Source of the DNA: Methyloversatilis universalis EHg5
GTDB lineage: Bacteria; Pseudomonadota; Gammaproteobacteria; Burkholderiales; Rhodocyclaceae
Length of the DNA: 64,000 nucleotides
Assembly: GCF_000378945.1 (NCBI RefSeq)
Contig: NZ_KB900539.1
Span: 202,168 to 266,167 of the forward strand
Reading direction: 5' to 3'
Shown piece after piece: positions 1-64,000 of this stretch. The stretch's first letter is position 1. Each line of letters begins with the position of its first letter. Under the pieces are notes generated by a model, which was not told the origin of the DNA, searched no databases, and saw only the letters and a list, made by a program, of their open reading frames with translations. The translations under genes and the position numbers were made by a program.

Positions 1-610
1 TGACGATGAGGCATGCGCTGCCGCGTTCGCGGTTGAATTCGCGCAGCAGCGCGAAAATGTCGTCGGCGGTGTGGGTGTCCAGATTGCCGGTCGGTTCGTC
101 CGCGAGTATGAGGCGCGGCGAGCGCGACAGCGCACGGGCAATGGCCACCCGCTGCTGCTGACCGCCGGACAGCTGGTTGGCCTTCTTGTGTTCGTGCCCC
201 TTCAGCCCGACCCGCAGCAGCAGGTCGTGCGCGATGGCTTCCGCATCGGCGGTGGCCACGCCCTGTTCGATGATGGACGGCATCATCACGTTCTCCAGCG
301 CGGTGAAGGCGGGCAGCAGATGATGGAACTGGAATACGAAACCGATATGACGGCCGCGCAGCACGGTGAGCGCCTGTTCGTTCAGGCCGGCGGTTTCGCT
401 GCCGGCGATCGCCAGGTCGCCCGAAGTCGGGCGCTCCAGCAGACCGATCAGGTTCAGCAGCGTGCTCTTGCCTGAGCCGCTGGGGCCGATCAACGCGCAG
501 AACTCGCCTTCCGCCAGTTCGATATCGATGCCGTGCAGCACCTCGGTTTCCACCGGCGTACCGACGCCATAGGACTTGCGCAGATCACGCAGCGCCACAA
601 TGGCCGTCAT
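1..610 (-). CDS. ABC transporter ATP-binding protein (MacB/LolD type), 3' end outside the window
   Basis: This is the ATPase of an ABC exporter; it hydrolyses ATP on the cytoplasmic face to power the FtsX-type permease encoded just upstream. Reading leftward from an ATG at 610, the protein shows Walker [10 protein letters not shown], the signature [15 protein letters not shown] and Walker [13 protein letters not shown], so nearly the whole nucleotide-binding domain is present. The reading frame is still open at base 1, so the C-terminal tail lies outside. It is the third gene of an adaptor-permease-ATPase operon, 24 bp after the permease stop. The family (LolD, MacB N-terminus, YknY) is certain. 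The substrate (lipoprotein, macrolide or peptide) cannot be read from the sequence. Confidence 0.93.
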
Positions 611-634
611 GCCCCGTACCTCATGCCCGGCCCC

Positions 635-1858
635 TCATGCACGTATCGCCTGTACCGGGTCCATCTTGGCCGCGCGCCGCGCCGGTATCAGCGCCGCCAG
701 CACACCCACCACCAGCGCGATCAGCGCGGCCGACAGCGCGATGCCGGTATCCAGATGCGGCTGGAACAGCGGCGCGCCGTCGCCGGTGCGATAGACCGAC
801 GAGAAGAACTGCAGCAGTCCCCAGGCCAGGCCGACGCCGGCCAGCGCACCGGTAAAGCCCACCAGCCCGCCCTGCAGCAGGAAGATGCCCATGATGCGGT
901 TCGAGCTGGCGCCCATCGCGCGCAGGATGCCGATCTCCTTCTGCTTCTGCACCACGCTCACCACCAGCACGCTCGATATGCCGAGCGCCACGATGACAAT
1001 GACGAAGCTGCGGATCAGATTGTTCGACACCGTCTGGTTGCGCAGTGCGGCCAGCAGCTGCGAGTTGGTGGTCATCCAGCTTTCGACGGTGAGGCCGCTG
1101 CCCGCCTGCAGCCGCTCGCTCACGTCCTGCGCGTCGAAAATGTCGGTCACCGTGATGTCGATGTTGGACACGCCGCCCGGCAGGTCCAGCAGTGACTGCG
1201 CCAGCTTCATCGTGGTGAACACCCAGCGCCGGTTCAGGTCCTTGTTGCCGATGTCGAACAGGCCGGTGATCTGCAGCAGTTCGTCCCGCCCGCCGGCCGC
1301 GCGCACGAACACCTTGTCGCCCACGGTGACGCCCAGATCCTTCGCCAGTTCGATGCCGATGATGGCGTTGGTGCCCTCGACATGGAAGGTGCCGCGCGTC
1401 ATGTAGCCGTCCATCTTCACGATGCGCCGGTAGCGGTCGGCATCCACCCCCATCAGCGCCACCGACTTGCTGGCGCGCCCGCGCAGCGCGAAGGCCGGGC
1501 CACTCACCACCGGCGACACCGCCACCACGCGCGGCTGGGCTTCGGCCAGCTTCACCATCGCTTCCCACTGGTCGATCGAACGCAGGCGCTGCGCGCGCGG
1601 CTCGATCACCGCGATGCTGGCCGGGTCGTTCAGCGCGCGCTGGTTGGCTTCTTCCAGCGGCCGCATCACCACATGCGCCTGGCTGCCGAGCACGCGGTCA
1701 ATGATGGTGGCCTGGAGCTGCGAAATGAGCTGGGACAGGAACACGATGACCGCCACGCCGCCGGTCACGCCGAGCAGGATGAGCGCAGTCTGCATGCGCC
1801 CCTCGCGCAGGAAGCGCAGCGCGACCAGGAATTCGAACGGAAGCTTGGGCCGGGCCAT
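635..1858 (-). CDS. ABC transporter permease, FtsX/MacB type
   Basis: A 407-aa inner-membrane permease that would work with the ATPase downstream and the periplasmic adaptor upstream. It has the four-helix MacB/LolC plan: one membrane segment near residues 25-50, a large periplasmic domain of about 220 residues, and three hydrophobic segments in the last 140 residues. The stretch QKQKEIGILRAMGASS before the second helix is the typical FtsX-domain signature. The gene starts 8 bp after the adaptor stop, consistent with one operon. Separate ATPase and permease genes make this YknXYZ/DevBCA-like rather than a fused MacB. Substrate unknown. Confidence 0.9.
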   Translation of the reverse strand: MARPKLPFEFLVALRFLREGRMQTALILLGVTGGVAVIVFLSQLISQLQATIIDRVLGSQAHVVMRPLEEANQRALNDPASIAVIEPRAQRLRSIDQWEAMVKLAEAQPRVVAVSPVVSGPAFALRGRASKSVALMGVDADRYRRIVKMDGYMTRGTFHVEGTNAIIGIELAKDLGVTVGDKVFVRAAGGRDELLQITGLFDIGNKDLNRRWVFTTMKLAQSLLDLPGGVSNIDITVTDIFDAQDVSERLQAGSGLTVESWMTTNSQLLAALRNQTVSNNLIRSFVIVIVALGISSVLVVSVVQKQKEIGILRAMGASSNRIMGIFLLQGGLVGFTGALAGVGLAWGLLQFFSSVYRTGDGAPLFQPHLDTGIALSAALIALVVGVLAALIPARRAAKMDPVQAIRA

Positions 1859-1866
1859 GGGCGCGC

Positions 1867-3093
1867 TCAGCGGCCGAGGTTGGGCGTCGGGCCGGGCGCG
1901 CCGCGCGGCGGCTTGATGCGGATGTGGTCGCCATCGACCGCGCCGCCCGCCGGCAGGATGGCGACCTCGCCTTCGTTCAGCCCGTCGGTGATTTCGACGC
2001 GGCCGACGCCGCGCAGGCCGATCTTCACCGGCACCCGGACTGCATTGCCATCGCGCGCGAGCAGCACCCAGGGGCTGCCGCCATCGACGTCGCGGACCGC
2101 TTCCAGCGGCAGCGACAGGGCGCTCGGCTTGCGACCGATCACCACTTCGACCGACACCGTCATGTCCGGCCGCAGAAAGGCCGGCGGCGTGGGCACCCGC
2201 AGGCGCACTTCCACCGTGCCGCGCTGGGCGTCGATGGCCGGCGACAGGTAATACACCACCGCGTCGAAGGACTGGCCGGAGAAGGCGTCAGCCACCGCCT
2301 GCGCGTGCGCGTCGAGCTGCAGGTAGCGCAGATTCTTTTCGTCCAGCGTGGCGTGGATGCGGGTTTCGCCGTCCTCGGCCAGCGTGAGCAGCGCGCGGCC
2401 GGCCTGGGCCACATCGCCCGGTTCGGCGTCGCGTGCGATCACCAGCGCATCGACCGGTGCGCGCAGCGTGAGCAGATCGCGTTTCGCGCGCGCGGTGTCG
2501 AGCGCGGCGGTGGCCTGGGCCAGCCGGGCCTGGGCGGTGGCGCGCTCGGCGCCGCGCGGCGTGTTGGCGTCGCGCTGGGCCTGGGCGGTGCGCAGCTGGG
2601 CGCGCGCGTTGTCGAGCTGGCGCGCGGCTTCATCCAGCTTCGACGGCGAGTAGAACTGCTGCGCCACCAGCGCCTGCGCCCGCTGGTACTCGGCTTCCGC
2701 CACGCGCAGATTGGCTTCCGCCTGTTTCACCGCCTGTTCGGCCACCGGCAGGCCGACTGCGTCGAGCTGGGTGAAGCGCGCCTGCGCTTCGGCGATCTGC
2801 GAGCGGGCCTGCTCGATCGCTGCATCAGCGTCGGTGGCGCGCAGCTTCACCAGCGCGTCGCCGGCCTGCACCCGTGCGCCCTCGCGCACCGCTACCGCGT
2901 CGATGAGGGCGGTGACCTGGGTGCCCAGTTCGATGCGCGACGGCGTGGCGATGCGGCCGGTCGCCACCACGCTCTGGGTCAGCGGCGAACGTTCGACCTT
3001 CACGACATCGACGGGGACGCCGCGCGGCCACAGCAGCCATGCGGTCAGCACTGCCGCGGCCAGCAGCAGTGCGATCAGGTGACGGGTTTTCAT
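1867..3093 (-). CDS. Efflux periplasmic adaptor (HlyD/MacA family)
   Basis: A 408-aa membrane-fusion protein expected to link the inner-membrane ABC complex to an outer-membrane channel. An N-terminal hydrophobic anchor (LIALLLAAAVLTAWLLW) is followed by a first lipoyl half (VVATGRIATPSRIELGTQV). Next come a long alanine/glutamine-rich coiled coil at roughly residues 95-215, the second lipoyl half (DALVIARDAEPGDVAQAG) and a beta-barrel ending in GLRGVGRVEI. The order and length match MacA-like adaptors. It is the first gene of the exporter operon. No outer-membrane TolC-type gene is present in the window, so a shared channel encoded elsewhere is likely. Confidence 0.9.
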   Translation of the reverse strand: MKTRHLIALLLAAAVLTAWLLWPRGVPVDVVKVERSPLTQSVVATGRIATPSRIELGTQVTALIDAVAVREGARVQAGDALVKLRATDADAAIEQARSQIAEAQARFTQLDAVGLPVAEQAVKQAEANLRVAEAEYQRAQALVAQQFYSPSKLDEAARQLDNARAQLRTAQAQRDANTPRGAERATAQARLAQATAALDTARAKRDLLTLRAPVDALVIARDAEPGDVAQAGRALLTLAEDGETRIHATLDEKNLRYLQLDAHAQAVADAFSGQSFDAVVYYLSPAIDAQRGTVEVRLRVPTPPAFLRPDMTVSVEVVIGRKPSALSLPLEAVRDVDGGSPWVLLARDGNAVRVPVKIGLRGVGRVEITDGLNEGEVAILPAGGAVDGDHIRIKPPRGAPGPTPNLGR

Positions 3094-3144
3094 CGGGAAA
3101 TCGGCAGGAAGATGCGAAGGCGTGAGCGGAGCTGGGGTGGCCGG

Positions 3145-3648
3145 TCAGGACCGGGGCGCAAGCAGTGTATCGATCAGGGCGTCGAGTTGCCGGTGGTCCG
3201 GGTTGCCGATGATGCGTTTGACGATGCGGCCGTCGCGGTCCACCAGAAAGCTGGTGGGTGTGGCGCGGATGCCGCCGAAGCCATGGTCGGCTTCGGCGAC
3301 CGGGTCGAAGCCTACGCGAAACGGCAGCCGTTCGCGCTGGGCAAAAGCCTGAACCTGTACCGGGGCATCGTAGGACATGGCCACCGCCACCACCTCGAAG
3401 CCGCGTCCGACGTAGCGGCGATGGGTGTCGGCCAGCCCCGGCATGCCCCGGATACAGGGGCCGCAGGAGGTGGACCAGAAGTTCACCAGACGCACGCGGC
3501 CGTCCGGCTGACCCAGATCAAGCGTGCCGCCGTCCAGCAGCGCAATCCTTACCGGCGGCACCTGTTCCGGGTGCCCGCTGCCGCGCAGCAGCCAGACGAT
3601 GGTGATCAGTGCGACCAGAACTAACGGCGATACCCATTTGCGATTCAT
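3145..3648 (-). CDS. TlpA-like thioredoxin-fold protein, membrane anchored
   Basis: A 167-aa periplasmic thioredoxin-like protein. It has an N-terminal membrane anchor (LVLVALITIVWLL) and a redox motif CGPC within NFWSTSCGPCIRGMPGL. The distal region TPTSFLVDRDGRIVKRIIG carries the cis-proline of the fold. Relatives (TlpA, ResA, CcmG) reduce disulfides, often for cytochrome c or metal-centre maturation. It ends 51 bp before the exporter adaptor and points the same way, so it may share the transcript, but no functional link is visible. The specific partner is unknown. Confidence 0.85.
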   Translation of the reverse strand: MNRKWVSPLVLVALITIVWLLRGSGHPEQVPPVRIALLDGGTLDLGQPDGRVRLVNFWSTSCGPCIRGMPGLADTHRRYVGRGFEVVAVAMSYDAPVQVQAFAQRERLPFRVGFDPVAEADHGFGGIRATPTSFLVDRDGRIVKRIIGNPDHRQLDALIDTLLAPRS

Positions 3649-3687
3649 AATCCGGATTCGTACTTCTTACTGCGGAAAGGTTGGACC

Positions 3688-4371
3688 ATGCGCGCGATTG
3701 TCGGTTTTGTGGGCTGTCTTGTCATGTGCACCCAGGTGTGGGCGATTTCGCTGTCCGATCTGTCCGACAAGGACGCCGGCGGTGGCCTGAAAGAGGCGCT
3801 CAGCCAGGGCGCGGCCAAGGCGGTCGACCTGCTGGGCAAGCAGGACGGCTTCCTGAAGAACGCCAAGGTGAAGATTCCGATGCCGGACGGCCTGCGCCAG
3901 GCGGAAAAGCTGATGCGCACCTTTGGCATGAAGAAGCAGGCGGATGAACTGATCACCTCGATGAACCGCGCCGCCGAAGCTGCGGTGCCGGAAGCGAAGG
4001 AACTGCTGGTGGGTGCGGTGAAGGACATGAGCGTCGAGGACGCAAAAAAGATCCTGACCGGCGGCGACACCTCGGGCACCGAGTACTTCAAGGGCAAGAC
4101 CTCGGCCCAACTGAAGGAACGCTTCAAGCCCATCGTGCAGAAGGCGATGGACAAGGTGGGCCTGGCCAAGACCTACGAAAAGTTCGCGTCCAAGGGTGCG
4201 CAGTACGGCGTGATCAGCAAGGAAGACGCCGACCTCGACAACTACGTGACGCAGAAGACGCTGGACGGCCTGTTCACGATGGTGGCGGAAGAGGAGAAAG
4301 CCATCCGCAAGAACCCGGTGGGCGCGGCCGGCGATCTGGCGAAGAAGGTGTTCGGCGCGCTGGGCAAGTGA
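3688..4371 (+). CDS. DUF4197 family secreted protein
   Basis: A 227-aa protein with a signal peptide (RAIVGFVGCLVMCTQVWA) followed by an all-helical charged domain. The features LKEALSQGAAKAVDLL, KIPMPDGLRQAEKLM and the late DLDNYVTQKTLDGLFTMVAEEEKAIRKNP are typical of DUF4197, a periplasmic family of unknown function. Full length for the family. It is divergent from the thioredoxin gene, with a 39-bp gap holding both promoters. The following small gene starts two bases after its stop, so the two are probably translated from one mRNA. Confidence 0.88.
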   Translation: MRAIVGFVGCLVMCTQVWAISLSDLSDKDAGGGLKEALSQGAAKAVDLLGKQDGFLKNAKVKIPMPDGLRQAEKLMRTFGMKKQADELITSMNRAAEAAVPEAKELLVGAVKDMSVEDAKKILTGGDTSGTEYFKGKTSAQLKERFKPIVQKAMDKVGLAKTYEKFASKGAQYGVISKEDADLDNYVTQKTLDGLFTMVAEEEKAIRKNPVGAAGDLAKKVFGALGK

Positions 4372-4373
4372 TC

Positions 4374-4595
4374 ATGGCGGTCGATCCGGCACTCATCGTC
4401 CGGCGCAAGCACGCCGAAGACGTGGCGGCGCTGATCGCCGGCAAGGGCTGGGACGCGGCGCGCGCCGCGTCCGAACTGGGGCTGTCAGTGGTGCAGGTCG
4501 AGCGCATCCTGCGCGGCGAGGTCGAGCACGTGCCGACCCAGCATCTGAAGGACATGCGCAGCAAGCTGTGCGGCAGCGCGCTCTGCGGCTGCTGA
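4374..4595 (+). CDS. Small hypothetical protein with HTH-like helices and a cysteine tail
   Basis: A 73-aa protein that I do not recognise. The middle (AASELGLSVVQVERILRGE) reads like a helix-turn-helix of the XRE/Cro shape, and the C-terminus ends CGSALCGC, three cysteines in eight residues. I chose the ATG two bases after the DUF4197 stop; an in-frame GTG at 4368 overlapping that stop is the alternative. The tight coupling and a strong inverted repeat just after the stop support a real gene. Function unknown; a small DNA- or metal-binding regulator is a guess from composition only. Confidence 0.65.
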   Translation: MAVDPALIVRRKHAEDVAALIAGKGWDAARAASELGLSVVQVERILRGEVEHVPTQHLKDMRSKLCGSALCGC

Positions 4596-4597
4596 GC

Positions 4598-4635
4598 GGG
4601 CGCCCGCCCGGTCGCTGACCGGGGCGGGGGCGCCC
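4598..4635. terminator. GC-rich hairpin between convergent genes
   Basis: Arms GGGCGCC and GGCGCCC, with further GC pairing inside, form a long hairpin between the stop of the 73-aa gene and the stop of tex. There is no clear T-tract, so Rho-independent function is uncertain; its position fits a shared terminator. Confidence 0.45.
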
Positions 4636-4648
4636 GCGGGCGCGCTGG

Positions 4649-6976
4649 TCAGCGCTTCGCGGCTTTCGCGAAGGCCGCCGCCAGTGCGTTGTTGGCGGCC
4701 GGCGCTTCCTTGGCTTTCGCCATCGCGCGCGGGTCGGGGCGTGCGTTCCGCGGGTCGCGGCCACCGCCCGCGGGCTTCTTCACCGCCTCGTCGCTCAGCC
4801 GCATCGACAGCGCGATGCGCTTGCGCGCCAGATCCACCTCGATCACCTTTACCTTCACGATATCGCCGGCCTTCACCACTTCGGCCGGGTCCTTCACGAA
4901 GCGGTTGGACAGCGCCGACACATGCACCAGGCCGTCCTGGTGCACGCCGATGTCCACGAAGGCGCCGAAGTTGGTGACGTTGGTCACCACGCCTTCGAGC
5001 TGCATGCCCGGCTCCAGATCCTTCAGGCCCTCCACGCCGTCGCGGAAGCTGGCGGTCTTGAACTCCGGGCGCGGGTCGCGGCCCGGCTTTTCCAGTTCGC
5101 GCAGGATGTCCTGCACCGTGGGCAGGCCGAAGCGCTCGTCCGTGTATTTCTGCGCCGACAGCTTCTTCACCGTGGCAGCGTCGCCGATCAGTTCGCGCGC
5201 CTTCTTCTGCACGTCCGCCAGGATGCGCTCGACCACCGGATAGGCTTCCGGGTGCACCGCCGAGGCGTCCAGCGGATTGTCGCCATTCATGATGCGCAGG
5301 AAGCCAGCGCACTGTTCGAAGGTCTTGTCGCCGAGGCGGGGCACCGACAGCAGCGCCTTGCGCGAGCCGAAGGCGCCGTGCGCGTCGCGGTGGGCGACGA
5401 TGTTCTGCGCCAGTGTGCTGTTCAGGCCGGAAATGCGCGCCAGCAGCGGGGCGGAGGCGGTGTTCACGTCCACACCCACCGCGTTCACGCAGTCCTCGAC
5501 CACCGCGTCGAGCGAGCGCGCGAGCTTGGTCTGGCTCACGTCGTGCTGGTACTGGCCGACGCCGATGGCCTTCGGGTCTATCTTCACCAGTTCGGCCAGC
5601 GGGTCCTGCAGCCGGCGGGCGATCGACACCGCGCCGCGCAGGCTCACGTCGAGGCCGGGGAATTCCTTCGCTGCCAGTTCGGACGCCGAATACACCGAGG
5701 CGCCCGCTTCCGACACGACGATCTTGGTCATCGCCAGTTCCGGCTTCAGCTTGATCAGATCGGCGGCCAGCTTGTCGGTTTCGCGGCTGGCGGTGCCATT
5801 CCCGATGGCGATCAGCTGCACGTTGTGCTTCTGCGCGAGTGCGGCCAGCGTGTGCAGTGAGCCGTCCCAGTCGCGGCGCGGCTCGTGCGGGTACACGGTG
5901 GCGGTATCGACCAGCTTGCCGGTGGCGTCCACCACCGCCACCTTCACACCGGTGCGGATGCCCGGGTCCAGGCCCATGGTGGCGCGCGGGCCGGCCGGAG
6001 CCGCTAGCAGCAGGTCCTTCAGATTCTTGGCGAATACGCGGATCGCCTCCAGTTCGGCGCGGCTGCGCAGCTCGCCCATCAGATCGAGCTCGATGTGCAC
6101 CGACAGCTTCACGTTCCAGGTCCAGCGTGCGGTATCGACCAGCCAGCGGTCGGCCGGGCGGCCCTGATCGCGGATGCCGGCGTGCGCCATGATGCGGCGC
6201 TCGCACGGGTTGGGTTCGGGCGAGCGGCTGCCGTCCTCCGGGTCGGAGTCCAGCGCCAGCTTCACCCGTAGCGCCTCTTCGTTACGGCCGCGGAACAGCG
6301 CCAGCGCGCGGTGCGACGGAATGTCGGCCAGCTTCTCCCGGTAGGCGAAGTAATCGCGGAACTTGGCCGCCTCGGCGTCGCTGTCCTTGCCGTCGGCTAC
6401 CACCGACACCACCACGCCGTGTTCGGTCACGTAGTCGCGCAGCGCGCCGACCAGTTCGGCACTTTCGGCGAAGCGCTCCATCAGGATCTGGCGCGCGCCG
6501 TCGAGCACCGCCTTGGCGTCGGCGAAACCGGCGTCGGCATTCAGGAACTTCGCGGCTTCGGCGTCCGGTGTCAGCGTCGGGTCGGCCAGCAGCGCGTCGG
6601 CCAGCGGCTCGATGCCCGCTTCGCGCGCGATCTGCGCCTTGGTGCGGCGCTTCTGCTTGTACGGCAGGTAGAGATCTTCCAGCCGCTGCTTGCTGTCCGC
6701 GCCCTCGATCTCGGCGCGCAGCTGCGGCGTGAGCTTGCCCTGTTCGTCGATGCTGGCGATCACCGCGACGCGGCGCTCTTCCAGTTCGCGCATGTAGCCG
6801 AGCCGCTCTTCCAGCAGGCGCAGCTGGGTGTCGTCCAGGCCGCCGGTGGCTTCCTTGCGGTAGCGCGAAATGAAGGGCACGGTGGCGCCTTCGTCCAGCA
6901 GGGCGACGGCGGCGTTGATCTGTTGCGGGCGTGCGCCCAGTTCGGCGGCGAGCCGCTGTTCGATCGGAGGGAGCAT
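4649..6976 (-). CDS. tex: Tex family RNA-binding transcription accessory protein
   Basis: A 775-aa cytoplasmic protein of the Tex/Spt6-like family. It has an N-terminal Tex domain ([19 protein letters not shown]), a YqgF/RuvX-like fold in the middle ([17 protein letters not shown]), and helix-hairpin-helix motifs ([20 protein letters not shown]). A C-terminal S1 RNA-binding domain follows ([28 protein letters not shown]). I start at the ATG at 6976 ([14 protein letters not shown]), which fits family N-termini; an upstream in-frame start at 7060 would add an unusual extension. Tex proteins associate with RNA polymerase and RNA and affect expression of various genes. Divergent from rep. Confidence 0.95.
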
Positions 6977-7103
6977 GTGAAGCAGGCTGGATGAACTACG
7001 GGAGGCGCGAACCATACCCACGCAGGCCGCCTGCCGCAAGCCGGTACAATCCCGGGTCATCCATCGACTGGCGCGCTACCCGTCCGGGCGGCGCAGGCAT
7101 CCC

Positions 7104-9113
7104 ATGCTGTCCGACATGAACGCGCCTCAGCGCGAGGCGGTGAAATACCTCGACGGCCCGCTGCTGGTGCTGGCCGGCGCCGGCTCGGGCAAGACGCGCG
7201 TCATCACGCGCAAGATCGCCTATCTGGTGCAGGAATGCGGCTTCGACCCGCGCAATATCGCGGCCATCACCTTCACCAACAAGGCGGCGAAGGAAATGCA
7301 GGAGCGCGCCTCGCACCTGCTCGAAGGCCGCGCCGGCAAGCAGCTCAACATTTCCACCTTCCACGCGCTGGGCGTGAAGATGCTGCGCACCGAAGCGAAG
7401 GCCGCCGGGCTCAAGCCCGCCTTCTCGATACTCGATTCGTCCGACGCGACCGCCATCGTGTCCGACATTTCGAAGGAAACCGAAAAGTCGCGCCTGCGCG
7501 CGCTGGTGTCGCGCATATCCGGCTGGAAGAACGCGATGCTGCCGCCGTCGGCCGCCGCTTCGCACGCGGCCGACGAAATGGAGGCGCTGGCCGCCCGCGT
7601 CTATGAGGAATACGAGCGCACGCTGCGCGCCTACCAGGCGGTCGATTTTGACGACCTGATCGGCATCCCGGCGCGCCTGCTGGCCAGCGACGAAGAACTG
7701 CTCGAACGCTGGCAGCGCCGGCTGCGCTACCTGCTGATTGACGAGTATCAGGACACCAACAGCTGCCAGTACCAGATCGTGAAGCTGCTGGCCGGTCATC
7801 GCGGCGCCTTCACCGCGGTCGGTGACGACGACCAGGCCATCTATGCCTGGCGCGGTGCCGACGTCGAGAACCTGCGCAATCTGCAGACTGATTACCCGAA
7901 GCTCAAGGTGATCAAGCTGGAGCAGAACTACCGCTCGATGCAGCGCATCCTGTCGGCGGCCAACACGCTGATCGCACGCAACGAAAAGCTGTTCGACAAG
8001 AAGCTGTGGTCCGACATGGGGCGCGGCGATCCGATCACGCTGTTCATCGCGCGCGATGCGGACCACGAGGCGGAAAGCGTCGCCATGCGCATCGCCTCGC
8101 ACAAGTTCGAGCACCGTGGCAAGTTCAGCGACTACGCGGTGCTCTACCGCGGCAACCACCAGGCGAGGGTGATCGAAACCGCGCTGCGCGAACAGAAAAT
8201 TCCCTACGTCATCAGCGGCGGCCAGAGCTTCTTCGACCGCGCCGAAATCAAGGACGTGATGGCCTATCTGCGGCTGGTCGCCAATGGCGACGACGATCCG
8301 GCCTTCATTCGCGCGGTGACGACGCCCAAGCGCGGCATAGGCGGCATGAGCCTGGAAGCGCTGGGCCGCTACGCCGGCGAACGCCACATCGGCCTGTTCG
8401 CGGCGATGTTCGAAACCGGCGCCGAGCACGCGCTGCCGGCGCGCGCGCTCACGCCTCTGCGCGAATTCGGCGACTTCATCAATCGGCTCGAATGGCGCGC
8501 CCGCACCGAGGCGCCGCGCCTGTTGCTCGAAGATCTGCTGCGCGGCATCGGCTACGAAACCTGGCTGTTCGAACAGTTCGAGCCGAAGGAGGCGGAGACG
8601 CGCTGGAACAACGTGCGCGAGTTCGTCGACTGGATGGGCCGCAAGGGCGAGGAAGACGGCAAGACGCTGATGGAACTGACGCAGACCGTTGCGCTGATCA
8701 CCATGCTGGACAAGCGCGACGACGGCGAGGAACGCGACGCGGTGCAGCTATCGACGCTGCACGCGTCGAAGGGCCTGGAATACAAGCACGTGTATCTGAT
8801 TGGCCTGGAGGAAGGCATCCTGCCGCACCGCGAATCGATCGACGGCGGCAAGATCGAGGAAGAACGCCGGCTCATGTATGTCGGTATCACCCGTGCCCAG
8901 CGCACGCTGACGCTGAGTCACTGCGAACGCCGCAAGAGCGGTCGCGAGTCGCGTGACTGCGAGCCGTCGCGTTTCATCTCCGAAATGGGCGAGGACGTGC
9001 AGCGACCGAAGAAGGACGGCGCCGCCCCCACCGCTGAAGACCGCGCTGCCCGCGTTGCGCAGCTCGAAGCGATGAAGGCGCGGCTGGCGGGAAAGGTGCT
9101 GCCCGGCAGCTGA
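7104..9113 (+). CDS. rep: ATP-dependent DNA helicase Rep (UvrD/Rep superfamily 1A)
   Basis: A 669-aa 3'-5' helicase that helps replication forks past bound proteins. Visible motifs are Q/Ia (MNAPQREAVKYLDGP), Walker A AGAGSGKTRVI, motif Ia TFTNKAAKEMQERA, motif II LLIDEYQDTN, motif III GDDDQAIYAWRGAD, motif V LSTLHASKGLEYKHV and motif VI LMYVGITRAQRTLTLS. The length matches Rep (about 670 aa), shorter than UvrD or PcrA. Start at 7104 (MLSDMNAPQ), with a second possible ATG at 7116. A strong bidirectional terminator follows. Confidence 0.93.
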   Translation: MLSDMNAPQREAVKYLDGPLLVLAGAGSGKTRVITRKIAYLVQECGFDPRNIAAITFTNKAAKEMQERASHLLEGRAGKQLNISTFHALGVKMLRTEAKAAGLKPAFSILDSSDATAIVSDISKETEKSRLRALVSRISGWKNAMLPPSAAASHAADEMEALAARVYEEYERTLRAYQAVDFDDLIGIPARLLASDEELLERWQRRLRYLLIDEYQDTNSCQYQIVKLLAGHRGAFTAVGDDDQAIYAWRGADVENLRNLQTDYPKLKVIKLEQNYRSMQRILSAANTLIARNEKLFDKKLWSDMGRGDPITLFIARDADHEAESVAMRIASHKFEHRGKFSDYAVLYRGNHQARVIETALREQKIPYVISGGQSFFDRAEIKDVMAYLRLVANGDDDPAFIRAVTTPKRGIGGMSLEALGRYAGERHIGLFAAMFETGAEHALPARALTPLREFGDFINRLEWRARTEAPRLLLEDLLRGIGYETWLFEQFEPKEAETRWNNVREFVDWMGRKGEEDGKTLMELTQTVALITMLDKRDDGEERDAVQLSTLHASKGLEYKHVYLIGLEEGILPHRESIDGGKIEEERRLMYVGITRAQRTLTLSHCERRKSGRESRDCEPSRFISEMGEDVQRPKKDGAAPTAEDRAARVAQLEAMKARLAGKVLPGS

Positions 9114-9134
9114 GCGGCCGGCGCGCGGACGAAA

Positions 9135-9159
9135 AAAAGCCCGCCATTGGCGGGCTTTT
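9135..9159. terminator. Bidirectional intrinsic terminator (rep / cytochrome c)
   Basis: A perfect 11-bp inverted repeat (AAAAGCCCGCC / GGCGGGCTTTT) with a 3-nt loop lies between the convergent rep and cytochrome c genes. A-tract and T-tract are on opposite sides, so it can terminate both strands. Confidence 0.92.
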
Positions 9160-9184
9160 CTGTGCCGGGATGAAACCGACCGGC

Positions 9185-9706
9185 TTACTTCGCGGCTTCG
9201 GCCGGAGCGGCTTCCGCTTCCAGCTTCGGTTCCGGGAAGTTCGCGCCGCCCTTGTTCGCCATGAACACCACGGTGCGCTTGATCTCTTCTTCGCTCAGCG
9301 AAGCGTTGCCACCCTTGGGCGGCATGGCGCCCTTGCCGCCGACCGCCGACTTCACCAGCGCGTCCAGTCCGGTGGCGATGCGGCTGCCCCAGGCACCCGA
9401 GTCGCCCAGCTTCGGCGCACCAGCCATGCCGGCATCGTGGCAGGCGGCACAGGCGCCCTTGTAGATCTGTTCGCCGGTCTTCGGGCCCTTGGTTTCGGGC
9501 TCGCCCAGCGTCAGCTGTGCCACCGGCTGGATCGCCTTGGCCACCGCTTCGGAATCGGGATTGTTGGCGCCCTTGTAGCCGGACGACACGTACTGGGCCA
9601 CAGTCACGCCGAGGCCGACAAACACGACAAATGACAGAACGACGACCGCGATCAGCTGCTGCGGCGTCTTGATGAGGGTTTCGTGCTCTTCGTGCGCGTC
9701 CGACAT
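9185..9706 (-). CDS. Membrane-anchored class I cytochrome c (cytochrome c5-like)
   Basis: A 173-aa protein with a cytoplasmic N-tail, one membrane helix (QLIAVVVLSFVVFVGLGVTVA) and a periplasmic haem domain. The haem motif is CAACH, the likely axial Met lies in GAMPPKGGN, and the end reads EEEIKRTVVFMAN, as in c5-type cytochromes. I use the ATG at 9706 because AGGAAGG sits just upstream; an open frame extends further but without family similarity. An alanine/glutamate/proline-rich tail (EAEAAPAEAAK) ends the protein. It probably carries electrons to a terminal oxidase or reductase; the partner is not encoded nearby. Confidence 0.9.
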   Translation of the reverse strand: MSDAHEEHETLIKTPQQLIAVVVLSFVVFVGLGVTVAQYVSSGYKGANNPDSEAVAKAIQPVAQLTLGEPETKGPKTGEQIYKGACAACHDAGMAGAPKLGDSGAWGSRIATGLDALVKSAVGGKGAMPPKGGNASLSEEEIKRTVVFMANKGGANFPEPKLEAEAAPAEAAK

Positions 9707-9876
9707 GGTGCCTTCCTCTGGATGACCTGTATGGGTTGGAAAAACGTAACGCAGCATTATAGCGGCTGCCGGCCGGCCTGCACCCCCCGATGACGCACCT
9801 CCGCCGCTCTGCATGGACGCGCGGCCGCAAAGCCGCTATCCTTCGCGCCCTGCGGAGCGTTTCAACATGCTCCCAT

Positions 9877-9953
9877 GCGCCCGTAGCTCAGCTGGATAGA
9901 GTACTGCCCTCCGAAGGCAGGGGTCGTGCGTTCGAATCGCGCCGGGCGCGCCA
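9877..9953 (+). tRNA. tRNA-Arg (anticodon CCG)
   Basis: A 77-nt cloverleaf. Acceptor arms GCGCCCG and CGGGCGC pair fully, with discriminator G and an encoded CCA at 9951-9953. The D-arm contains AGCTCAGCTGGATAGAG. The anticodon stem CTGCC/GGCAG encloses the loop CTCCGAA, giving anticodon CCG (reads CGG). The T-loop is GTTCGAATC. A strong terminator follows within 10 bp. No integrase or repeated attachment half-site is seen nearby. Confidence 0.97.
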
Positions 9954-9960
9954 GATTCGG

Positions 9961-9998
9961 AAAAAGGCTGGATCCTCTTGAGGATCCAGCCTTTTTTT
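9961..9998 (+). terminator. Intrinsic terminator of tRNA-Arg
   Basis: Stem GGCTGGATCCT / AGGATCCAGCC with a 4-nt loop, extended by A5/T5 and followed by a run of seven T. It directly follows the tRNA. Confidence 0.95.
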
Positions 9999-10157
9999 GT
10001 TTTCATCGTGCAGGCCAGGTCATCGGCGCCTGCACGCGTCAGGCCATTTTCATGCTGCAGCGCAAAAGCTGGCATTCCGTTCTTTTCGGGCGGAATGCCG
10101 GAGCCCTGGGCTACTATCCGCCGGAATGGCTTATGGCCGATGGATTCCGGGAGGCAT

Positions 10158-12089
10158 ATGGGCGGCGGAATGATGCAGCCTCACGCTTGGCGCTGGCTTG
10201 TGCTGGTCGTAATGGTGCTGGCGGTGTTCGATGTCCGGCTGTACATGATGGCCAGCGAGGCGCGTCAGGCGGCACTGGACCGCGCCCAGTACACGCTGCA
10301 CGTCGGCGTGGATGTGCTGGCTCAGCGGCTGGACCAGCAGTTGACTACCTATGACCGCCTGTTGTCCGGCATCGGCGAAGCGGTGCGTCTGCGCGGCAGG
10401 ATTTCCGATACCCCCGATCTCACGATGCACCGCCTGCTGCTGCGGCGCCATGCGATCAACCCCGAACTGCGCTCCTTCTTCCTGGTCCGGGAGACCGGCG
10501 TGATGGCCGAGGTGTCGACCGCCTATCCGCTGAAAGAGGTGGATGTGTCCGGACGCGACTACTTCCTGGCGCAGTCCGGGTCGGGCGCGGACGAAGACCG
10601 CCTGTTCGTCGGCCAGCCCATCGTGAGCAAGCTGACCGGCCAGTACATCGTCCCGCTCAGCCGGCGGGTAGAGAACGAAGGCAGCCGATTTCTCGGCGTG
10701 GTGGCTGCGGCGGTGGATCCGGGCATGCTCACGAAAATGCTCGCCGAACAGGGCCTTCCGGACGGTTACGTACTGTCGGTATTCCTGCAGAGCGGGCAGG
10801 GAATGGCCTGTTACCCGGCACGTGTCGATTGCCTGCAGCGCAAGGTCGACCACACGCCGCTGTTCCGCTCCTTGCTGCCGGCCGAGGCCCGCGGGCAGTT
10901 CGCCCACCAGACGCTGCTCGACGAAACCCCGGGGCTGGCGGCCTACACCACTTCGTCGCGCTACCGGCTGGTCGTCGCCGCGACGGTGGATGAGAAGACG
11001 GTGCTGGTACCTTGGCGCCGCGATCTGGGCAACTACGTGCTCATTGCGATCGCCGGCAACCTTATCGTGGCCGGTCTGGCCTGGTTCGCCGTCAACCAGG
11101 TGCAGCGACGGCGGCTGGCGTTGCTCCAGCTGGCCCACGCGAACCAGGAACTCGAGGACCGCGTGCTGCAGCGCACGCAGCAGCTCAAGCGCAGCGAGGA
11201 CCGCGCCCGTACCTTCATGAATACCGCGCGCGATGGCGTGGTGGTGATAGACAGCAACAGCTGCATCGTCGAGTTCAACCGGGCGGCCGAAAACCTGTTC
11301 GGCTATTCACTGAAGGAGGTGCTCGGGCGCAAGATCGACATGCTGATGCCGCAGCAGTTCGGCGCGGAACACCGTGACTACGTGCAGGCCGCGAATGGTG
11401 CGACGGGCGTGCGCAGCGGCAGTCGAGGCCGCGAGGTGACCGGACTGCACAAGGACGGGCACGAATTTCCGATCGACGTCACGGTGGGCAGTTCGGGCGA
11501 GGGCGGACAGAGTTTCCATGTCGGCATCATCCGCGACATCAGCGAACGCAAGCGGCTGGAGCGCGAGCTGCAGCAGCAGGCCGCTACCGATGGGCTGACC
11601 GGCGTGCTGAACCGCCGTGCCTTTACGGCCAAGAGCGAGGAGCTGATCGCGGTTGCGCTGCGGCACGACCGGCCGCTCAGCCTGCTGGTGATCGATGTCG
11701 ACCACTTCAAGAAGGTGAACGACGTGCATGGCCATCCGGCCGGCGACGCGGTGCTCCGGGCGCTGGCCCGGATGCTGGGGGCCGCGCTGCGTACCGGCGA
11801 TGTACTTGGCCGGTTGGGCGGCGAGGAATTCGCCATCGTGCTGTCGGAAACCGATGAAGCCGGCGCGCGCGACGCGGGCGAACGCCTGTTGCAGGTCGTG
11901 CGCGCTGCACGCATCGATCACGAGGGTACGGCGTTGCATATCACCGTGAGCATCGGTGCGGCGGTGCTGCGGGCCGGTGAGGACGGTTTCGCTGCCCTCT
12001 TCTCGCGCGCCGATCGCGCGCTGTACCGGGCGAAGAACAGTGGCCGTGACCGTCTGGCACTGGAGCGTGCCGAGGACGCAGTGGCCTGA
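10158..12089 (+). CDS. Membrane diguanylate cyclase with Cache, PAS and GGDEF domains
   Basis: A 643-aa signalling enzyme predicted to make cyclic di-GMP. From the N-terminus it has a membrane helix (WLVLVVMVLAVFDVRLYMM), a periplasmic Cache-type sensor of about 250 residues, and a second helix (YVLIAIAGNLIVAGLAWFAV). A short coiled coil follows, then a PAS domain (ARTFMNTARDGVVVIDSNSC) and a GGDEF domain. The active-site loop is GGEEF at residues 554-558, and an RTGD sequence five residues before it (545-548) is a complete inhibitory I-site, so product feedback is expected. The ATG at 10158 has GGGAGG upstream; the frame is open further back to 9978. Ligand unknown. Confidence 0.92.
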   Translation: MGGGMMQPHAWRWLVLVVMVLAVFDVRLYMMASEARQAALDRAQYTLHVGVDVLAQRLDQQLTTYDRLLSGIGEAVRLRGRISDTPDLTMHRLLLRRHAINPELRSFFLVRETGVMAEVSTAYPLKEVDVSGRDYFLAQSGSGADEDRLFVGQPIVSKLTGQYIVPLSRRVENEGSRFLGVVAAAVDPGMLTKMLAEQGLPDGYVLSVFLQSGQGMACYPARVDCLQRKVDHTPLFRSLLPAEARGQFAHQTLLDETPGLAAYTTSSRYRLVVAATVDEKTVLVPWRRDLGNYVLIAIAGNLIVAGLAWFAVNQVQRRRLALLQLAHANQELEDRVLQRTQQLKRSEDRARTFMNTARDGVVVIDSNSCIVEFNRAAENLFGYSLKEVLGRKIDMLMPQQFGAEHRDYVQAANGATGVRSGSRGREVTGLHKDGHEFPIDVTVGSSGEGGQSFHVGIIRDISERKRLERELQQQAATDGLTGVLNRRAFTAKSEELIAVALRHDRPLSLLVIDVDHFKKVNDVHGHPAGDAVLRALARMLGAALRTGDVLGRLGGEEFAIVLSETDEAGARDAGERLLQVVRAARIDHEGTALHITVSIGAAVLRAGEDGFAALFSRADRALYRAKNSGRDRLALERAEDAVA

Positions 12090-12108
12090 ACTTTGTAGCG
12101 CCGGTCGG

Positions 12109-13212
12109 TCAGCCGCCGAAGCGCTGTTCGACCTGGCGGTGAAAAATCGCGCCGGCGACGGTGCTGGCGATCCAGGCGAACAGCAGGCCCGCCACCGCGG
12201 TGTCCGGCGTGGCGCCCCAGATGCGGCTCACGAAAGCATTCACCAGCATGGCCACCGGATAGTGGATCAGAAAGACCGAGAATGAAATGCGGCCGAGGAA
12301 GGCCAGCGGGCGCAGGTCGGGCCAGCGGTCGAAGGCACCGCTGCGCAGCCCCACCCACAGCGAGGCCGCGACACAGGCGGCCACCGCCACCCGTTCACGG
12401 TGCTCGATCTGCAGTGCCAGCAGCACTGCCAGCGCGATCGCCAGGCCCCACAGCGGTGAGCGGTCGCGCCGGCTGAGCCAGCAGGCCGCCGCGCCGAGCG
12501 CGTACACGCCGAAGAAGTAGGGGGCGATGAAATCCAGATCCGGGTTGCGGTTGATCGCGAACAGCGACAGCAGCGCGAGGCCGGAGGTGAGCAGCGCCAG
12601 CACACGGGTGCGCCGCGGCGGGCGGGCCAGCCGGGTCAGCCACACGGTGATGGCCATCATCGCGTACAGCTGGAAGTCGATCGCCACGTACCAGACGCCG
12701 GCCGACAGCGCTTCTACACCGACCACGTCGTGCATCAGCAGCAGGTGGGCCAGCAGCTGGTTGAAATGCGGCGCGGCCGGCAGGCTGGGGTCGGCGATCA
12801 GCGTGCGTGCAATGGCTGCGCACACAATGCTCACCAGCACCGCGGCGGTACAGGGCAGGGCCAGCCGGCGGTAACGCTTCCACAGCGCCGACGACAGCGA
12901 AAGCGGGCGCGCCTGCAGTGACGGCGCCAGCGCCCGCGCGGCGAGAAAGCCGCCGAGCACGAAGAACACCTGCACCGCGAGCCGGCCATCGTAGTAGAGC
13001 CAGTCCACCAGGCGCGGGAAGCGCAGCCGCAGCGCTTCGGACAGCGGCCCGTAGGCGACCAGGTGATGCAGCACGATGAGCTGCGAGGCGAAGGCCTTCA
13101 GCGCGTCGAACACCGCCAGCCGCCCGCCGGCCGCGCGTGCGCGGGTGCCGGCCTGCGGAAGGTGTGCCGTGCCGAGGGCCGGACTGTTGGCGGTGGGTGT
13201 ATAGGTGGTCAC
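12109..13212 (-). CDS. Acyltransferase 3 family membrane protein (OafA/YrhL-like)
   Basis: A polytopic inner-membrane protein of about 367 aa. It has the family opening (VFDALKAFASQLIVLHHLVAYG, with the catalytic-type His pair), FFVLGGFLAARAL, and roughly ten hydrophobic segments ending FLGRISFSVFLIHYPV. Such enzymes O-acylate surface polysaccharides, lipids or glucans; the acceptor is unknown. The start is uncertain: I use GTG at 13212, but the open frame reaches a TTG at 13293 and neither has a good ribosome-binding site. It converges with the diguanylate cyclase gene across only 19 bp. Confidence 0.85.
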   Translation of the reverse strand: MTTYTPTANSPALGTAHLPQAGTRARAAGGRLAVFDALKAFASQLIVLHHLVAYGPLSEALRLRFPRLVDWLYYDGRLAVQVFFVLGGFLAARALAPSLQARPLSLSSALWKRYRRLALPCTAAVLVSIVCAAIARTLIADPSLPAAPHFNQLLAHLLLMHDVVGVEALSAGVWYVAIDFQLYAMMAITVWLTRLARPPRRTRVLALLTSGLALLSLFAINRNPDLDFIAPYFFGVYALGAAACWLSRRDRSPLWGLAIALAVLLALQIEHRERVAVAACVAASLWVGLRSGAFDRWPDLRPLAFLGRISFSVFLIHYPVAMLVNAFVSRIWGATPDTAVAGLLFAWIASTVAGAIFHRQVEQRFGG

Positions 13213-13394
13213 GGAGTGCGGCTTGCGGCTATCGGGCGGCACCGCACGGCCGGTGCGGGCACAAAGCTGCGCATTGTGCACTGCGGTGCGCAAGGATCAA
13301 GCCCCTGTCGCGTCCGCCGCGCGACCGGTCTGACGCCCGCGCCATCCCTGCCACCCTGTGTTCCGCCGCCCGATGCGCTGTCAGCACAGTCTTG

Positions 13395-16121
13395 TCAGTG
13401 CGCTTCGTCCCAATTGCGGCCGACGCCGGCTTCCACCTTGAGCGGCACCGACAGCTGGGCCACGCCTTCCATCAGTGCCGGCACGCGGGTGCGGACGACA
13501 TCGAGCTCGGCGTCCGGCACTTCCAGCACCAGTTCGTCGTGTACCTGCAGAATGAGGCGGGTGGCCAGCCCTTCCGCCTTCAGCCAGCCGGACACCGCGA
13601 TCATCGCCAGCTTGATCAGGTCGGCCGCGGTGCCCTGCATCGGCGCGTTGATCGCGGCGCGCTCGGCGCCCTGGCGGCGCCCCACCTGCTGCGCGCGGAT
13701 GTCCGGCAGCTGCAGCCGGCGCCCGAACACGGTTTCGACATAGCCCTGCTCGCGCGCCAGCGCGCGGGTTTCGTCCATGTAGCGGGCGACGCCCGGGTAC
13801 TGCGCGAAGTAGCGGTCTATCCAGCTCTGCGCGGCGCTGCGCTCGATGTCCAGGTTCTTCGCCAGGCCGTGCGCGCTCATGCCGTAGATCAGGCCGAAAT
13901 TGATCACCTTGGCGTAGCGGCGCTGTTCGCTGCTCACCTCGGCCGGTGCCACACCGAACACTTCGGCTGCGGTCGCGCGGTGCACGTCTTCGCCGTCGGC
14001 GAAGGCCTGCAGCAGGCGGGCGTCCTGCGACAGGTGGGCCATGATGCGCAGTTCGATCTGCGAGTAGTCGGCGCTGACCAGCACATGGCCGGGCGGCGCG
14101 ATGAAGGCGGAGCGGATGCGCCGGCCTTCGGCGGTGCGCACCGGAATGTTCTGCAGATTCGGGTCGACCGACGACAGCCGGCCGGTTACCGCCACCGCCT
14201 GACCGAAGCTGGTGTGCACCCGGCCGGTATCGGCGCGCACCATGCGCGGCAGCTTGTCGGTATAGGTGCCCTTGAGCTTGGCCATGCCTCGGTATTCGAG
14301 AATGAGGGCCGGCAGCGGGTAATCGAGCGCCAGCTGCGACAGCACTTCCTCGTCGGTCGAGGGCGTGCCGGACGGCGTTTTCTTGATCACCGGCAGCTTT
14401 TCGCGCTCGAACAGGATTTCCGCGAGCTGTTTCGGTGAGTTGATGTTGAACGGCTGCTTGGCGGCGTCGTGTGCGCGCCGCTCCAGATCCAGCATTTTCT
14501 GGCCCAGTTCGTTGCTCTGGGCGGCCAGCGAGCCGACGTCGAGCAGCACGCCGTTGCGTTCCATCTCGAACAGGATGTCGGACACCGGCAGTTCGATGTC
14601 GCGATATATATATGCAAGCTTGCTGTCGGCGGCGATGCGCGGTGCCAGCACCTGATGCACACGCAGCGTCACGTCGGCGTCTTCGGCGGCGTAGGCGGCG
14701 GCACGGTCCAGAGGTACCTGTTCGAAGCCGATGCGCGCGGCGCCCTTGCCGGTCACTTCGTCATAGCTGATCACCTTCAGGCCGAGGTGGCGGGTGACCA
14801 GGGTGTCGAGGCTGTGGTTGCGGTCGGCTTCCAGCACATAGCTTTCGAGCAGCGTGTCATCGACCACGCCGGCCAGCCGTATGCCGTGATTGGCGAACAC
14901 GTGGCGGTCGTACTTGAGGTTCTGGCCGAGCTTGCCGTGCGTCGGCGATTCCAGCCAGGGCCTGAGCGCGGCCAGCACCTCGTCCAGCGGCAGCTGGGCC
15001 GGGGCGTCCGGATAGACGTGACCCAGCGGCAGATAGGCGGCTTCGCCTTCGGCCAGCGCGAAACTCATGCCAACCAGCCGCGCTTCCATCGGATCGAGGC
15101 CGGTGGTTTCGGTGTCCAGCGACACCACCCCGGCGGCCATCAGCTTCGCCAGCCAGCGCTCGAAGGCTGCGCGGTCGAGCAGGGTTTCGTAGTGGGCGCG
15201 GTGACTGCCTTCGGGCGCGGTCGAGGGCGCGGCATCCTCCGCCGGCGCCGGGGCATTCACCGTCTTGCGTCCGCCCTTGGCCAGATCATCGAGCAGGCCG
15301 CGGAAGCCGTATCGTTCGTAGATCGGGCGCAGCGCCTCGGCGTCTTCGCCGTCCGAGGTCAGCGATTCCAGCGGCTGCGGCAGTTCGACATCGCATTTCA
15401 CGGTCAGCAGCCGGCGCGCCATCGGCAGGAAGTCGAGGTGGGCGCGCAGGTTCTCGCCCACCTTGCCGCCGATGTCGGCCGCGTGCGCGACCACCGAATC
15501 CAGCGTGCCGCCGTACTGCTGCAGCCACTTCACCGCGGTTTTCGGGCCGCACTTGTCCACGCCCGGCACGTTGTCCACGCTGTCGCCGATCAGTGCGAGG
15601 TAGTCGACGATGGCCGACGGCGGCACGCCGAACTTGGCCAGCACGCCGGCTTCGTCCAGCTTTTCCTCGCTCATCGTGTTTACCAGCGTCACGTGCCTGT
15701 TCACGAGCTGGGCGAGGTCCTTGTCGCCGGTCGATATGACGCAGTCGATGCCGCGTTCGGTCGCGTGCGCGGCCAGCGTGCCGATCACGTCGTCGGCTTC
15801 CACGCCGTCGACCATCAGCAGCGGCCAGCCGAGTGCGCGCACCGCGTCGTGGATGGGCGCGATCTGCGCCGCCAGGTCTTCCGGCATCGGCGGCCGATGG
15901 CCCTTGTAGTCCGGGTACCAGTCGTCGCGGAAGGTTTTGCCTTTGGCATCGAACACGACTGCGCGGTATTCCGCCTTGTAGTCGGCTGCCAGCCGCCTTA
16001 GCATGTTGATGACGCCGCGCAGCGCGCCGGTGGGCTCGCCCTGCGCATTGCGCAGGTCGGGCAGCGCGTGGAAGGCGCGGTACAGGTAGGACGATCCATC
16101 GACAAGCAGCAGCGTGGGCAT
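13395..16121 (-). CDS. polA: DNA polymerase I
   Basis: A 908-aa enzyme for Okazaki-fragment maturation and repair. It has an N-terminal 5'-nuclease domain (MPTLLLVDGSSYLYRAFHAL; GVEADDVIGTLA) and an intact 3'-5' exonuclease domain with Exo I VSLDTETTGLD. The polymerase domain carries motif A SADYSQIELRIMAHLS, an O-helix RRYAKVINFGLIYGMSA and motif C LQVHDELVLEVP. Full length for proteobacteria. The ATG at 16121 is chosen because the family begins at that methionine. The LOG-family gene is divergent. Confidence 0.98.
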   Translation of the reverse strand: MPTLLLVDGSSYLYRAFHALPDLRNAQGEPTGALRGVINMLRRLAADYKAEYRAVVFDAKGKTFRDDWYPDYKGHRPPMPEDLAAQIAPIHDAVRALGWPLLMVDGVEADDVIGTLAAHATERGIDCVISTGDKDLAQLVNRHVTLVNTMSEEKLDEAGVLAKFGVPPSAIVDYLALIGDSVDNVPGVDKCGPKTAVKWLQQYGGTLDSVVAHAADIGGKVGENLRAHLDFLPMARRLLTVKCDVELPQPLESLTSDGEDAEALRPIYERYGFRGLLDDLAKGGRKTVNAPAPAEDAAPSTAPEGSHRAHYETLLDRAAFERWLAKLMAAGVVSLDTETTGLDPMEARLVGMSFALAEGEAAYLPLGHVYPDAPAQLPLDEVLAALRPWLESPTHGKLGQNLKYDRHVFANHGIRLAGVVDDTLLESYVLEADRNHSLDTLVTRHLGLKVISYDEVTGKGAARIGFEQVPLDRAAAYAAEDADVTLRVHQVLAPRIAADSKLAYIYRDIELPVSDILFEMERNGVLLDVGSLAAQSNELGQKMLDLERRAHDAAKQPFNINSPKQLAEILFEREKLPVIKKTPSGTPSTDEEVLSQLALDYPLPALILEYRGMAKLKGTYTDKLPRMVRADTGRVHTSFGQAVAVTGRLSSVDPNLQNIPVRTAEGRRIRSAFIAPPGHVLVSADYSQIELRIMAHLSQDARLLQAFADGEDVHRATAAEVFGVAPAEVSSEQRRYAKVINFGLIYGMSAHGLAKNLDIERSAAQSWIDRYFAQYPGVARYMDETRALAREQGYVETVFGRRLQLPDIRAQQVGRRQGAERAAINAPMQGTAADLIKLAMIAVSGWLKAEGLATRLILQVHDELVLEVPDAELDVVRTRVPALMEGVAQLSVPLKVEAGVGRNWDEAH

Positions 16122-16236
16122 GGCGGGTTCCGCATCAGGACATTCGGTCAGCCCGCGATTATCGCCGGAGCGCCGGTCACCTGAGCACAATCTCCGCGTG
16201 CCCGCGCCTTGCCCTCATTCACCGGACACCATTTCC

Positions 16237-16965
16237 ATGAGCGCGAAAGACAAACTGCCGGGCATGATTGACCCGGGTGAAGCCGCACGCACCAGCAGCG
16301 CCCGCGAAGCCTGGCGCATCTTCGGCATCATGGCCGAATTCGTCGAAGCGACCGAGCGGCTGCAGCAGATCCGGCCGGCGGTGAGCATTTTCGGCAGCGC
16401 CCGCACGCCGCCCGACCACCCTTACTACGACCTGACCGAACGCATCGCCCGCCAGCTGTCGGACGCCGGCTTCTCGGTCATTTCCGGCGGCGGCCCCGGC
16501 ATCATGGAAGCGGCCAACAAGGGCGCCTTCCACGGCAAGTCGCCCAGCGTGGGCCTGAACATCCAGCTGCCGATGGAACAGCACGCGAACGTCTATCAGG
16601 ACATTTCGCATTCTTTCGAGCACTTCTTCGCCCGCAAGTACATGTTTGTGCGCTTCGCTGCCGCTTATGTGGTGATGCCCGGCGGTTTCGGCACCGTGGA
16701 CGAGCTGATGGAGGCGCTGACGCTGATCCAGACCCGCAAGAGCCGCTCGATTCCGGTCATCCTGGTGCATTCGCCGTTCTGGGCCGGCCTGATCGACTGG
16801 TTCCGCAACACGCTGGTGAACGAAGGCATGATTTCGCCAGCCGACATGGATCTGGTGCAGATCATCGACGACCCGGCGCAGATCGTGGACGCCATCTTCC
16901 GGCACTACGAGAACCGCAGCTTCATGCCGCTGCCTGAAGAGCATGAGGCCATGCTGAATCTCTAG
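16237..16965 (+). CDS. LOG family protein (TIGR00730, cytokinin-riboside phosphoribohydrolase-like)
   Basis: A 242-aa Rossmann-fold protein with the family signatures SVISGGGPGIMEAANKGA and VVMPGGFGTVDELMEALTLIQT. The second is the PGGxGTxxE motif of LOG/lysine-decarboxylase-like nucleotide hydrolases. Bacterial members release the base from nucleoside 5'-monophosphates (PpnN-like) or are uncharacterised. The ATG at 16237 (MSAKDKLPGMIDP) is preferred to the longer open frame from 16114. It is divergent from polA, with a 115-bp gap. Confidence 0.88.
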   Translation: MSAKDKLPGMIDPGEAARTSSAREAWRIFGIMAEFVEATERLQQIRPAVSIFGSARTPPDHPYYDLTERIARQLSDAGFSVISGGGPGIMEAANKGAFHGKSPSVGLNIQLPMEQHANVYQDISHSFEHFFARKYMFVRFAAAYVVMPGGFGTVDELMEALTLIQTRKSRSIPVILVHSPFWAGLIDWFRNTLVNEGMISPADMDLVQIIDDPAQIVDAIFRHYENRSFMPLPEEHEAMLNL

Positions 16966-17085
16966 CACCGCCCGGGTACTTTCCAGCGCGCGTGAAAACC
17001 CGGCCGGCGGCTGTTGCATACGCCCCCGTCCGGGCTGAAGGGTGGGGTGCCTCTGTTAAACTGCGGGAAATACGAAGGATTTTCG

Positions 17086-17442
17086 ATGCGACCGCTTCTT
17101 TCTGCCGCCCTGATCGCCGTTTCGCTGGCTGCCGCCGTGCCGGCCGCGTTCGCACAGGCCAACCGCCCGTCCAATCTGCAGCCGATTCCGGAACCCCCGC
17201 CGCCGCCCGAACCGCTGGAAGGCGGCGTCGCGGTCGAGCCGCAGGTGACCATCCTGCAGCGCAATGGCGAAACCGTGGAAGAGCACCGGGTGAACGGCAA
17301 GCTCTACATGATCAAAGTGACGCCCAGCCATGGCGTGCCCTACTACCTGATGGACGAGACCGGCTCCGGCGCGATGACGCGCTATGACGATCTCGACTCC
17401 GGCCTGCGCGTGCCGAAGTGGGTGATCTTCTCGTTCGACTGA
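17086..17442 (+). CDS. DUF2782 family periplasmic protein
   Basis: A 118-aa protein with a clear signal peptide (LLSAALIAVSLAAAVPAAFA), a proline-rich linker (PIPEPPPPPEPLEGG) and the DUF2782 core (NGKLYMIKVTPSHGVPYYLMD ending WVIFSFD). Function unknown. In betaproteobacteria this gene usually lies between polA and thrB, as it does here. The ATG follows GAAGGATTTTCG. Confidence 0.88.
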   Translation: MRPLLSAALIAVSLAAAVPAAFAQANRPSNLQPIPEPPPPPEPLEGGVAVEPQVTILQRNGETVEEHRVNGKLYMIKVTPSHGVPYYLMDETGSGAMTRYDDLDSGLRVPKWVIFSFD

Positions 17443-17486
17443 CCCGCGGGCGCCGCCGGCGCCTGCCCAACCTTCCGTCCTGACTC

Positions 17487-18443
17487 GTGTCCGTCTTCAC
17501 CACCGTCACCGCAGACGAGCTGCGCGACTGGCTGAAGAATTACTCCATCGGCCATCTGGTGTCGCTGGAGGGAATTCCGGCCGGCATCGAAAACACCAAT
17601 TACTTCGTCGACACCTCGCACGGCCGCTATGTGCTCACCGTGTTCGAGAAGCTCACGCGCACCGAACTGCCGTTCTACGTGCACCTGATGGCGCATCTGG
17701 CGCGCCACGGCATTCCCTGCCCGGCGCCGATCGCCGACCGTGACAACGAATACCTCGGCACGATCCACGGCAAGCCGGCGATGCTGGCTACGCGGCTCGC
17801 CGGCCGCTCGCAGATGGAGCCGGGCCCGGCGCACTGCGCCGCCATCGGCAGCATGCTGGCCACCATGCACGTGGCTGGCCAGAGCTACAACCGCCGCTTC
17901 GATAACCCGCGCGGCTACGCCTGGTGGGTGGACACCGCGCCGCGCCTGCTCGATTTCCTGCCGGCCGACGAGCGCGCGCTGCTCGAATCCGAAATCGCCT
18001 TCCAGCGCGCCGCGCGCGATGACGGCCTGTGCCGAGAACTGCCGCACGGCGTGGTGCATGCCGACCTGTTCCGCGACAACGTGCTGATGGACGGCGAGCG
18101 CGTGGGCGGCGTGATCGACTTCTACTTCGCCGGCGACGACTATCTGCTGTTCGATCTGGCGGTCACGCTGAACGACTGGTGTTCGGATGCGGCCGGCGAA
18201 CTGGTCCCGGCCAAGGCGGACGCCATGCTGCGCGCCTATCACGCCGAACGCCCGCTGTCCGACGCCGAGCACCGCGCCTGGCCGGCCATGATGCGCGGCG
18301 CCGCGCTGCGTTTCTGGATGTCGCGGCTGTACGACTTCCACATGCCGCGCGACGGCGCCATGGTGCACAAGCACGATCCGGCCCGTTTCCGCGACGTACT
18401 GCGCGCGCGCATCCGCGCCGGTGACACGCTGCCATGGCGCTGA
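17487..18443 (+). CDS. thrB: Homoserine kinase (APH-fold ThrB type)
   Basis: A 318-aa cytoplasmic enzyme phosphorylating homoserine in threonine synthesis. It belongs to the aminoglycoside-phosphotransferase-fold ThrB family of beta/gammaproteobacteria and Pseudomonas, not the GHMP type. Signatures are GIPAGIENTNYFVDT, the catalytic loop GVVHADLFRDNVL and GVIDFYFAGDDYLLFDLAV. The start is GTG at 17487, which gives the family N-terminus MSVFTTVTADEL. The last 10 bp overlap the next gene. Confidence 0.95.
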   Translation: MSVFTTVTADELRDWLKNYSIGHLVSLEGIPAGIENTNYFVDTSHGRYVLTVFEKLTRTELPFYVHLMAHLARHGIPCPAPIADRDNEYLGTIHGKPAMLATRLAGRSQMEPGPAHCAAIGSMLATMHVAGQSYNRRFDNPRGYAWWVDTAPRLLDFLPADERALLESEIAFQRAARDDGLCRELPHGVVHADLFRDNVLMDGERVGGVIDFYFAGDDYLLFDLAVTLNDWCSDAAGELVPAKADAMLRAYHAERPLSDAEHRAWPAMMRGAALRFWMSRLYDFHMPRDGAMVHKHDPARFRDVLRARIRAGDTLPWR

Positions 18444-19228
18444 GCCTGCAGGCACGCGCGCTGCCGGCGCTGGCCGGCTGGTCATGGATCGCCGGCGGTT
18501 TTGCGCTGTTCCGCCGCAATCCGCCGCTGATGACCGCGCTCACGCTGAGCTATCTGCTGGTGATGGTGTTCCTGAACGTGGTGCCGCTGCTTGGCCCGAT
18601 ACTGGTTGCCATCTGCCTGCCGCTGATGTCGGTCATCGTGTTCAACGGCTCGCGTCTGCTCGACGAGCGGCGCGAGGTGAGCGCCGAGGCGCTCAAGCAG
18701 GGGCTGGTGCCGAATGCGCGCACCCTGGTGCAGCTGGGTTTCGTTCACCTTGGCGGTTCTCTGCTGGTGGTGCTTATCCACACCCTGCTGTTTCCGGGTG
18801 CGGACGCTGCCATCGCCGAGGGCGACGAAACGCTGTTCATGCGCACGCTGATGCAGCTGCTGCCGCTGGTGCTGCCGCTCATCCTGATCATGTGGTTTCC
18901 GCCGTATCTGATCGCCACTGCGGACCTGCCGCTGGGCAAGGCACTGTTCTTCGGCGCCATCGGCGTGCTGCGCAACATCGTGCCCTTCGTCGTGTATTTC
19001 GCCGGCGCGGCGCTGCTGGGTGTGGGCCTGCCCATGCTGCTGGTGCAGGCGCTGGATTCCGACGGCGTGTCCGGCATCCTGCGCTTCGTGCTGCGCATGG
19101 CGCTGCTGTTCGTGCTGGTGCCGACGATGGCCGCCAGCCTGTACGTGAGCTTCCGCCAGGTGTTCGCGCAGGCGGCGCCCGAAGCCGCGCCGCCGGCACC
19201 GGACGCACCCGGGCCTGCCGATGAGTGA
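18434..19228 (+). CDS. Polytopic membrane protein, BPSS1780 family
   Basis: A 264-aa protein with about six hydrophobic segments, for example TLSYLLVMVFLNVVPLLGPILVAI and LLPLVLPLILIMWFPPYLIA. Cytoplasmic motifs include SRLLDERREVSAEAL. It matches the betaproteobacterial BPSS1780-type membrane family of unknown function. The start overlaps thrB by 10 bp and the end overlaps nadD by 8 bp, so all three are likely translated in coupling. Confidence 0.82.
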   Translation: MALSLQARALPALAGWSWIAGGFALFRRNPPLMTALTLSYLLVMVFLNVVPLLGPILVAICLPLMSVIVFNGSRLLDERREVSAEALKQGLVPNARTLVQLGFVHLGGSLLVVLIHTLLFPGADAAIAEGDETLFMRTLMQLLPLVLPLILIMWFPPYLIATADLPLGKALFFGAIGVLRNIVPFVVYFAGAALLGVGLPMLLVQALDSDGVSGILRFVLRMALLFVLVPTMAASLYVSFRQVFAQAAPEAAPPAPDAPGPADE

Positions 19229-19868
19229 TCAGGCGCCGCTCGGCGTGTTCGGCGGCACCTTCGATCCGGTGCATGTCGCACACCTGAGGCTGGCGGAAGA
19301 AGCACGCGAGGCACTGGGCCTGGCGCGGGTGCGCTGGCTGCCGGCCGGTCTGCCCTGGCATCGCGATGCGCTGCGCACCGCACCCGAACACCGGCTGGCC
19401 ATGGTGCAGGCCGCGGTGGCCGGCAATCCCGCGTTCGAGGTGGACGCTCGCGAGGCGGTCGCGCACGCACCGGGCTACACGGTGGATACGCTGGCCGCGC
19501 TGCGCGCCGAACTGGGCGACGATCTGCCACTGGTGCTCATCCTGGGCGCGGATGCCTTCGCCCGGCTGCACACCTGGCACCGCTGGCAGGCGCTGTTCGG
19601 CCTGGCCCACATCGGGCTGGCCACCCGTGCCGGTCAGGCGGTCGATGCGTCGGCACTGGAGCCGGCGCTGGCCGCCGAACTGCAGGCGCGCAGCCGTGAT
19701 GCGGCGCACTTGCGCACCGCGCCGGCGGGCGCCATCGTGCGTTTCGACATGACGCCGCTGGCGGTGTCCGCCACCGACATCCGGGCCCGGCTGGCCCGGG
19801 GCGAAAGCGGCCGCTACCTGCTGCCCGACGCCGTACTCGAATACATCCGCCGTCACCGGCTCTACTGA
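19221..19868 (+). CDS. nadD: Nicotinate-nucleotide adenylyltransferase
   Basis: A 215-aa enzyme converting nicotinate mononucleotide to deamido-NAD. It shows the nucleotidyltransferase motif GGTFDPVHVAHLRLAEEA, LILGADAFARLHTWHRW and, near the end, the second signature VSATDIRARLARGE. Normal length. Overlaps the membrane-protein gene by 8 bp and precedes rsfS by 9 bp, the conserved proteobacterial order. Confidence 0.95.
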   Translation: MSDQAPLGVFGGTFDPVHVAHLRLAEEAREALGLARVRWLPAGLPWHRDALRTAPEHRLAMVQAAVAGNPAFEVDAREAVAHAPGYTVDTLAALRAELGDDLPLVLILGADAFARLHTWHRWQALFGLAHIGLATRAGQAVDASALEPALAAELQARSRDAAHLRTAPAGAIVRFDMTPLAVSATDIRARLARGESGRYLLPDAVLEYIRRHRLY

Positions 19869-19877
19869 AGGTTTGAA

Positions 19878-20252
19878 ATGGACATCAATGCACTGCAGGC
19901 GCTCGTGATCGATGCGCTGGAAGACATCAAGGCGAAGGACATCGAGGTGATCGACACCTCGAAATTCAATTCGCTGTTCGACCGTCTGGTCATCGCCAGC
20001 GGCGACTCCAACCGGCAGACCCGGGCGCTCGCGCGCAATGTGCAGGAAAAGGTGAAGGAAGCCGGCGGCACGGTGGTCAGCGTCGAAGGCGAGGACACTG
20101 GCGAATGGGTGCTGGTCGACCTCGGCGACGTCGTGGTGCACGTGATGCAGCCGGCGGTGCGCGCCTACTACAACCTCGAAGAGCTGTGGTCGGGCAGCGC
20201 CAAGCCCTCGGACAAGTCGGCCGCCGCCCGCGCGCGCGGCGAACGGCGCTGA
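19878..20252 (+). CDS. rsfS: Ribosomal silencing factor RsfS
   Basis: A 124-aa protein that binds uL14 and blocks joining of ribosomal subunits during starvation. Family features are ALEDIKAKDIEVIDTS, FDRLVIASGDSNRQTRALA and DLGDVVVHVMQPAVRAYYNLEELW. A short basic tail follows. GAAGG precedes the ATG. Part of the nadD-rsfS-rlmH group. Confidence 0.96.
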   Translation: MDINALQALVIDALEDIKAKDIEVIDTSKFNSLFDRLVIASGDSNRQTRALARNVQEKVKEAGGTVVSVEGEDTGEWVLVDLGDVVVHVMQPAVRAYYNLEELWSGSAKPSDKSAAARARGERR

Positions 20253-20268
20253 AGCCTAAGGCCCGGCC

Positions 20269-20739
20269 TTGAAACTTCTGGTGGTCTGCGTCGGGCACCG
20301 CATGCCCGACTGGGTTGATGCCGGCGTGCAGGAGTTCGTGCGCCGCATGCCGCGCGACGCTGCCACCCAGATCATCGAGGTGAAGGCCGAGCCGCGTACC
20401 CAGGGCAAGCCGGTCGAGGTGCTGATGGAGGCGGAGCGCGCGCGCATCGAGGCGGCCATACCGCCGCGCGCCCGCATCGTGGCGCTGGACGAGCACGGCG
20501 ACGACCTCACCACGGTAGCGCTGGCCGGCCGGCTGCGCCGCTGGCGCGCCGATGGCGACGACGTGGTGCTGCTGATCGGCGGGCCGGACGGCCTGTCGCC
20601 GGCACTGAAATCGCGCGCGCACGAGCTGATCCGCCTGTCCAGCCTCACGCTGCCGCACGCGCTGGCCCGCCTGCTGCTGGTCGAAGCGTTGTATCGTGCG
20701 GTCAGCCTCGAAGCCAACCATCCTTACCACCGCGAATGA
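20269..20739 (+). CDS. rlmH: 23S rRNA (pseudouridine-1915-N3)-methyltransferase RlmH
   Basis: A 156-aa SPOUT methyltransferase modifying helix 69 of 23S rRNA. It shows [15 protein letters not shown] at the N-terminus, the SAM-knot residues [14 protein letters not shown], and the ending [22 protein letters not shown]. The start codon is TTG at 20269, fixed by the family N-terminus; no ATG or GTG lies at a suitable position. Confidence 0.96.
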
Positions 20740-20821
20740 TGACGCCGCGCTCACCGTGTTCGCCGCCCCCGGGGGCGGTCGTCGGGTCGATGCGATGCCG
20801 GTTCGCGGTGCACTGCATCCA

Positions 20822-21448
20822 ATGAGCCTTCTGAATACCGTTCCGCCCGTGCTCTATCTCGCGTCGCGCAGCCCGCGCCGGCGCGAACTGCTGACCCAGA
20901 TCGGCGTGAACTTCCTGCTGTTGCCCTTCCGCGGCGTGCCGCGCGAGGACATCGATGTGTCCGAGGACGTGCGGCCGGGCGAGGATGCCGAAACCTATGT
21001 GGTGCGCGTGGCGCGCGCCAAGGCGCTGGGCGGCGAGAAGCGCCTCGCCTGGCGCCGGCTGTCCGCCGGCCTGGTGCTGTCGGCCGACACCACGGTCGAG
21101 CTGGAGGGCGACATCCTCGGCAAGCCGGCCGACGCCGCCGAGGCGACCGCCATGCTCACCCGGCTGTCCGGCAGCACCCACCGCGTGCTGACCGCGGTCG
21201 CGGTCAGCGACGGGCGGCGTCTGGAGCATGCGCTGTCGATTTCCACCGTACGGTTCGCGCCGCTCACTGCGCGCGACATCGAACGCTACGTGCTGAGCGG
21301 CGAACCGATGGACAAGGCCGGGGCCTATGGCATACAGGGCCGCGCCGGCGCCTTCGTGCAGCACGTCGAAGGCTCCTACACCGGCATCGTCGGCCTGCCG
21401 CTGAACGAAACCTGGCAGCTGCTGCGCGACTTCGGCCTCGATCTCTGA
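20822..21448 (+). CDS. maf: Maf/YhdE nucleoside triphosphate pyrophosphatase
   Basis: A 208-aa house-cleaning pyrophosphatase acting on dTTP/UTP or modified nucleotides. It has YLASRSPRRRELLTQIG, the conserved VLSADTTVELEGDILGKP and MDKAGAYGIQGRAGAFV, the standard Maf blocks. I start at the ATG at 20822 (MSLLNTVPPVLYLASRS); the frame is open back into rlmH but that sequence is not family-like. 82 bp after rlmH and 29 bp before rng. Confidence 0.94.
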   Translation: MSLLNTVPPVLYLASRSPRRRELLTQIGVNFLLLPFRGVPREDIDVSEDVRPGEDAETYVVRVARAKALGGEKRLAWRRLSAGLVLSADTTVELEGDILGKPADAAEATAMLTRLSGSTHRVLTAVAVSDGRRLEHALSISTVRFAPLTARDIERYVLSGEPMDKAGAYGIQGRAGAFVQHVEGSYTGIVGLPLNETWQLLRDFGLDL

Positions 21449-21477
21449 ACTGAATTCACTCCCTACCGGTCCGCCCC

Positions 21478-22932
21478 ATGAACGACCAGTTCCTCATCAA
21501 TTTCACGCCCGCCGAAACCCGTGTCGCGCTGCTGCAGCAGGGCGCGGTGCAGGAGCTGCACATCGAGCGCAGCAGCGCGCGCGGCATCGTCGGCAACATC
21601 TATCTCGGCCGCGTGGTGCGCGTGCTGCCCGGCATGCAGTCGGCCTTCATCGACGTCGGTCTCGAACGCACCGCCTTCCTGCACGTGGCCGACATCTGGG
21701 AAGCGCGCCAGAACGGCGAACCGCCGAAGCCGATCGAGCGCATCCTGACCGAAGGACAGAGCGTGCTGGTGCAGGCGCTGAAGGACCCGATCGGCACCAA
21801 GGGCGCGCGCATGTCCACGCAGATCAGCATCGCTGGCCGGCTGCTGGTGCATCTGCCGCAGGACCGTCACGTCGGCATCTCCCAGCGCATCGAATCGACC
21901 GAAGAACGCGAGGCGCTGCGCGCGCGCATCCACGCGCTGCTGCCGCAGGAAGACCCGGGCGGCTACATCGTGCGCACCATGGCCGAATCGGCCAGCGACG
22001 AAGAACTGGCGGCTGACATCGCCTATCTGCGCAAGACCTGGCAGGAAATACGGAATCGCGCCAAGAGCGCCAAGCCGCCCTCGCTGGTGTTCGAGGACCT
22101 GACGCTGGCGCAGCGCGTGCTGCGCGACCTCGCCTGCGCCGACACCCAGAGCATCCAGGTCGACTCGCGCGAGAACTACGTGAAGCTGCGCAGCTTCGCC
22201 GAGGAATACATGCCGCAGCTGACCAAGCTGCTGGAGCACTACACCGGCGAGCGCCCGCTGTTCGAGCTGCACAGCGTCGAGGAGGAGATCGAGAAGGCGC
22301 TGGCGCGCCGGGTCGACCTGAAGTCAGGCGGCTATCTGATCTTCGATCAGACCGAGGCGATGACCACGATAGACGTGAACACCGGCGGCTTCGTCGGCTC
22401 GCGCAATTTCGACGAAACCATTTTCAAGACCAATCTGGAAGCGGCCCACCAGATCGCGCGCCACCTGCGTCTGCGCAACCTCGGCGGCATCATCCTGATC
22501 GATTTCATTGATATGGAAAGCGAGGAGCACCGCGCCCAGGTGCTGGCCGAACTGCACAAGGCGCTGGCGCGGGACCATACCAAGATTTCGGTCAGCGGCT
22601 TCACCTCGCTCGGCCTGGTCGAAATGACCCGCAAGCGCACCCGCGAATCGCTGGCCCACGTGCTGTGCGAAACCTGCCCCACCTGCGGCGGCCGCGGCGA
22701 AGTGAAGACCGCGCAGACCATGAGCTTCGACATCCTGCGCGAACTGCTGCGCGAAGCCCGCCAGTTCAGCGCCCGCGAATTCCGCATCCTGGCCCACCCT
22801 AAAGTGATCGACCTCTTCCTGGAAGAGGAATCGCAGTCGCTGGCCATGCTGTCGGACTTCATCGGCAAGCCGATCTCGCTGCACGCCGAATCGAGCTATT
22901 CGCAGGAGCAGTTCGACATCGTGCTGCTCTAG
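21478..22932 (+). CDS. rng: Ribonuclease G
   Basis: A 484-aa endoribonuclease for 5'-end maturation of 16S rRNA and mRNA turnover. An S1 domain lies near the N-terminus (GNIYLGRVVRVLPGMQSAFIDVG). The catalytic core shows IFDQTEAMTTIDVNTGGFVGS and GGIILIDFIDM, and the Zn-link is CETCPTCGGRG. The length and the absence of a long C-terminal scaffold separate it from RNase E. A terminator follows. Confidence 0.95.
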   Translation: MNDQFLINFTPAETRVALLQQGAVQELHIERSSARGIVGNIYLGRVVRVLPGMQSAFIDVGLERTAFLHVADIWEARQNGEPPKPIERILTEGQSVLVQALKDPIGTKGARMSTQISIAGRLLVHLPQDRHVGISQRIESTEEREALRARIHALLPQEDPGGYIVRTMAESASDEELAADIAYLRKTWQEIRNRAKSAKPPSLVFEDLTLAQRVLRDLACADTQSIQVDSRENYVKLRSFAEEYMPQLTKLLEHYTGERPLFELHSVEEEIEKALARRVDLKSGGYLIFDQTEAMTTIDVNTGGFVGSRNFDETIFKTNLEAAHQIARHLRLRNLGGIILIDFIDMESEEHRAQVLAELHKALARDHTKISVSGFTSLGLVEMTRKRTRESLAHVLCETCPTCGGRGEVKTAQTMSFDILRELLREARQFSAREFRILAHPKVIDLFLEEESQSLAMLSDFIGKPISLHAESSYSQEQFDIVLL

Positions 22933-22958
22933 GCTGTCATGGCCGGATGAGGGACGAG

Positions 22959-22981
22959 GGGCCGCCTGCGGGCGGCCCTTT
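22959..22981 (+). terminator. Likely terminator after rng
   Basis: GGGCCGCC / GGCGGCCC with a 4-nt loop, followed by TTT; placed 26 bp after the rng stop. The short T-tract makes it moderate. Confidence 0.65.
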
Positions 22982-23092
22982 CCGTTTGCCTGCCGGTAAC
23001 GCGCATTTCATCCTTCATGCCGGCAGGGCTGACGCATCCACATGTTTTGTGGTTTGATCACCCCCACTCGAATACAAAAATGGCGGAAGAAC

Positions 23093-23473
23093 ATGGCGGG
23101 GTCAGGTCTGAAGGAGCGCATACGCGCGATGAAGCTCGAGGTGATGGCGCTGGCCGTTGCCGCGCAGGACACGCGCACGCCGCGGCGTGCCAAGATCCTG
23201 CTGCTTTTCCTGCTGGCCTATGCCGCCAGCCCGATCGACCTGATTCCGGACTTCATTCCGGTGCTCGGCCTGCTCGACGAGCTGGTGCTGCTGCCGCTGG
23301 GCGTGTGGCTGGTCGTGCGCATGATTCCGCCGGATGTGATGGAGGCGGCGCGTGCCCGGGCGCGCGAGGGCCGGCTGCCGGCGAACTGGGTTGCAGGCGT
23401 GTTCGTCCTGCTGCTCTGGATGGCGTCGATCGCGGCCGTCATCTGGTGGTGGCAGCGCCGCCCGGCCCTCTGA
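23093..23473 (+). CDS. DUF1232 (YkvA-like) membrane protein
   Basis: A 126-aa protein containing the DUF1232 signature YAASPIDLIPDFIPVLGLLDELVLLPLGVW, here inside two hydrophobic segments, plus a C-terminal helix (VAGVFVLLLWMASIAAVIWWW). Function of the family is unknown. I start at the ATG at 23093 (MAGSGLKERIR) with GGAAG upstream, not at 23042. It precedes the sensor gene by 136 bp. Confidence 0.82.
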   Translation: MAGSGLKERIRAMKLEVMALAVAAQDTRTPRRAKILLLFLLAYAASPIDLIPDFIPVLGLLDELVLLPLGVWLVVRMIPPDVMEAARARAREGRLPANWVAGVFVLLLWMASIAAVIWWWQRRPAL

Positions 23474-23609
23474 TTACCGGGCGCAAAGCGGTCACCGAGA
23501 GGTCACCCGGCTGACACAATTCCTTGCAATCGACTCAATGACTTACAATCCGGCACCATGAACTCCGGCGGTGGACGCCCGTCCGCCGCCTCCATTTCCG
23601 GTGCCTCCC

Positions 23610-24482
23610 ATGGGACTCAGACTCAAGTTCAACCTGGTGCTGATCGGCGTGTTTGCGATCGGCCTGGCGGCGTGCGCGGCGCTGTCCTACCGTCTGCTGC
23701 ACGACAACGCGCGGGCCGAGGTCGAGCGCAATGCCCGGCTGATGATGGAAGCAGCGCTGGCCATTCGCGCCTACACGGTGAGCCAGATCAAGCCGCACCT
23801 CGACCCCATGCTGGCCGAGCGCTTCCTGCCGCAGACGGTGCCGGCCTATGCCGCGACCGAAACGCTGAACGAGCTGCGCAAGAACCATCCGGAGTACGCC
23901 TACAAGGAAGCGACGCTGAATCCGTCCAACCCGCGCGACCGCGCGTCGGACTGGGAAGCCGATCTGGTGGCCGGTTTCCGCAATGCCGACGACGTGAAGG
24001 AACTGACCGGCGAGCGCGACACCCCGACCGGTCGCCAGATGTACATCGCACGGCCGATCCGCATCACCAATCCGGCCTGTCTGGCCTGTCACGACACCGC
24101 GGCCACCGCGCCGCCGACGCTGGTGAAGGTGTATGGCGAATCCAACGGCTTCGGCTGGAAGATGAATGAGGTGATCGGTGCCCAGGTGGTGTCGGTGCCG
24201 ATGACGCTGCCGGTTACCAATGCCGACCGCGCCTTCACCACCTTCATGGCCTCGCTGGTGGGCGTGTTCGTGTTCGTGATGGCGGTGCTCAACATCATGC
24301 TGGAGTGGCTCATCATCCGCCCGGTTGCCCGCATGTCGGCGGCGGCCGACCGCATCAGCACCGGCGACTTCTCGGTGCCTGAATTCGGCGATGGCGGCCG
24401 CGACGAGGTATCGGTGCTCGGCTCATCCTTCAACCGCATGCGGCGCAGTCTGGAAACTGCGATGCGCATGATAGACAGCTGA
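23610..24482 (+). CDS. DUF3365 (Tll0287-like) haem-binding sensor with HAMP domain
   Basis: A 290-aa membrane receptor without an output domain. It has an N-terminal helix (LKFNLVLIGVFAIGLAACAAL), then a periplasmic DUF3365 domain with a single c-type haem motif CLACH at residues 157-161. A second helix follows (FMASLVGVFVFVMAVLNIML), and the protein ends in a HAMP domain (IIRPVARMSAAADRISTGDFSVPEFGDGG). It stops after HAMP, so signalling must pass to another protein. Known DUF3365 domains sense redox state or gases through haem. The Ser/Thr kinase gene lies 405 bp downstream on the same strand and is a plausible partner. Confidence 0.85.
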   Translation: MGLRLKFNLVLIGVFAIGLAACAALSYRLLHDNARAEVERNARLMMEAALAIRAYTVSQIKPHLDPMLAERFLPQTVPAYAATETLNELRKNHPEYAYKEATLNPSNPRDRASDWEADLVAGFRNADDVKELTGERDTPTGRQMYIARPIRITNPACLACHDTAATAPPTLVKVYGESNGFGWKMNEVIGAQVVSVPMTLPVTNADRAFTTFMASLVGVFVFVMAVLNIMLEWLIIRPVARMSAAADRISTGDFSVPEFGDGGRDEVSVLGSSFNRMRRSLETAMRMIDS

Positions 24483-24491
24483 GGGAAATGG

Positions 24492-24638
24492 CCCCCACGC
24501 TCACTTCGTTCGCTCGGGAGGGCCGGCTTTGCACAGCTAGCCCGTTCGGCAGGCGCAGCGCATTGCGCTGCGAAACCCCTGCCTCACCCCCCCAAGGGGG
24601 CAGCGCTCGCCCTTGGGACGCCCCGGCGGGCGGCGCGA
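24492..24638 (+). repeat. 147-bp intergenic repeat, copy 1
   Basis: First of two nearly identical 147-bp direct repeats, 219 bp apart, filling the gap between the DUF3365 sensor and the kinase. It begins with CCCCCACGCT and ends GGCGGGCGGCGCGA. Inside are a hairpin around GGCCGGCT...AGCTAGCC and a near-perfect palindrome CGCAGCG-CATTG-CGCTGCG followed by GAAACCCC. Noncoding; ORFs across it on both strands are repeats of themselves. Confidence 0.85.
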
Positions 24639-24643
24639 CCCAC

Positions 24644-24710
24644 GGTCGGCTTTGCATAGCCGACCGGTTGCGCGGGCGGCGAGCAGTGCTCGCCGAAACC
24701 CCCGCTACAC
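24644..24710 (+). repeat. Diverged short copy of the same repeat, with compensating changes
   Basis: Between the two 147-bp copies lies a 67-bp relative. It keeps the order hairpin, palindrome, GAAACCCC, but the arms differ. The first hairpin is now perfect (GGTCGGCT / AGCCGACC), and the palindrome is GGCGAGCA-G-TGCTCGCC. Both arms have changed together, which suggests the folded structure matters. Confidence 0.7.
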
Positions 24711-24857
24711 CCCCCACGCTCGCTTCGTTCGCTCGGGAGGGCCGGCTTTGCACAGCTAGCCCGTTCGGCAGGCGCAGCGCATTGCGCTGCGAAACCCCTG
24801 CCTCACCCCCACAAGGGGGCAGCGCTCGTCCTAGGGGCGGCCCGGCGGGCGGCGCGA
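24711..24857 (+). repeat. 147-bp intergenic repeat, copy 2
   Basis: Second 147-bp copy with only a few base differences from copy 1 (for example ACAAGGGGG for CCAAGGGGG, and TCCTAGGGGCGG for CCCTTGGGACGC). It ends 30 bp before the kinase start, so it would lie in the kinase mRNA leader if transcription begins upstream. Confidence 0.85.
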
Positions 24858-24887
24858 TGGCCACCACACTCACTGCGGGCGACTGAG

Positions 24888-26972
24888 ATGACCGGTGGTT
24901 CGACACCGTTTGACGACGACGATGCTTTCACCGAAGACAGCGTCGTCAGCGACGTGCTGGCCGGCAGCGGCTTCCTGCCCACCGCCACTACGTCGGCCGG
25001 CGCACTGCCGTCTGGCTGGGCGCTGAACGAGTATCGGGTCGAATCGCTGCTCGGCGGTGGCGGCTTCGGCCTGACCTATCTGGCGCACGACACCCTGCTC
25101 GACTGCAAGGTGGCGATCAAGGAGTTCCTGCCCACCGACCTCGCGGTGCGCGGGGACGGGCAGCGCGTGCTGCCGCGCTCCGGGCCGGCGGTCGAAATGT
25201 TCGAACAGGGCCTGCGCCGCTTCCTCGACGAATCGCGCGCGCTGGCCACCTTCCGCCACCCGAACATCGTGCGCGTGAACCGCTTCTTCGAAGCGAACGG
25301 CAGCGCCTACATGGTGATGGACTACGTGCAGGGGCGCACGCTGAACCAGTGGGTGCGCGAGCGCGAAACCGCGATGGACCGCACCACGCTGCTGGCCATC
25401 GTGAAGCCGCTGATGGAAGGGCTGCAGGCCATCCACGACGGCGGTTTCCTGCACCGTGACGTGAAGCCGGCCAACATCTGCATCCGCGACGACGGTACGC
25501 CGGTGCTGCTCGATTTCGGTGCCGCCCGCCGCTACCACGACGCCGAACACACGCTTACTGCCATCGTCACGCCCGGCTTCGCGCCGTTCGAGCAGTACCA
25601 CTCGCACGGCAATCAGGGGCCGTGGACCGACATCTATTCGCTGGCCGCCGTCATGTACTGGCTGGTGACCGGGCAGCGGCCGGTCGAGTCGGCCGCACGC
25701 GTGCACAGCGATCCGCTGCTGCCGGCGTCGAAGGCGGCCGATTCCGGCACTTTCGGTGCGTCGCTGCTGCGCGCGATCGAATGGGGGCTGGAGCCGCACG
25801 AGGCGAAGCGCCCGCGCAGCGTGGCCGATTTCCGTCGGGTGTTCATGCCGGCACCGGCGCCGGCCGCGCGCGGGCCGCTGGCCAGCGACGCGCCCACCCG
25901 CGCGCCAGCGGTGCGCGCCACCGGCGCGTCGGAAGAGCGGCGCACCATCGTGTGCAGCGTGCTGTACGCGCAGATCGACCGCAGCGTGGATCTGGACACC
26001 GCCCAGCGTCTGGCCTGCAAGTCGGAACTGGACGACGCGCTGGCGCGTGCCGCCCGTTCGGTCGACGCCGACAGCCGGCTCATCCACGACACCGCCGATG
26101 GCGCCGCGCTGTGCCTGCTCGGTCAGCCGGAGGACGCCTGCGTGGTGGCGCAGAAGCTGCGCCGGCTGGATCTGGGCGAAGCCGGCGGTGGTCTGCGCCA
26201 GGGCATCAACCTCGGGCCGGTGCGGGTGATACGCGCCGGCTCGGGCGCGCTCGACGTGCAGGGCGACGGTCTGGATACCGCGCGCACGCTGGCCGGTCTG
26301 GCGCGCGCCGGCCAGGTACTGGTGTCGCGTGCCTACTACGAAACCGTGTCGGCGCTCGGCAGCGGCGCGCCGGATGGTCTGCACACCACCGGCCAGCGGG
26401 CGGACATCGCCTCGCGCAGTCAGGAGGTGTTCGAACTGGACGCCGCCAGCGGCATCACCCGTCGCACCGATGAGGCCCAGCCGGCGCTGGCGCAGGACGC
26501 GCTCACGCCGGTGCTGGAGGCATTGCTGGCGCGCCATATCGGGCCGATGGCCCGGGTGCTGGTCACCCGCATCGCGCCGCTGTCGTCCAGCCCGGCCCAG
26601 CTGGTCGAACAGCTGGCCACCCATATCCCGGGCGAATCCCAGCGTGCCGGATTCCTGATCGAAGCGAAGCGGCACGTGGCCGGTACCACCGGCGTGTCGT
26701 CGCTGGCGCGCAGCGGCGATGCGCAGAGCAGCGCACGCCGTTCATCGCCGCCCACCACCAGCGCGCGCAGCGTCATGTTCGGCGCCCGGCCGCTGGACGA
26801 TGCCCTCATCGCCGACATCGAACTGCGGCTGGCGCGCCGTATCGGGCCGATGGCGCGCATCCTGGTCGGTCGTGCACTCAAGCGGGTGACGACCGAACAG
26901 GCTCTGCTCGACGAGCTTGCGCGCGACATTCCGGACCCGGTGCAGCGCGCCGCTTTCCTGGCCGGCAAGTGA
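24888..26972 (+). CDS. Ser/Thr protein kinase with cyclase-like domain and duplicated C-terminal motif
   Basis: A 694-aa soluble protein. The Hanks-type kinase domain (about residues 45-320) is complete: G-loop LLGGGGFGLTYLAH, VAIKEF lysine, catalytic HRDVKPANI from residue 189, DFG from 209 and TPGFAPFEQY. A linker leads to a domain at about 350-520 (TIVCSVLYAQIDRSVDLD..., GINLGPVRVI, GDGLDTARTLAGLARAGQVLVS). This resembles a class III nucleotide cyclase fold, but I see no convincing metal-binding aspartates, so it is probably a non-catalytic sensor. The last 160 residues hold two copies of a unit with the core LARxIGPMARxLVxR. No membrane segment or PASTA domain. Followed after one base by the zinc-ribbon gene. 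Confidence 0.9.
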   Translation: MTGGSTPFDDDDAFTEDSVVSDVLAGSGFLPTATTSAGALPSGWALNEYRVESLLGGGGFGLTYLAHDTLLDCKVAIKEFLPTDLAVRGDGQRVLPRSGPAVEMFEQGLRRFLDESRALATFRHPNIVRVNRFFEANGSAYMVMDYVQGRTLNQWVRERETAMDRTTLLAIVKPLMEGLQAIHDGGFLHRDVKPANICIRDDGTPVLLDFGAARRYHDAEHTLTAIVTPGFAPFEQYHSHGNQGPWTDIYSLAAVMYWLVTGQRPVESAARVHSDPLLPASKAADSGTFGASLLRAIEWGLEPHEAKRPRSVADFRRVFMPAPAPAARGPLASDAPTRAPAVRATGASEERRTIVCSVLYAQIDRSVDLDTAQRLACKSELDDALARAARSVDADSRLIHDTADGAALCLLGQPEDACVVAQKLRRLDLGEAGGGLRQGINLGPVRVIRAGSGALDVQGDGLDTARTLAGLARAGQVLVSRAYYETVSALGSGAPDGLHTTGQRADIASRSQEVFELDAASGITRRTDEAQPALAQDALTPVLEALLARHIGPMARVLVTRIAPLSSSPAQLVEQLATHIPGESQRAGFLIEAKRHVAGTTGVSSLARSGDAQSSARRSSPPTTSARSVMFGARPLDDALIADIELRLARRIGPMARILVGRALKRVTTEQALLDELARDIPDPVQRAAFLAGK

Positions 26973-26973
26973 T

Positions 26974-27351
26974 ATGGCGACGCTGCATCGGTGCCCGCAC
27001 TGCGGGCAGGACACCATCGCGCGGCTGATCAAGCTCACCGCACGGGCGAAATCGCCGGCGGTGTGCCCGGCCTGCGGCGGCCGCTCATGCACCGGCATCA
27101 CGCCGCTGTCGCTGATGGCGCTGTTCGCCCTCATCCTGGTGTGCGGCACGCTGCTCAGGCTGGCCGCCCGCACCGGCAACCGCTGGTCGCTGCTGGCGGT
27201 GCTGGCGCTGTTTGGCGGTGGCTTCATCTACGTCACCTGGCGTACGCCACTGGTGAAGCTGGAGCGCTATCCGCTGCAGCGGGCCATCGCCATTTCGATC
27301 ACCGTCGCGCTGTTCGCGGCCGGCGGCTGGTGGTGGTTCTCGGGCGGCTGA
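26974..27351 (+). CDS. Hypothetical zinc-ribbon membrane protein
   Basis: A 125-aa protein not assigned to a named family. The N-terminus carries two CxxC pairs (CPHCGQ and CPACGG, about 25 residues apart) that should bind one zinc. Three hydrophobic segments follow: LSLMALFALILVCGTLLRLA, LLAVLALFGGGFIYV and AIAISITVALFAAGGWWWF. The ATG is separated from the kinase stop by a single base, so the two are translationally coupled. A role in kinase signalling is inference from that coupling alone. Confidence 0.75.
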   Translation: MATLHRCPHCGQDTIARLIKLTARAKSPAVCPACGGRSCTGITPLSLMALFALILVCGTLLRLAARTGNRWSLLAVLALFGGGFIYVTWRTPLVKLERYPLQRAIAISITVALFAAGGWWWFSGG

Positions 27352-27393
27352 GCGGACGACCTGTTCGCCCTTGTACCGGTGCGGGCGAGGTTT

Positions 27394-27418
27394 GTGGGAG
27401 CGGCGCCCCCGCCGCGAT
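27394..27418 (+). repeat. REP-like palindromic element (single copy)
   Basis: A GTGGGAGCGGCGCC head followed by CCCGCCGCGAT. It is identical over 25 bp to the inverted copy at 41989-42014, apart from the flanking base. It lies between the convergent zinc-ribbon and C13 peptidase genes. The form resembles the GTGGGAGC-type REPs of Pseudomonas. Confidence 0.8.
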
Positions 27419-27509
27419 TGCGGAGCTGGTTGGAGATTCCGGCGTTTTACAGCGAGAGGCGCGATCCGATGGAGGATGACGCCTGGACTTCACGCCGTCC
27501 GCTCCGGTT

Positions 27510-28943
27510 TCAGCAGTGCGGCCCGCATCCTTCATGCGCCGATGCGGCGGTTTTCAGCCGGCCGGCCAGCGCGTCCAGACGCGGCTTGATCGCCTCGCCG
27601 ACCGCGATCTGCGGTTCCGACGGCGTGAGGCCTTCCGCCTTCTCGCGGCTGGCGACGGCCGCCCGGGCGCGGGCGAACGCTTCGGTGAATGAGGGCGTCT
27701 GGCGCAGCGCCTCGTCGAAATAGGCGCGGCCGAAGAAGGTCCAGTCCGCTTCGTGCGAACAGCCGTGCGAACTGCGGTCGGCGCGTGCGGCCGACATGAC
27801 CAGCGTATCCGGCCCGGCCAGTGGTTCGATGAACCCGCCGGAAAAACAGGCCGACACCAGGATGACCCGGTTGCGGATGCCGGCCTCGTCCAGCAGCTGG
27901 CCGAGGCGCTGTGGCGTGAGCTGTTCCAGTTCCCACGGCCACAGGCTCAGATCGAAGCGGTGGTCTTCGGCGCCGTGCGAGGTCAGGAACACGAACAGCA
28001 CGTCCTCGTCGCGATTCATCCGCTCGCCCAGCACCCGCAGGCTGGCTTCCAGCGCGCTCACCGTAGCCAGCGGCCGCTGCAGCACGGTGGCCGGATTGTT
28101 GGCGAGCACCACGCTGCGGCCGGCGGTGCCGAAGCGCTCGGCGAACAGGTGCTCCACCTTTTCGACCTCGCGCAGGAACACGTCCTGCGCGCCATGGCCG
28201 GCCAGCGCCAGCAGATACAGCTCCGGCCGGCCCGGCTCGCCCTGTTCGACCTGGGCCAGCGTGGCGGTGAGCAGGTGCGGCTGGCGATAGATGAGCGCTT
28301 CGCTGCGCGCGGCGGCCCAGCGCTCGGCCTCATCGGCATCCTGTTCCGGCTCGACCGCCTGCCACAGCGGCGCCTGCGTACCGAGTGCGATCAGTGGTGC
28401 CAGATAGCACAGGCCGACCACGGCAGGCATCGCCAGCCGCTGTTTCAGGCGGGCGCCGAACAGGTCGCCCAGCAGCACGGCGGACGCGATCACGCCCCAG
28501 GCGGCGGGGGCCCACCACACCAGATCGGTGGCGTCGTCACCGAGGGTGTCCCACCAGTCGGCGGGCAGCAGCGTGAAGCCGTTCCACAGCAGCGACAGCC
28601 AGAACCACAGCGCGCTCATCGCCACCACGCCGCGCAGCCACGCCTCGCTGCGCCCGCTCAGGCGGGCGATCACCCACACCGCCAGCATCAGCCAGGGCAG
28701 GTGGAACAGCTTGCCGGGCAGCGCCTCGGGCATGAACTGGCCGGCGCCGTCCACCCGCAGCGCGTCGAAGCCGGCGCTGGCGGCGAGGGCCAGCAGTTCA
28801 AGCGCGATCCAGGCCGCGGCACCGCTGCGCAGCCAGGGTGTGGCCCGCCACAGCAGCAGCGCCCGCAGGCCGGCGAACAGGTTGCAGCAGAGGTCGCGCA
28901 GCGGCCGCGCGGGGCGGTCGGGAAGGGCGTGCGGCTCGGTCAT
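27510..28943 (-). CDS. Membrane-anchored C13 (legumain-like) caspase-fold peptidase
   Basis: A protein of about 477 aa. The N-terminal half has five or six hydrophobic segments (for example AWIALELLALAASAGFDAL, WLMLAVWVIARLSG, VVGLCYLAPLIALG). The C-terminal half is a peptidase domain: LYLLALAGHGAQDVFLREVE, then the catalytic histidine in FVFLTSHGAEDH and the catalytic cysteine in LVSACFSGGF, spaced as in clan CD/C13. Eukaryotic legumains cleave after Asn; bacterial members are little studied. Start uncertain: ATG at 28943 or 29015, neither with a clear Shine-Dalgarno. It is convergent with the kinase/zinc-ribbon pair and divergent from ahcY. Confidence 0.82.
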   Translation of the reverse strand: MTEPHALPDRPARPLRDLCCNLFAGLRALLLWRATPWLRSGAAAWIALELLALAASAGFDALRVDGAGQFMPEALPGKLFHLPWLMLAVWVIARLSGRSEAWLRGVVAMSALWFWLSLLWNGFTLLPADWWDTLGDDATDLVWWAPAAWGVIASAVLLGDLFGARLKQRLAMPAVVGLCYLAPLIALGTQAPLWQAVEPEQDADEAERWAAARSEALIYRQPHLLTATLAQVEQGEPGRPELYLLALAGHGAQDVFLREVEKVEHLFAERFGTAGRSVVLANNPATVLQRPLATVSALEASLRVLGERMNRDEDVLFVFLTSHGAEDHRFDLSLWPWELEQLTPQRLGQLLDEAGIRNRVILVSACFSGGFIEPLAGPDTLVMSAARADRSSHGCSHEADWTFFGRAYFDEALRQTPSFTEAFARARAAVASREKAEGLTPSEPQIAVGEAIKPRLDALAGRLKTAASAHEGCGPHC

Positions 28944-29059
28944 CGGTGAAGTGTGAAAGGCGGCGGGTAGAGGGAACGGATTATCCGGGTCCGCGGTCGG
29001 AGCGGGGCCGTTCATCGTGAAACCCGGTCACGCACCGGAAAGCACGCTGAGCGGGCAGG

Positions 29060-29065
29060 TATAAT
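29060..29065 (+). promoter_or_regulatory. -10 element of the ahcY promoter
   Basis: A perfect TATAAT hexamer ends about 8 bp before the first base of the SAH aptamer, which fits a transcription start near 29072. No good -35 hexamer is evident 16-18 bp upstream. Confidence 0.6.
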
Positions 29066-29072
29066 CCACAGA

Positions 29073-29164
29073 TTCCGAGGAGCGCTGCAAGGTGCCGCAA
29101 GGCCCCCAGGCTCGGAAACCGCCAGGCCGCCACGGCCGCGGGCATTTTTCAACGGCGCTCACCT
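29073..29164 (+). promoter_or_regulatory. SAH riboswitch (S-adenosylhomocysteine aptamer) upstream of ahcY
   Basis: The conserved core is unmistakable: CCGAGGAGCGCTGCAA at 29075, then CCAGGCTCGG closing the first helix, and AACGGCGCTCACC at the 3' side. Ligand is S-adenosylhomocysteine, the substrate of the downstream enzyme, and known examples switch expression on. The segment GCTCACCTG (29157-29165) is complementary to CAGGTGAGC (29201-29209). The latter competes with a hairpin GGCAGG/CCTGCC (29199-29219) just before the AGGAGC ribosome-binding site at 29228. This suggests a translational or structural switch. Confidence 0.95.
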
Positions 29165-29240
29165 GAACCCGCCGCCCGGCAGTCGTCCGGCCGCGGATGG
29201 CAGGTGAGCTTCGCCTGCCGTTTGAATAGGAGCCCGTTAC

Positions 29241-30650
29241 ATGAATGCACCCACCGAACTGAAGGATTACGTGATCGCCGACCTGTCGCTGGCCGACTGG
29301 GGACGCAAGGAAATCGCGATCGCCGAAACCGAAATGCCCGGCCTGATGGCCATCCGCGAAGAGTTCGCGACGCAGCAGCCGCTGCGCGGCGCCCGCATCA
29401 CCGGCAGCCTGCACATGACCATCCAGACCGCCGTGCTGATCCAGACGCTGGAAGCGCTGGGCGCCGAAGTCCGTTGGGCCTCGTGCAACATCTTTTCGAC
29501 CCAGGACCACGCCGCCGCGGCGATCGCCGCCGCCGGCACGCCGGTGTTCGCGGTCAAGGGCGAGTCGCTGGAAGAGTACTGGGACTACACCCACCGCATC
29601 TTCGAATGGCCGGACGGCGGCTACAGCAACATGATCCTGGATGACGGCGGCGACGCGACGCTGCTGCTGCACCTGGGCACCAAGGCCGAAACCGATCCGA
29701 CCGCGCTGCACCACCCGGCGAGCGAAGAGGAAATCTGCCTGTTCAACGCGATCAAGACCACGCTGGCGCGCGACCCGAACTGGTATTCCAAGCGCATCGG
29801 CCACATCAAGGGCGTGACCGAAGAAACCACGACCGGCGTGCACCGCCTGTACCAGATGCACAAGGAAGGCCGCCTCGCCTTCCCCGGCATCAACGTCAAT
29901 GATTCGGTCACCAAGTCGAAGTTCGACAACCTCTACGGCTGCCGCGAATCGCTGGTCGATGGCATCAAGCGTGCGACCGACGTGATGGTGGCCGGCAAGG
30001 TCGCCGTGGTCGCCGGCTACGGCGATGTGGGCAAGGGCTCGGCGCAGGCGCTGCGCGCGCTGTCGGCCCAGGTGTGGGTAACCGAAGTCGATCCGATCTG
30101 TGCGCTGCAGGCGGCGATGGAAGGCTACCGCGTGGTCACGATGGATTACGCGGCGGAACACGCCGACATCTTCGTCACCGCCACCGGCAACTACCACGTG
30201 ATCACGCACGACCACATGGCGAAGATGAAGGACCAGGCCATCGTCTGCAATATCGGCCACTTCGACAACGAGATCGACGTCGCCTCGGTCGAGAAGTACC
30301 CGTGGGAAGAGATCAAGCCGCAGGTCGATCACGTCATCTTCCCCGATGGCAAGCGCATCATCCTGCTGGCCAAGGGTCGTCTGGTGAACCTCGGCTGCGG
30401 CACCGGCCACCCGTCCTACGTGATGTCGTCGAGCTTCGCCAACCAGACGATCGCCCAGATCGAGCTGTTCTGCGAAACCGCGAAGTACCCGGTCGGCGTC
30501 TACACGCTGCCCAAGCATCTGGACGAAAAGGTGGCGCGCCTGCAGCTGAAGAAGCTGAACGCGCAGCTGACCGAGCTGACCGATGCCCAGGCGCGCTACA
30601 TCGGCGTGCAGAAGGACGGCCCGTACAAGCCGGACCACTACCGCTACTGA
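29241..30650 (+). CDS. ahcY: Adenosylhomocysteinase
   Basis: A 469-aa NAD-dependent enzyme splitting S-adenosylhomocysteine into adenosine and homocysteine, completing the methyl cycle. Visible blocks are [20 protein letters not shown], the NAD-binding [16 protein letters not shown], and the C-terminal [19 protein letters not shown] with the terminal KPDHYRY. Normal bacterial length including the insertion shared with proteobacterial enzymes. Regulated by the SAH riboswitch in its leader. No metF follows; a terminator ends the unit. Confidence 0.98.
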
Positions 30651-30690
30651 TTTCTGGCGGCAGTGGCGCGCCTTTCGGGGCGCGGCAATG

Positions 30691-30720
30691 AAAAAGGCCA
30701 TCCCGTGGGATGGCCTTTTT
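30691..30720 (+). terminator. Intrinsic terminator after ahcY
   Basis: Perfect 14-bp inverted repeat (AAAAAGGCCATCCC / GGGATGGCCTTTTT) with a 2-nt centre, 41 bp after the ahcY stop and before the convergent carbonic anhydrase gene. Works in both directions. Confidence 0.94.
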
Positions 30721-30737
30721 CATGTCTGGCGATTGTT

Positions 30738-32321
30738 TCAGCGCGACTGCTTTACCAGCCTGCTGTTGGCGGACTGCACCGGCCGTGCGTTGTTGCGGTA
30801 CAGGTGGCCGAAGATGCCGATCTGTTCCGGCGACAGCTGCAGCGGGTCCTTCATCACCAGCCAGGTCACGCCTTCGCTGCACGGCGGCGTCGTCAGCGAT
30901 CCCATATAGGTGTAGTAGTCGCGCTTTTCCGGCAGCAGCTTGGCCAGATCGATGCTCACGTCCGGACGTGATTCCACGTTCTTCTGCAGCGGCAGATAGG
31001 CCCACAGCGTGTTGAACAGCGGGTGTTCGGTACCGCGGTCGAGCAGCACCGCGACCACGGCCAGATTGCCATCCAGATCCTTGTGCACCAGGTGGGCGAC
31101 CATGTCATAGGTCTTGCCGTTCACCCGCTCTTCCGACGGCTTGTGGAAGTGGAACTGCACCAGTTCATAACGCTTGCCGACCAGCGTGATCGAGCTGCCT
31201 TCGCCAACATTCACCTGCACTGTGTGACCGGTATCGACCACGGTGAAGAACGTGCTCTTGTAGTCGAACTGTATCGGCGGCAGGTCTACCTTGATGCCGT
31301 CGCGGATGTCGATCGGCGACTGGGTGCGTCCGGTGGCGCACTGCGTCCACTCCGGTTTCAGCTTGCCCCAGTTCTGCGGCCCGAACTCGCCTTCGTAGGC
31401 CCACTGCAGGTCGCCATGAAGCACCTGTGGCGGCACCATGACCGCGGGCGCCGGCTCTGCCGGTTTCTTTGCGGCGAGGGCGACCGGTGCCAGCGGCCGG
31501 GGGCGCGGGCGCGGCGGCAGCGGGATTTCGCTGTGGCCGATCGGCGGCGGCTTGATCGCAGGCTGCGTCGCGGCCACCGGGGGCTCCGGCTTCTTCGGTG
31601 CGGCTTCCGCCGCTTTCGGAGGCTCAGCCTTGACGGCTTCCGCCTTGGGCGTTTCCGCCTTTGCGGACGCGCCCGGCTTGGCGGCGGATTTGTCCGACGG
31701 TTTGTCGGTGCTCTTTTCGGTCGCTTTGTCCGCAGTCTTTTCGCCTGCGGCCTTCTTGGAGGTGGCCATTTCCTCGCGCGCTGCGGCAGCCGCTTCGCGC
31801 AGATCGGGCTTGATGTTCACCATTTCGGTGCGCTGGACCCGGCCGGCATCGCCCGGATTATTGGCGGCCGCGCGTGCAGCACGGCCGGCCTGTTCGGCCA
31901 CCTGACGCAGTTCTTCGGCACCCGGCGGCTGGCACACCTCGCGGAACAGCTTTTCGTCCAGCGTGCCCGGCAGCAGCGAAATCTCGCCATCCGAACCGGT
32001 GCGCTCCTCGCGCAGGATGCGCTGGCCGGCGTCCAGATAGACCCGTTTGATGGTGGCGAACTTCAGGCTCTGGCAGTCGTAGCGGTTCAGCGCCTGCACC
32101 ATGGCGTATCCGGTCTTTTCGGCATCGGCCTCGCTCAGCACCAGCCGGCCCCAGGCCACTTTCTTGCCGCCTTCGGCGCGCAGCACGCTGTCGCGGTCGA
32201 TTTCGATCTTCTTGCCGCGGTCGGTGGCCACGGTGGCCCAGTCGGCGGTCAGTGCGGTGCCGCTGGCGCAGCCCAGGGCCAGCGCGATCAGGGTCCGGCG
32301 GAAAAGGTGAACAGGCGTCAT
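30738..32321 (-). CDS. Periplasmic alpha-carbonic anhydrase fused to an N-terminal surface-adhesin-E-like domain
   Basis: A 527-aa exported protein. A signal peptide (TLIALALGCASGTALTA) precedes a domain of about 130 residues (DWATVATDRGKKIEIDRDSV..., RYDCQSLKFATIKRVYLDAG), similar to the small surface-adhesin-E/CNP1-like fold. A lysine/alanine/proline linker of roughly 170 residues follows. The C-terminal 230 residues are an alpha-carbonic anhydrase: QSPIDIRDG, zinc ligands in QFHFHKPSEE and MVAHLVH, and GSLTTPPCSEGVTWLV. It should interconvert CO2 and bicarbonate outside the cytoplasm. The ATG at 32321 is chosen over an upstream TTG. Ordinary alpha enzymes are about 240 aa, so the N-terminal half is unusual. 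Confidence 0.88.
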   Translation of the reverse strand: MTPVHLFRRTLIALALGCASGTALTADWATVATDRGKKIEIDRDSVLRAEGGKKVAWGRLVLSEADAEKTGYAMVQALNRYDCQSLKFATIKRVYLDAGQRILREERTGSDGEISLLPGTLDEKLFREVCQPPGAEELRQVAEQAGRAARAAANNPGDAGRVQRTEMVNIKPDLREAAAAAREEMATSKKAAGEKTADKATEKSTDKPSDKSAAKPGASAKAETPKAEAVKAEPPKAAEAAPKKPEPPVAATQPAIKPPPIGHSEIPLPPRPRPRPLAPVALAAKKPAEPAPAVMVPPQVLHGDLQWAYEGEFGPQNWGKLKPEWTQCATGRTQSPIDIRDGIKVDLPPIQFDYKSTFFTVVDTGHTVQVNVGEGSSITLVGKRYELVQFHFHKPSEERVNGKTYDMVAHLVHKDLDGNLAVVAVLLDRGTEHPLFNTLWAYLPLQKNVESRPDVSIDLAKLLPEKRDYYTYMGSLTTPPCSEGVTWLVMKDPLQLSPEQIGIFGHLYRNNARPVQSANSRLVKQSR

Positions 32322-32435
32322 GGCGTGTCTCGGGCGCTTCAATCTCTGGATAACCCGGGTCTACGGCAGCGCCGGGCGGTGGCTTGAACGTGCGCCTTGC
32401 GTACCTGCGCCGGCCGGAGTACCTTCAGCGGCGCA

Positions 32436-34512
<2,077 letters not shown>

Positions 34513-34521
34513 GGCCCGTAG

Positions 34522-34567
34522 CCGGCGCCGCTGCCCGCAGTGTCTGCGGGTGCGGTGGCCGCGCCGG
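34522..34567. terminator. Nested hairpin between thiC and priA
   Basis: An outer stem CCGGCGC / GCGCCGG encloses an inner stem CCCGCAG-TGT-CTGCGGG in the 81-bp gap between convergent thiC and priA stops. No T-tract, so terminator activity is inferred from position. Confidence 0.55.
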
Positions 34568-34593
34568 ATCCACCGTTCCCGCCATCCGGCGTC

Positions 34594-36819
<2,226 letters not shown>

Positions 36820-37138
36820 GTCGTTCAACAAGACTGCTCGGTTATGTCCGCAACACACTCATCCGGCACGGTTTTGAAAGCCCGAAAAGCTGTGGATAAC
36901 TTTGTGGGAAACTTCGTTGCGATCCGTCACGGAGCCGACATGTACAGCCATCAAATTTTCCATCGGGCGTCAAGAAAAAAATAGTTCTTTATTTTTCAGT
37001 GACTTGTTCCGATGCGTCTTGTGGATGACTGCACCTTTGGCTTGTGGGCGGCCTGTGCGGCCGACTGTGCATAAGTCAACCCCCTCTGGCCGCCCGACTG
37101 TGCAGAAAATGGCCGGCGACGCCCGTCCGGCCCGGTTT
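36820..37138. other. 319-bp intergenic region with DnaA-box-like 9-mers
   Basis: No gene here. The region is AT-richer than its surroundings (a stretch near 36950-37010 with several A and T runs). It holds a perfect DnaA box TGTGGATAA at 36891-36899, a one-mismatch relative TGTGCATAA at 37066-37074, and TGTGGATGA near 37020. The words GACTGTGCA appear twice (37063 and 37096 areas). It should contain the priA promoter on the minus strand and the 3' end of the hemE unit. Confidence 0.5.
37105..37132 (-). terminator. Possible terminator after hemE
   Basis: On the minus strand GGCCGG-N10-CCGGCC is followed by ATTTTC, 7 bp after the hemE stop. Short U-run, so moderate support. Confidence 0.5.
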
Positions 37139-38206
37139 TCAGCCTGCGCGCAGCGCCCGGCTGTGACGATGCACTTCGTCCACCAGCGCGGCCACATGTT
37201 CCGGCGGCGTGTGCTGCGAAATGCCGTGGCCCAGGTTGAATACGTGGCCCGGATGGTTGCCGTAGCTGTCGAGGATGCGGCGGGCTTCGCGGCGGATGCC
37301 CTCGGGGTGGGCAAACAGCGCGGTGGGGTCGAAATTGCCCTGCAGCGCCACCTTGTCGCCGACCCGCTGGCGCGCCAGACCGATGTCGGTGGTCCAGTCC
37401 AGACCGAGCGCGTCGGCGCCGGCTTCGACCTGCGCTTCCAGCCACTGGCCGCCGCCCTTGGTGAACATGATGACCGGTACGCGCTGGCCGTCCTTTTCCC
37501 GCTTCAGGCCGGCGATGATGCGTTGCATGTAGGCCAGCGAGAACTCGCGATAGCCGTGGGCCGACAGCGCGCCGCCCCAGGAATCGAAAATCATCACCGC
37601 CTGGGCGCCCGCTTCGATCTGCGCGTTCAGGTAGTCGGTGACTGCCTTCGCGGTGACCGACAGCATGTGGTGCAGCAGTTCCGGCCGGTCCAGCATCAGC
37701 GTTTTCAGGTGGCGGTAGTCGTCCGACGCGCCGCCTTCGACCATGTAGCAGGCCAGCGTCCACGGGCTGCCGGAAAAGCCGATCAGCGGCACCCGGCCAT
37801 CCAGCGCGCGGCGGATTTCGCTCACCGCGTCAATGACATAGCCCAGTTCGGCCGTGGGGTCGGGGGCGGCCAGCGCGCGGATGGCTTCTTCCGAACGCAG
37901 CGGGCGCTCGAACTTCGGGCCTTCGCCTTCGGCGAAATACAGGCCCAGACCCATGGCGTCCGGCACGGTCAGGATGTCGGAAAACAGGATGGCGGCGTCG
38001 AGCGGGAAGCGCTCCAGCGGCTGCAGCGTCACTTCGCAGGCCATGGCTGGCGACTTGCACAGCTGCAGGAAGCTGCCGGCGCGGCGACGGGTCGCACAGT
38101 ACTCGGGCAGATAGCGACCGGCCTGGCGCATCAGCCAGATCGGCGTGTAGTCGGTGGGCTGGCGCAGCAGCGCGCGCAGGAAGGTGTCGTTGCGAAGTGC
38201 GGACAT
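37139..38206 (-). CDS. hemE: Uroporphyrinogen decarboxylase
   Basis: A 355-aa cytoplasmic enzyme removing four acetate carboxyls from uroporphyrinogen III in haem synthesis. Signatures are [15 protein letters not shown], the active-site aspartate in [17 protein letters not shown] and [17 protein letters not shown], ending [17 protein letters not shown]. The ATG at 38206 ([13 protein letters not shown]) fits the family; an upstream ATG at 38233 is in frame but unlikely. Single-gene unit. Confidence 0.98.
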
Positions 38207-38281
38207 GGAAAATCCTTGATGATCAGGGCGCAAGGATAGCCGATGCGCCCGCCGGTCAGCCCGGACAGGCGACGATCGGGC

Positions 38282-39727
38282 CTATTTGCGCCAGAAACCG
38301 GGGGTGAACAGGATGAGTACCGACATCACTTCGAGACGGCCGAGCAGCATGGTGAAGCTGCACACCCAGGTCTGGAAGTCGCCCAGTCCCTGGTAGTTGC
38401 TGGCCGGGCCGACCTCGCCCAGGCCGGGGCCGGCATTGTTGATCATCGCGATGATGGCGGTGAAGGACGACAGGAAGTCCAGCCCGGACAGCAGCAGCAC
38501 GAAGGTGAGCAGCACGATGCTCATGAAGTACAGGAAGATGAAGCCGAGCACCGACTGCGCCACCGGGTCCGGCACGCAGGTGCGGCCCACCTTCAGCGGC
38601 ATGACCGCGTTCGGGTGCACCAGTTTGACCAGATCGCGCCGCGCCTGGCTGAACAGGATGAGGGTGCGCACCATCTTGATGCCGCCGCCGGTGGAGCCGG
38701 AACTGGCGGTCACGCCGGACAGGAAGAGCATCCACAGCGGCACGAACAGCGGCCACTGCGCGTAATCGGTGCTGGCGAAGCCGCAGTCGGTGGCGATGGA
38801 CACCAGGTTGAAGCTCACGTGGCGCAGCGCGGTCCAGTAGCTGTCGTAGGTGCCGGCGTAGAGCAGGTAGCCGGCCAGCAGCACGCTGCTGCCGATGCAG
38901 GCGATCAGCACGCCGCGCACTTCGTAGTCCTGCGCGTACACCTTCAGCGAGCGGCCGCGGAAGGCGAGAAAGTGGGTGGCGAAATTCATCGCCGCCACCA
39001 GCATGAAGAAGGTGAGCACACCTTCTATCCACGGCGAGTCGAAGGCGCCGACGCTGGCGTCGCGGGTGGACAGGCCGCCCAGGCCCATCGCCGCGAAGGC
39101 ATGGCAGAGCGCGTCGAACCAGCCCATGCCGGCCAGATGCAGCGCCAGCACGCACAGCACGGTGATGCCGAAATACACCAGATAGAGCGCCTTGGCGGTG
39201 TCGGCGATGCGGGCGGTGAGCTTGCCGTCCTTCATCGGCCCCGGGGTTTCCGCCTTGTACAGCTGGCTGCCGCCGACGCCCAGCAGCGGCAGGATGGCCA
39301 CTGCGAACACGATGATGCCCATGCCGCCTATCCAGTTCAGCAGATGGCGCCACAGGTTCACCGACGGCGGCGCGTGATCGAGCCCGGTCATCACGGTGGC
39401 GCCGGTGGTGGTCAGGCCGGACATGGTTTCGAAGAAGGCGTCGGTGAAGCTCATGTCCACCGACAGCATGAGCGGCACCGCGGCGATGGCCGACATCAGC
39501 ACCCAGGACAGCGTGACCAGCAGGAAGCCGTCGCGCGGCTTCAGTTCGCGGATGTGGCGGCGGGTCGCGATGTAGAGCAGCAGGCCGCCGGCCGCGCTGA
39601 TCGCCATGCTGTCGATGAAATGCCAGGTCATGCCGTCGCTGTACAGCAGCGAACAGAGGATGGGCGCCAGATAGGTCAGGCTGAACACCGCCTGCAGGCG
39701 GCCCAGCACGTTGGCAACGTGCAGCAT
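38282..39727 (-). CDS. trkH: Trk potassium uptake protein TrkH
   Basis: A 481-aa inner-membrane K+ translocating subunit. It has multiple hydrophobic segments and the selectivity-loop regions MSGLTTTGATVMTGLD and MGLGGLSTRDASVG, with TDCGFASTDYAQW and MINNAGPGLGEVGPASNYQGL as the later pore loops. Works with TrkA, whose gene directly precedes it: the TrkA stop and the TrkH ATG share one base. TrkG-like second copies are absent in the window. Confidence 0.95.
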   Translation of the reverse strand: MLHVANVLGRLQAVFSLTYLAPILCSLLYSDGMTWHFIDSMAISAAGGLLLYIATRRHIRELKPRDGFLLVTLSWVLMSAIAAVPLMLSVDMSFTDAFFETMSGLTTTGATVMTGLDHAPPSVNLWRHLLNWIGGMGIIVFAVAILPLLGVGGSQLYKAETPGPMKDGKLTARIADTAKALYLVYFGITVLCVLALHLAGMGWFDALCHAFAAMGLGGLSTRDASVGAFDSPWIEGVLTFFMLVAAMNFATHFLAFRGRSLKVYAQDYEVRGVLIACIGSSVLLAGYLLYAGTYDSYWTALRHVSFNLVSIATDCGFASTDYAQWPLFVPLWMLFLSGVTASSGSTGGGIKMVRTLILFSQARRDLVKLVHPNAVMPLKVGRTCVPDPVAQSVLGFIFLYFMSIVLLTFVLLLSGLDFLSSFTAIIAMINNAGPGLGEVGPASNYQGLGDFQTWVCSFTMLLGRLEVMSVLILFTPGFWRK

Positions 39728-41154
39728 CAGAAGAACCCGAATCCGACCTGGAACAGCCGCTCGACCCGCGCCACCACCCTGCGGTCGGCGCAGAACACGA
39801 TCACGTGATCGTCCGGTTCGATCACCGTGTCGTGGTGCGGCATGACCACCCGCTCCTCGGTTTCGTGCACGGTCACGTCGGACATCCGGGCCAGCACCTC
39901 GCGCTGGCTGCGACGGACGATGGCGCCGATCATCGCGCCCTCCGGCAGCCGGATTTCATCCACCCGCCGTCCCACCACCTTGGAGGTCTTGCGGTCGCCG
40001 TGCGCCACCAGTTCCAGCGCCTCGGCCGCGCCGCGCCGCAGGCTGTGCACTGCCGCCACGTCGCCGCGGCGCACGTGGGCCAGCAGCGAGCCGATGGACA
40101 CCTGGGCCGGCGAGATGGCGATGTCGATGCGTCCGGCCTGCACCAGGTCGGCGTAGGCGCGCCGGTTGATCAGCGCCACCACGCGGTGCGCGCCCATGCG
40201 CTTGGCCATCAGCGAGGACATGATGTTGTTCTCGTCGTCGTTGGTCAGCGCGAGATACAGGTCCATGTCATCGACGTTCTCCGCTTCGAGCAGCATTTCG
40301 TCGGTGGTATCGCCCTGCAGCACCAGCGCGCTGTGCAGGTTGGAGGCGAGGAATTCGGCGCGCGCCCGCGCGTGCTCGATCAGCTTCACTTCGTAGTTCT
40401 GTTCCAGCGACGCCGCCAGCCGGAAGCCGATGTTGCCGCCGCCAGCGATCATGATGCGGCGCATCGGCTTGTCCAGCCGGCGCAGTTCGGCGGTGACCGC
40501 GCGGATGTGCTCCGATGCGGCCAGGCAGAACACCTCGTCGCCCGGTTCGATCACCGTGTCGCCGTCCGGCATGATGGCGGTGTCGTTGCGGTAGATGGCG
40601 ACGATGCGCGCGTCGATGTCCGGCAGGTGCTCGCGCAGCGCCTTGATCTGGCGGCCGACCAGCGGGCCGCCGCCGACCGCACGCACCGCCACCAGCGACA
40701 GCCGTCCGCCGGCGAATTCGATCACCTGAAGCGCTTCCGGGAAGGCGATGAGCCGCTTGATGTAGTCGGTCACCTCCTGTTCCGGGCAGATCGAGAAATC
40801 GACCGCGAAATTGTTCTCGTCCAGCAGCTGCGGGTGATCGGCGTAGTCCATCGAACGCAGCCGGGCGATGCGGGTGGGCAGGTTGTACAGCGTTTTCGCG
40901 ATGCGGCAGGCACACAGATTGGTCTGGTCTGACGCGGTGACCGCGATCAGCAGATCGGCATCGTCTGCGCCGGCCTGGGCCAGCACGTGCGGGCTGGCCG
41001 CATTGCCGACCACGGTGCGCAGGTCCAGCCTGTCCTGCATCGCCTGCAGGCGGGGGATGTCGGTATCGACCACAGTGATGTCATTGGCTTCCGACACCAG
41101 GTTTTCCGCCACCGAGGAGCCGACCTGGCCGGCCCCGAGAATGATGATCTTCAC
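39727..41154 (-). CDS. trkA: Trk system potassium regulator TrkA
   Basis: A peripheral protein of about 475 aa that gates TrkH through NAD(H)/ATP binding. Two tandem RCK units are visible. The first starts KIIILGAGQVGSSVAENLV and has a TrkA-C domain near residues 150-220. The second starts RIMIAGGGNIGFRLAASLEQ, also with a C-domain (IGAIVRRSQREVL). I use the GTG at 41154, which gives the usual N-terminus with GGATGG upstream; an ATG four codons earlier (41166) is possible. Confidence 0.94.
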   Translation of the reverse strand: MKIIILGAGQVGSSVAENLVSEANDITVVDTDIPRLQAMQDRLDLRTVVGNAASPHVLAQAGADDADLLIAVTASDQTNLCACRIAKTLYNLPTRIARLRSMDYADHPQLLDENNFAVDFSICPEQEVTDYIKRLIAFPEALQVIEFAGGRLSLVAVRAVGGGPLVGRQIKALREHLPDIDARIVAIYRNDTAIMPDGDTVIEPGDEVFCLAASEHIRAVTAELRRLDKPMRRIMIAGGGNIGFRLAASLEQNYEVKLIEHARARAEFLASNLHSALVLQGDTTDEMLLEAENVDDMDLYLALTNDDENNIMSSLMAKRMGAHRVVALINRRAYADLVQAGRIDIAISPAQVSIGSLLAHVRRGDVAAVHSLRRGAAEALELVAHGDRKTSKVVGRRVDEIRLPEGAMIGAIVRRSQREVLARMSDVTVHETEERVVMPHHDTVIEPDDHVIVFCADRRVVARVERLFQVGFGFF

Positions 41155-41236
41155 GCCGCCATCCACTGGGAAAGGTGGCGCGAGTGTAGCCGCAAGCCCC
41201 GGCCCGCGGCATGACCGGGGTCAGGGCGCGTGCAGT

Positions 41237-41863
<627 letters not shown>

Positions 41864-41924
41864 GGTGTCAGCCTTTCATCGGAAATGCGGGTGCGGATTG
41901 CGCGCCCTGGGCTTTGCCCGGGAT

Positions 41925-42014
41925 CGTGGGAGCGACGCCTCGTCGCGATACGGCCTCGGTCACGCGCCGGCGCTCGAGCCACCTCCGCATCGCGGCGGGG
42001 GCGCCGCTCCCACG
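41925..42014. repeat. Inverted pair of REP elements between ureF and ureG (BIME-like)
   Basis: One copy (41925-41949) reads CGTGGGAGCGACGCC then TCGTCGCGAT; the facing copy (41989-42014) is the reverse complement of the element at 27394. The two are about 40 bp apart, head to head, inside the urease operon. The mRNA could fold them into a long hairpin that alters ureG expression or stability. Confidence 0.8.
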
Positions 42015-42053
42015 GGGATTTGCAGCGGTAGCTGGGGTGCGGTGCGGCGGTGC

Positions 42054-42731
42054 TCATGATCTGAACAGCCGCGAGTACTGGGTTTCATGCCGGCAGCTGG
42101 CGAGCGCGAGGCCGGGCGCGAAATTGCTCCAGTCTTCGCGCGGCAGTTCGAGCGCGGCGGCGACCCGGGCCGGCATCGCCTCGCCCAGCGCCATCAGCAG
42201 CCGCTGGCCGGCGGTCTGGCCCAGCGGCACAGCCTTGATCGCGGCCATCACCTGGTTTTCCGCCCAGGCCCAGGCCCAGGCGGTCAGCGCCGGTTCGACT
42301 GGCACGCCCAGCGCCACCGCGGCGCCGGACCACGCGGTCGGGTAAGCCATGTCGCCGCCGTCTGCCAGCCGCGCCGCGACCGCGCCGCATTCCGGCAGCG
42401 CCTTCAGCAGCTGCAGGCAGGAATAGCCCATCTGCACGGTTTCGGCGCGCAGCTCCGCCGCCTCGCGGCTGGCCAGGTAGTCGTCGTTCAGTTCGAGCAC
42501 CGCGACGACATCGTCGGCTGCCCAGGCGCGCATCAGCGCGGCCAGCAGCGGCAGTTCGAAGGTGGTGATGCCGGCGTCGAACACCGCGGCGATCCAGTCG
42601 CCAGCGTCCGCCTCGGTCCGGATCGCCCCGCAATCGACCTGCCATTCCAGCCCCTGCGAATAGCTGAAGGCACCCACCGGCAGCGTCGGGCTGGCCAGAT
42701 GCAGCAGGCGGACCAGGGCCAGCGTGTTCAT
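42054..42731 (-). CDS. ureF: Urease accessory protein UreF
   Basis: A 225-aa all-helical chaperone acting in the UreDFG complex. Family features are [22 protein letters not shown], a central [23 protein letters not shown] and the late [22 protein letters not shown], with the conserved ending [14 protein letters not shown]. Starts inside the last codons of ureE (4-bp overlap), showing translational coupling. Confidence 0.95.
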
Positions 42732-43222
42732 GCGCCGCCGCCGAACAGGTGCAGCCTGGCGCCGGTCTGTTCGGCGTGCGCGTGCGTGTGATGCGCCGGG
42801 TGGCCGCCGTAGGCGCCGGCTTCCGGCTCGAACGGCGCCTGCGTCTCCTGCACATCGAGGCCGAGGCCGGCCAGCATCTGCGCCAGCACATGGTCGGCGG
42901 CCAGCCGCAGCAGACCCGGCTGCACCTCGACCGCGACATGGCGGTTGCCGAGGTGGTAGGCGGCGCGCGCGATCAGCAGCGCATCTGCGCTGCGTGCCTC
43001 GATCACCGACTCCGGCGCGGCCTGCACCGCGATCACGCGGCCGTCATTGCCGGCCAGCCGGTCGCCGCCGCGCAGTATCGTGCCGCGCGGCAGGAAGAGC
43101 CCGACCTCCTCGCCCGAATCCAGGCGCGTGCGCAGCCTGCACTTGGCGCGCAGTTCGAAGTTCAGCGTCAGCGTATCGGCCGGCACGGGGTCGGCCGGCG
43201 CGAAGGTTTCGATCAGCAGCAT
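42728..43222 (-). CDS. ureE: Urease accessory nickel chaperone UreE
   Basis: A 164-aa nickel carrier. It has an N-terminal peptide-binding domain ([30 protein letters not shown]) and a metal-binding domain ([28 protein letters not shown]). A histidine-rich tail follows ([13 protein letters not shown]). It is the first urease gene after the inserted restriction locus: hsdM ends 38 bp upstream. A small hairpin GTCGGG/CCCGAC lies in that junction. Confidence 0.95.
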
Positions 43223-43260
43223 GTCGGGTGAAGAGTGGGTGCCCGACTGCGGAAAAGCAG

Positions 43261-44718
43261 TTATCGCGCCAGCCCGGCCGCCACGTCGCGAAAGGATTGC
43301 AGCGCCGCTTCCAGGTGCTCGATGATTTCCTGCTGCAGCACGTCCGGCGGCGGCAGGTCGTCCAGTTTGTCCAGGCTGTCGTCCTTCAGCCAGAACACGT
43401 CCAGACTGGCCTTGTCGCGCGCCACCAGCGTTTCATAGCTGAAGTGGCGGAAGCGCTCGGTCTCCACCCGCTCGTGCCGGTTGTCTGGGCGATAGCAGGC
43501 GATGAAGTCCTGCAGATCAGCCAGCTTCAGCTGCCGCGTCTTCAGCGTGAAGTGCATATTGGTGCGCAGGTCGTAGATCCACACCCCTTTTGTGTGCACG
43601 CGCCCGTCCTTCGGGCGCGCATCGAAGAACAGCATGTTCGCCTTCACCCCCTGTGCGTAGAAGATGCCGGTGGGCAGGCGCAGCAGCGTATGCACATCGC
43701 AGGTCTCCAGCAGCTTGCGCCGTATCCGCTCGCCGGCACCGCCCTCGAACAGCACGTTGTCCGGCAGCACGACGGCCGCCTGGCCGGTGTCCTTCAGGAT
43801 GGTGACGATGTGCTGCAGGAAGTTGAGCTGCTTGTTCGACGTGGTTTCCCAGAAGTCCTGCCGCTGATAGGTCAGCGCGTCGCGGTCTTCCTCGCCGTCC
43901 TCATTGGTGATGGTCATGCTGCTCTTCTTGCCGAAGGGCGGATTGGCCAGCACGTAGTCGTAGCGTTTGCCGGGGTCGGCGATCAGTGCGTCGGTGCGTT
44001 CCACCAGCGGTTCGCCATCCAGCTCGCCGATGTTGTGCAGAAACAGGTTCATCAGGCACATGCGGCGAGTGCCCGGCACGATTTCATTGCCGTGGAAGGT
44101 CTGGTCGCGCAGGAATTCCTTCTGCCGCTTGTTCAGGTTTGCGCCCGGCCGGTTCAGCCAGTTGTAGGCGCCGAGAAAGAAGCCGCCGGTGCCGCAGGCG
44201 GGGTCGGCGATGGTTTTCATCGGCGCCGGCTGCACGCAGGCCACCATGGCCTCGATCAGCGCGCGCGGCGTGAAGTACTGGCCGGCCCCGCTCTTGGTGT
44301 CTTCCGCGTTCTTCTGCAGCAGGCCCTCGTACAGATCGCCCTTGGTGTCGGTGTCCAGGCTGATCCAACGCTCGGCGTCGATCATTTGCACCAGCCGCGC
44401 CAGCTTGGCCGGGTCCTGTATCTTGTTCTGCGCCTTGAAAAAGATGGCGCCCAGCATGCCGGGCTCCTGTCCCAGCTTGTGCAGCACGCTCAGGTAATGC
44501 GCCTCCAGCGGTTCGCCGGTACGGCTGCGCAGCGTCGTCCAGTCACAGCTTTTCGGGATGTGGGTGTTCCGGTTGTACGGCGGCTCGGAGTATTCATGCG
44601 CCAGCTTCAGGAACAGCAGATAGGTGAGCTGTTCGAGGTAGTCGCCATAGCCCACGCCGTCGTCGCGCAGCGTGTGGCAAAAATTCCAGACCTTCTGGAC
44701 GAGGGAGGATGCGTTCAT
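43261..44718 (-). CDS. hsdM: Type I restriction-modification DNA methyltransferase subunit HsdM
   Basis: A 485-aa N6-adenine methylase. An N-terminal HsdM_N helical domain ([39 protein letters not shown]) is followed by SAM motif I ([19 protein letters not shown]) and the catalytic motif [27 protein letters not shown] is typical of type I M subunits. It should act as M2S and, with HsdR, in R2M2S. Unusually it is the last hsd gene, separated from the others by a 670-bp repeat-filled gap, so it probably has its own promoter. Only 38 bp separate its stop from ureE. Confidence 0.96.
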
Positions 44719-44747
44719 GGGGTATCAGGGGTTCCGGCGAGCGCCCG

Positions 44748-44829
44748 GGATAACAAGGGCGCTGCAAGTTGCTGTTTTGGTTGTAAAAATTTTTCAGCCT
44801 AGTTTGTTATCCAGGTGGTCGGATAACAA
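44748..44829 (-). repeat. 82-bp module A of the hsdM upstream array
   Basis: Half-site GGATAACAA (44748-44756), then 47 bp, then the palindrome TTGTTATCC-N8-GGATAACAA (44804-44829). The inner 47 bp contains GCAAG and CTGTTTT at the same offsets as in modules B and C. The half-site lies about 30 bp upstream of the hsdM ATG. This is the copy nearest hsdM and the most diverged inside. Confidence 0.85.
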
Positions 44830-44932
44830 ACTGTTCACTCCGACTATCCTTCCGGCGGGCGTGAAAGCTTCCATGACAAGGCGCCCGCCGCCTGAGAATT
44901 CTGCATCCGGCGATGGCTGAGCGCGTTTCGGG

Positions 44933-44962
44933 CGAAGGTTATCAACATGTTTACAACCTTCG
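44933..44962. repeat. 30-bp imperfect palindrome in the hsdM upstream gap
   Basis: Arms CGAAGGTT and AACCTTCG flank a symmetric centre around AACATGTT; 26 of 30 positions obey the symmetry. It differs from the GGATAACAA palindromes and occurs once, midway between modules A and B. A second regulator site is possible. Confidence 0.6.
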
Positions 44963-45093
44963 AATGCAGTCATCACGATGGCCAGATCCGCTCAGCGCCC
45001 TGGATGACGGACATTGGTATGGTGTTCGCCATCGCTGCAGGCTGCGTGCTGGCAGTCCGTGTGCACGGGCGGATGGGCCATTTGCAGCTTCAA

Positions 45094-45175
45094 GGATAAC
45101 AAATTGTCAGCAAGCTACTGTTTGGAAAAACATTTTTCTGTTTCTGCCGTTGTTATCCTGCTGATCGGATAACAA
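45094..45175 (-). repeat. 82-bp module B of the hsdM upstream array
   Basis: Same geometry as module A: half-site GGATAACAA at 45094-45102, palindrome at 45150-45175, offset exactly 56 bp. Inside are AGCAAG, ACTGTTT and CATTTTTCTG. Thirteen bases after it comes the small hairpin GGTTA-N8-TAACC (45189-45206), also found after module C. Confidence 0.85.
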
Positions 45176-45188
45176 ACTTCTCTGCACC

Positions 45189-45206
45189 GGTTAGGCTGGA
45201 TTAACC
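45189..45206. repeat. Short hairpin repeat GGTTA-N8-TAACC, copy 1
   Basis: GGTTAGGCTGGATTAACC; differs by one base from the copy at 45377-45394. Each copy follows an 82-bp module by 12-13 bp, so the full repeated unit is about 112 bp. Confidence 0.7.
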
Positions 45207-45236
45207 AGACCGCCCGCTTCATCACGCTTCCCCGGT

Positions 45237-45262
45237 CTGTTATCCAGATATCTGGATAACAA
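45237..45262. repeat. Fourth GGATAACAA palindrome (isolated)
   Basis: CTGTTATCC, an AGATATCT spacer, then GGATAACAA. The central 24 bp form a perfect palindrome because the spacer is itself symmetric. It stands 21 bp before the half-site of module C and has no half-site of its own at the 56-bp offset. Confidence 0.85.
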
Positions 45263-45282
45263 CAGGCTGGCTGTCGGTTCGC

Positions 45283-45364
45283 AGATAACAATGCGCCAGC
45301 AAGTAACTGTTTCGAATGTGATTTTCTGACTGTCCCCGTTGTTATCCTGCGGGTCGGATAACAA
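45283..45364 (-). repeat. 82-bp module C of the hsdM upstream array
   Basis: Half-site AGATAACAA (one mismatch) at 45283-45291 and palindrome at 45339-45364, again exactly 56 bp apart. Inner landmarks CAGCAAG, AACTGTTT and ATTTTCTG align with module B. It ends 24 bp before the stop of the AlbA_2-type gene. Confidence 0.85.
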
Positions 45365-45376
45365 AACCTTCCGGCT

Positions 45377-45394
45377 GGTTAGGCTGGACTAACC
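45377..45394. repeat. Short hairpin repeat GGTTA-N8-TAACC, copy 2, overlapping a stop codon
   Basis: GGTTAGGCTGGACTAACC covers the TAG stop of the AlbA_2-type gene (45389-45391). Copy 1 at 45189 therefore looks like a duplicate of a segment that included the end of this gene. Confidence 0.7.
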
Positions 45395-46891
45395 GGGATC
45401 TCCACCGTCTTCCAGTCCGTCGGGCAGCAGGTCATCCTGTGCGATGTCGTCCTGCTGGGGCTTGTAATAGACCATATTGCGTTTGCCCCGGGTGGGGTCG
45501 GCCACCAGCACGCCCTGGGCGACCCAGCGCTTCAGCAGCTTTGACGATCTGAGTGTGTCCAGGCTGGCGATCCGGCACAGATCCGCGTTGCCGATCGAGC
45601 CATGGCGGTCTATCCAGTCGCTCACCTGTTCCCAGACGGGTGGGCGCTCTTCGTTCAGCAGCATGAGCATGATGGCTTCCTGCGCCTGTTCCTTCTGTTC
45701 CGAATAGAACGGGGGGAACAGTTTGCTCGCCTGCATCACGCTGAACATCATGCGCACGCCCTCGCCGGCATCGACATTCGGCGGATCGGGAAATTCACGC
45801 AGGTTGCGGGCCAGCAAGGGGTTGCGCGAGAAGGACCCGGCGCGCTGTATGGTGGCGGCGCTGATCCTGCCGGCGAACAGGCCGGGGCTTTCGATCTCGA
45901 TGCGGTTGTCGAAAATGCGGATCCGGATGTCGCGGTTCAGGTGGTAGTCGCGGTGAATCACCGCATTGGTGATGGCTTCCTTGATCACCCGCTCCGGGTA
46001 ACGGTGAACGGTGCGAAAGCCGGAGGCGGCCAGCGTCAGTCCCTCGGCCAGTTCATCCATCAGGTAGGCGTGGGCACGCGCGATCTGCTGGTACAGCGGG
46101 CCGGAAATCGTTCTCGGCGTCTTCTTCAGGTTCGGAACTTCGCCTTCTTCGATCTTGTTGCCGCGGTAATGGAACACCCGGATGTCCGCCCGTGTGCCCG
46201 ACGCCGCCAGCAGCGCACCCGGCTCGTCGGCGAACAGTAATACCGCTGCGCGCCGAGGTTTCAGCTCAGCGCCGACTTGCTGTGCCAATCCAATGCTTTT
46301 CAACTGTTTTGGCAGGTCGCTGCCTGATAGCCCCCGTGCTTGTCGGAACAGGCGCCAGGCATCGGTATCGAGCAAGTCGAAGTCGACATCAACCGGCTCC
46401 GATTCCGCACTGCGCACGCCGCGCCGGTAAGACAGTTCGGTGATTTCGGTTGCGTTCATCACCCGGTTGCTAGCCTCGCCGCGCATCCAGGTGCCGCCAT
46501 CGAGTATCGAGTGCACCTTGTCACTGCGCGGTATGACGACGCGCAGCAGGGCGCCCTCTGTCCCGTCGCGCAATGTGCAGGGCAGGCGCTGCAGCTTCAC
46601 GTCTTCCACCGCCGGCAGCAGATGTGTCGCCAGCTTGCGCTGCAGTTCGTCCACGGCTTCCGGGTTCTCGCCGATGCCGTACAGCCGGTCGCTGCCTTTC
46701 GCCTTGGCGAGGTCTTCCATGCCCAGCAGCAGTGAACCACCCTCGGTATTCGCCATCGCACAGATCGTTTCGAGCGCCTTGCCCACCATTTTTCCGGACA
46801 CGCGCTTGCATTCGAAGCGCAGGCTCTCGGGAGCCTGCAGCATCAATCTGAGCAGGGCTCGGCTCACTCCCTCCGGCAAGGCTTCATGCAT
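45389..46891 (-). CDS. AlbA_2 / RecG-like ATP-binding transcriptional regulator within the hsd locus
   Basis: A 500-aa protein. The N-terminal AlbA_2 (Schlafen-like) domain shows ESLRFECKRVSG and ICAMANTEGGSLLLGMED. The middle matches the C-terminal domain of RecG-like regulators (YPERVIKEAITNAVIHRDYHLNRDIRIRIFDNRIEIESPG, a GHKL-like core). A winged-helix-like tail follows (ERPPVWEQVSDWIDRHGSIGNADLCRIASLD). The ATG at 46891 has GGAG 8 bases upstream and overlaps hsdS by 8 bp. Such proteins often accompany type I loci, and regulatory or nuclease-related roles have been suggested. It is a candidate binder of the adjacent palindrome array; this is inference. Confidence 0.85.
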   Translation of the reverse strand: MHEALPEGVSRALLRLMLQAPESLRFECKRVSGKMVGKALETICAMANTEGGSLLLGMEDLAKAKGSDRLYGIGENPEAVDELQRKLATHLLPAVEDVKLQRLPCTLRDGTEGALLRVVIPRSDKVHSILDGGTWMRGEASNRVMNATEITELSYRRGVRSAESEPVDVDFDLLDTDAWRLFRQARGLSGSDLPKQLKSIGLAQQVGAELKPRRAAVLLFADEPGALLAASGTRADIRVFHYRGNKIEEGEVPNLKKTPRTISGPLYQQIARAHAYLMDELAEGLTLAASGFRTVHRYPERVIKEAITNAVIHRDYHLNRDIRIRIFDNRIEIESPGLFAGRISAATIQRAGSFSRNPLLARNLREFPDPPNVDAGEGVRMMFSVMQASKLFPPFYSEQKEQAQEAIMLMLLNEERPPVWEQVSDWIDRHGSIGNADLCRIASLDTLRSSKLLKRWVAQGVLVADPTRGKRNMVYYKPQQDDIAQDDLLPDGLEDGGDPG

Positions 46892-48413
46892 GCGCAGATC
46901 TCCTTTTGCGTCGGGCTGGGTCGCTTGAGACACGTTCTTCGCGCTCGGCGCGGATGCGCGCGAGCAGGGCGCTGGCCGGCTCGTCATCCGGGTCCTGCGG
47001 TACGAGCCGGCCGGAGAAGGCGGCTTTGAGGAGATTTTTGCGTTGGGCGGTGGATTGTCGAAGTCCAAGTTCAATCGACGCTTCCTGCAACTTGATCGCT
47101 TCAATCTCTTGGGAAACTCGCTCGAGTATTTCCCTTGCCTCATCGGTGGGAGGCACGGGAACGGGAAAGGCCCGGAGAATGCCCATATTGATAGAAGCCA
47201 GATTCGTCGTCTGTTTGCCCGCTTGCTGAAACCACGATTTTCCGAACGTATTGCCGTGGTGAGAAACGAACTCGGACAGCACCTCGGGTAGATAAGGCCG
47301 CATGCGGAAGACGTGGTTCTGGTGAATGCACTCCGCTACTTCGTCACGCCAAACCCAGCCCCTGCCTAACTTGTCACGATCACCACCTTCATTGAACAGC
47401 ACATCTCCGTTCCGAAGCGTCAGCTCTTCAATGTCTCGCTCACTCGCCATGATCTTCTTGGTCTCGGTAAGGTCGAGAAAGCCACGCTGAACGTTCGCGA
47501 CGCGCAGGTAGGCTATTTCGCGCAAAGAAACGCCCGGAGTCTGTTTTGATCCTTTGGCTACACCCGATACGATCTCTCCCAACATATCGAGACTGGCCCA
47601 AATCCATCTGGCAGGCAGCGATGACAGATCGGAGGTATCAGGTTGCACCGGCTCGGGATACTTCGCCTGCCACCCCTTCGGCGGCATCTTGCCCTGTTCC
47701 TCGAACTTCGCCAGTTGTCGCGCTTCCCAGCGGGCGCGGCGTTCGGTGAGGATGCGGGCGAGCAGGTCGGCGCCGGTCTCCAGGGATTCGCCGTGCGCGG
47801 CGCGCTGGGTGCGCCAGTCGGCGGTGAGGGCGCCTTCGACCGCGGCTTTCAGCAGCGATTGCCGGTACAGCGCCAGCTTCTTCTGTGCCGCCTTCAGTTC
47901 GGCCACGCCGGCGTCGAGGTCGGACAGCAGTTCTTCGAGCTTTTCGACGATGCGGTTTTGTTCAAGGCGCGGAGCGATAACAAGCGGAATCCGCTTCATC
48001 GCCGAACTCGTCAACTTAAGCCGTGTTGAGCCTGAAACATGGGGCTGGTAGTCGACGGTGTTGAGTTGATGGCACAGGAACCTGTTGTCGAGCAGAGCTT
48101 CGACACCCTGAAGTACATGCGCATGGTTATTGACCCAGAATCGGCCAGTCACACAGTACGCCTTGTCGCGAGAAGGGTCGAGGAATGGAGCTCCATCCTC
48201 TCCAAGAAGCACTCGCTCGCCTTCTGATCGAAAGTCATCAATCCAACCGGCCTGACCGGTTGCTCCATAGTACGGATAAAGCTCGCCTTCCTTTTTGCCC
48301 GCAAGACGTTTCGTTCTTTCCTCTGAATTGACCGGTTCGCGCTCGAAGTCAAGGAGCTCTACTGCGTCCTCCAATCTTACTTCGACCCAACCTTTAGGGA
48401 GTACGCGGCTCAA
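46884..48413 (-). CDS. hsdS: Type I restriction-modification specificity subunit HsdS
   Basis: A 509-aa two-half DNA-recognition protein. Target-recognition domain 1 (about residues 1-150) ends in the first helical spacer (EQNRIVEKLEELLSDLDAGVAELKAAQ). Domain 2 (about 270-420) ends in the second (AREILERVSQEIEAIKLQEASIEL). Both spacers close with the repeat QRKNLLKAAFSGRLVPQD or LYRQSLLKAAVEGALTADW. The start is TTG at 48413 and overlaps the hsdR stop (TTGA), so translation is coupled. The recognition-domain DNA looks less GC-rich than its surroundings, as is common for HsdS. Recognition site unknown. Confidence 0.93.
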   Translation of the reverse strand: MSRVLPKGWVEVRLEDAVELLDFEREPVNSEERTKRLAGKKEGELYPYYGATGQAGWIDDFRSEGERVLLGEDGAPFLDPSRDKAYCVTGRFWVNNHAHVLQGVEALLDNRFLCHQLNTVDYQPHVSGSTRLKLTSSAMKRIPLVIAPRLEQNRIVEKLEELLSDLDAGVAELKAAQKKLALYRQSLLKAAVEGALTADWRTQRAAHGESLETGADLLARILTERRARWEARQLAKFEEQGKMPPKGWQAKYPEPVQPDTSDLSSLPARWIWASLDMLGEIVSGVAKGSKQTPGVSLREIAYLRVANVQRGFLDLTETKKIMASERDIEELTLRNGDVLFNEGGDRDKLGRGWVWRDEVAECIHQNHVFRMRPYLPEVLSEFVSHHGNTFGKSWFQQAGKQTTNLASINMGILRAFPVPVPPTDEAREILERVSQEIEAIKLQEASIELGLRQSTAQRKNLLKAAFSGRLVPQDPDDEPASALLARIRAEREERVSSDPARRKRRSAHA

Positions 48414-51193
48414 GCAACCAACTCCTCATTCATTTCCTTCATCACCTCATCCAGTTGTTCGCCGAACAGCGACCACGCCTTCTGCAGCCCGCCGCGCGCC
48501 GCAAAGGCTGCGTAGTCGAAGTCGTCGCGTTCGATGCGGTAACTGCTGGCGATGTGGTCCTTGATCAGGCGCAGCCATTCGGTCTGTTCCGGTGTGAAGG
48601 CGGTGGCGCGCTGCGCGTTGTGGCGGAATATCCATTCCTGGAAGCGGCGGTCCACCTGTTCGGCGAAAGGTTTCAGTTCGTCGTCCAGCCCGAGGGCGAA
48701 GCGCACCAGTGCGATCAGGTCGGTGAGCTGGCGGCGGGTGTCGCCGCCGCTGACCCGGGTGCCCTGCACGCGGGCGTAGGCGGCCCACAATCTCTCGTTG
48801 GTGAGCAGCAGCGGCGGGCGTGACAGGGTTTCATGCAGGTCTTCGATCATGTCGAAGGTGAGCGCGCGACGCTGGTAGGGCTGCTGGTAGAAGAAGTTCA
48901 GCGCATCGATGTCTTCGCGGTGCGCGGCGATGTAGTCGGCGAAGCGGGCGATCACCGTCTGTGCCTCGCTTTCCGCCTTTGCGCTGTAGCCGGCGAAGGT
49001 GACGGTGTCGAGGTTGATGTGGTCGATCAGTTGTTCGCGTTCGCGGCGGGCGGATTCTATCTGCTCCCGCAGTTCGGGCCGGTCGAAGGGCGCGCAGGCG
49101 GCGGCCAGGCGCAGTGTGCGGGCGGCGGACAGTTCGACTTCGGTGAGCGTATCCTCGCTGCGCGCGATGTCTTTCGCGCGCGCAGTGGCAAGTGCGGTGT
49201 CGACGATGCCGTCGGGGTTCAGCGCCTTGATCAGTGCGCGGCCCAGTTCGCCGACCGGCACACCGCCGGATGCCTTTTCGATGCGCGCCTGCGCCTTGTC
49301 GTCGAGCTGCTTGGCGAGGCGCACCAGACGGTTGGCCAGCGACAGAACGGTGTCGTCGTCGCGCTGGCCGATGGCGATGCCCTGCAGCAGATCCTTCAGT
49401 GCCACGCCCGGTTTCTTTTCCAGCGGGCGGCTGTCGGTCTTCAGCGATTTTTCGACGCCGACCGCGTCGATCAGCACGAAGCGGGTCTTGGCGCTGTCGG
49501 CGCTGTTGCTCACCCTTCTCAGGTCGTCGAAGCCGAGGCTGCGCACGCCGCGGCCCTTCATCTGTTCGTAGTAGCCGCGAGAACGCACGTCGCGCATGAA
49601 CAGCAGCACTTCGAGCGGCTTCACGTCGGTGCCGGTGGCGATCATGTCGACGGTGACCGCGATGCGCGGGTTGTAGTCGTTGCGGAAGCTGGCGAGCAGG
49701 CTGTCCGGGTCTTCGTCGGTGCGGTAGGTGACTTTCTTGCAGAAGGCGTTGCCCTGCCCATACACCTCGCGCACGATCTGGATGATGTCGTCGGCGTGGC
49801 TGTCGGTCTTGGCGAAGATGAGCGTCTTGGGCGTTTCGCGCCGGGTCGGAAAGATCTGCGTTTCGACCGCCTGCTTCATGGTTTCGATCACGCGGCGGAT
49901 CTGGCTCGGGTTCACCACCGCACGGTCGAGGTCGCGGCCGGTGTAGGCCTCGTCCTCTTCGGTCTGCGCCCAGCGCTTCCGGCGCGTGAGCCGGTCGCGA
50001 TGGTCGATGAATTCGCGCGCCTTCAGCTCGCCGCCTTTCTTCGTGATTTCGGTTTCGATCTCGTACACGTCGTAGCCGACGTTCACGCCGTCGGCGACCG
50101 ACTGTTCATAGGTGTATTCGGCGACGATGTTTTCGTTGAAGAAGCCGAAGGTGCGCTTGTCCGGTGTGGCGGTGAGGCCGATCAGGAAGGCGTCGAAGTA
50201 GTCGAGCACCTGCTTCCACAGGTTGTAGATCGAGCGGTGGCACTCGTCGATGATGACGAAATCGAAGGTCTCGACCGGGATGGCCGGGTTGTAGCGCACC
50301 AGCCGAGGCTGCTTGCCCGGCTGCCGGTCGGGCTGCAATTCATGCAGCGAAATGTCATCAGCGCTGTCGTCGATGGCTTCGCCGGACAGCACCGAATACA
50401 TGCGCTGTATGGTCGAGATCACCACCTGTGCATGTGGGTCGATGCGAGGGCCGGCCAGGCGCTGGACGTTGTACAGCTCGGTGAAGGTGCGGCCGTCGTC
50501 TGGCGGCGTGTAGGCCATGAACTCCTGATGCGCCTGCTTGCCGAGGTTGCGCGTGTCGACCAGGAAGAGCACGCGTTTCGCGCCGCCGAACTTGAGCAGG
50601 CGATACACGGCGGTGATGGCGGTGAAGGTCTTGCCGGCGCCGGTTGCCATGTGCACCAGTGCGCGCGGCCTGTTCTGCGTCAGCGACTTTTCCAGCCCGG
50701 TGACGGCGGCGATCTGGCAGTCGCGCAGATTGTGCGTTGGCAGCGCGGGCATGTTCGCCGCCAGGCGGGTGCGCAGGGTATCGGGCTGGCGCAGCCATTC
50801 GGCGAGCTCGCCAGGCGTGAAGAAATGGAAGATTTCGCGCGAGCGCGGCGCCGGGTCGCGCAGGTCGGTGAAGCGGACGATCTGGCCAGTGCTTTCGAAC
50901 AGGAAAGGCAGCGGCGCCGCCTTGACGCGCCACTTCAGTGCGCTGGCAGCGTAGCGGGCGGTCTGTTCCTCGACGAAGGTCAGGATGGTCGCGTCGGCCT
51001 TGGCTTCGATGACGCCCACCGGTGCGCGGTCGACGAACAGCACGTAATCGGCCGGCCCGGTGTCGGTCGGGTATTCGCGGATGGCGACGCCATGGCCGGC
51101 GCTGAGATCAAGCTGGCTCAGGTCCTGAACGACCCAGCCCGCCTGTTCCAGCTTTTCGTCTATCCGCTGCCGCGCCTTGCCTTCCGGCGTCAT
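48410..51193 (-). CDS. hsdR: Type I restriction enzyme subunit HsdR
   Basis: A 927-aa motor and nuclease subunit. The N-terminal PD-(D/E)xK site reads PADYVLFVDRAPVGVIEAKAD. The helicase motor has Walker A HMATGAGKTFTAI, motif II IIDECHRSIYN, TATPDKR and VDMIATGTDVKPLEVLLFMRD. The C-terminus is of EcoEI_R_C type. All catalytic residues that I can see are intact, so the enzyme should restrict. It begins 63 bp after the ureC stop with only a hairpin between, so it may be expressed by read-through from the urease promoter. Confidence 0.95.
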   Translation of the reverse strand: MTPEGKARQRIDEKLEQAGWVVQDLSQLDLSAGHGVAIREYPTDTGPADYVLFVDRAPVGVIEAKADATILTFVEEQTARYAASALKWRVKAAPLPFLFESTGQIVRFTDLRDPAPRSREIFHFFTPGELAEWLRQPDTLRTRLAANMPALPTHNLRDCQIAAVTGLEKSLTQNRPRALVHMATGAGKTFTAITAVYRLLKFGGAKRVLFLVDTRNLGKQAHQEFMAYTPPDDGRTFTELYNVQRLAGPRIDPHAQVVISTIQRMYSVLSGEAIDDSADDISLHELQPDRQPGKQPRLVRYNPAIPVETFDFVIIDECHRSIYNLWKQVLDYFDAFLIGLTATPDKRTFGFFNENIVAEYTYEQSVADGVNVGYDVYEIETEITKKGGELKAREFIDHRDRLTRRKRWAQTEEDEAYTGRDLDRAVVNPSQIRRVIETMKQAVETQIFPTRRETPKTLIFAKTDSHADDIIQIVREVYGQGNAFCKKVTYRTDEDPDSLLASFRNDYNPRIAVTVDMIATGTDVKPLEVLLFMRDVRSRGYYEQMKGRGVRSLGFDDLRRVSNSADSAKTRFVLIDAVGVEKSLKTDSRPLEKKPGVALKDLLQGIAIGQRDDDTVLSLANRLVRLAKQLDDKAQARIEKASGGVPVGELGRALIKALNPDGIVDTALATARAKDIARSEDTLTEVELSAARTLRLAAACAPFDRPELREQIESARREREQLIDHINLDTVTFAGYSAKAESEAQTVIARFADYIAAHREDIDALNFFYQQPYQRRALTFDMIEDLHETLSRPPLLLTNERLWAAYARVQGTRVSGGDTRRQLTDLIALVRFALGLDDELKPFAEQVDRRFQEWIFRHNAQRATAFTPEQTEWLRLIKDHIASSYRIERDDFDYAAFAARGGLQKAWSLFGEQLDEVMKEMNEELVA

Positions 51194-51202
51194 GAACCCC
51201 CC

Positions 51203-51236
51203 GCGCTATCCCGAATCCCGGCCGGGATGTTAGCGC
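51203..51236. other. Hairpin in the ureC-hsdR junction
   Basis: Outer arms GCGCTA/TAGCGC enclose a perfect palindrome ATCCCGGCCGGGAT. It occupies most of the 63 bp between ureC and hsdR. No T-tract; it could be a weak terminator or attenuator, or a scar of the junction. Confidence 0.55.
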
Positions 51237-51256
51237 GAAGGGCTTGCCGGCGGCAT

Positions 51257-52981
51257 TCAGAACAGGAAATAGCGCTGCGCCATCGGCAGCACCGCAGCCG
51301 GTTCGCAGACCAGGGCTTCGCCGTCGGCGCGCACTTCGTAGGTTTCCGGGTCGACGTCGATCTGCGGCTGCCAGCCATTCAGCACCATGTCGGACTTGCG
51401 GATGGCGCGCGTGTTGCGCACCGGCTCCAGCCGCTTGGCGAGGCCGAGGTCGGCGATCTTCGGATTGTTCAGTGCGGCCTGCGACACGAAGGTGAGCGAA
51501 GTTTTCAGGCCACCGCCGTAGCTGCCGAACATCGGCCGGTAATGCACCGGCTGCGGTGTCGGGATGGACGCGTTCGGGTCGCCCATCGCGGCGGCGGCGA
51601 TCATGCCGCCCTTCAGGATCAGACTGGGCTTGACGCCGAAGAAGGCGGGGCGCCACAGCACCAGATCGGCCAGCTTGCCCGGCTCGACCGAGCCGACGAT
51701 GTGGCCGATGCCGTGCGTGATCGCCGGGTTGATCGTGTACTTCGCGATGTAGCGGCGCACGCGGAAATTGTCGGCGGCCGGCGAGCGGCCGTCCGGGTCG
51801 CTCAGCGTGCCGCGCTGCACCTTCATCTTGTGCGCCGCCTGCCAGGTACGGATGATCACTTCGCCGACCCGGCCCATGGCCTGCGAGTCGGACGACATCA
51901 TCGAGAAGGCGCCGAGGTCGTGCAGGATGTCCTCTGCGGCGATCGTTTCGCGGCGGATACGGCTTTCTGCGAAGGCGACGTCCTCGGCGATGGCGGCGTC
52001 GAGGTGGTGGCACACCATGAGCATGTCGAGGTGCTCGTCGATGGTGTTCACCGTGTAGGGCATGGTCGGGTTGGTCGATGACGGCAGCACGTTGGGCAGG
52101 CCGGCCGCGCGCAGGATGTCCGGTGCGTGACCGCCGCCCGCGCCTTCGGTGTGGAAGGTGTGGATGGTGCGGCCCTTGAAGGCGTCCATCGTGGTTTCGA
52201 CGAAGCCCGATTCGTTCAGCGTGTCGGTATGGATGGCGACCTGTATGTCCATGTCCTCGGCCACCGACAGGCAGGTGTCGATGGCGGCCGGCGTGGTGCC
52301 CCAGTCCTCGTGCAGCTTGAGGCCGATCACGCCGGCTTCGATCTGTTCGCGCAGCGGCGCCGGCTGTGAGGCATTGCCCTTGCCGAGGAAACCGAGGTTC
52401 ATCGGAAAGGCGTCGGCCGCGGCCAGCATCGAGTGGATGTGCCACGGCCCGGGCGTGCAGGTGGTGGCGAAGGTGCCGGTGGCCGGGCCGGTGCCGCCGC
52501 CCAGCATGGTGGTGACGCCGGACATCAGCGCCTCTTCGATCTGCTGCGGGCAGATGAAGTGGATGTGGCTGTCGATGCCGCCGGCGGTGACGATCATGCC
52601 TTCACCGGCGATGATTTCTGTGCCCGGGCCGATCACGATGGCATCGGGGCCACTGAGCCCGGGCTGGATGTCCGGATTGCCGGCCTTGCCGATGGCGGCG
52701 ATGAAGCCGTTCTTCAGGCCGATGTCGGCCTTCACGATGCCCCAGTGGTCGACGATGAGCGCATTGGTGATGACGGTGTCCATCACCTCCGCAGCGCAGC
52801 GCTGGCTCTGACCCATGCCGTCACGGATCACCTTGCCGCCGCCGAACTTCACCTCTTCGCCGTAGATCGTGCAGTCGCGCTCGACCTCGATCCACAGCTC
52901 GGTGTCGGCCAGACGCACGCGATCGCCGGTGGTCGGGCCGAACATTTCCGCATAGGCCTGCCGGCTGATGCGCGTGCTCAT
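51257..52981 (-). CDS. ureC: Urease catalytic subunit alpha UreC
   Basis: A 574-aa nickel amidohydrolase splitting urea into ammonia and carbamate. The metal site is complete: HIHFICPQQ histidines, the carbamylated lysine in [12 protein letters not shown], and the histidines in [10 protein letters not shown] and [12 protein letters not shown]. The flap is MVCHHLD, with the conserved cysteine one residue before the His pair. Ends [10 protein letters not shown] as usual. ORF71 is 7 bp upstream. Downstream, where ureE should follow, the hsd locus is inserted. Confidence 0.98.
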
Positions 52982-52988
52982 GCGTTGA

Positions 52989-53204
52989 TCAGTCCTTGAA
53001 CATGCGACGTGCGGCCTTCGCGCGGCGGCGCATCATGAGCCCGCCAAGGCCGCCGACGACCGCTGCCGCAATCAGCAGCGCCACGTGGTCGGGCTCGCTC
53101 ATCAGGTGCAGCAGCGCGTCGCCGGCACTGCCGTGGTGTTCGCCCGGGTGGGCCCATGCGTAGCCGCTCCACGCCAGCGTCAGGGTCATCAGTGCCTGCA
53201 TCAT
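52989..53204 (-). CDS. Small secreted histidine-containing protein in the urease operon (unknown)
   Basis: A 71-aa protein that I cannot assign. An N-terminal signal-like segment ([15 protein letters not shown]) is followed by HPGEHHG, with three histidines in seven residues, then a membrane helix ([19 protein letters not shown]) and a basic tail [13 protein letters not shown]. The motif just after the signal peptide and the helix recall a shortened HupE/UreJ nickel permease, but only one helix is present. Lying between ureB and ureC, 7 bp before ureC, it may help nickel entry; that is inference. Confidence 0.7.
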
Positions 53205-53271
53205 TGCGGTGCTCCTTCAAGGAAGATTGAATCGGTTCGGAATGTGTTCTGGGGGCGAGCCGGGCCAGCGC

Positions 53272-53598
53272 TCAGCCGGCGCCCGGCGCCTTGTCCAGCG
53301 GGCCCTGCACGCGGCCCTTGAAGCCATACACCCGGCGCTCACCGGCCAGCGCCACCAGCGTGACGGTGCGCATCTGGCCGGGTTCGAAGCGCACTGCGGT
53401 GCCCGCCGCGATGTCCAGCCGGTAGCCGCGCGCGGCGACGCGGTCGAACAGCAGCGCGTCATTGGTTTCGGCGAAGTGATAGTGCGAACCGACCTGCACC
53501 GGCCGGTCGCCGCTGTTGCGCACGTCCAGCGTGAGCGTGGGGCGGCCGGCATTCAGTTCGATGTCGCCGGCGGCGACCTGCATCTGTCCCGGGATCAT
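53272..53598 (-). CDS. ureB: Urease subunit beta UreB
   Basis: A 108-aa structural subunit. [20 protein letters not shown] at the N-terminus, [17 protein letters not shown] and [36 protein letters not shown] are family hallmarks. Normal length for an unfused bacterial beta subunit. Preceded by ORF92 (15 bp) and followed by ORF71 (67 bp). Confidence 0.97.
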
Positions 53599-53613
53599 GT
53601 CCAGTCCTTCATG

Positions 53614-53892
53614 TCAGCCGGAACGCGCACCAAAACGGTAATCGCGCCCGGGCCTGGTGCTGTCGTCGGTTGCGGTGATGTCACCGCGCCGGTCGAGCAT
53701 TTCGCGCACCAGCAGCAGGCTCACCAGCAGTTCCTCGTCGTCGGCGCGTTCTTCGATGTCGGCCAGCGTGCGGGTGCGGTAATCGAGATCGGTGCGCAGC
53801 GCATCGAGGTTCACCGATTCGCCCAGGCTGCGCCGCACGCCCAGCTTGAAGCGCGCGAGGCGGCGCGCCAGTTCCATGTCGTCGTCGCTCAT
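53614..53892 (-). CDS. Hypothetical protein between ureA and ureB
   Basis: A 92-aa charged cytoplasmic protein with no family that I recognise. It begins MSDDDMELARRLARFKLGVRR and has a helical centre (RTRTLADIEERADDEELLVSLLLVREMLDRRG). No cysteines or histidines, so direct nickel binding is unlikely. The gaps are 7 bp to ureA and 15 bp to ureB, so it is clearly within the operon. A structural or assembly helper is possible but not shown. Confidence 0.72.
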   Translation of the reverse strand: MSDDDMELARRLARFKLGVRRSLGESVNLDALRTDLDYRTRTLADIEERADDEELLVSLLLVREMLDRRGDITATDDSTRPGRDYRFGARSG

Positions 53893-53899
53893 GCCGCCC

Positions 53900-54202
53900 T
53901 CACGGTATCGGGTGATGGACGGTGACCAGCTTAGTACCGTCCGGGAAGGTGGCTTCGATCTGGATGTCCGGAATCATGTCCGGCACGCCTTCCATGACGT
54001 CGTCACGACTGAGCAGCGTCGTGCCGTGGCTCATCAGTTCGGCCACGCTGCGGCCGTCGCGCGCGCCTTCCATGATGGCGGCGGTGATGTAGGCCACCGC
54101 CTCCGGGTAGTTCAGCTTCAGCCCGCGTGCGCGCCGGCGTTCGGCCAGCAGCGCGGCGGTGAAGATGAGCAGCTTGTCCTTTTCGCGCGGAGTCAGTTCC
54201 AT
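53900..54202 (-). CDS. ureA: Urease subunit gamma UreA
   Basis: A 100-aa structural subunit. Starts [23 protein letters not shown], contains [21 protein letters not shown] and [21 protein letters not shown], and ends VTVHHPIP, exactly as expected. I use the ATG at 54202; the frame is open upstream into ureD but the family begins here. 16 bp after ureD. Confidence 0.97.
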
Positions 54203-54218
54203 CGTGCGGTCGGTCGTT

Positions 54219-55076
54219 TCAGGTGTTCCAGATGCGCGGTGTCTGCGCCGGTCGTCCGGCCAGGGCCGGGCGGATGAGCGACCACAAATGCACGAACCAT
54301 GCCCGCGCCGCCTGGGTGCAGTCGCCGCGCCAGCGCGCGACCAGCAGATGAGGCAGGCGGGTGACGCCGCCGTGACCACCGGGGTCCGGCAGCGCCCGGC
54401 AGGCGGCGAGCAGCGCGTCGTCGGCGTCCAGGCCGGCGGCGATCAGCGTGCCGAACACCGGTGCGCCGGCCAGTCCGGCGGATGACGCCTGCAGCGGCGC
54501 GTCGCCGGCGATGCGCGCCTGTTCCAGCCAGACGGTGCGGCCGCCCAGCCGGATGCGGGTGTCCAGCGCCAGCCGGCCGCTTCGGTAGCGCTCGCCGCTG
54601 GCAGTGCGGCCCAGACACCACAGATCCATGCCGATGAAACGGCCGCCTGCCGCCAGATCGACGCAGGTCGAGGCGCGCGCGCGCGCGCCGTCGAACACGA
54701 TGGCTTCCTGCGGCAGCCACTCCAGCAGCCCGTCAGCGGCCACTCGCAGCCGCTGTTCCGCCTGCGCCAGCGGGCCGGCGCTGCGGTACCACTTGGTCGC
54801 GCCGGGCGTGGTGAGCAGCGCGTGGGCACCGGGGCCGACCTCGACATCCACCTGCAGCCGGTCACCGCCGGCGATGCCGGAGGGCGGGTGCAGCAGCAGC
54901 GTGTGGCACACCGACGGGCCTTCGGGGTAGAGCGCCTTCTGCACCCGCAAGGGGCCGCAATGTGCGCGATGCGCCAGCACGGTGCGGTGGTCGAGCGCGC
55001 GGTAGGCCAGACTGAGGGAGGCTGGCCAGCCGGCATCGGTGCCGGCGGTGTCGCTGGAAACAGGGGCGGGCGTCAT
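54219..55076 (-). CDS. ureD: Urease accessory protein UreD
   Basis: A 285-aa scaffold for nickel insertion, forming the UreDFG complex on apo-urease. Family features are [60 protein letters not shown] and MDLWCLGR. First gene of the operon; I start at the ATG at 55076, while the open frame runs far upstream without similarity. A sigma-54-like site lies about 55 bp upstream. Confidence 0.94.
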
Positions 55077-55128
55077 GGCGCGGAAGTCGTGGAGGCGGGC
55101 GGAACCGTGGGCCCTTTCCGACGGACAA

Positions 55129-55144
55129 AGCACGTCGTGTGCCG
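55129..55144 (-). promoter_or_regulatory. Candidate sigma-54 promoter of the urease operon
   Basis: On the minus strand the sequence CGGCACACGACGTGCT has the invariant GG-N10-GC spacing. It matches TGGCAC-N5-TTGCT except at two positions. A start near 55117 would give a leader of about 40 nt before ureD. Nitrogen-controlled (NtrC) urease expression from sigma-54 is known in other bacteria; here it is a prediction. The site also contains a GCAC...GTGC symmetry. Confidence 0.4.
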
Positions 55145-55168
55145 CACGCATCCGCGAGGTGATTCCGC

Positions 55169-56014
55169 ATGAAGCGCGTTGTCCCGTCCAGCTCATTCCT
55201 GCTGCTGTCCAGCATCCTGATGGCGACCCCAGCCGCCGCGGTCGATACCGTGCCACCGCCCGGCCTGCTTGACCGGGTACCGGCGGCGGCGCGCACCGTG
55301 TTCCAGGTCTATGCGAAGTCCGCACGCGGTACCGCGACCGGTTCGGCGGTGGTGGTCGGGCCGGGGCTGCTGGCCACCAGCTGCCATGTGCTGAACGACG
55401 CCAGCCGCGCGGTGGTGGTGCAGACCGGCGAGGCGCTGCCGGTGACGCTGGTGGCGGCAGACTGGCGGCGCGATCTGTGCGTGCTGCAGTCGGACCAGAT
55501 CGATACCCGCGCCGCACCGCTGCTGCCGGCCAGCCAGCTGCGCAAGGACGATCTGGTGTTCAGCCTGGGCTTTACCGCCGGCCGCTTCGCCTATGACCTC
55601 GGCCGCGTGAAGCAGCTGTATGCGATGGACGGCAGCCGGGTGCTGCGCGGCAACGCCGCCTTCGCCGCTGGCGCCTCCGGCGGCGGGCTGTTCGACTCGG
55701 AAGGGCGGCTGGTGGGCATCCTCACCTTCTACAAGCTGAGTCCGGACCAGACCATGTTCTTCGCGGTGCCGGCGGACTGGGTGCCCGAGGTGCTGGCCGC
55801 CGGCATACAGCCGCGCACTGCCGACAGCCACCCGTTCTGGGCTGACCGCAGCGACATCCGGCTGCCCTTCCTGCAGGCGGTGCAGTACGAATACGAAGGC
55901 CGCTGGGACGCGCTGGCGCAGTACGCCCAGGGCTGGCTGGAGCGCGAACCGTCGGCAGCGGAAGCGCGCGACACGCTGGAACAGGCGCTGGCACGGGGCG
56001 CATCGGCGCCCTGA
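55169..56014 (+). CDS. Secreted trypsin-like serine protease
   Basis: A 281-aa exported protein with a signal peptide (FLLLSSILMATPAAA). The chymotrypsin-fold triad is visible: His in LLATSCHVLND, Asp in ADWRRDLCVLQ and Ser in FAAGASGGGLFDSEGRLVG. There is no PDZ domain; instead a C-terminal helical tail of about 50 residues (LQAVQYEYEGRWDALAQYAQGW). It is divergent from ureD with 92 bp between them. Substrate unknown; no functional tie to urease is evident. Confidence 0.87.
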   Translation: MKRVVPSSSFLLLSSILMATPAAAVDTVPPPGLLDRVPAAARTVFQVYAKSARGTATGSAVVVGPGLLATSCHVLNDASRAVVVQTGEALPVTLVAADWRRDLCVLQSDQIDTRAAPLLPASQLRKDDLVFSLGFTAGRFAYDLGRVKQLYAMDGSRVLRGNAAFAAGASGGGLFDSEGRLVGILTFYKLSPDQTMFFAVPADWVPEVLAAGIQPRTADSHPFWADRSDIRLPFLQAVQYEYEGRWDALAQYAQGWLEREPSAAEARDTLEQALARGASAP

Positions 56015-56039
56015 CAGGCGAGCGCCTCAGGGCCGGCCG

Positions 56040-57461
56040 TCAGCGCGGCAGGTGCACCCGGTAGAGGCCGCCTTCCAGCCTCAGGGCCGGCCCGGTCTGT
56101 CCCAGCGGCTGCCAGGTCAGCGCGCGGGTCTGCGGGTCGTAGCCGATGCGGCGCGTGCCGCCGTCGGGCGAGGCGGCCAGTGGCGAGGCCTGCAGCTGCG
56201 CCGTCACCCGGGCGTCGTCCGCGCTGTCGCCCGTCAGCAGCAGCGCTCGCTGCAAGGCCACCAGGCGGACCACCGCCCGGGTGTCGTACAGCCGCAGCTG
56301 GTAGTCGCCGAAATCGATGCCGCTCACCGCCAGCAGCATGCGGCCGACCGGGTTGTACAGCAGGCGCGACAGCGCGTAAGGGTCGGCCGGGCCGGCGAGA
56401 AAGGTGGTCTGGGCTGCCTGCAGCGCGGCCAGCCGCCGTTCTGGCGGCGCGGCCAGTGCGGTGGTCTGCGCGTCGACATGGGCTGCCCAGTCGTTCAGCG
56501 TGGCGTCCGGTTTGTAGAAAGCGGGCAGCAGCACGGTTTCCAGCGGCGAGCGCGTTGCGTTGTGACCGGCCACCTCACCGCTGCGCAGTCGATGCAGCGT
56601 GGCGGCGGTCCAGGCGGCCTCGCGGCGCTGCGGGCCGCGCAGATCGGTATCCACATCCACTTCGGTCAGCAGTGCGTCGATCTCCGCGTCGTCCTTCAGG
56701 CTGTCCGGCCAGCGCTGCTGCCATTCGCCCAGTACCAGCAGATGACTGCGCAGCAGACTGCCGGCCACCATGGACTGGATCAGCGTGGCGTCCGGCGCTG
56801 CCAGCAGTCTCTGCAGGAAGCGGGTCTGCAGCGTCAGCCTTGCCAGGGCGCGCGCGTCGTCACCGTTTTCCAGCGCCAGCGTGGCGTCGGCCAGCCGCAG
56901 GCGCAACAGCCCGGCGAGCGGGCCGAAGGCGGTGACCGGGGCGTCCGGGTGATTGATCTGCTGGGTTTCGAAGCGCGGCTGGGCCATCACCGCATCGAGC
57001 CGTGCCAGCAGTTCGCCGTGCGTGGCGACCAGTGTGCTCACCCGGTCGGCGTCGCCCAGCCAGCGTTCGATGCAGGGCTGGCGCAGTGGGTCGCACAGCG
57101 CGCCGGTGTCGGGCAGCGGCAGCGCGTCGGCAGGCAGATCGGTGCGGTCGTTCGGAGCGGCATCGGTGGCCGCGAAGCGAGCGCGCTGGGCGGCCAGGCG
57201 GCTGCGGCCGAAGGCGGCGTAGTCGCTGCCGGCCGGGGCGCGCAGGCCTTCCAGCAGCACCGCGCCGTTGCCCTGTTCGGGCGGTGCCGGCGGCTCGGTC
57301 AGCAGCGCGCGGGCGGCCGGTGACAGCGGTGCGTCCGGCAGCAGCCAGGCGACCGCCACCAGCAGCAGGAGGAGGGCGATCAGTCCGCCGGCGAGCAGGC
57401 CGGCGACGCGCAGCAGGCGTCGCGCCAGCGGGCGATGGGAGGTAGAAGTCGGGCGGGACAT
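56040..57461 (-). CDS. Hypothetical membrane-anchored protein
   Basis: A 473-aa protein that I do not recognise. One N-terminal membrane helix (VAGLLAGGLIALLLLLVAVAWLL) is followed by a large, presumably periplasmic, mostly helical domain rich in Ala, Leu, Arg and Asp. Landmarks are NGAVLLEGLRAPAGSDYAAFGR near the start, MVAGSLLRSHLLVLGEWQQRW in the middle and YNPVGRMLLAVSGIDFGDYQLRLYDTRAVVRLVALQ later. No enzyme motif found. Convergent with the protease gene (25 bp between stops). Confidence 0.72.
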   Translation of the reverse strand: MSRPTSTSHRPLARRLLRVAGLLAGGLIALLLLLVAVAWLLPDAPLSPAARALLTEPPAPPEQGNGAVLLEGLRAPAGSDYAAFGRSRLAAQRARFAATDAAPNDRTDLPADALPLPDTGALCDPLRQPCIERWLGDADRVSTLVATHGELLARLDAVMAQPRFETQQINHPDAPVTAFGPLAGLLRLRLADATLALENGDDARALARLTLQTRFLQRLLAAPDATLIQSMVAGSLLRSHLLVLGEWQQRWPDSLKDDAEIDALLTEVDVDTDLRGPQRREAAWTAATLHRLRSGEVAGHNATRSPLETVLLPAFYKPDATLNDWAAHVDAQTTALAAPPERRLAALQAAQTTFLAGPADPYALSRLLYNPVGRMLLAVSGIDFGDYQLRLYDTRAVVRLVALQRALLLTGDSADDARVTAQLQASPLAASPDGGTRRIGYDPQTRALTWQPLGQTGPALRLEGGLYRVHLPR

Positions 57462-57532
57462 GACGGCAGGCTCAGGGATGACCCGCGCATTGTAGGCGAG
57501 CGGGCGGGCCGGTCGCCCGGCTGGCGATGCCG

Positions 57533-58660
57533 TCAGCCGGACAGGCCGAAGCGCCGCTGTATCGCGCTCACTTCGCCGATGCAGCTGGCGAGCGCACTGA
57601 CACAGTGCGCGTCCAGCTGGCCGGCGGTGCTCATGCGGCCCAGTTCGGCCAGCGCCTCGTCGTTGCTCCAGGGGCGCTTGTACGGCCGTTCGGCGGTCAG
57701 CGCGTCAAAGATGTCGGCAATGGTGACGATGCGCGCTTCCATCGGGATGTCGTCGCCGCGCAGTCCGCGCGGGTAGCCGCTGCCATCCAGCAGTTCGTGA
57801 TGGCCGCCGACGATGTTGCGCAGGATGGCGAGATAGGGCGTGGCCACCAGTCCGGCTTCCTGCATCACTTCGTCGATCAGCTTCACGCCCAGGTCGACAT
57901 GGGCCTGCATCTGCAGCCGTTCGGGGTCGGTGAGCCGGCCCGGCTTGAGCAGGATGCTGTCCGGTATGCCCACCTTGCCGATGTCGTGCAGCGGCGAGAA
58001 CAGGTAGAGGTGTTCGATGAATTCGTCGTCGAGCCGGTAGTGTCGGGCTACCCGCTGGGCGATCAGCCGCACGTAGCTGGACATGCGGTCCAGATGGCGA
58101 CCGGTTTCGATGTCGCGCAGATGGGCCAGGCCGCGTGCCACCTTCACCATGCCTTCGACCGCGTGCGACAGATTGAACACGTTCAGCACTGACAGCCGGC
58201 ACAGCTGCACATAGATCTGCAGGTCTTCCGGCAGCCGCCCGTCGAAGGCACCGGGCTTGCGCGAATCGAAGAACAGGAAGCCGAGCAGCGTACCCGACTG
58301 GTACAGCGGCACCGTGTAGCTGCTGCGGTAGCCGCGCCCGAGCAGCCACAGCGTGTGCTCGCCATGCGGCGCCGGCAGCTGGGTGAGGTCGTGGATCACC
58401 CGTGTTTCGTGACGCGAGGCGAGTTCGGCCAGCGAGGGCACTTCGGACAGCGGGCGTTCGTACAGCGCCAGCGGGTCGGTCACGTCGCTGGAATTCACAT
58501 AGGTCTTGAGCAGGCCGTGGCGGGCGTCGTACAGCGCGATCGCGATGCGGTGCACCTGCGGGTGGTGGTGGCGCACCTGGGCGTGCAGCCAGCGCATCTG
58601 CTCGTTGAGCGAATTGCCGCCGTCCTCGTCCAGATGTTCGTAGCTGACCTGTTCTTGCAT
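57533..58660 (-). CDS. GAF-like plus HD-GYP cyclic di-GMP phosphodiesterase
   Basis: A soluble protein of 375 aa. The N-terminal 170 residues look like a GAF sensor (RIAIALYDARHGLLKTYVNS..., YRSSYTVPLYQSGTLLGFLFFDS). The C-terminal HD-GYP domain has LFSPLHDIGKVGIPDSILLKPGRL, GHHELLDGSGYPRGLRG and IVTIADIFDALTAERPYK, so the metal ligands and the GYP motif are intact. It should hydrolyse cyclic di-GMP, opposing the diguanylate cyclase encoded at 10-12 kb. The ATG at 58660 is preferred; a longer frame begins at 58723. Confidence 0.9.
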   Translation of the reverse strand: MQEQVSYEHLDEDGGNSLNEQMRWLHAQVRHHHPQVHRIAIALYDARHGLLKTYVNSSDVTDPLALYERPLSEVPSLAELASRHETRVIHDLTQLPAPHGEHTLWLLGRGYRSSYTVPLYQSGTLLGFLFFDSRKPGAFDGRLPEDLQIYVQLCRLSVLNVFNLSHAVEGMVKVARGLAHLRDIETGRHLDRMSSYVRLIAQRVARHYRLDDEFIEHLYLFSPLHDIGKVGIPDSILLKPGRLTDPERLQMQAHVDLGVKLIDEVMQEAGLVATPYLAILRNIVGGHHELLDGSGYPRGLRGDDIPMEARIVTIADIFDALTAERPYKRPWSNDEALAELGRMSTAGQLDAHCVSALASCIGEVSAIQRRFGLSG

Positions 58661-58801
58661 GGGTGCATGTGCGATGCCCGGAAGGCACCGGCGTGGCGAG
58701 CGAAGTGGCGTGTAAGGGGACATAACGTCCGGGCCGATGCCGGCTTGAACGTTTGCGCCTGACTGAGGGCGAATCAGCCTACCTGATGGCGTGTGAAAAA
58801 G

Positions 58802-59395
58802 TCACTCGTTTTCTGGTGCGGGTGTCGGCGGCAGGTCTTCCGGCCGGTCGATGTCGCGCAGCACTGAATCGTCCGGGCTGTCGATCCGGTGCAGCGAACC
58901 GCTGCCCAGCAGTTCGCGTGCGCCCTGGTCACCGTTCAGCGCGCACAGCGCGGCGCGGTGGGCGGCGCCAAAGGCGACCGGGTGACCGCGCCGGCCGGCA
59001 AACGCGGCCGCGGCGATGTCGTCCGGTGTGCGCACTGCGGCGGCCACCGCCCGGATCAGGTCCGGCGCGAGCCAGGGCATGTCGGCCAGCGCCACCAGCC
59101 AGCCATCGGCGCCGGCGCTGGCCCGCACCGCGTCAGCCAGTGCGTGGCCCATGCCGCCTTCGGCGCCGGTGCTTTCCAGAACTTCGCAGCCGGCGTCGCG
59201 CAGCACGGTTGCAAGTGCGTGCTGACCGGGGCGGATGACCGCCAGGCTGCCGGGCAGCGCGGCGCACAGCGCCTGCGCCGCATGTGCGGCCACGCAGCGG
59301 CCGTCCGCCATCGGCGCCAGCAGCTTGCTGCGCTGGCCGTCCGGGTCGAAGCGGCGGCCGTAGCCGGCGGCCAGCAGGATGCCGCGCATCGTCAT
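58802..59395 (-). CDS. MobA/MocA-like molybdenum cofactor nucleotidyltransferase
   Basis: A 197-aa protein with the GT-A nucleotidyltransferase opening ILLAAGYGRRFDPDGQRSKLLAPM, the metal-site region LVALADMPWLAPD and GRRGHPVAFGAAHR, as in MocA, which makes molybdopterin cytosine dinucleotide. It lies downstream of xdhC and an IorAB-type hydroxylase, whose relatives carry the cytosine dinucleotide cofactor. MocA activity is a good inference. Start at 59395; ATG at 59389 is equally possible. Confidence 0.85.
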   Translation of the reverse strand: MTMRGILLAAGYGRRFDPDGQRSKLLAPMADGRCVAAHAAQALCAALPGSLAVIRPGQHALATVLRDAGCEVLESTGAEGGMGHALADAVRASAGADGWLVALADMPWLAPDLIRAVAAAVRTPDDIAAAAFAGRRGHPVAFGAAHRAALCALNGDQGARELLGSGSLHRIDSPDDSVLRDIDRPEDLPPTPAPENE

Positions 59396-59404
59396 CGCGG
59401 TCGG

Positions 59405-59466
59405 GTACGGCGTGCCGGCTCGCCGGGCGGAAGACGGAGGGGGTGCCGTCCGCCCGGCGGCCGTAC
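59405..59466. other. Large nested inverted repeat between xdhC and the mocA-like gene
   Basis: Outer arms GTACGGC/GCCGTAC and inner perfect 10-bp arms GCCGGGCGGA/TCCGCCCGGC with a 17-nt loop, in the 103-bp gap. No T-tract. It could reduce read-through from xdhC or be a mobile palindrome; no second copy noticed. Confidence 0.6.
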
Positions 59467-59498
59467 GCCGTTCGGGTGCGCGCCGGTGGGCGCGCGTG

Positions 59499-60527
59499 TC
59501 AGGTGGGATTGATCGCGCACGACGACAGCGTGTCGGCGGCAATGTCGAGCGCGGCCTTGGCGTCACGTACGTTGAGCAGACTGTCGGCGGCGGCGCCGTT
59601 CTTCATCGCCACCAGCTCGGCGGCGATCGATACCGCGATCTCCGCCGGCGTGCGGCTGCCGATGTACAGACCGGCCGGGCCGTGCAGACGCTCGATCTGC
59701 GCTTCGCTCAGATCGAATTCCTTCAGCCGTTCGCGCCGTGCGTCGTTGTTGTGGCGGGAGCCGAGCGCGGCCACGTAGAAGGCGGGCGACTTCAGCGCCT
59801 CCATCAGCGCGAGGTCGTCCAGCTTCGGGTCATGGGTCAGCGCAATCACTGCGGTGCGCGCGTCCGGCTGCATCGCGATCACCAGATCGTCCGGCATGTC
59901 GCGGCTGAGCACGGTGCCCGGCACATTCCATTCCTCGCTGTATTCCTCGCGCGGGTCGCACACGGTGACCGCGAAGTCGAGCGAACTGGCGATGCGCGCC
60001 AGCGCTGACGACAGCTGGCCGGCGCCGATCAGCAGCAGCCGGTAGCGCGGGCCGAACACGCTGATCAGCGTATGGCCGTCGAAGTGCAGGCCCTGGTCGG
60101 CATGACCGGTGTGCAGCGTCGCGCGGCCGGTGGCCAGATCGAGCCGGCGGGTGGCCAGTTCGTTGCGCGCCAGCCGGGCCAGCAGGTCGTCCAGCGCGCC
60201 GGCGTCGGCCAGCGGCTCCAGCACCAGCTGCAGCGTGCCGCCGCAGGGCAGGCCGAAGCGGCGCGCCTCGTCGGCGGTCACCCCGTAGCTCACCGTGTGC
60301 GCATCGCGCGGCAGACCGTCGCGGCGCAGCCGGTGGATGAGGTCGTCCTCGATGCAGCCGCCGGACACCGAACCGACCGCGCGGCCGTCGTCGCGCAGCG
60401 CCAGCAGCGCGCCGGGCGGGCGCGGCGACGAGCCCCAGGTGCGCACCACCGTCGCCAGCATGACGCGGTGGCCGGCGTTCAGCCAGTCGCGTGCGCGGGT
60501 GAGGACTTCGAGATCGAGACTGTCCAT
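59499..60527 (-). CDS. XdhC/CoxI family molybdenum cofactor insertion protein
   Basis: A 342-aa maturation factor that binds molybdenum cofactor, promotes its sulfuration and inserts it into xanthine-dehydrogenase-family enzymes. The N-terminal XdhC/CoxI domain shows TVVRTWGSSPRPPGALLAL and GSVSGGCIEDDLI. The C-terminal Rossmann part shows RLLLIGAGQLSSALARIA and VAALGSRHNNDARRERL, ending with IGSRTPAEIAVSIAAELVA. GGAGAG precedes the ATG at 60527. It follows the hydroxylase genes by 64 bp. Confidence 0.92.
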   Translation of the reverse strand: MDSLDLEVLTRARDWLNAGHRVMLATVVRTWGSSPRPPGALLALRDDGRAVGSVSGGCIEDDLIHRLRRDGLPRDAHTVSYGVTADEARRFGLPCGGTLQLVLEPLADAGALDDLLARLARNELATRRLDLATGRATLHTGHADQGLHFDGHTLISVFGPRYRLLLIGAGQLSSALARIASSLDFAVTVCDPREEYSEEWNVPGTVLSRDMPDDLVIAMQPDARTAVIALTHDPKLDDLALMEALKSPAFYVAALGSRHNNDARRERLKEFDLSEAQIERLHGPAGLYIGSRTPAEIAVSIAAELVAMKNGAAADSLLNVRDAKAALDIAADTLSSCAINPT

Positions 60528-60591
60528 GGATGGCTCTCCGTGAGCCGCGAACGGTACGCCGCCGGTCAGGCCGCGCACCGTCCGCGACAGA

Positions 60592-62802
60592 TCATGCCTG
60601 CAGCTGTTCGCCGATCGGCAGCGTGTGGATCGTCTTGCCGGTGGCGGCACGCAGCGCGCTCGCCAGTGCCGGCGCGAGCGGCGGCACACCGGGTTCGCCG
60701 ACGCCGGTGGGCGCAGCGGCCGATTTCACGATGTGCACCTCGACCCTGGGCATTTCGTTGATGCGCAGCACCGGGTAGTCGTTGAAGTTCGACTGTTCGA
60801 CCAGGCCGTCCTTCAGCGTGATCGAGCCGGTCAGCGCGGCGGCCAGCGCGTAGCCGATGCCGCCTTCCATCTGCGCCTTCACCACGTCCGGGTTCACGAC
60901 GACACCGCAATCGACCGCACAGACCACGCGGTCGACCTTGAAGCTGCCGTCCTTCTGCACCGTCACCTCGACCACTTCGGCGACGAAGCTGTTGAACGAC
61001 TCATGCACCGCGACGCCGCGACCGCGCTTCGCCCCGTCGGCGGCCGGGGCCAGCGGCTTGTTCCAGCCGGCCTTCTCGGCCGCCAGCTTCAGCACGCCGG
61101 CGTGGCGCGGGTGCTTCTTCAGCAGTGCCAGGCGGTAGGCGACCGGGTCCTTGCCGGCGGCCATCGCCAGATCGTCCAGGAACAGCTCGGTCGCGTAGGC
61201 GGTGTGGGTCGAACCCACCGAACGCCACCACTGCACCGGCACCTTCACGTCGGCATTGGTGGTGTGCAGGTCTACGTTCAGGTTGGGAATGGCATAGGGC
61301 AGCGTGGCCGCGCCCTCGACCGAGGTCACGTCGATGCCGTCCTTCACCAGCACCGGCTCGAACGGCGACCCGGCGATGATGGACTGGCCGACGATGCGCT
61401 GCTGCCAGGCCACCGGCATGCCCTTCGCGTCGAGCGCCGCGCGCACGCGGTGCAGGTAGATCGGGCGGTAGAAGCCGCCGCGCATGTCGTCCTCGCGGCT
61501 CCACACCAGCTTGACCGGTGCGCGGCCGTTGATCGCCTTCACGATCTGCGCGGTTTCCAGCAGATAGTCGGATTGCGGGTTGGCGCGACGGCCGAAGCTG
61601 CCGCCGGCATACACCATGTTCACCTTCACCCGGTCGGCCTCGATGCCGAAGGCCTTGGCGATCGCAAACTGGTCGGCGGTGTGCAGCTGTTCGCCGTTCC
61701 ACACCTCGCACTGTCCGTTCTCGAACTTCATGACGCAGTTCAGCGGTTCCATCGACGCGTGGGCGAGGAAGGGGAATACGTATTCCGCCTCGAACACCTT
61801 GCCGGCCTTGGCCAGTGCCGCTTCGGCATTGCCGTCGTTGCGCGCCACCAGGCCGGCCTTCTTCGCGCGTTCGTGGTAGTCGGCCACGATGGCGTCGCTG
61901 CTGCCGCGGTAAGCCTGCGATTCGTCCCACTCGACCTTGAGCGCGTCGCGGCCCTTCTTCGCGGTCCAGTAGTCAGAGGCGAGGACGGCCACGCCATTCG
62001 CAATGACGACCACGTCCGCCACGCCCTTCACCGCGCGTGCCGCCTTGTCATCGACCGATTTCACGCGGCCGCCGAAGCGCGGCGGGTGGGCGACCACGGC
62101 GACCAGCATGCCCGGCAGCTTCACGTCCTGCGTGAAGATCGCGCGGCCGGTGGTCTTGGCCAGGCTGTCGACGCGCGGTGCGCTGCGGCCGATCAGGTTG
62201 AACTGCTTCGGGTCCTTCAGCTTCACGCTGGCGGGCACCGGCTGTTTGCCTGCGGCTTCCGCCAGTTCGCCGAAGCCGGCCTTCTTCCCGCTGGGGGCGT
62301 GCGACACCACGCCGTTCTTCACCGTGATCTGCGATGCCGGCACCTTCCACTGCGCGGCGGCGGCGCCCACCAGCATGGCGCGGGCGGTGGCGCCGGCACG
62401 GCGCATCTGTTCGTAGGAATTGGCGATGGCGGTGCTGCCGCCGGTGCCCTGCGCCTTCCAGAACAGATTGCCGTAGCGCTTGGCGTCGGCCGGCGCGCCC
62501 TCGACCGTCACGCGCGACCAGTCGGCGTCCAGTTCTTCAGCCACCAGCGTGGCCAGGCCGGTGTAAATGCCCTGGCCCATTTCGAGGTGCTTGGACACCA
62601 CGGTCACCGTGCCGTCGGTGCCGATGCGCAGGAAGGCGTTGGGCGAGAACTCGCCGTCCACCATTGCGCTGCCGGCGTGGCCGGGGCCGCCGGTTTCGGC
62701 CAGTGCGACCGTCGGTGCGACGACGGCGAGCGCCAGGCCGGCGCCGCTCTTCAGAAAGCCGCGGCGGGTGGTCTGGAATGCGTTTTCGATGCGGAAATTC
62801 AT
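60592..62802 (-). CDS. Molybdopterin-binding large subunit, isoquinoline 1-oxidoreductase beta-like (IorB family)
   Basis: A 736-aa catalytic subunit of a periplasmic molybdenum hydroxylase. A twin-arginine signal is clear ([25 protein letters not shown]), so the enzyme is exported folded. Cofactor regions include [34 protein letters not shown]-like [20 protein letters not shown] and [26 protein letters not shown]. The conserved glutamate near the end is in [17 protein letters not shown]. Pairs with the 2Fe-2S subunit encoded 11 bp upstream. Substrate (aldehyde or N-heterocycle) cannot be told. GAGGAG precedes the start. Confidence 0.92.
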
Positions 62803-62813
62803 CTGTGCGCTCC

Positions 62814-63272
62814 TCAGGCCAGGGACTTGGCGGCTTCGTGGATGGCCGCGCGGATGCGCACGTAGGTGGCGCAGCGGCACACGTTGCCGCTCATCGCAGC
62901 GTCGATGTCGGCGTCGGTCGGCTTCGGGTTCGAAGCCAGCAGCGCAGTGGCCGACATGATCTGGCCGGACTGGCAGTAACCGCACTGCACCACGTCCAGC
63001 TTCTGCCACGCGGCCTGCACCGCGGCGCCCACCTTGGCTTCGCCCACCGATTCCACGGTGGTGATCTTCTTGCCCTTCACCGCCGACAGCGGCGTCACGC
63101 AGGAGCGCGTGGCCTGACCGTCGACATGCACCGTACAGGCGCCACACATGGCGATGCCGCAGCCGAACTTGGTGCCGGTCATGTTCAGGCCGTCGCGCAG
63201 CGCCCACAGCAGCGGGGTGTCGTCCGGCAGGTCGACCGCGACGTCGCGGCCATTCAGGTTGATCGTTGCCAT
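62814..63272 (-). CDS. 2Fe-2S subunit of a molybdenum hydroxylase (IorA family)
   Basis: A 152-aa electron-transfer subunit with two iron-sulfur clusters. The plant-ferredoxin-type cluster is FGCGIAMCGACTVHVDGQATRSC. The helical cluster uses QCGYCQSGQ and NVCRCATYVRIR. Starts MATINLNGRDVAVDLPDDTPLLWALRD. No export signal of its own; it would travel with the Tat-signal large subunit. The next upstream large-subunit gene ends 81 bp away, so one small subunit may serve both. Confidence 0.95.
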   Translation of the reverse strand: MATINLNGRDVAVDLPDDTPLLWALRDGLNMTGTKFGCGIAMCGACTVHVDGQATRSCVTPLSAVKGKKITTVESVGEAKVGAAVQAAWQKLDVVQCGYCQSGQIMSATALLASNPKPTDADIDAAMSGNVCRCATYVRIRAAIHEAAKSLA

Positions 63273-63353
63273 GGTTGAGCCCTCATCGATGGCGGTCGGG
63301 CCGCCGGTGGTGGATGAAAATCGCGGGCAGGCCCGCGTTGAAATGGATATCTG

Positions 63354-64000
63354 TCAGGCGCTTCTGAGCTGACCGGAGATCGGCAGCGTGCGCACGCGCT
63401 GGCCGGTGGCGGCAAAAACCGCATTCACCACGGCCGGAATCGCCACCGAGGTGCCGGGTTCGCCTACGCCGCCCGGCGACTCGGCGCTGGGCACGATGTG
63501 GACGTCGATCTGCGGCGCTTCGTTCATCCGCATCATGCGCACGTCGTGGAAATTGCTCTGCTGCACGCGGCCGTCGGCCAGCGTGATTTCGTTCCACAGC
63601 GCCGCGGTGAGGCCGAACATGATGCCGCCCTCCATCTGCGCGACCACGGTGAGCGGATTGACCGCGAAGCCGCAGTCGATGACGCAGGTGACGCGGCGCA
63701 CGCGCACTTCGTTGTCCGCGTTCACCTCGACTTCGGCGACCTGCGCGATGTAGCTGCCGAACACGTGCATCAGCGCGACACCGCGCCCGGCGCGGCTGCC
63801 GGCCGTGGTCTTCAGCGGCGTACCCCAGCCGGATTTCTGTGCCGCCAGATCGAGCACGGCGCGCGTGCGGGCATCCTTGATCAGCGCCCGGCGGTAGGCC
63901 ACCGGGTCCTGCCCCGCTGCGGCGGCCAGCTCGTCGATGAAGCCCTCGACCACGAAGCCGTTGCGGGTCGGTCCGACGCCGCGCCAGAAGGCGGTCGGCA
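63354..64000 (-). CDS. Second IorB-type molybdopterin-binding subunit, 5' part outside the window
   Basis: Only the last 215 or so residues are present, and the frame is open at the window edge. The visible part begins WRGVGPTRNGFVVEGFIDELAAAAGQDPVAYR and continues with YIAQVAEVEVNADNEVRVRRVTCVIDCGFAVNPLTVVAQMEGGIMFGLTAALWNE. It ends SPGGVGEPGTSVAIPAVVNAV, again with the catalytic glutamate. It is clearly a paralogue of the downstream subunit. Same strand, so probably one operon with two alternative large subunits. Confidence 0.9.
   Translation of the reverse strand, partial: PTAFWRGVGPTRNGFVVEGFIDELAAAAGQDPVAYRRALIKDARTRAVLDLAAQKSGWGTPLKTTAGSRAGRGVALMHVFGSYIAQVAEVEVNADNEVRVRRVTCVIDCGFAVNPLTVVAQMEGGIMFGLTAALWNEITLADGRVQQSNFHDVRMMRMNEAPQIDVHIVPSAESPGGVGEPGTSVAIPAVVNAVFAATGQRVRTLPISGQLRSA

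Follow-up and report, generated by a model that had tools for sequence, protein, structure and literature searches.

This analysis bears on two questions: what AlbA_2-HATPase-wHTH proteins embedded in restriction-modification and further defence loci do, for which no described role was found, and by what means defence genes in such loci are switched or exchanged. In a type I restriction-modification locus of Methyloversatilis universalis EHg5, an array of repeated DNA units fills the 670 bp between a gene for a protein of this kind (alb) and hsdM, and we asked what such a unit might be for. The unit is a recurring, apparently undescribed DNA element of proteobacterial defence loci, and it ties both questions to the AlbA_2 family and, by sequence, to IHF. 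All positions refer to the 64,000-nucleotide stretch that was analysed (the window).

The array between alb and hsdM

The genes are arranged in the order hsdR-hsdS-alb-[array]-hsdM, all on the minus strand, and the block is inserted between ureC and ureE in the urease operon (43222-51257). Two relatives (Methyloversatilis sp. and a Betaproteobacteria bacterium) share the block with a diverged hsdS (44-50% identity). A genome of the same genus (L065) has the empty site, with 43 bp from the ureC stop to the ureE start, no insertion and no unit. The features of the locus are:

43261..44718, minus strand: hsdM, methyltransferase subunit of the type I system, located behind the array
44748..44829, minus strand: unit 1 (hsdM-proximal), with core palindrome 44804-44829, IHF-like box 44765-44777 and third arm 44748-44756
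45094..45175, minus strand: unit 2, with core palindrome 45150-45175, IHF-like box 45111-45123 and third arm 45094-45102
45237..45262, minus strand: fourth, isolated palindrome with one mismatch and without a third arm, CTGTTATCC-AGATATCT-GGATAACAA
45283..45364, minus strand: unit 3 (alb-proximal), with core palindrome 45339-45364, IHF-like box 45300-45312 and third arm 45283-45291
45389..46894, minus strand: alb, with SLFN AlbA_2 and HATPase_c_4 domains and a C-terminal winged-helix-like end (from Pfam, alignment and a low-confidence structure model)
45405..45430, minus strand: probable decayed palindrome over the alb 3' end, from comparison with relatives by eye
46884..48413, minus strand: hsdS, specificity subunit
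48410..51193, minus strand: hsdR, restriction subunit

A preliminary description of this DNA had reported three 82-bp units with 8-bp spacers and perfect core arms, and all three were recovered at the same places. On the minus strand, which is the strand of both hsdM and alb and the natural reading direction of the unit, each consists of arm 1 (TTGTTATCC), 8 bp, arm 2 (GGATAACAA), 47 bp of filler and arm 3 (TTGTTATCC or TTGTTATCT). The third arm of unit 3 has one mismatch, and 29 nt separate the last arm of unit 1 from the hsdM start. The palindrome TTGTTATCC-N8-GGATAACAA with up to 3 mismatches has 4 matches in the window and 0 in 100 dinucleotide shuffles, and GGATAACAA with up to one mismatch has 12 matches, compared with 2.2 on average and at most 7 in shuffles. 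Across the whole 4.09-Mb genome, the palindrome (at most 2 mismatches) occurs at these four places only and the unit model finds complete units at these three only; two extra partial model matches are the same palindromes on the opposite strand. No sigma-70-like promoter was found within the array. The fourth palindrome, the IHF-like box, the overlap of units with the alb 3' end in relatives and the occurrence of units in loci without hsdM all go beyond the preliminary description.

The overlap with alb is common among relatives. In 10 of the 13 close homologues, the 3' end of alb and the first palindrome overlap, and most of these proteins have ends of the LLSxxxDNN kind. In the window and in two further loci (L008 and L019) the overlapping copy appears to have decayed and the units lie behind the alb stop. 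At the corresponding place in the window (45405..45430), where relatives keep an intact palindrome, the protein ends in LLPDGLEDGG rather than LLSxxxDNN; this putative copy was recognised by eye and is not detected by the unit model.

Other repeats are scattered among the units. G/C-rich or GGTTA...TAACC inverted repeats lie near the arm-1 side of units, at 44854-44889, 45189-45206 and 45377-45394 in the window and in the gaps of L008 and L019. Repeated CACAGGAGCTC motifs occur between the units of L008 and L019, and a separate 15-nt inverted repeat (CGAAGGTTATCAACA / TGTTTACAACCTTCG) lies between units 1 and 2 of the window (44933-44962).

Recurrence in other genomes and linkage to alb

An exact-palindrome scan of 84,980 species genomes yielded 25 loci. 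Eight have an arm1-like third arm at 47-50 nt, and all eight are titled as Pseudomonadota; the other 17, from several phyla and with no third arm of the same sequence, were set aside as chance palindromes. With further loci from alb searches, unit-model searches and searches around single genes, which spanned 1657 genome look-ups (some repeated), the unit is present in 28 proteobacterial loci, including the window and one weak locus (L034/L059). Hits to the unit pattern were discarded if they fell in N stretches, had GC-rich arms or had arms unlike TTATC (including hits in L006, L017, L018 and L019 and at two places in the window). The second unit model was built from 35 of the 37 units then known, leaving out the weak L059 and L055:6708.

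The 56-bp offset emphasised in the preliminary description is exact in the window but is not a constant of the element: in relatives the filler measures 47-50 nt and mostly 49 (23 of 35 aligned units, compared with 47 in the window), and the distance from arm 1 to arm 3 is 73-76 bp. The spacer is 7 bp instead of 8 in L053, L055 and L082. The suggestion that so regular a geometry looks functional has held, with a bound protein complex as its best reading.

No description of the unit was found in the open literature searched. Viral contigs contained neither the exact palindrome nor the full unit pattern, and they contained no alb relative (83 stretches fitted the peptide pattern, 0 were confirmed). 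Plasmids gave no close alb (E<=1e-40), no match to the array and, against the consensus unit, partial matches only, none covering 80%. Two partial alb-like matches, neither of them annotated, came from phages; one, in a 2.8-kb record without annotation that carries the label Cyanobacteria phage AS-1 (DQ115807.1), encodes a stretch 67% identical to residues 16-230 of a 503-residue alb query.

Through the unit itself 21 loci were found: 8 by the palindrome scan, 3 by the first unit model and, besides the window, 10 by the later model; 5 of these 10 genomes also supplied units to the model and are thus not independent. Sixteen of the 21 contain alb in some form, whether a close homologue (10 loci), a C-terminal remnant (3 loci; L021, L055 and L123) or only a distant AlbA_2-HATPase gene (3 loci; L029, L054 and L124); the remaining 5 have no alb in the stretch read. 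Linkage of this kind is what an operator of a local regulator should show, and the co-occurrence with AlbA_2 loci that the preliminary description proposed to look for was indeed observed. In a 399-genome order sample, a unit (E<=0.01) was found in 6 of the 7 genomes with a close alb and in 5 of the 392 others, by a model trained on units of the same 6 genomes; the seventh (G039) has a weak unit of 31.6 bits. Eight distant alb loci (L037-L044, read for about 1.5 kb on each side) contained no unit.

Over all 28 loci, 13 have a close alb, 5 a remnant (L021, L055, L123, L108 and L110) and 3 a distant relative only. The other seven (L016, L053, L083, L109, L125, L126 and L127) gave nothing to four AlbA_2 queries at E 1e-4 over stretches of 3.5-16 kb. 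These seven would suit an operator, again with IHF, of some regulator other than Alb that is common to defence genes, and arm variation between lineages is what a co-evolving regulator would be expected to leave. Nevertheless, it is quite unlikely that such a regulator is at work, as the units are confined to one locus in this genome and the commonest families beside units are HATPase_c_4 (14) and AlbA_2 (12), counted over 113 of 130 ORFs near 23 unit loci and commonest partly because several of these loci were found through alb.

The alb product, of 501 residues, is a candidate binder of the arms and the likeliest specific protein of the proposed complex. The alb fragment in L055 matches MarR_2. 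Structure prediction for Alb is poor (mean pLDDT 50), and C-terminal helices appear in this low-confidence model. AlbA_2 is treated as a DNA-binding or nucleoid-associated domain in the available text of PMC6299218 and PMC10561277, and those parts of the two articles describe no site of this kind. A possible covariation between the Alb wing and the arms was considered and not counted: the wing reads KRN in 8 of 9 aligned proteins and SRQQARY in L035 (arms TCATTATC), which amounts to a single event.

The integrity of alb appears to follow the presence of a gene behind the unit. In all 8 loci with a following gene (at most 136 nt from the last unit) alb is uninterrupted, and in 3 of the 4 loci without one it has an in-frame TAG (p 0.018 by locus and 0.048 by lineage, in a small post hoc comparison that leaves out L036, cut by assembly gaps, and reads L034 to the contig end 526 nt on), as if alb were kept only with a gene to control. 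In L018, L034 (= L059) and L063, alb would be full-length but for one in-frame TAG, whose position differs among the three.

Arm constraint, the filler box and neighbouring genes

Across nine units of three related species, the core arms are unchanged at 162 of 162 positions and the third arms are kept at 76 of 81. The spacers of these units have a mean pairwise identity of 40% and the whole gap is 50-60% identical, and at the DNA level the identity is 85-90% for alb and, in one comparison, 91% for hsdM. At the level of sequence, this pattern speaks for strong purifying selection on the arms, and the decayed element that had been put forward as one possible role does not fit the intact core arms. 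Between more distant genomes the arms differ, with TYRTTATC as their common part, and arms 1 and 2 vary in concert (both sides altered in 30 cells versus 9 in shuffles), arm 3 changing along with them.

Correlated changes of this kind could also arise in a structured RNA, which the preliminary description had considered. Arm 2 can pair with arm 1 or with arm 3, both pairings covary, and a 3' UTR or small RNA with two competing hairpins would thus be conceivable; unit 1 and the bare palindrome do fold better than shuffles (z about -4 and -5). However, for units 2 and 3 the advantage over shuffles is slight (z -1.1 to -2.2), a box kept in the filler fits a DNA-bending protein, and core-pair changes read on the alb strand comprise 1 G-U cell versus 9 A-C cells, 5 of the 9 from one genus. 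The opposite strand may be transcribed, in which case the A-C cells would count as G-U. An Rfam search (E<=1) of 43000-47500 gave one match, outside the array and below its cut-off. Given the dearth of G-U intermediates on the alb strand and the lack of an Rfam match in the array, we rejected structured RNA as the main reading and consider it very unlikely.

The conserved box was made up of what had been noted as two motifs, GCAAG and CTGTTT, at fixed offsets. Their place is indeed fixed, but they are better described as a single element: in reverse complement (AAACAGnnnnCTTGC or AAACAGnnnnTTG) it matches the IHF consensus WATCARNNNNTTR, scoring 8 of 9 in all three window units. On the gene strand the box mostly reads WAWCARNNNNTTR and stands 8-9 bp ahead of arm 3. 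At least 8 of 9 consensus positions are matched at this place in 19 of 33 units (14 miss the threshold; in 500 shuffled-filler sets the average was 0.5 and the highest count 4), in all 4 units that were added later and in 4 of the 5 that the second model found (0 of 2000 in shuffles). These counts say more about how well the box is conserved than about IHF as its ligand, because the box was noticed in the alignment ahead of testing and the unit models include it. An A/T tract lies 5' of the box: among the 23 units with a 49-nt filler, the AT fraction is 0.91-0.96 at filler positions 16-18 and averages 0.70 over positions 13-26. The consensus WATCARNNNNTTR is quoted in the available text of PMC8421141 and PMC10201428, and that of PMC8421141 places the A-tract of strong IHF sites on this same 5' side. 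By its sequence, the conserved box resembles a site for IHF, a protein that bends DNA.

We tentatively propose, as our leading reading, that the unit is an IHF-folded protein-binding site of the alb module which controls whichever defence gene comes next, hsdM in this locus. A sequence-specific protein, most likely Alb, would occupy the inverted 9-bp arms as two protomers across the N8 spacer. IHF, placed on the box and A/T tract in the 47-50 bp filler, would turn the DNA back on itself, and the third arm, which repeats arm 1 directly some seven helical turns further on, would be brought to the same complex. Judged from the letters, an inverted pair, an IHF-like turn and an in-phase third site do describe a folded nucleoprotein complex. 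Three such complexes and one bare palindrome would then control hsdM and hence restriction-modification expression; that hsdM is the regulated gene, and with what sign, we infer. The architecture of the unit, its recurrence and its fit to the IHF consensus are matters of observation. So are the conservation of the arms, the linkage to alb and the placement ahead of defence genes in many loci, and it is these last three that make the Alb-IHF operator the best reading.

The genes neighbouring the units are diverse. They include matches to PDC-S11, PDC-M19B, PDC-S62, a PsyrA-like gene (Pfam DNA_processg_A), type III restriction-modification genes, hsdR, HEC-01A with DUF4276 and a zeta-toxin-like gene. 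With PADLOC candidates such as PDC-S11, PDC-S62, PDC-M19 and HEC-01 among its neighbours, the unit offers a sequence tag for finding more defence genes. The hsdM start lies 8-31 nt past arm 3 in 6 loci (the gene being broken in one, L127), a PsyrA-like start about 2 nt past it in L060, and the starts of PDC-S11 and PDC-S62 46 nt and 49-54 nt past it. A search of 25 genomes found the PsyrA-like gene in 4, each time with a unit directly upstream. What precedes that unit varies, being alb, alb remnants or an AAA-DUF4276 pair resembling the pair in L016 (67% and 55% identity). In L013 an AAA-DUF4276 pair lies ahead of alb.

Several observations count against an operator. In five loci (L009, L016, L018, L063 and L083) the last unit is not closely followed by a gene on the same strand, so that a regulated gene does not follow the site in every locus. 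The exact arm TYRTTATC is absent from the 500 nt upstream of 12 alb genes and of hsdR, which leaves a solitary alb without an obvious target promoter. In addition, no unit accompanies the hsdM homologues (62-64% identity) on the four plasmids examined out of 17 matching records, which weakens an operator specific to hsdM. The absence of a sigma-70-like promoter from the array, the seven loci without an AlbA_2 match, the poor Alb model and the 14 units below the IHF threshold also weigh against this reading. The AlbA_2-linked hsdM operator array suggested at the outset survives as the leading hypothesis, but with the terminal units and the plasmid hsdM genes against it. In the plasmid relatives L129, L130 and L131 the slot ahead of hsdM is taken by a VapC-like toxin, a DUF262 protein or hsdS directly.

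As the main alternative, the unit might be an att-like junction, in which the inverted 9-8-9 core is a crossover site for a site-specific recombinase, IHF and the third arm are accessory and the defence genes are cassettes, each ending in such a site. Units lie in the same orientation behind the 3' ends of different defence genes even where no gene follows. The genes ahead of them are alb, an Eco57I-like gene (L054), SWIM/PDC-S62, a type III methylase (L124), AAA-DUF4276 (31 nt behind the stop in L016 and about 6 nt in L109) and hsdR (about 170 nt in L126). In one genus, the unit lies upstream of the SWIM gene in G419 and downstream of it in G1149, near-identical units flank the gene in G673, and a genome without the SWIM gene has no unit; the downstream unit of G673 (L055) is interrupted by an insertion with an ORF that has no Pfam match. 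A junction would account both for the units at cluster ends and for the SWIM gene between direct units. The cores of tyrosine recombinases consist of inverted sites around a 6-8 bp spacer, an arrangement also seen here in the 9-8-9 core of most units and in the three loci with a 7-bp spacer. Partner sites of these enzymes have matching spacers, though not all recombinases require this; the spacers of neighbouring units differ (mean identity 0.40 in the nine units) and are near-identical only in the G419/G673/G1149 genus. Homology breaks between compared genomes also fall outside the core, no unit was found on viral contigs, and neither an integrase nor a transposase is among the 25 commonest of 123 families in the 113 ORFs near 23 loci. 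We regard the junction as possible, if on the unlikely side.

Comparison with known systems

The nearest published regulator of a type I locus that we found is RptR, which, according to the available text of a NAR 2025 article (PMC12255303), represses type I restriction-modification islands via repeated palindromic sites by the restriction-modification genes. In that text its sites are 9-bp direct repeats around TAGCTA that overlap the -10 box, and the binder is a 9-kDa dimer. The array resembles the RptR operator, as far as it is described there, in having repeated palindromic sites adjoining type I genes, but differs in its TYRTTATC-like 9-8-9 arms, IHF-like box, third arm and linked gene for a 501-residue AlbA_2 protein. 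TAGCTA is absent from 44719-45388.

The left end of a type I-F CAST, as covered in the available part of PMC10201428, likewise joins two sites of one protein by an IHF bend, the IHF site lying between transposase sites. This likeness, together with the several copies per locus, would allow the unit to be a transposon-like or Tn7-like element end, or a decayed copy of one. The unit nevertheless combines an inverted pair with a direct third site, and no second end or transposase was found, the latter among the 25 commonest neighbour families. In three species the arms are conserved rather than decaying, and the exact arm is missing upstream of the 12 alb genes. An element end is therefore highly improbable.

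The att-like junction finds its closest parallel in phage lambda, where the order of parts and the IHF orientation resemble the core-IHF-arm half of attP. Lambda arm sites differ in sequence from the core, whereas in the unit the core sequence recurs in the third arm, 8-9 bp away from the box. In attP/attL (J02459), the recombination core is followed by an IHF consensus in the same orientation and then by an Int-binding stretch from 27814; a 9-of-9 IHF match lies at 27764-27776, 25 bp beyond the annotated core at 27724-27738, with other matches in the same 501 bases. The unit further differs in its 8-bp spacer, which varies between neighbours, and in the lack of an integrase among the 25 commonest families near units.

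Integron attC sites lie at the 3' end of gene cassettes, always in one orientation; their sequence varies while their symmetry is kept, and they are defined by R' GTTRRRY and R'' RYYYAAC boxes. The unit lacks the R' and R'' boxes, its arms reading GTTATCC / GGATAAC, but is like attC in its place at 3' ends, its constant orientation and its varied yet symmetrical sequence. It is conceivable, though doubtful, that the unit is an IHF-dependent, integron-like joint where anti-phage genes, AlbA_2-linked or not, are put together, exchanged and regulated jointly, and that Alb acts on the site. If so, the unit would be the joint of a modular assembly system for defence genes in Proteobacteria that takes in type I and type III restriction-modification, HEC-01, PDC-S11, PDC-S62, PsyrA-like and zeta genes.
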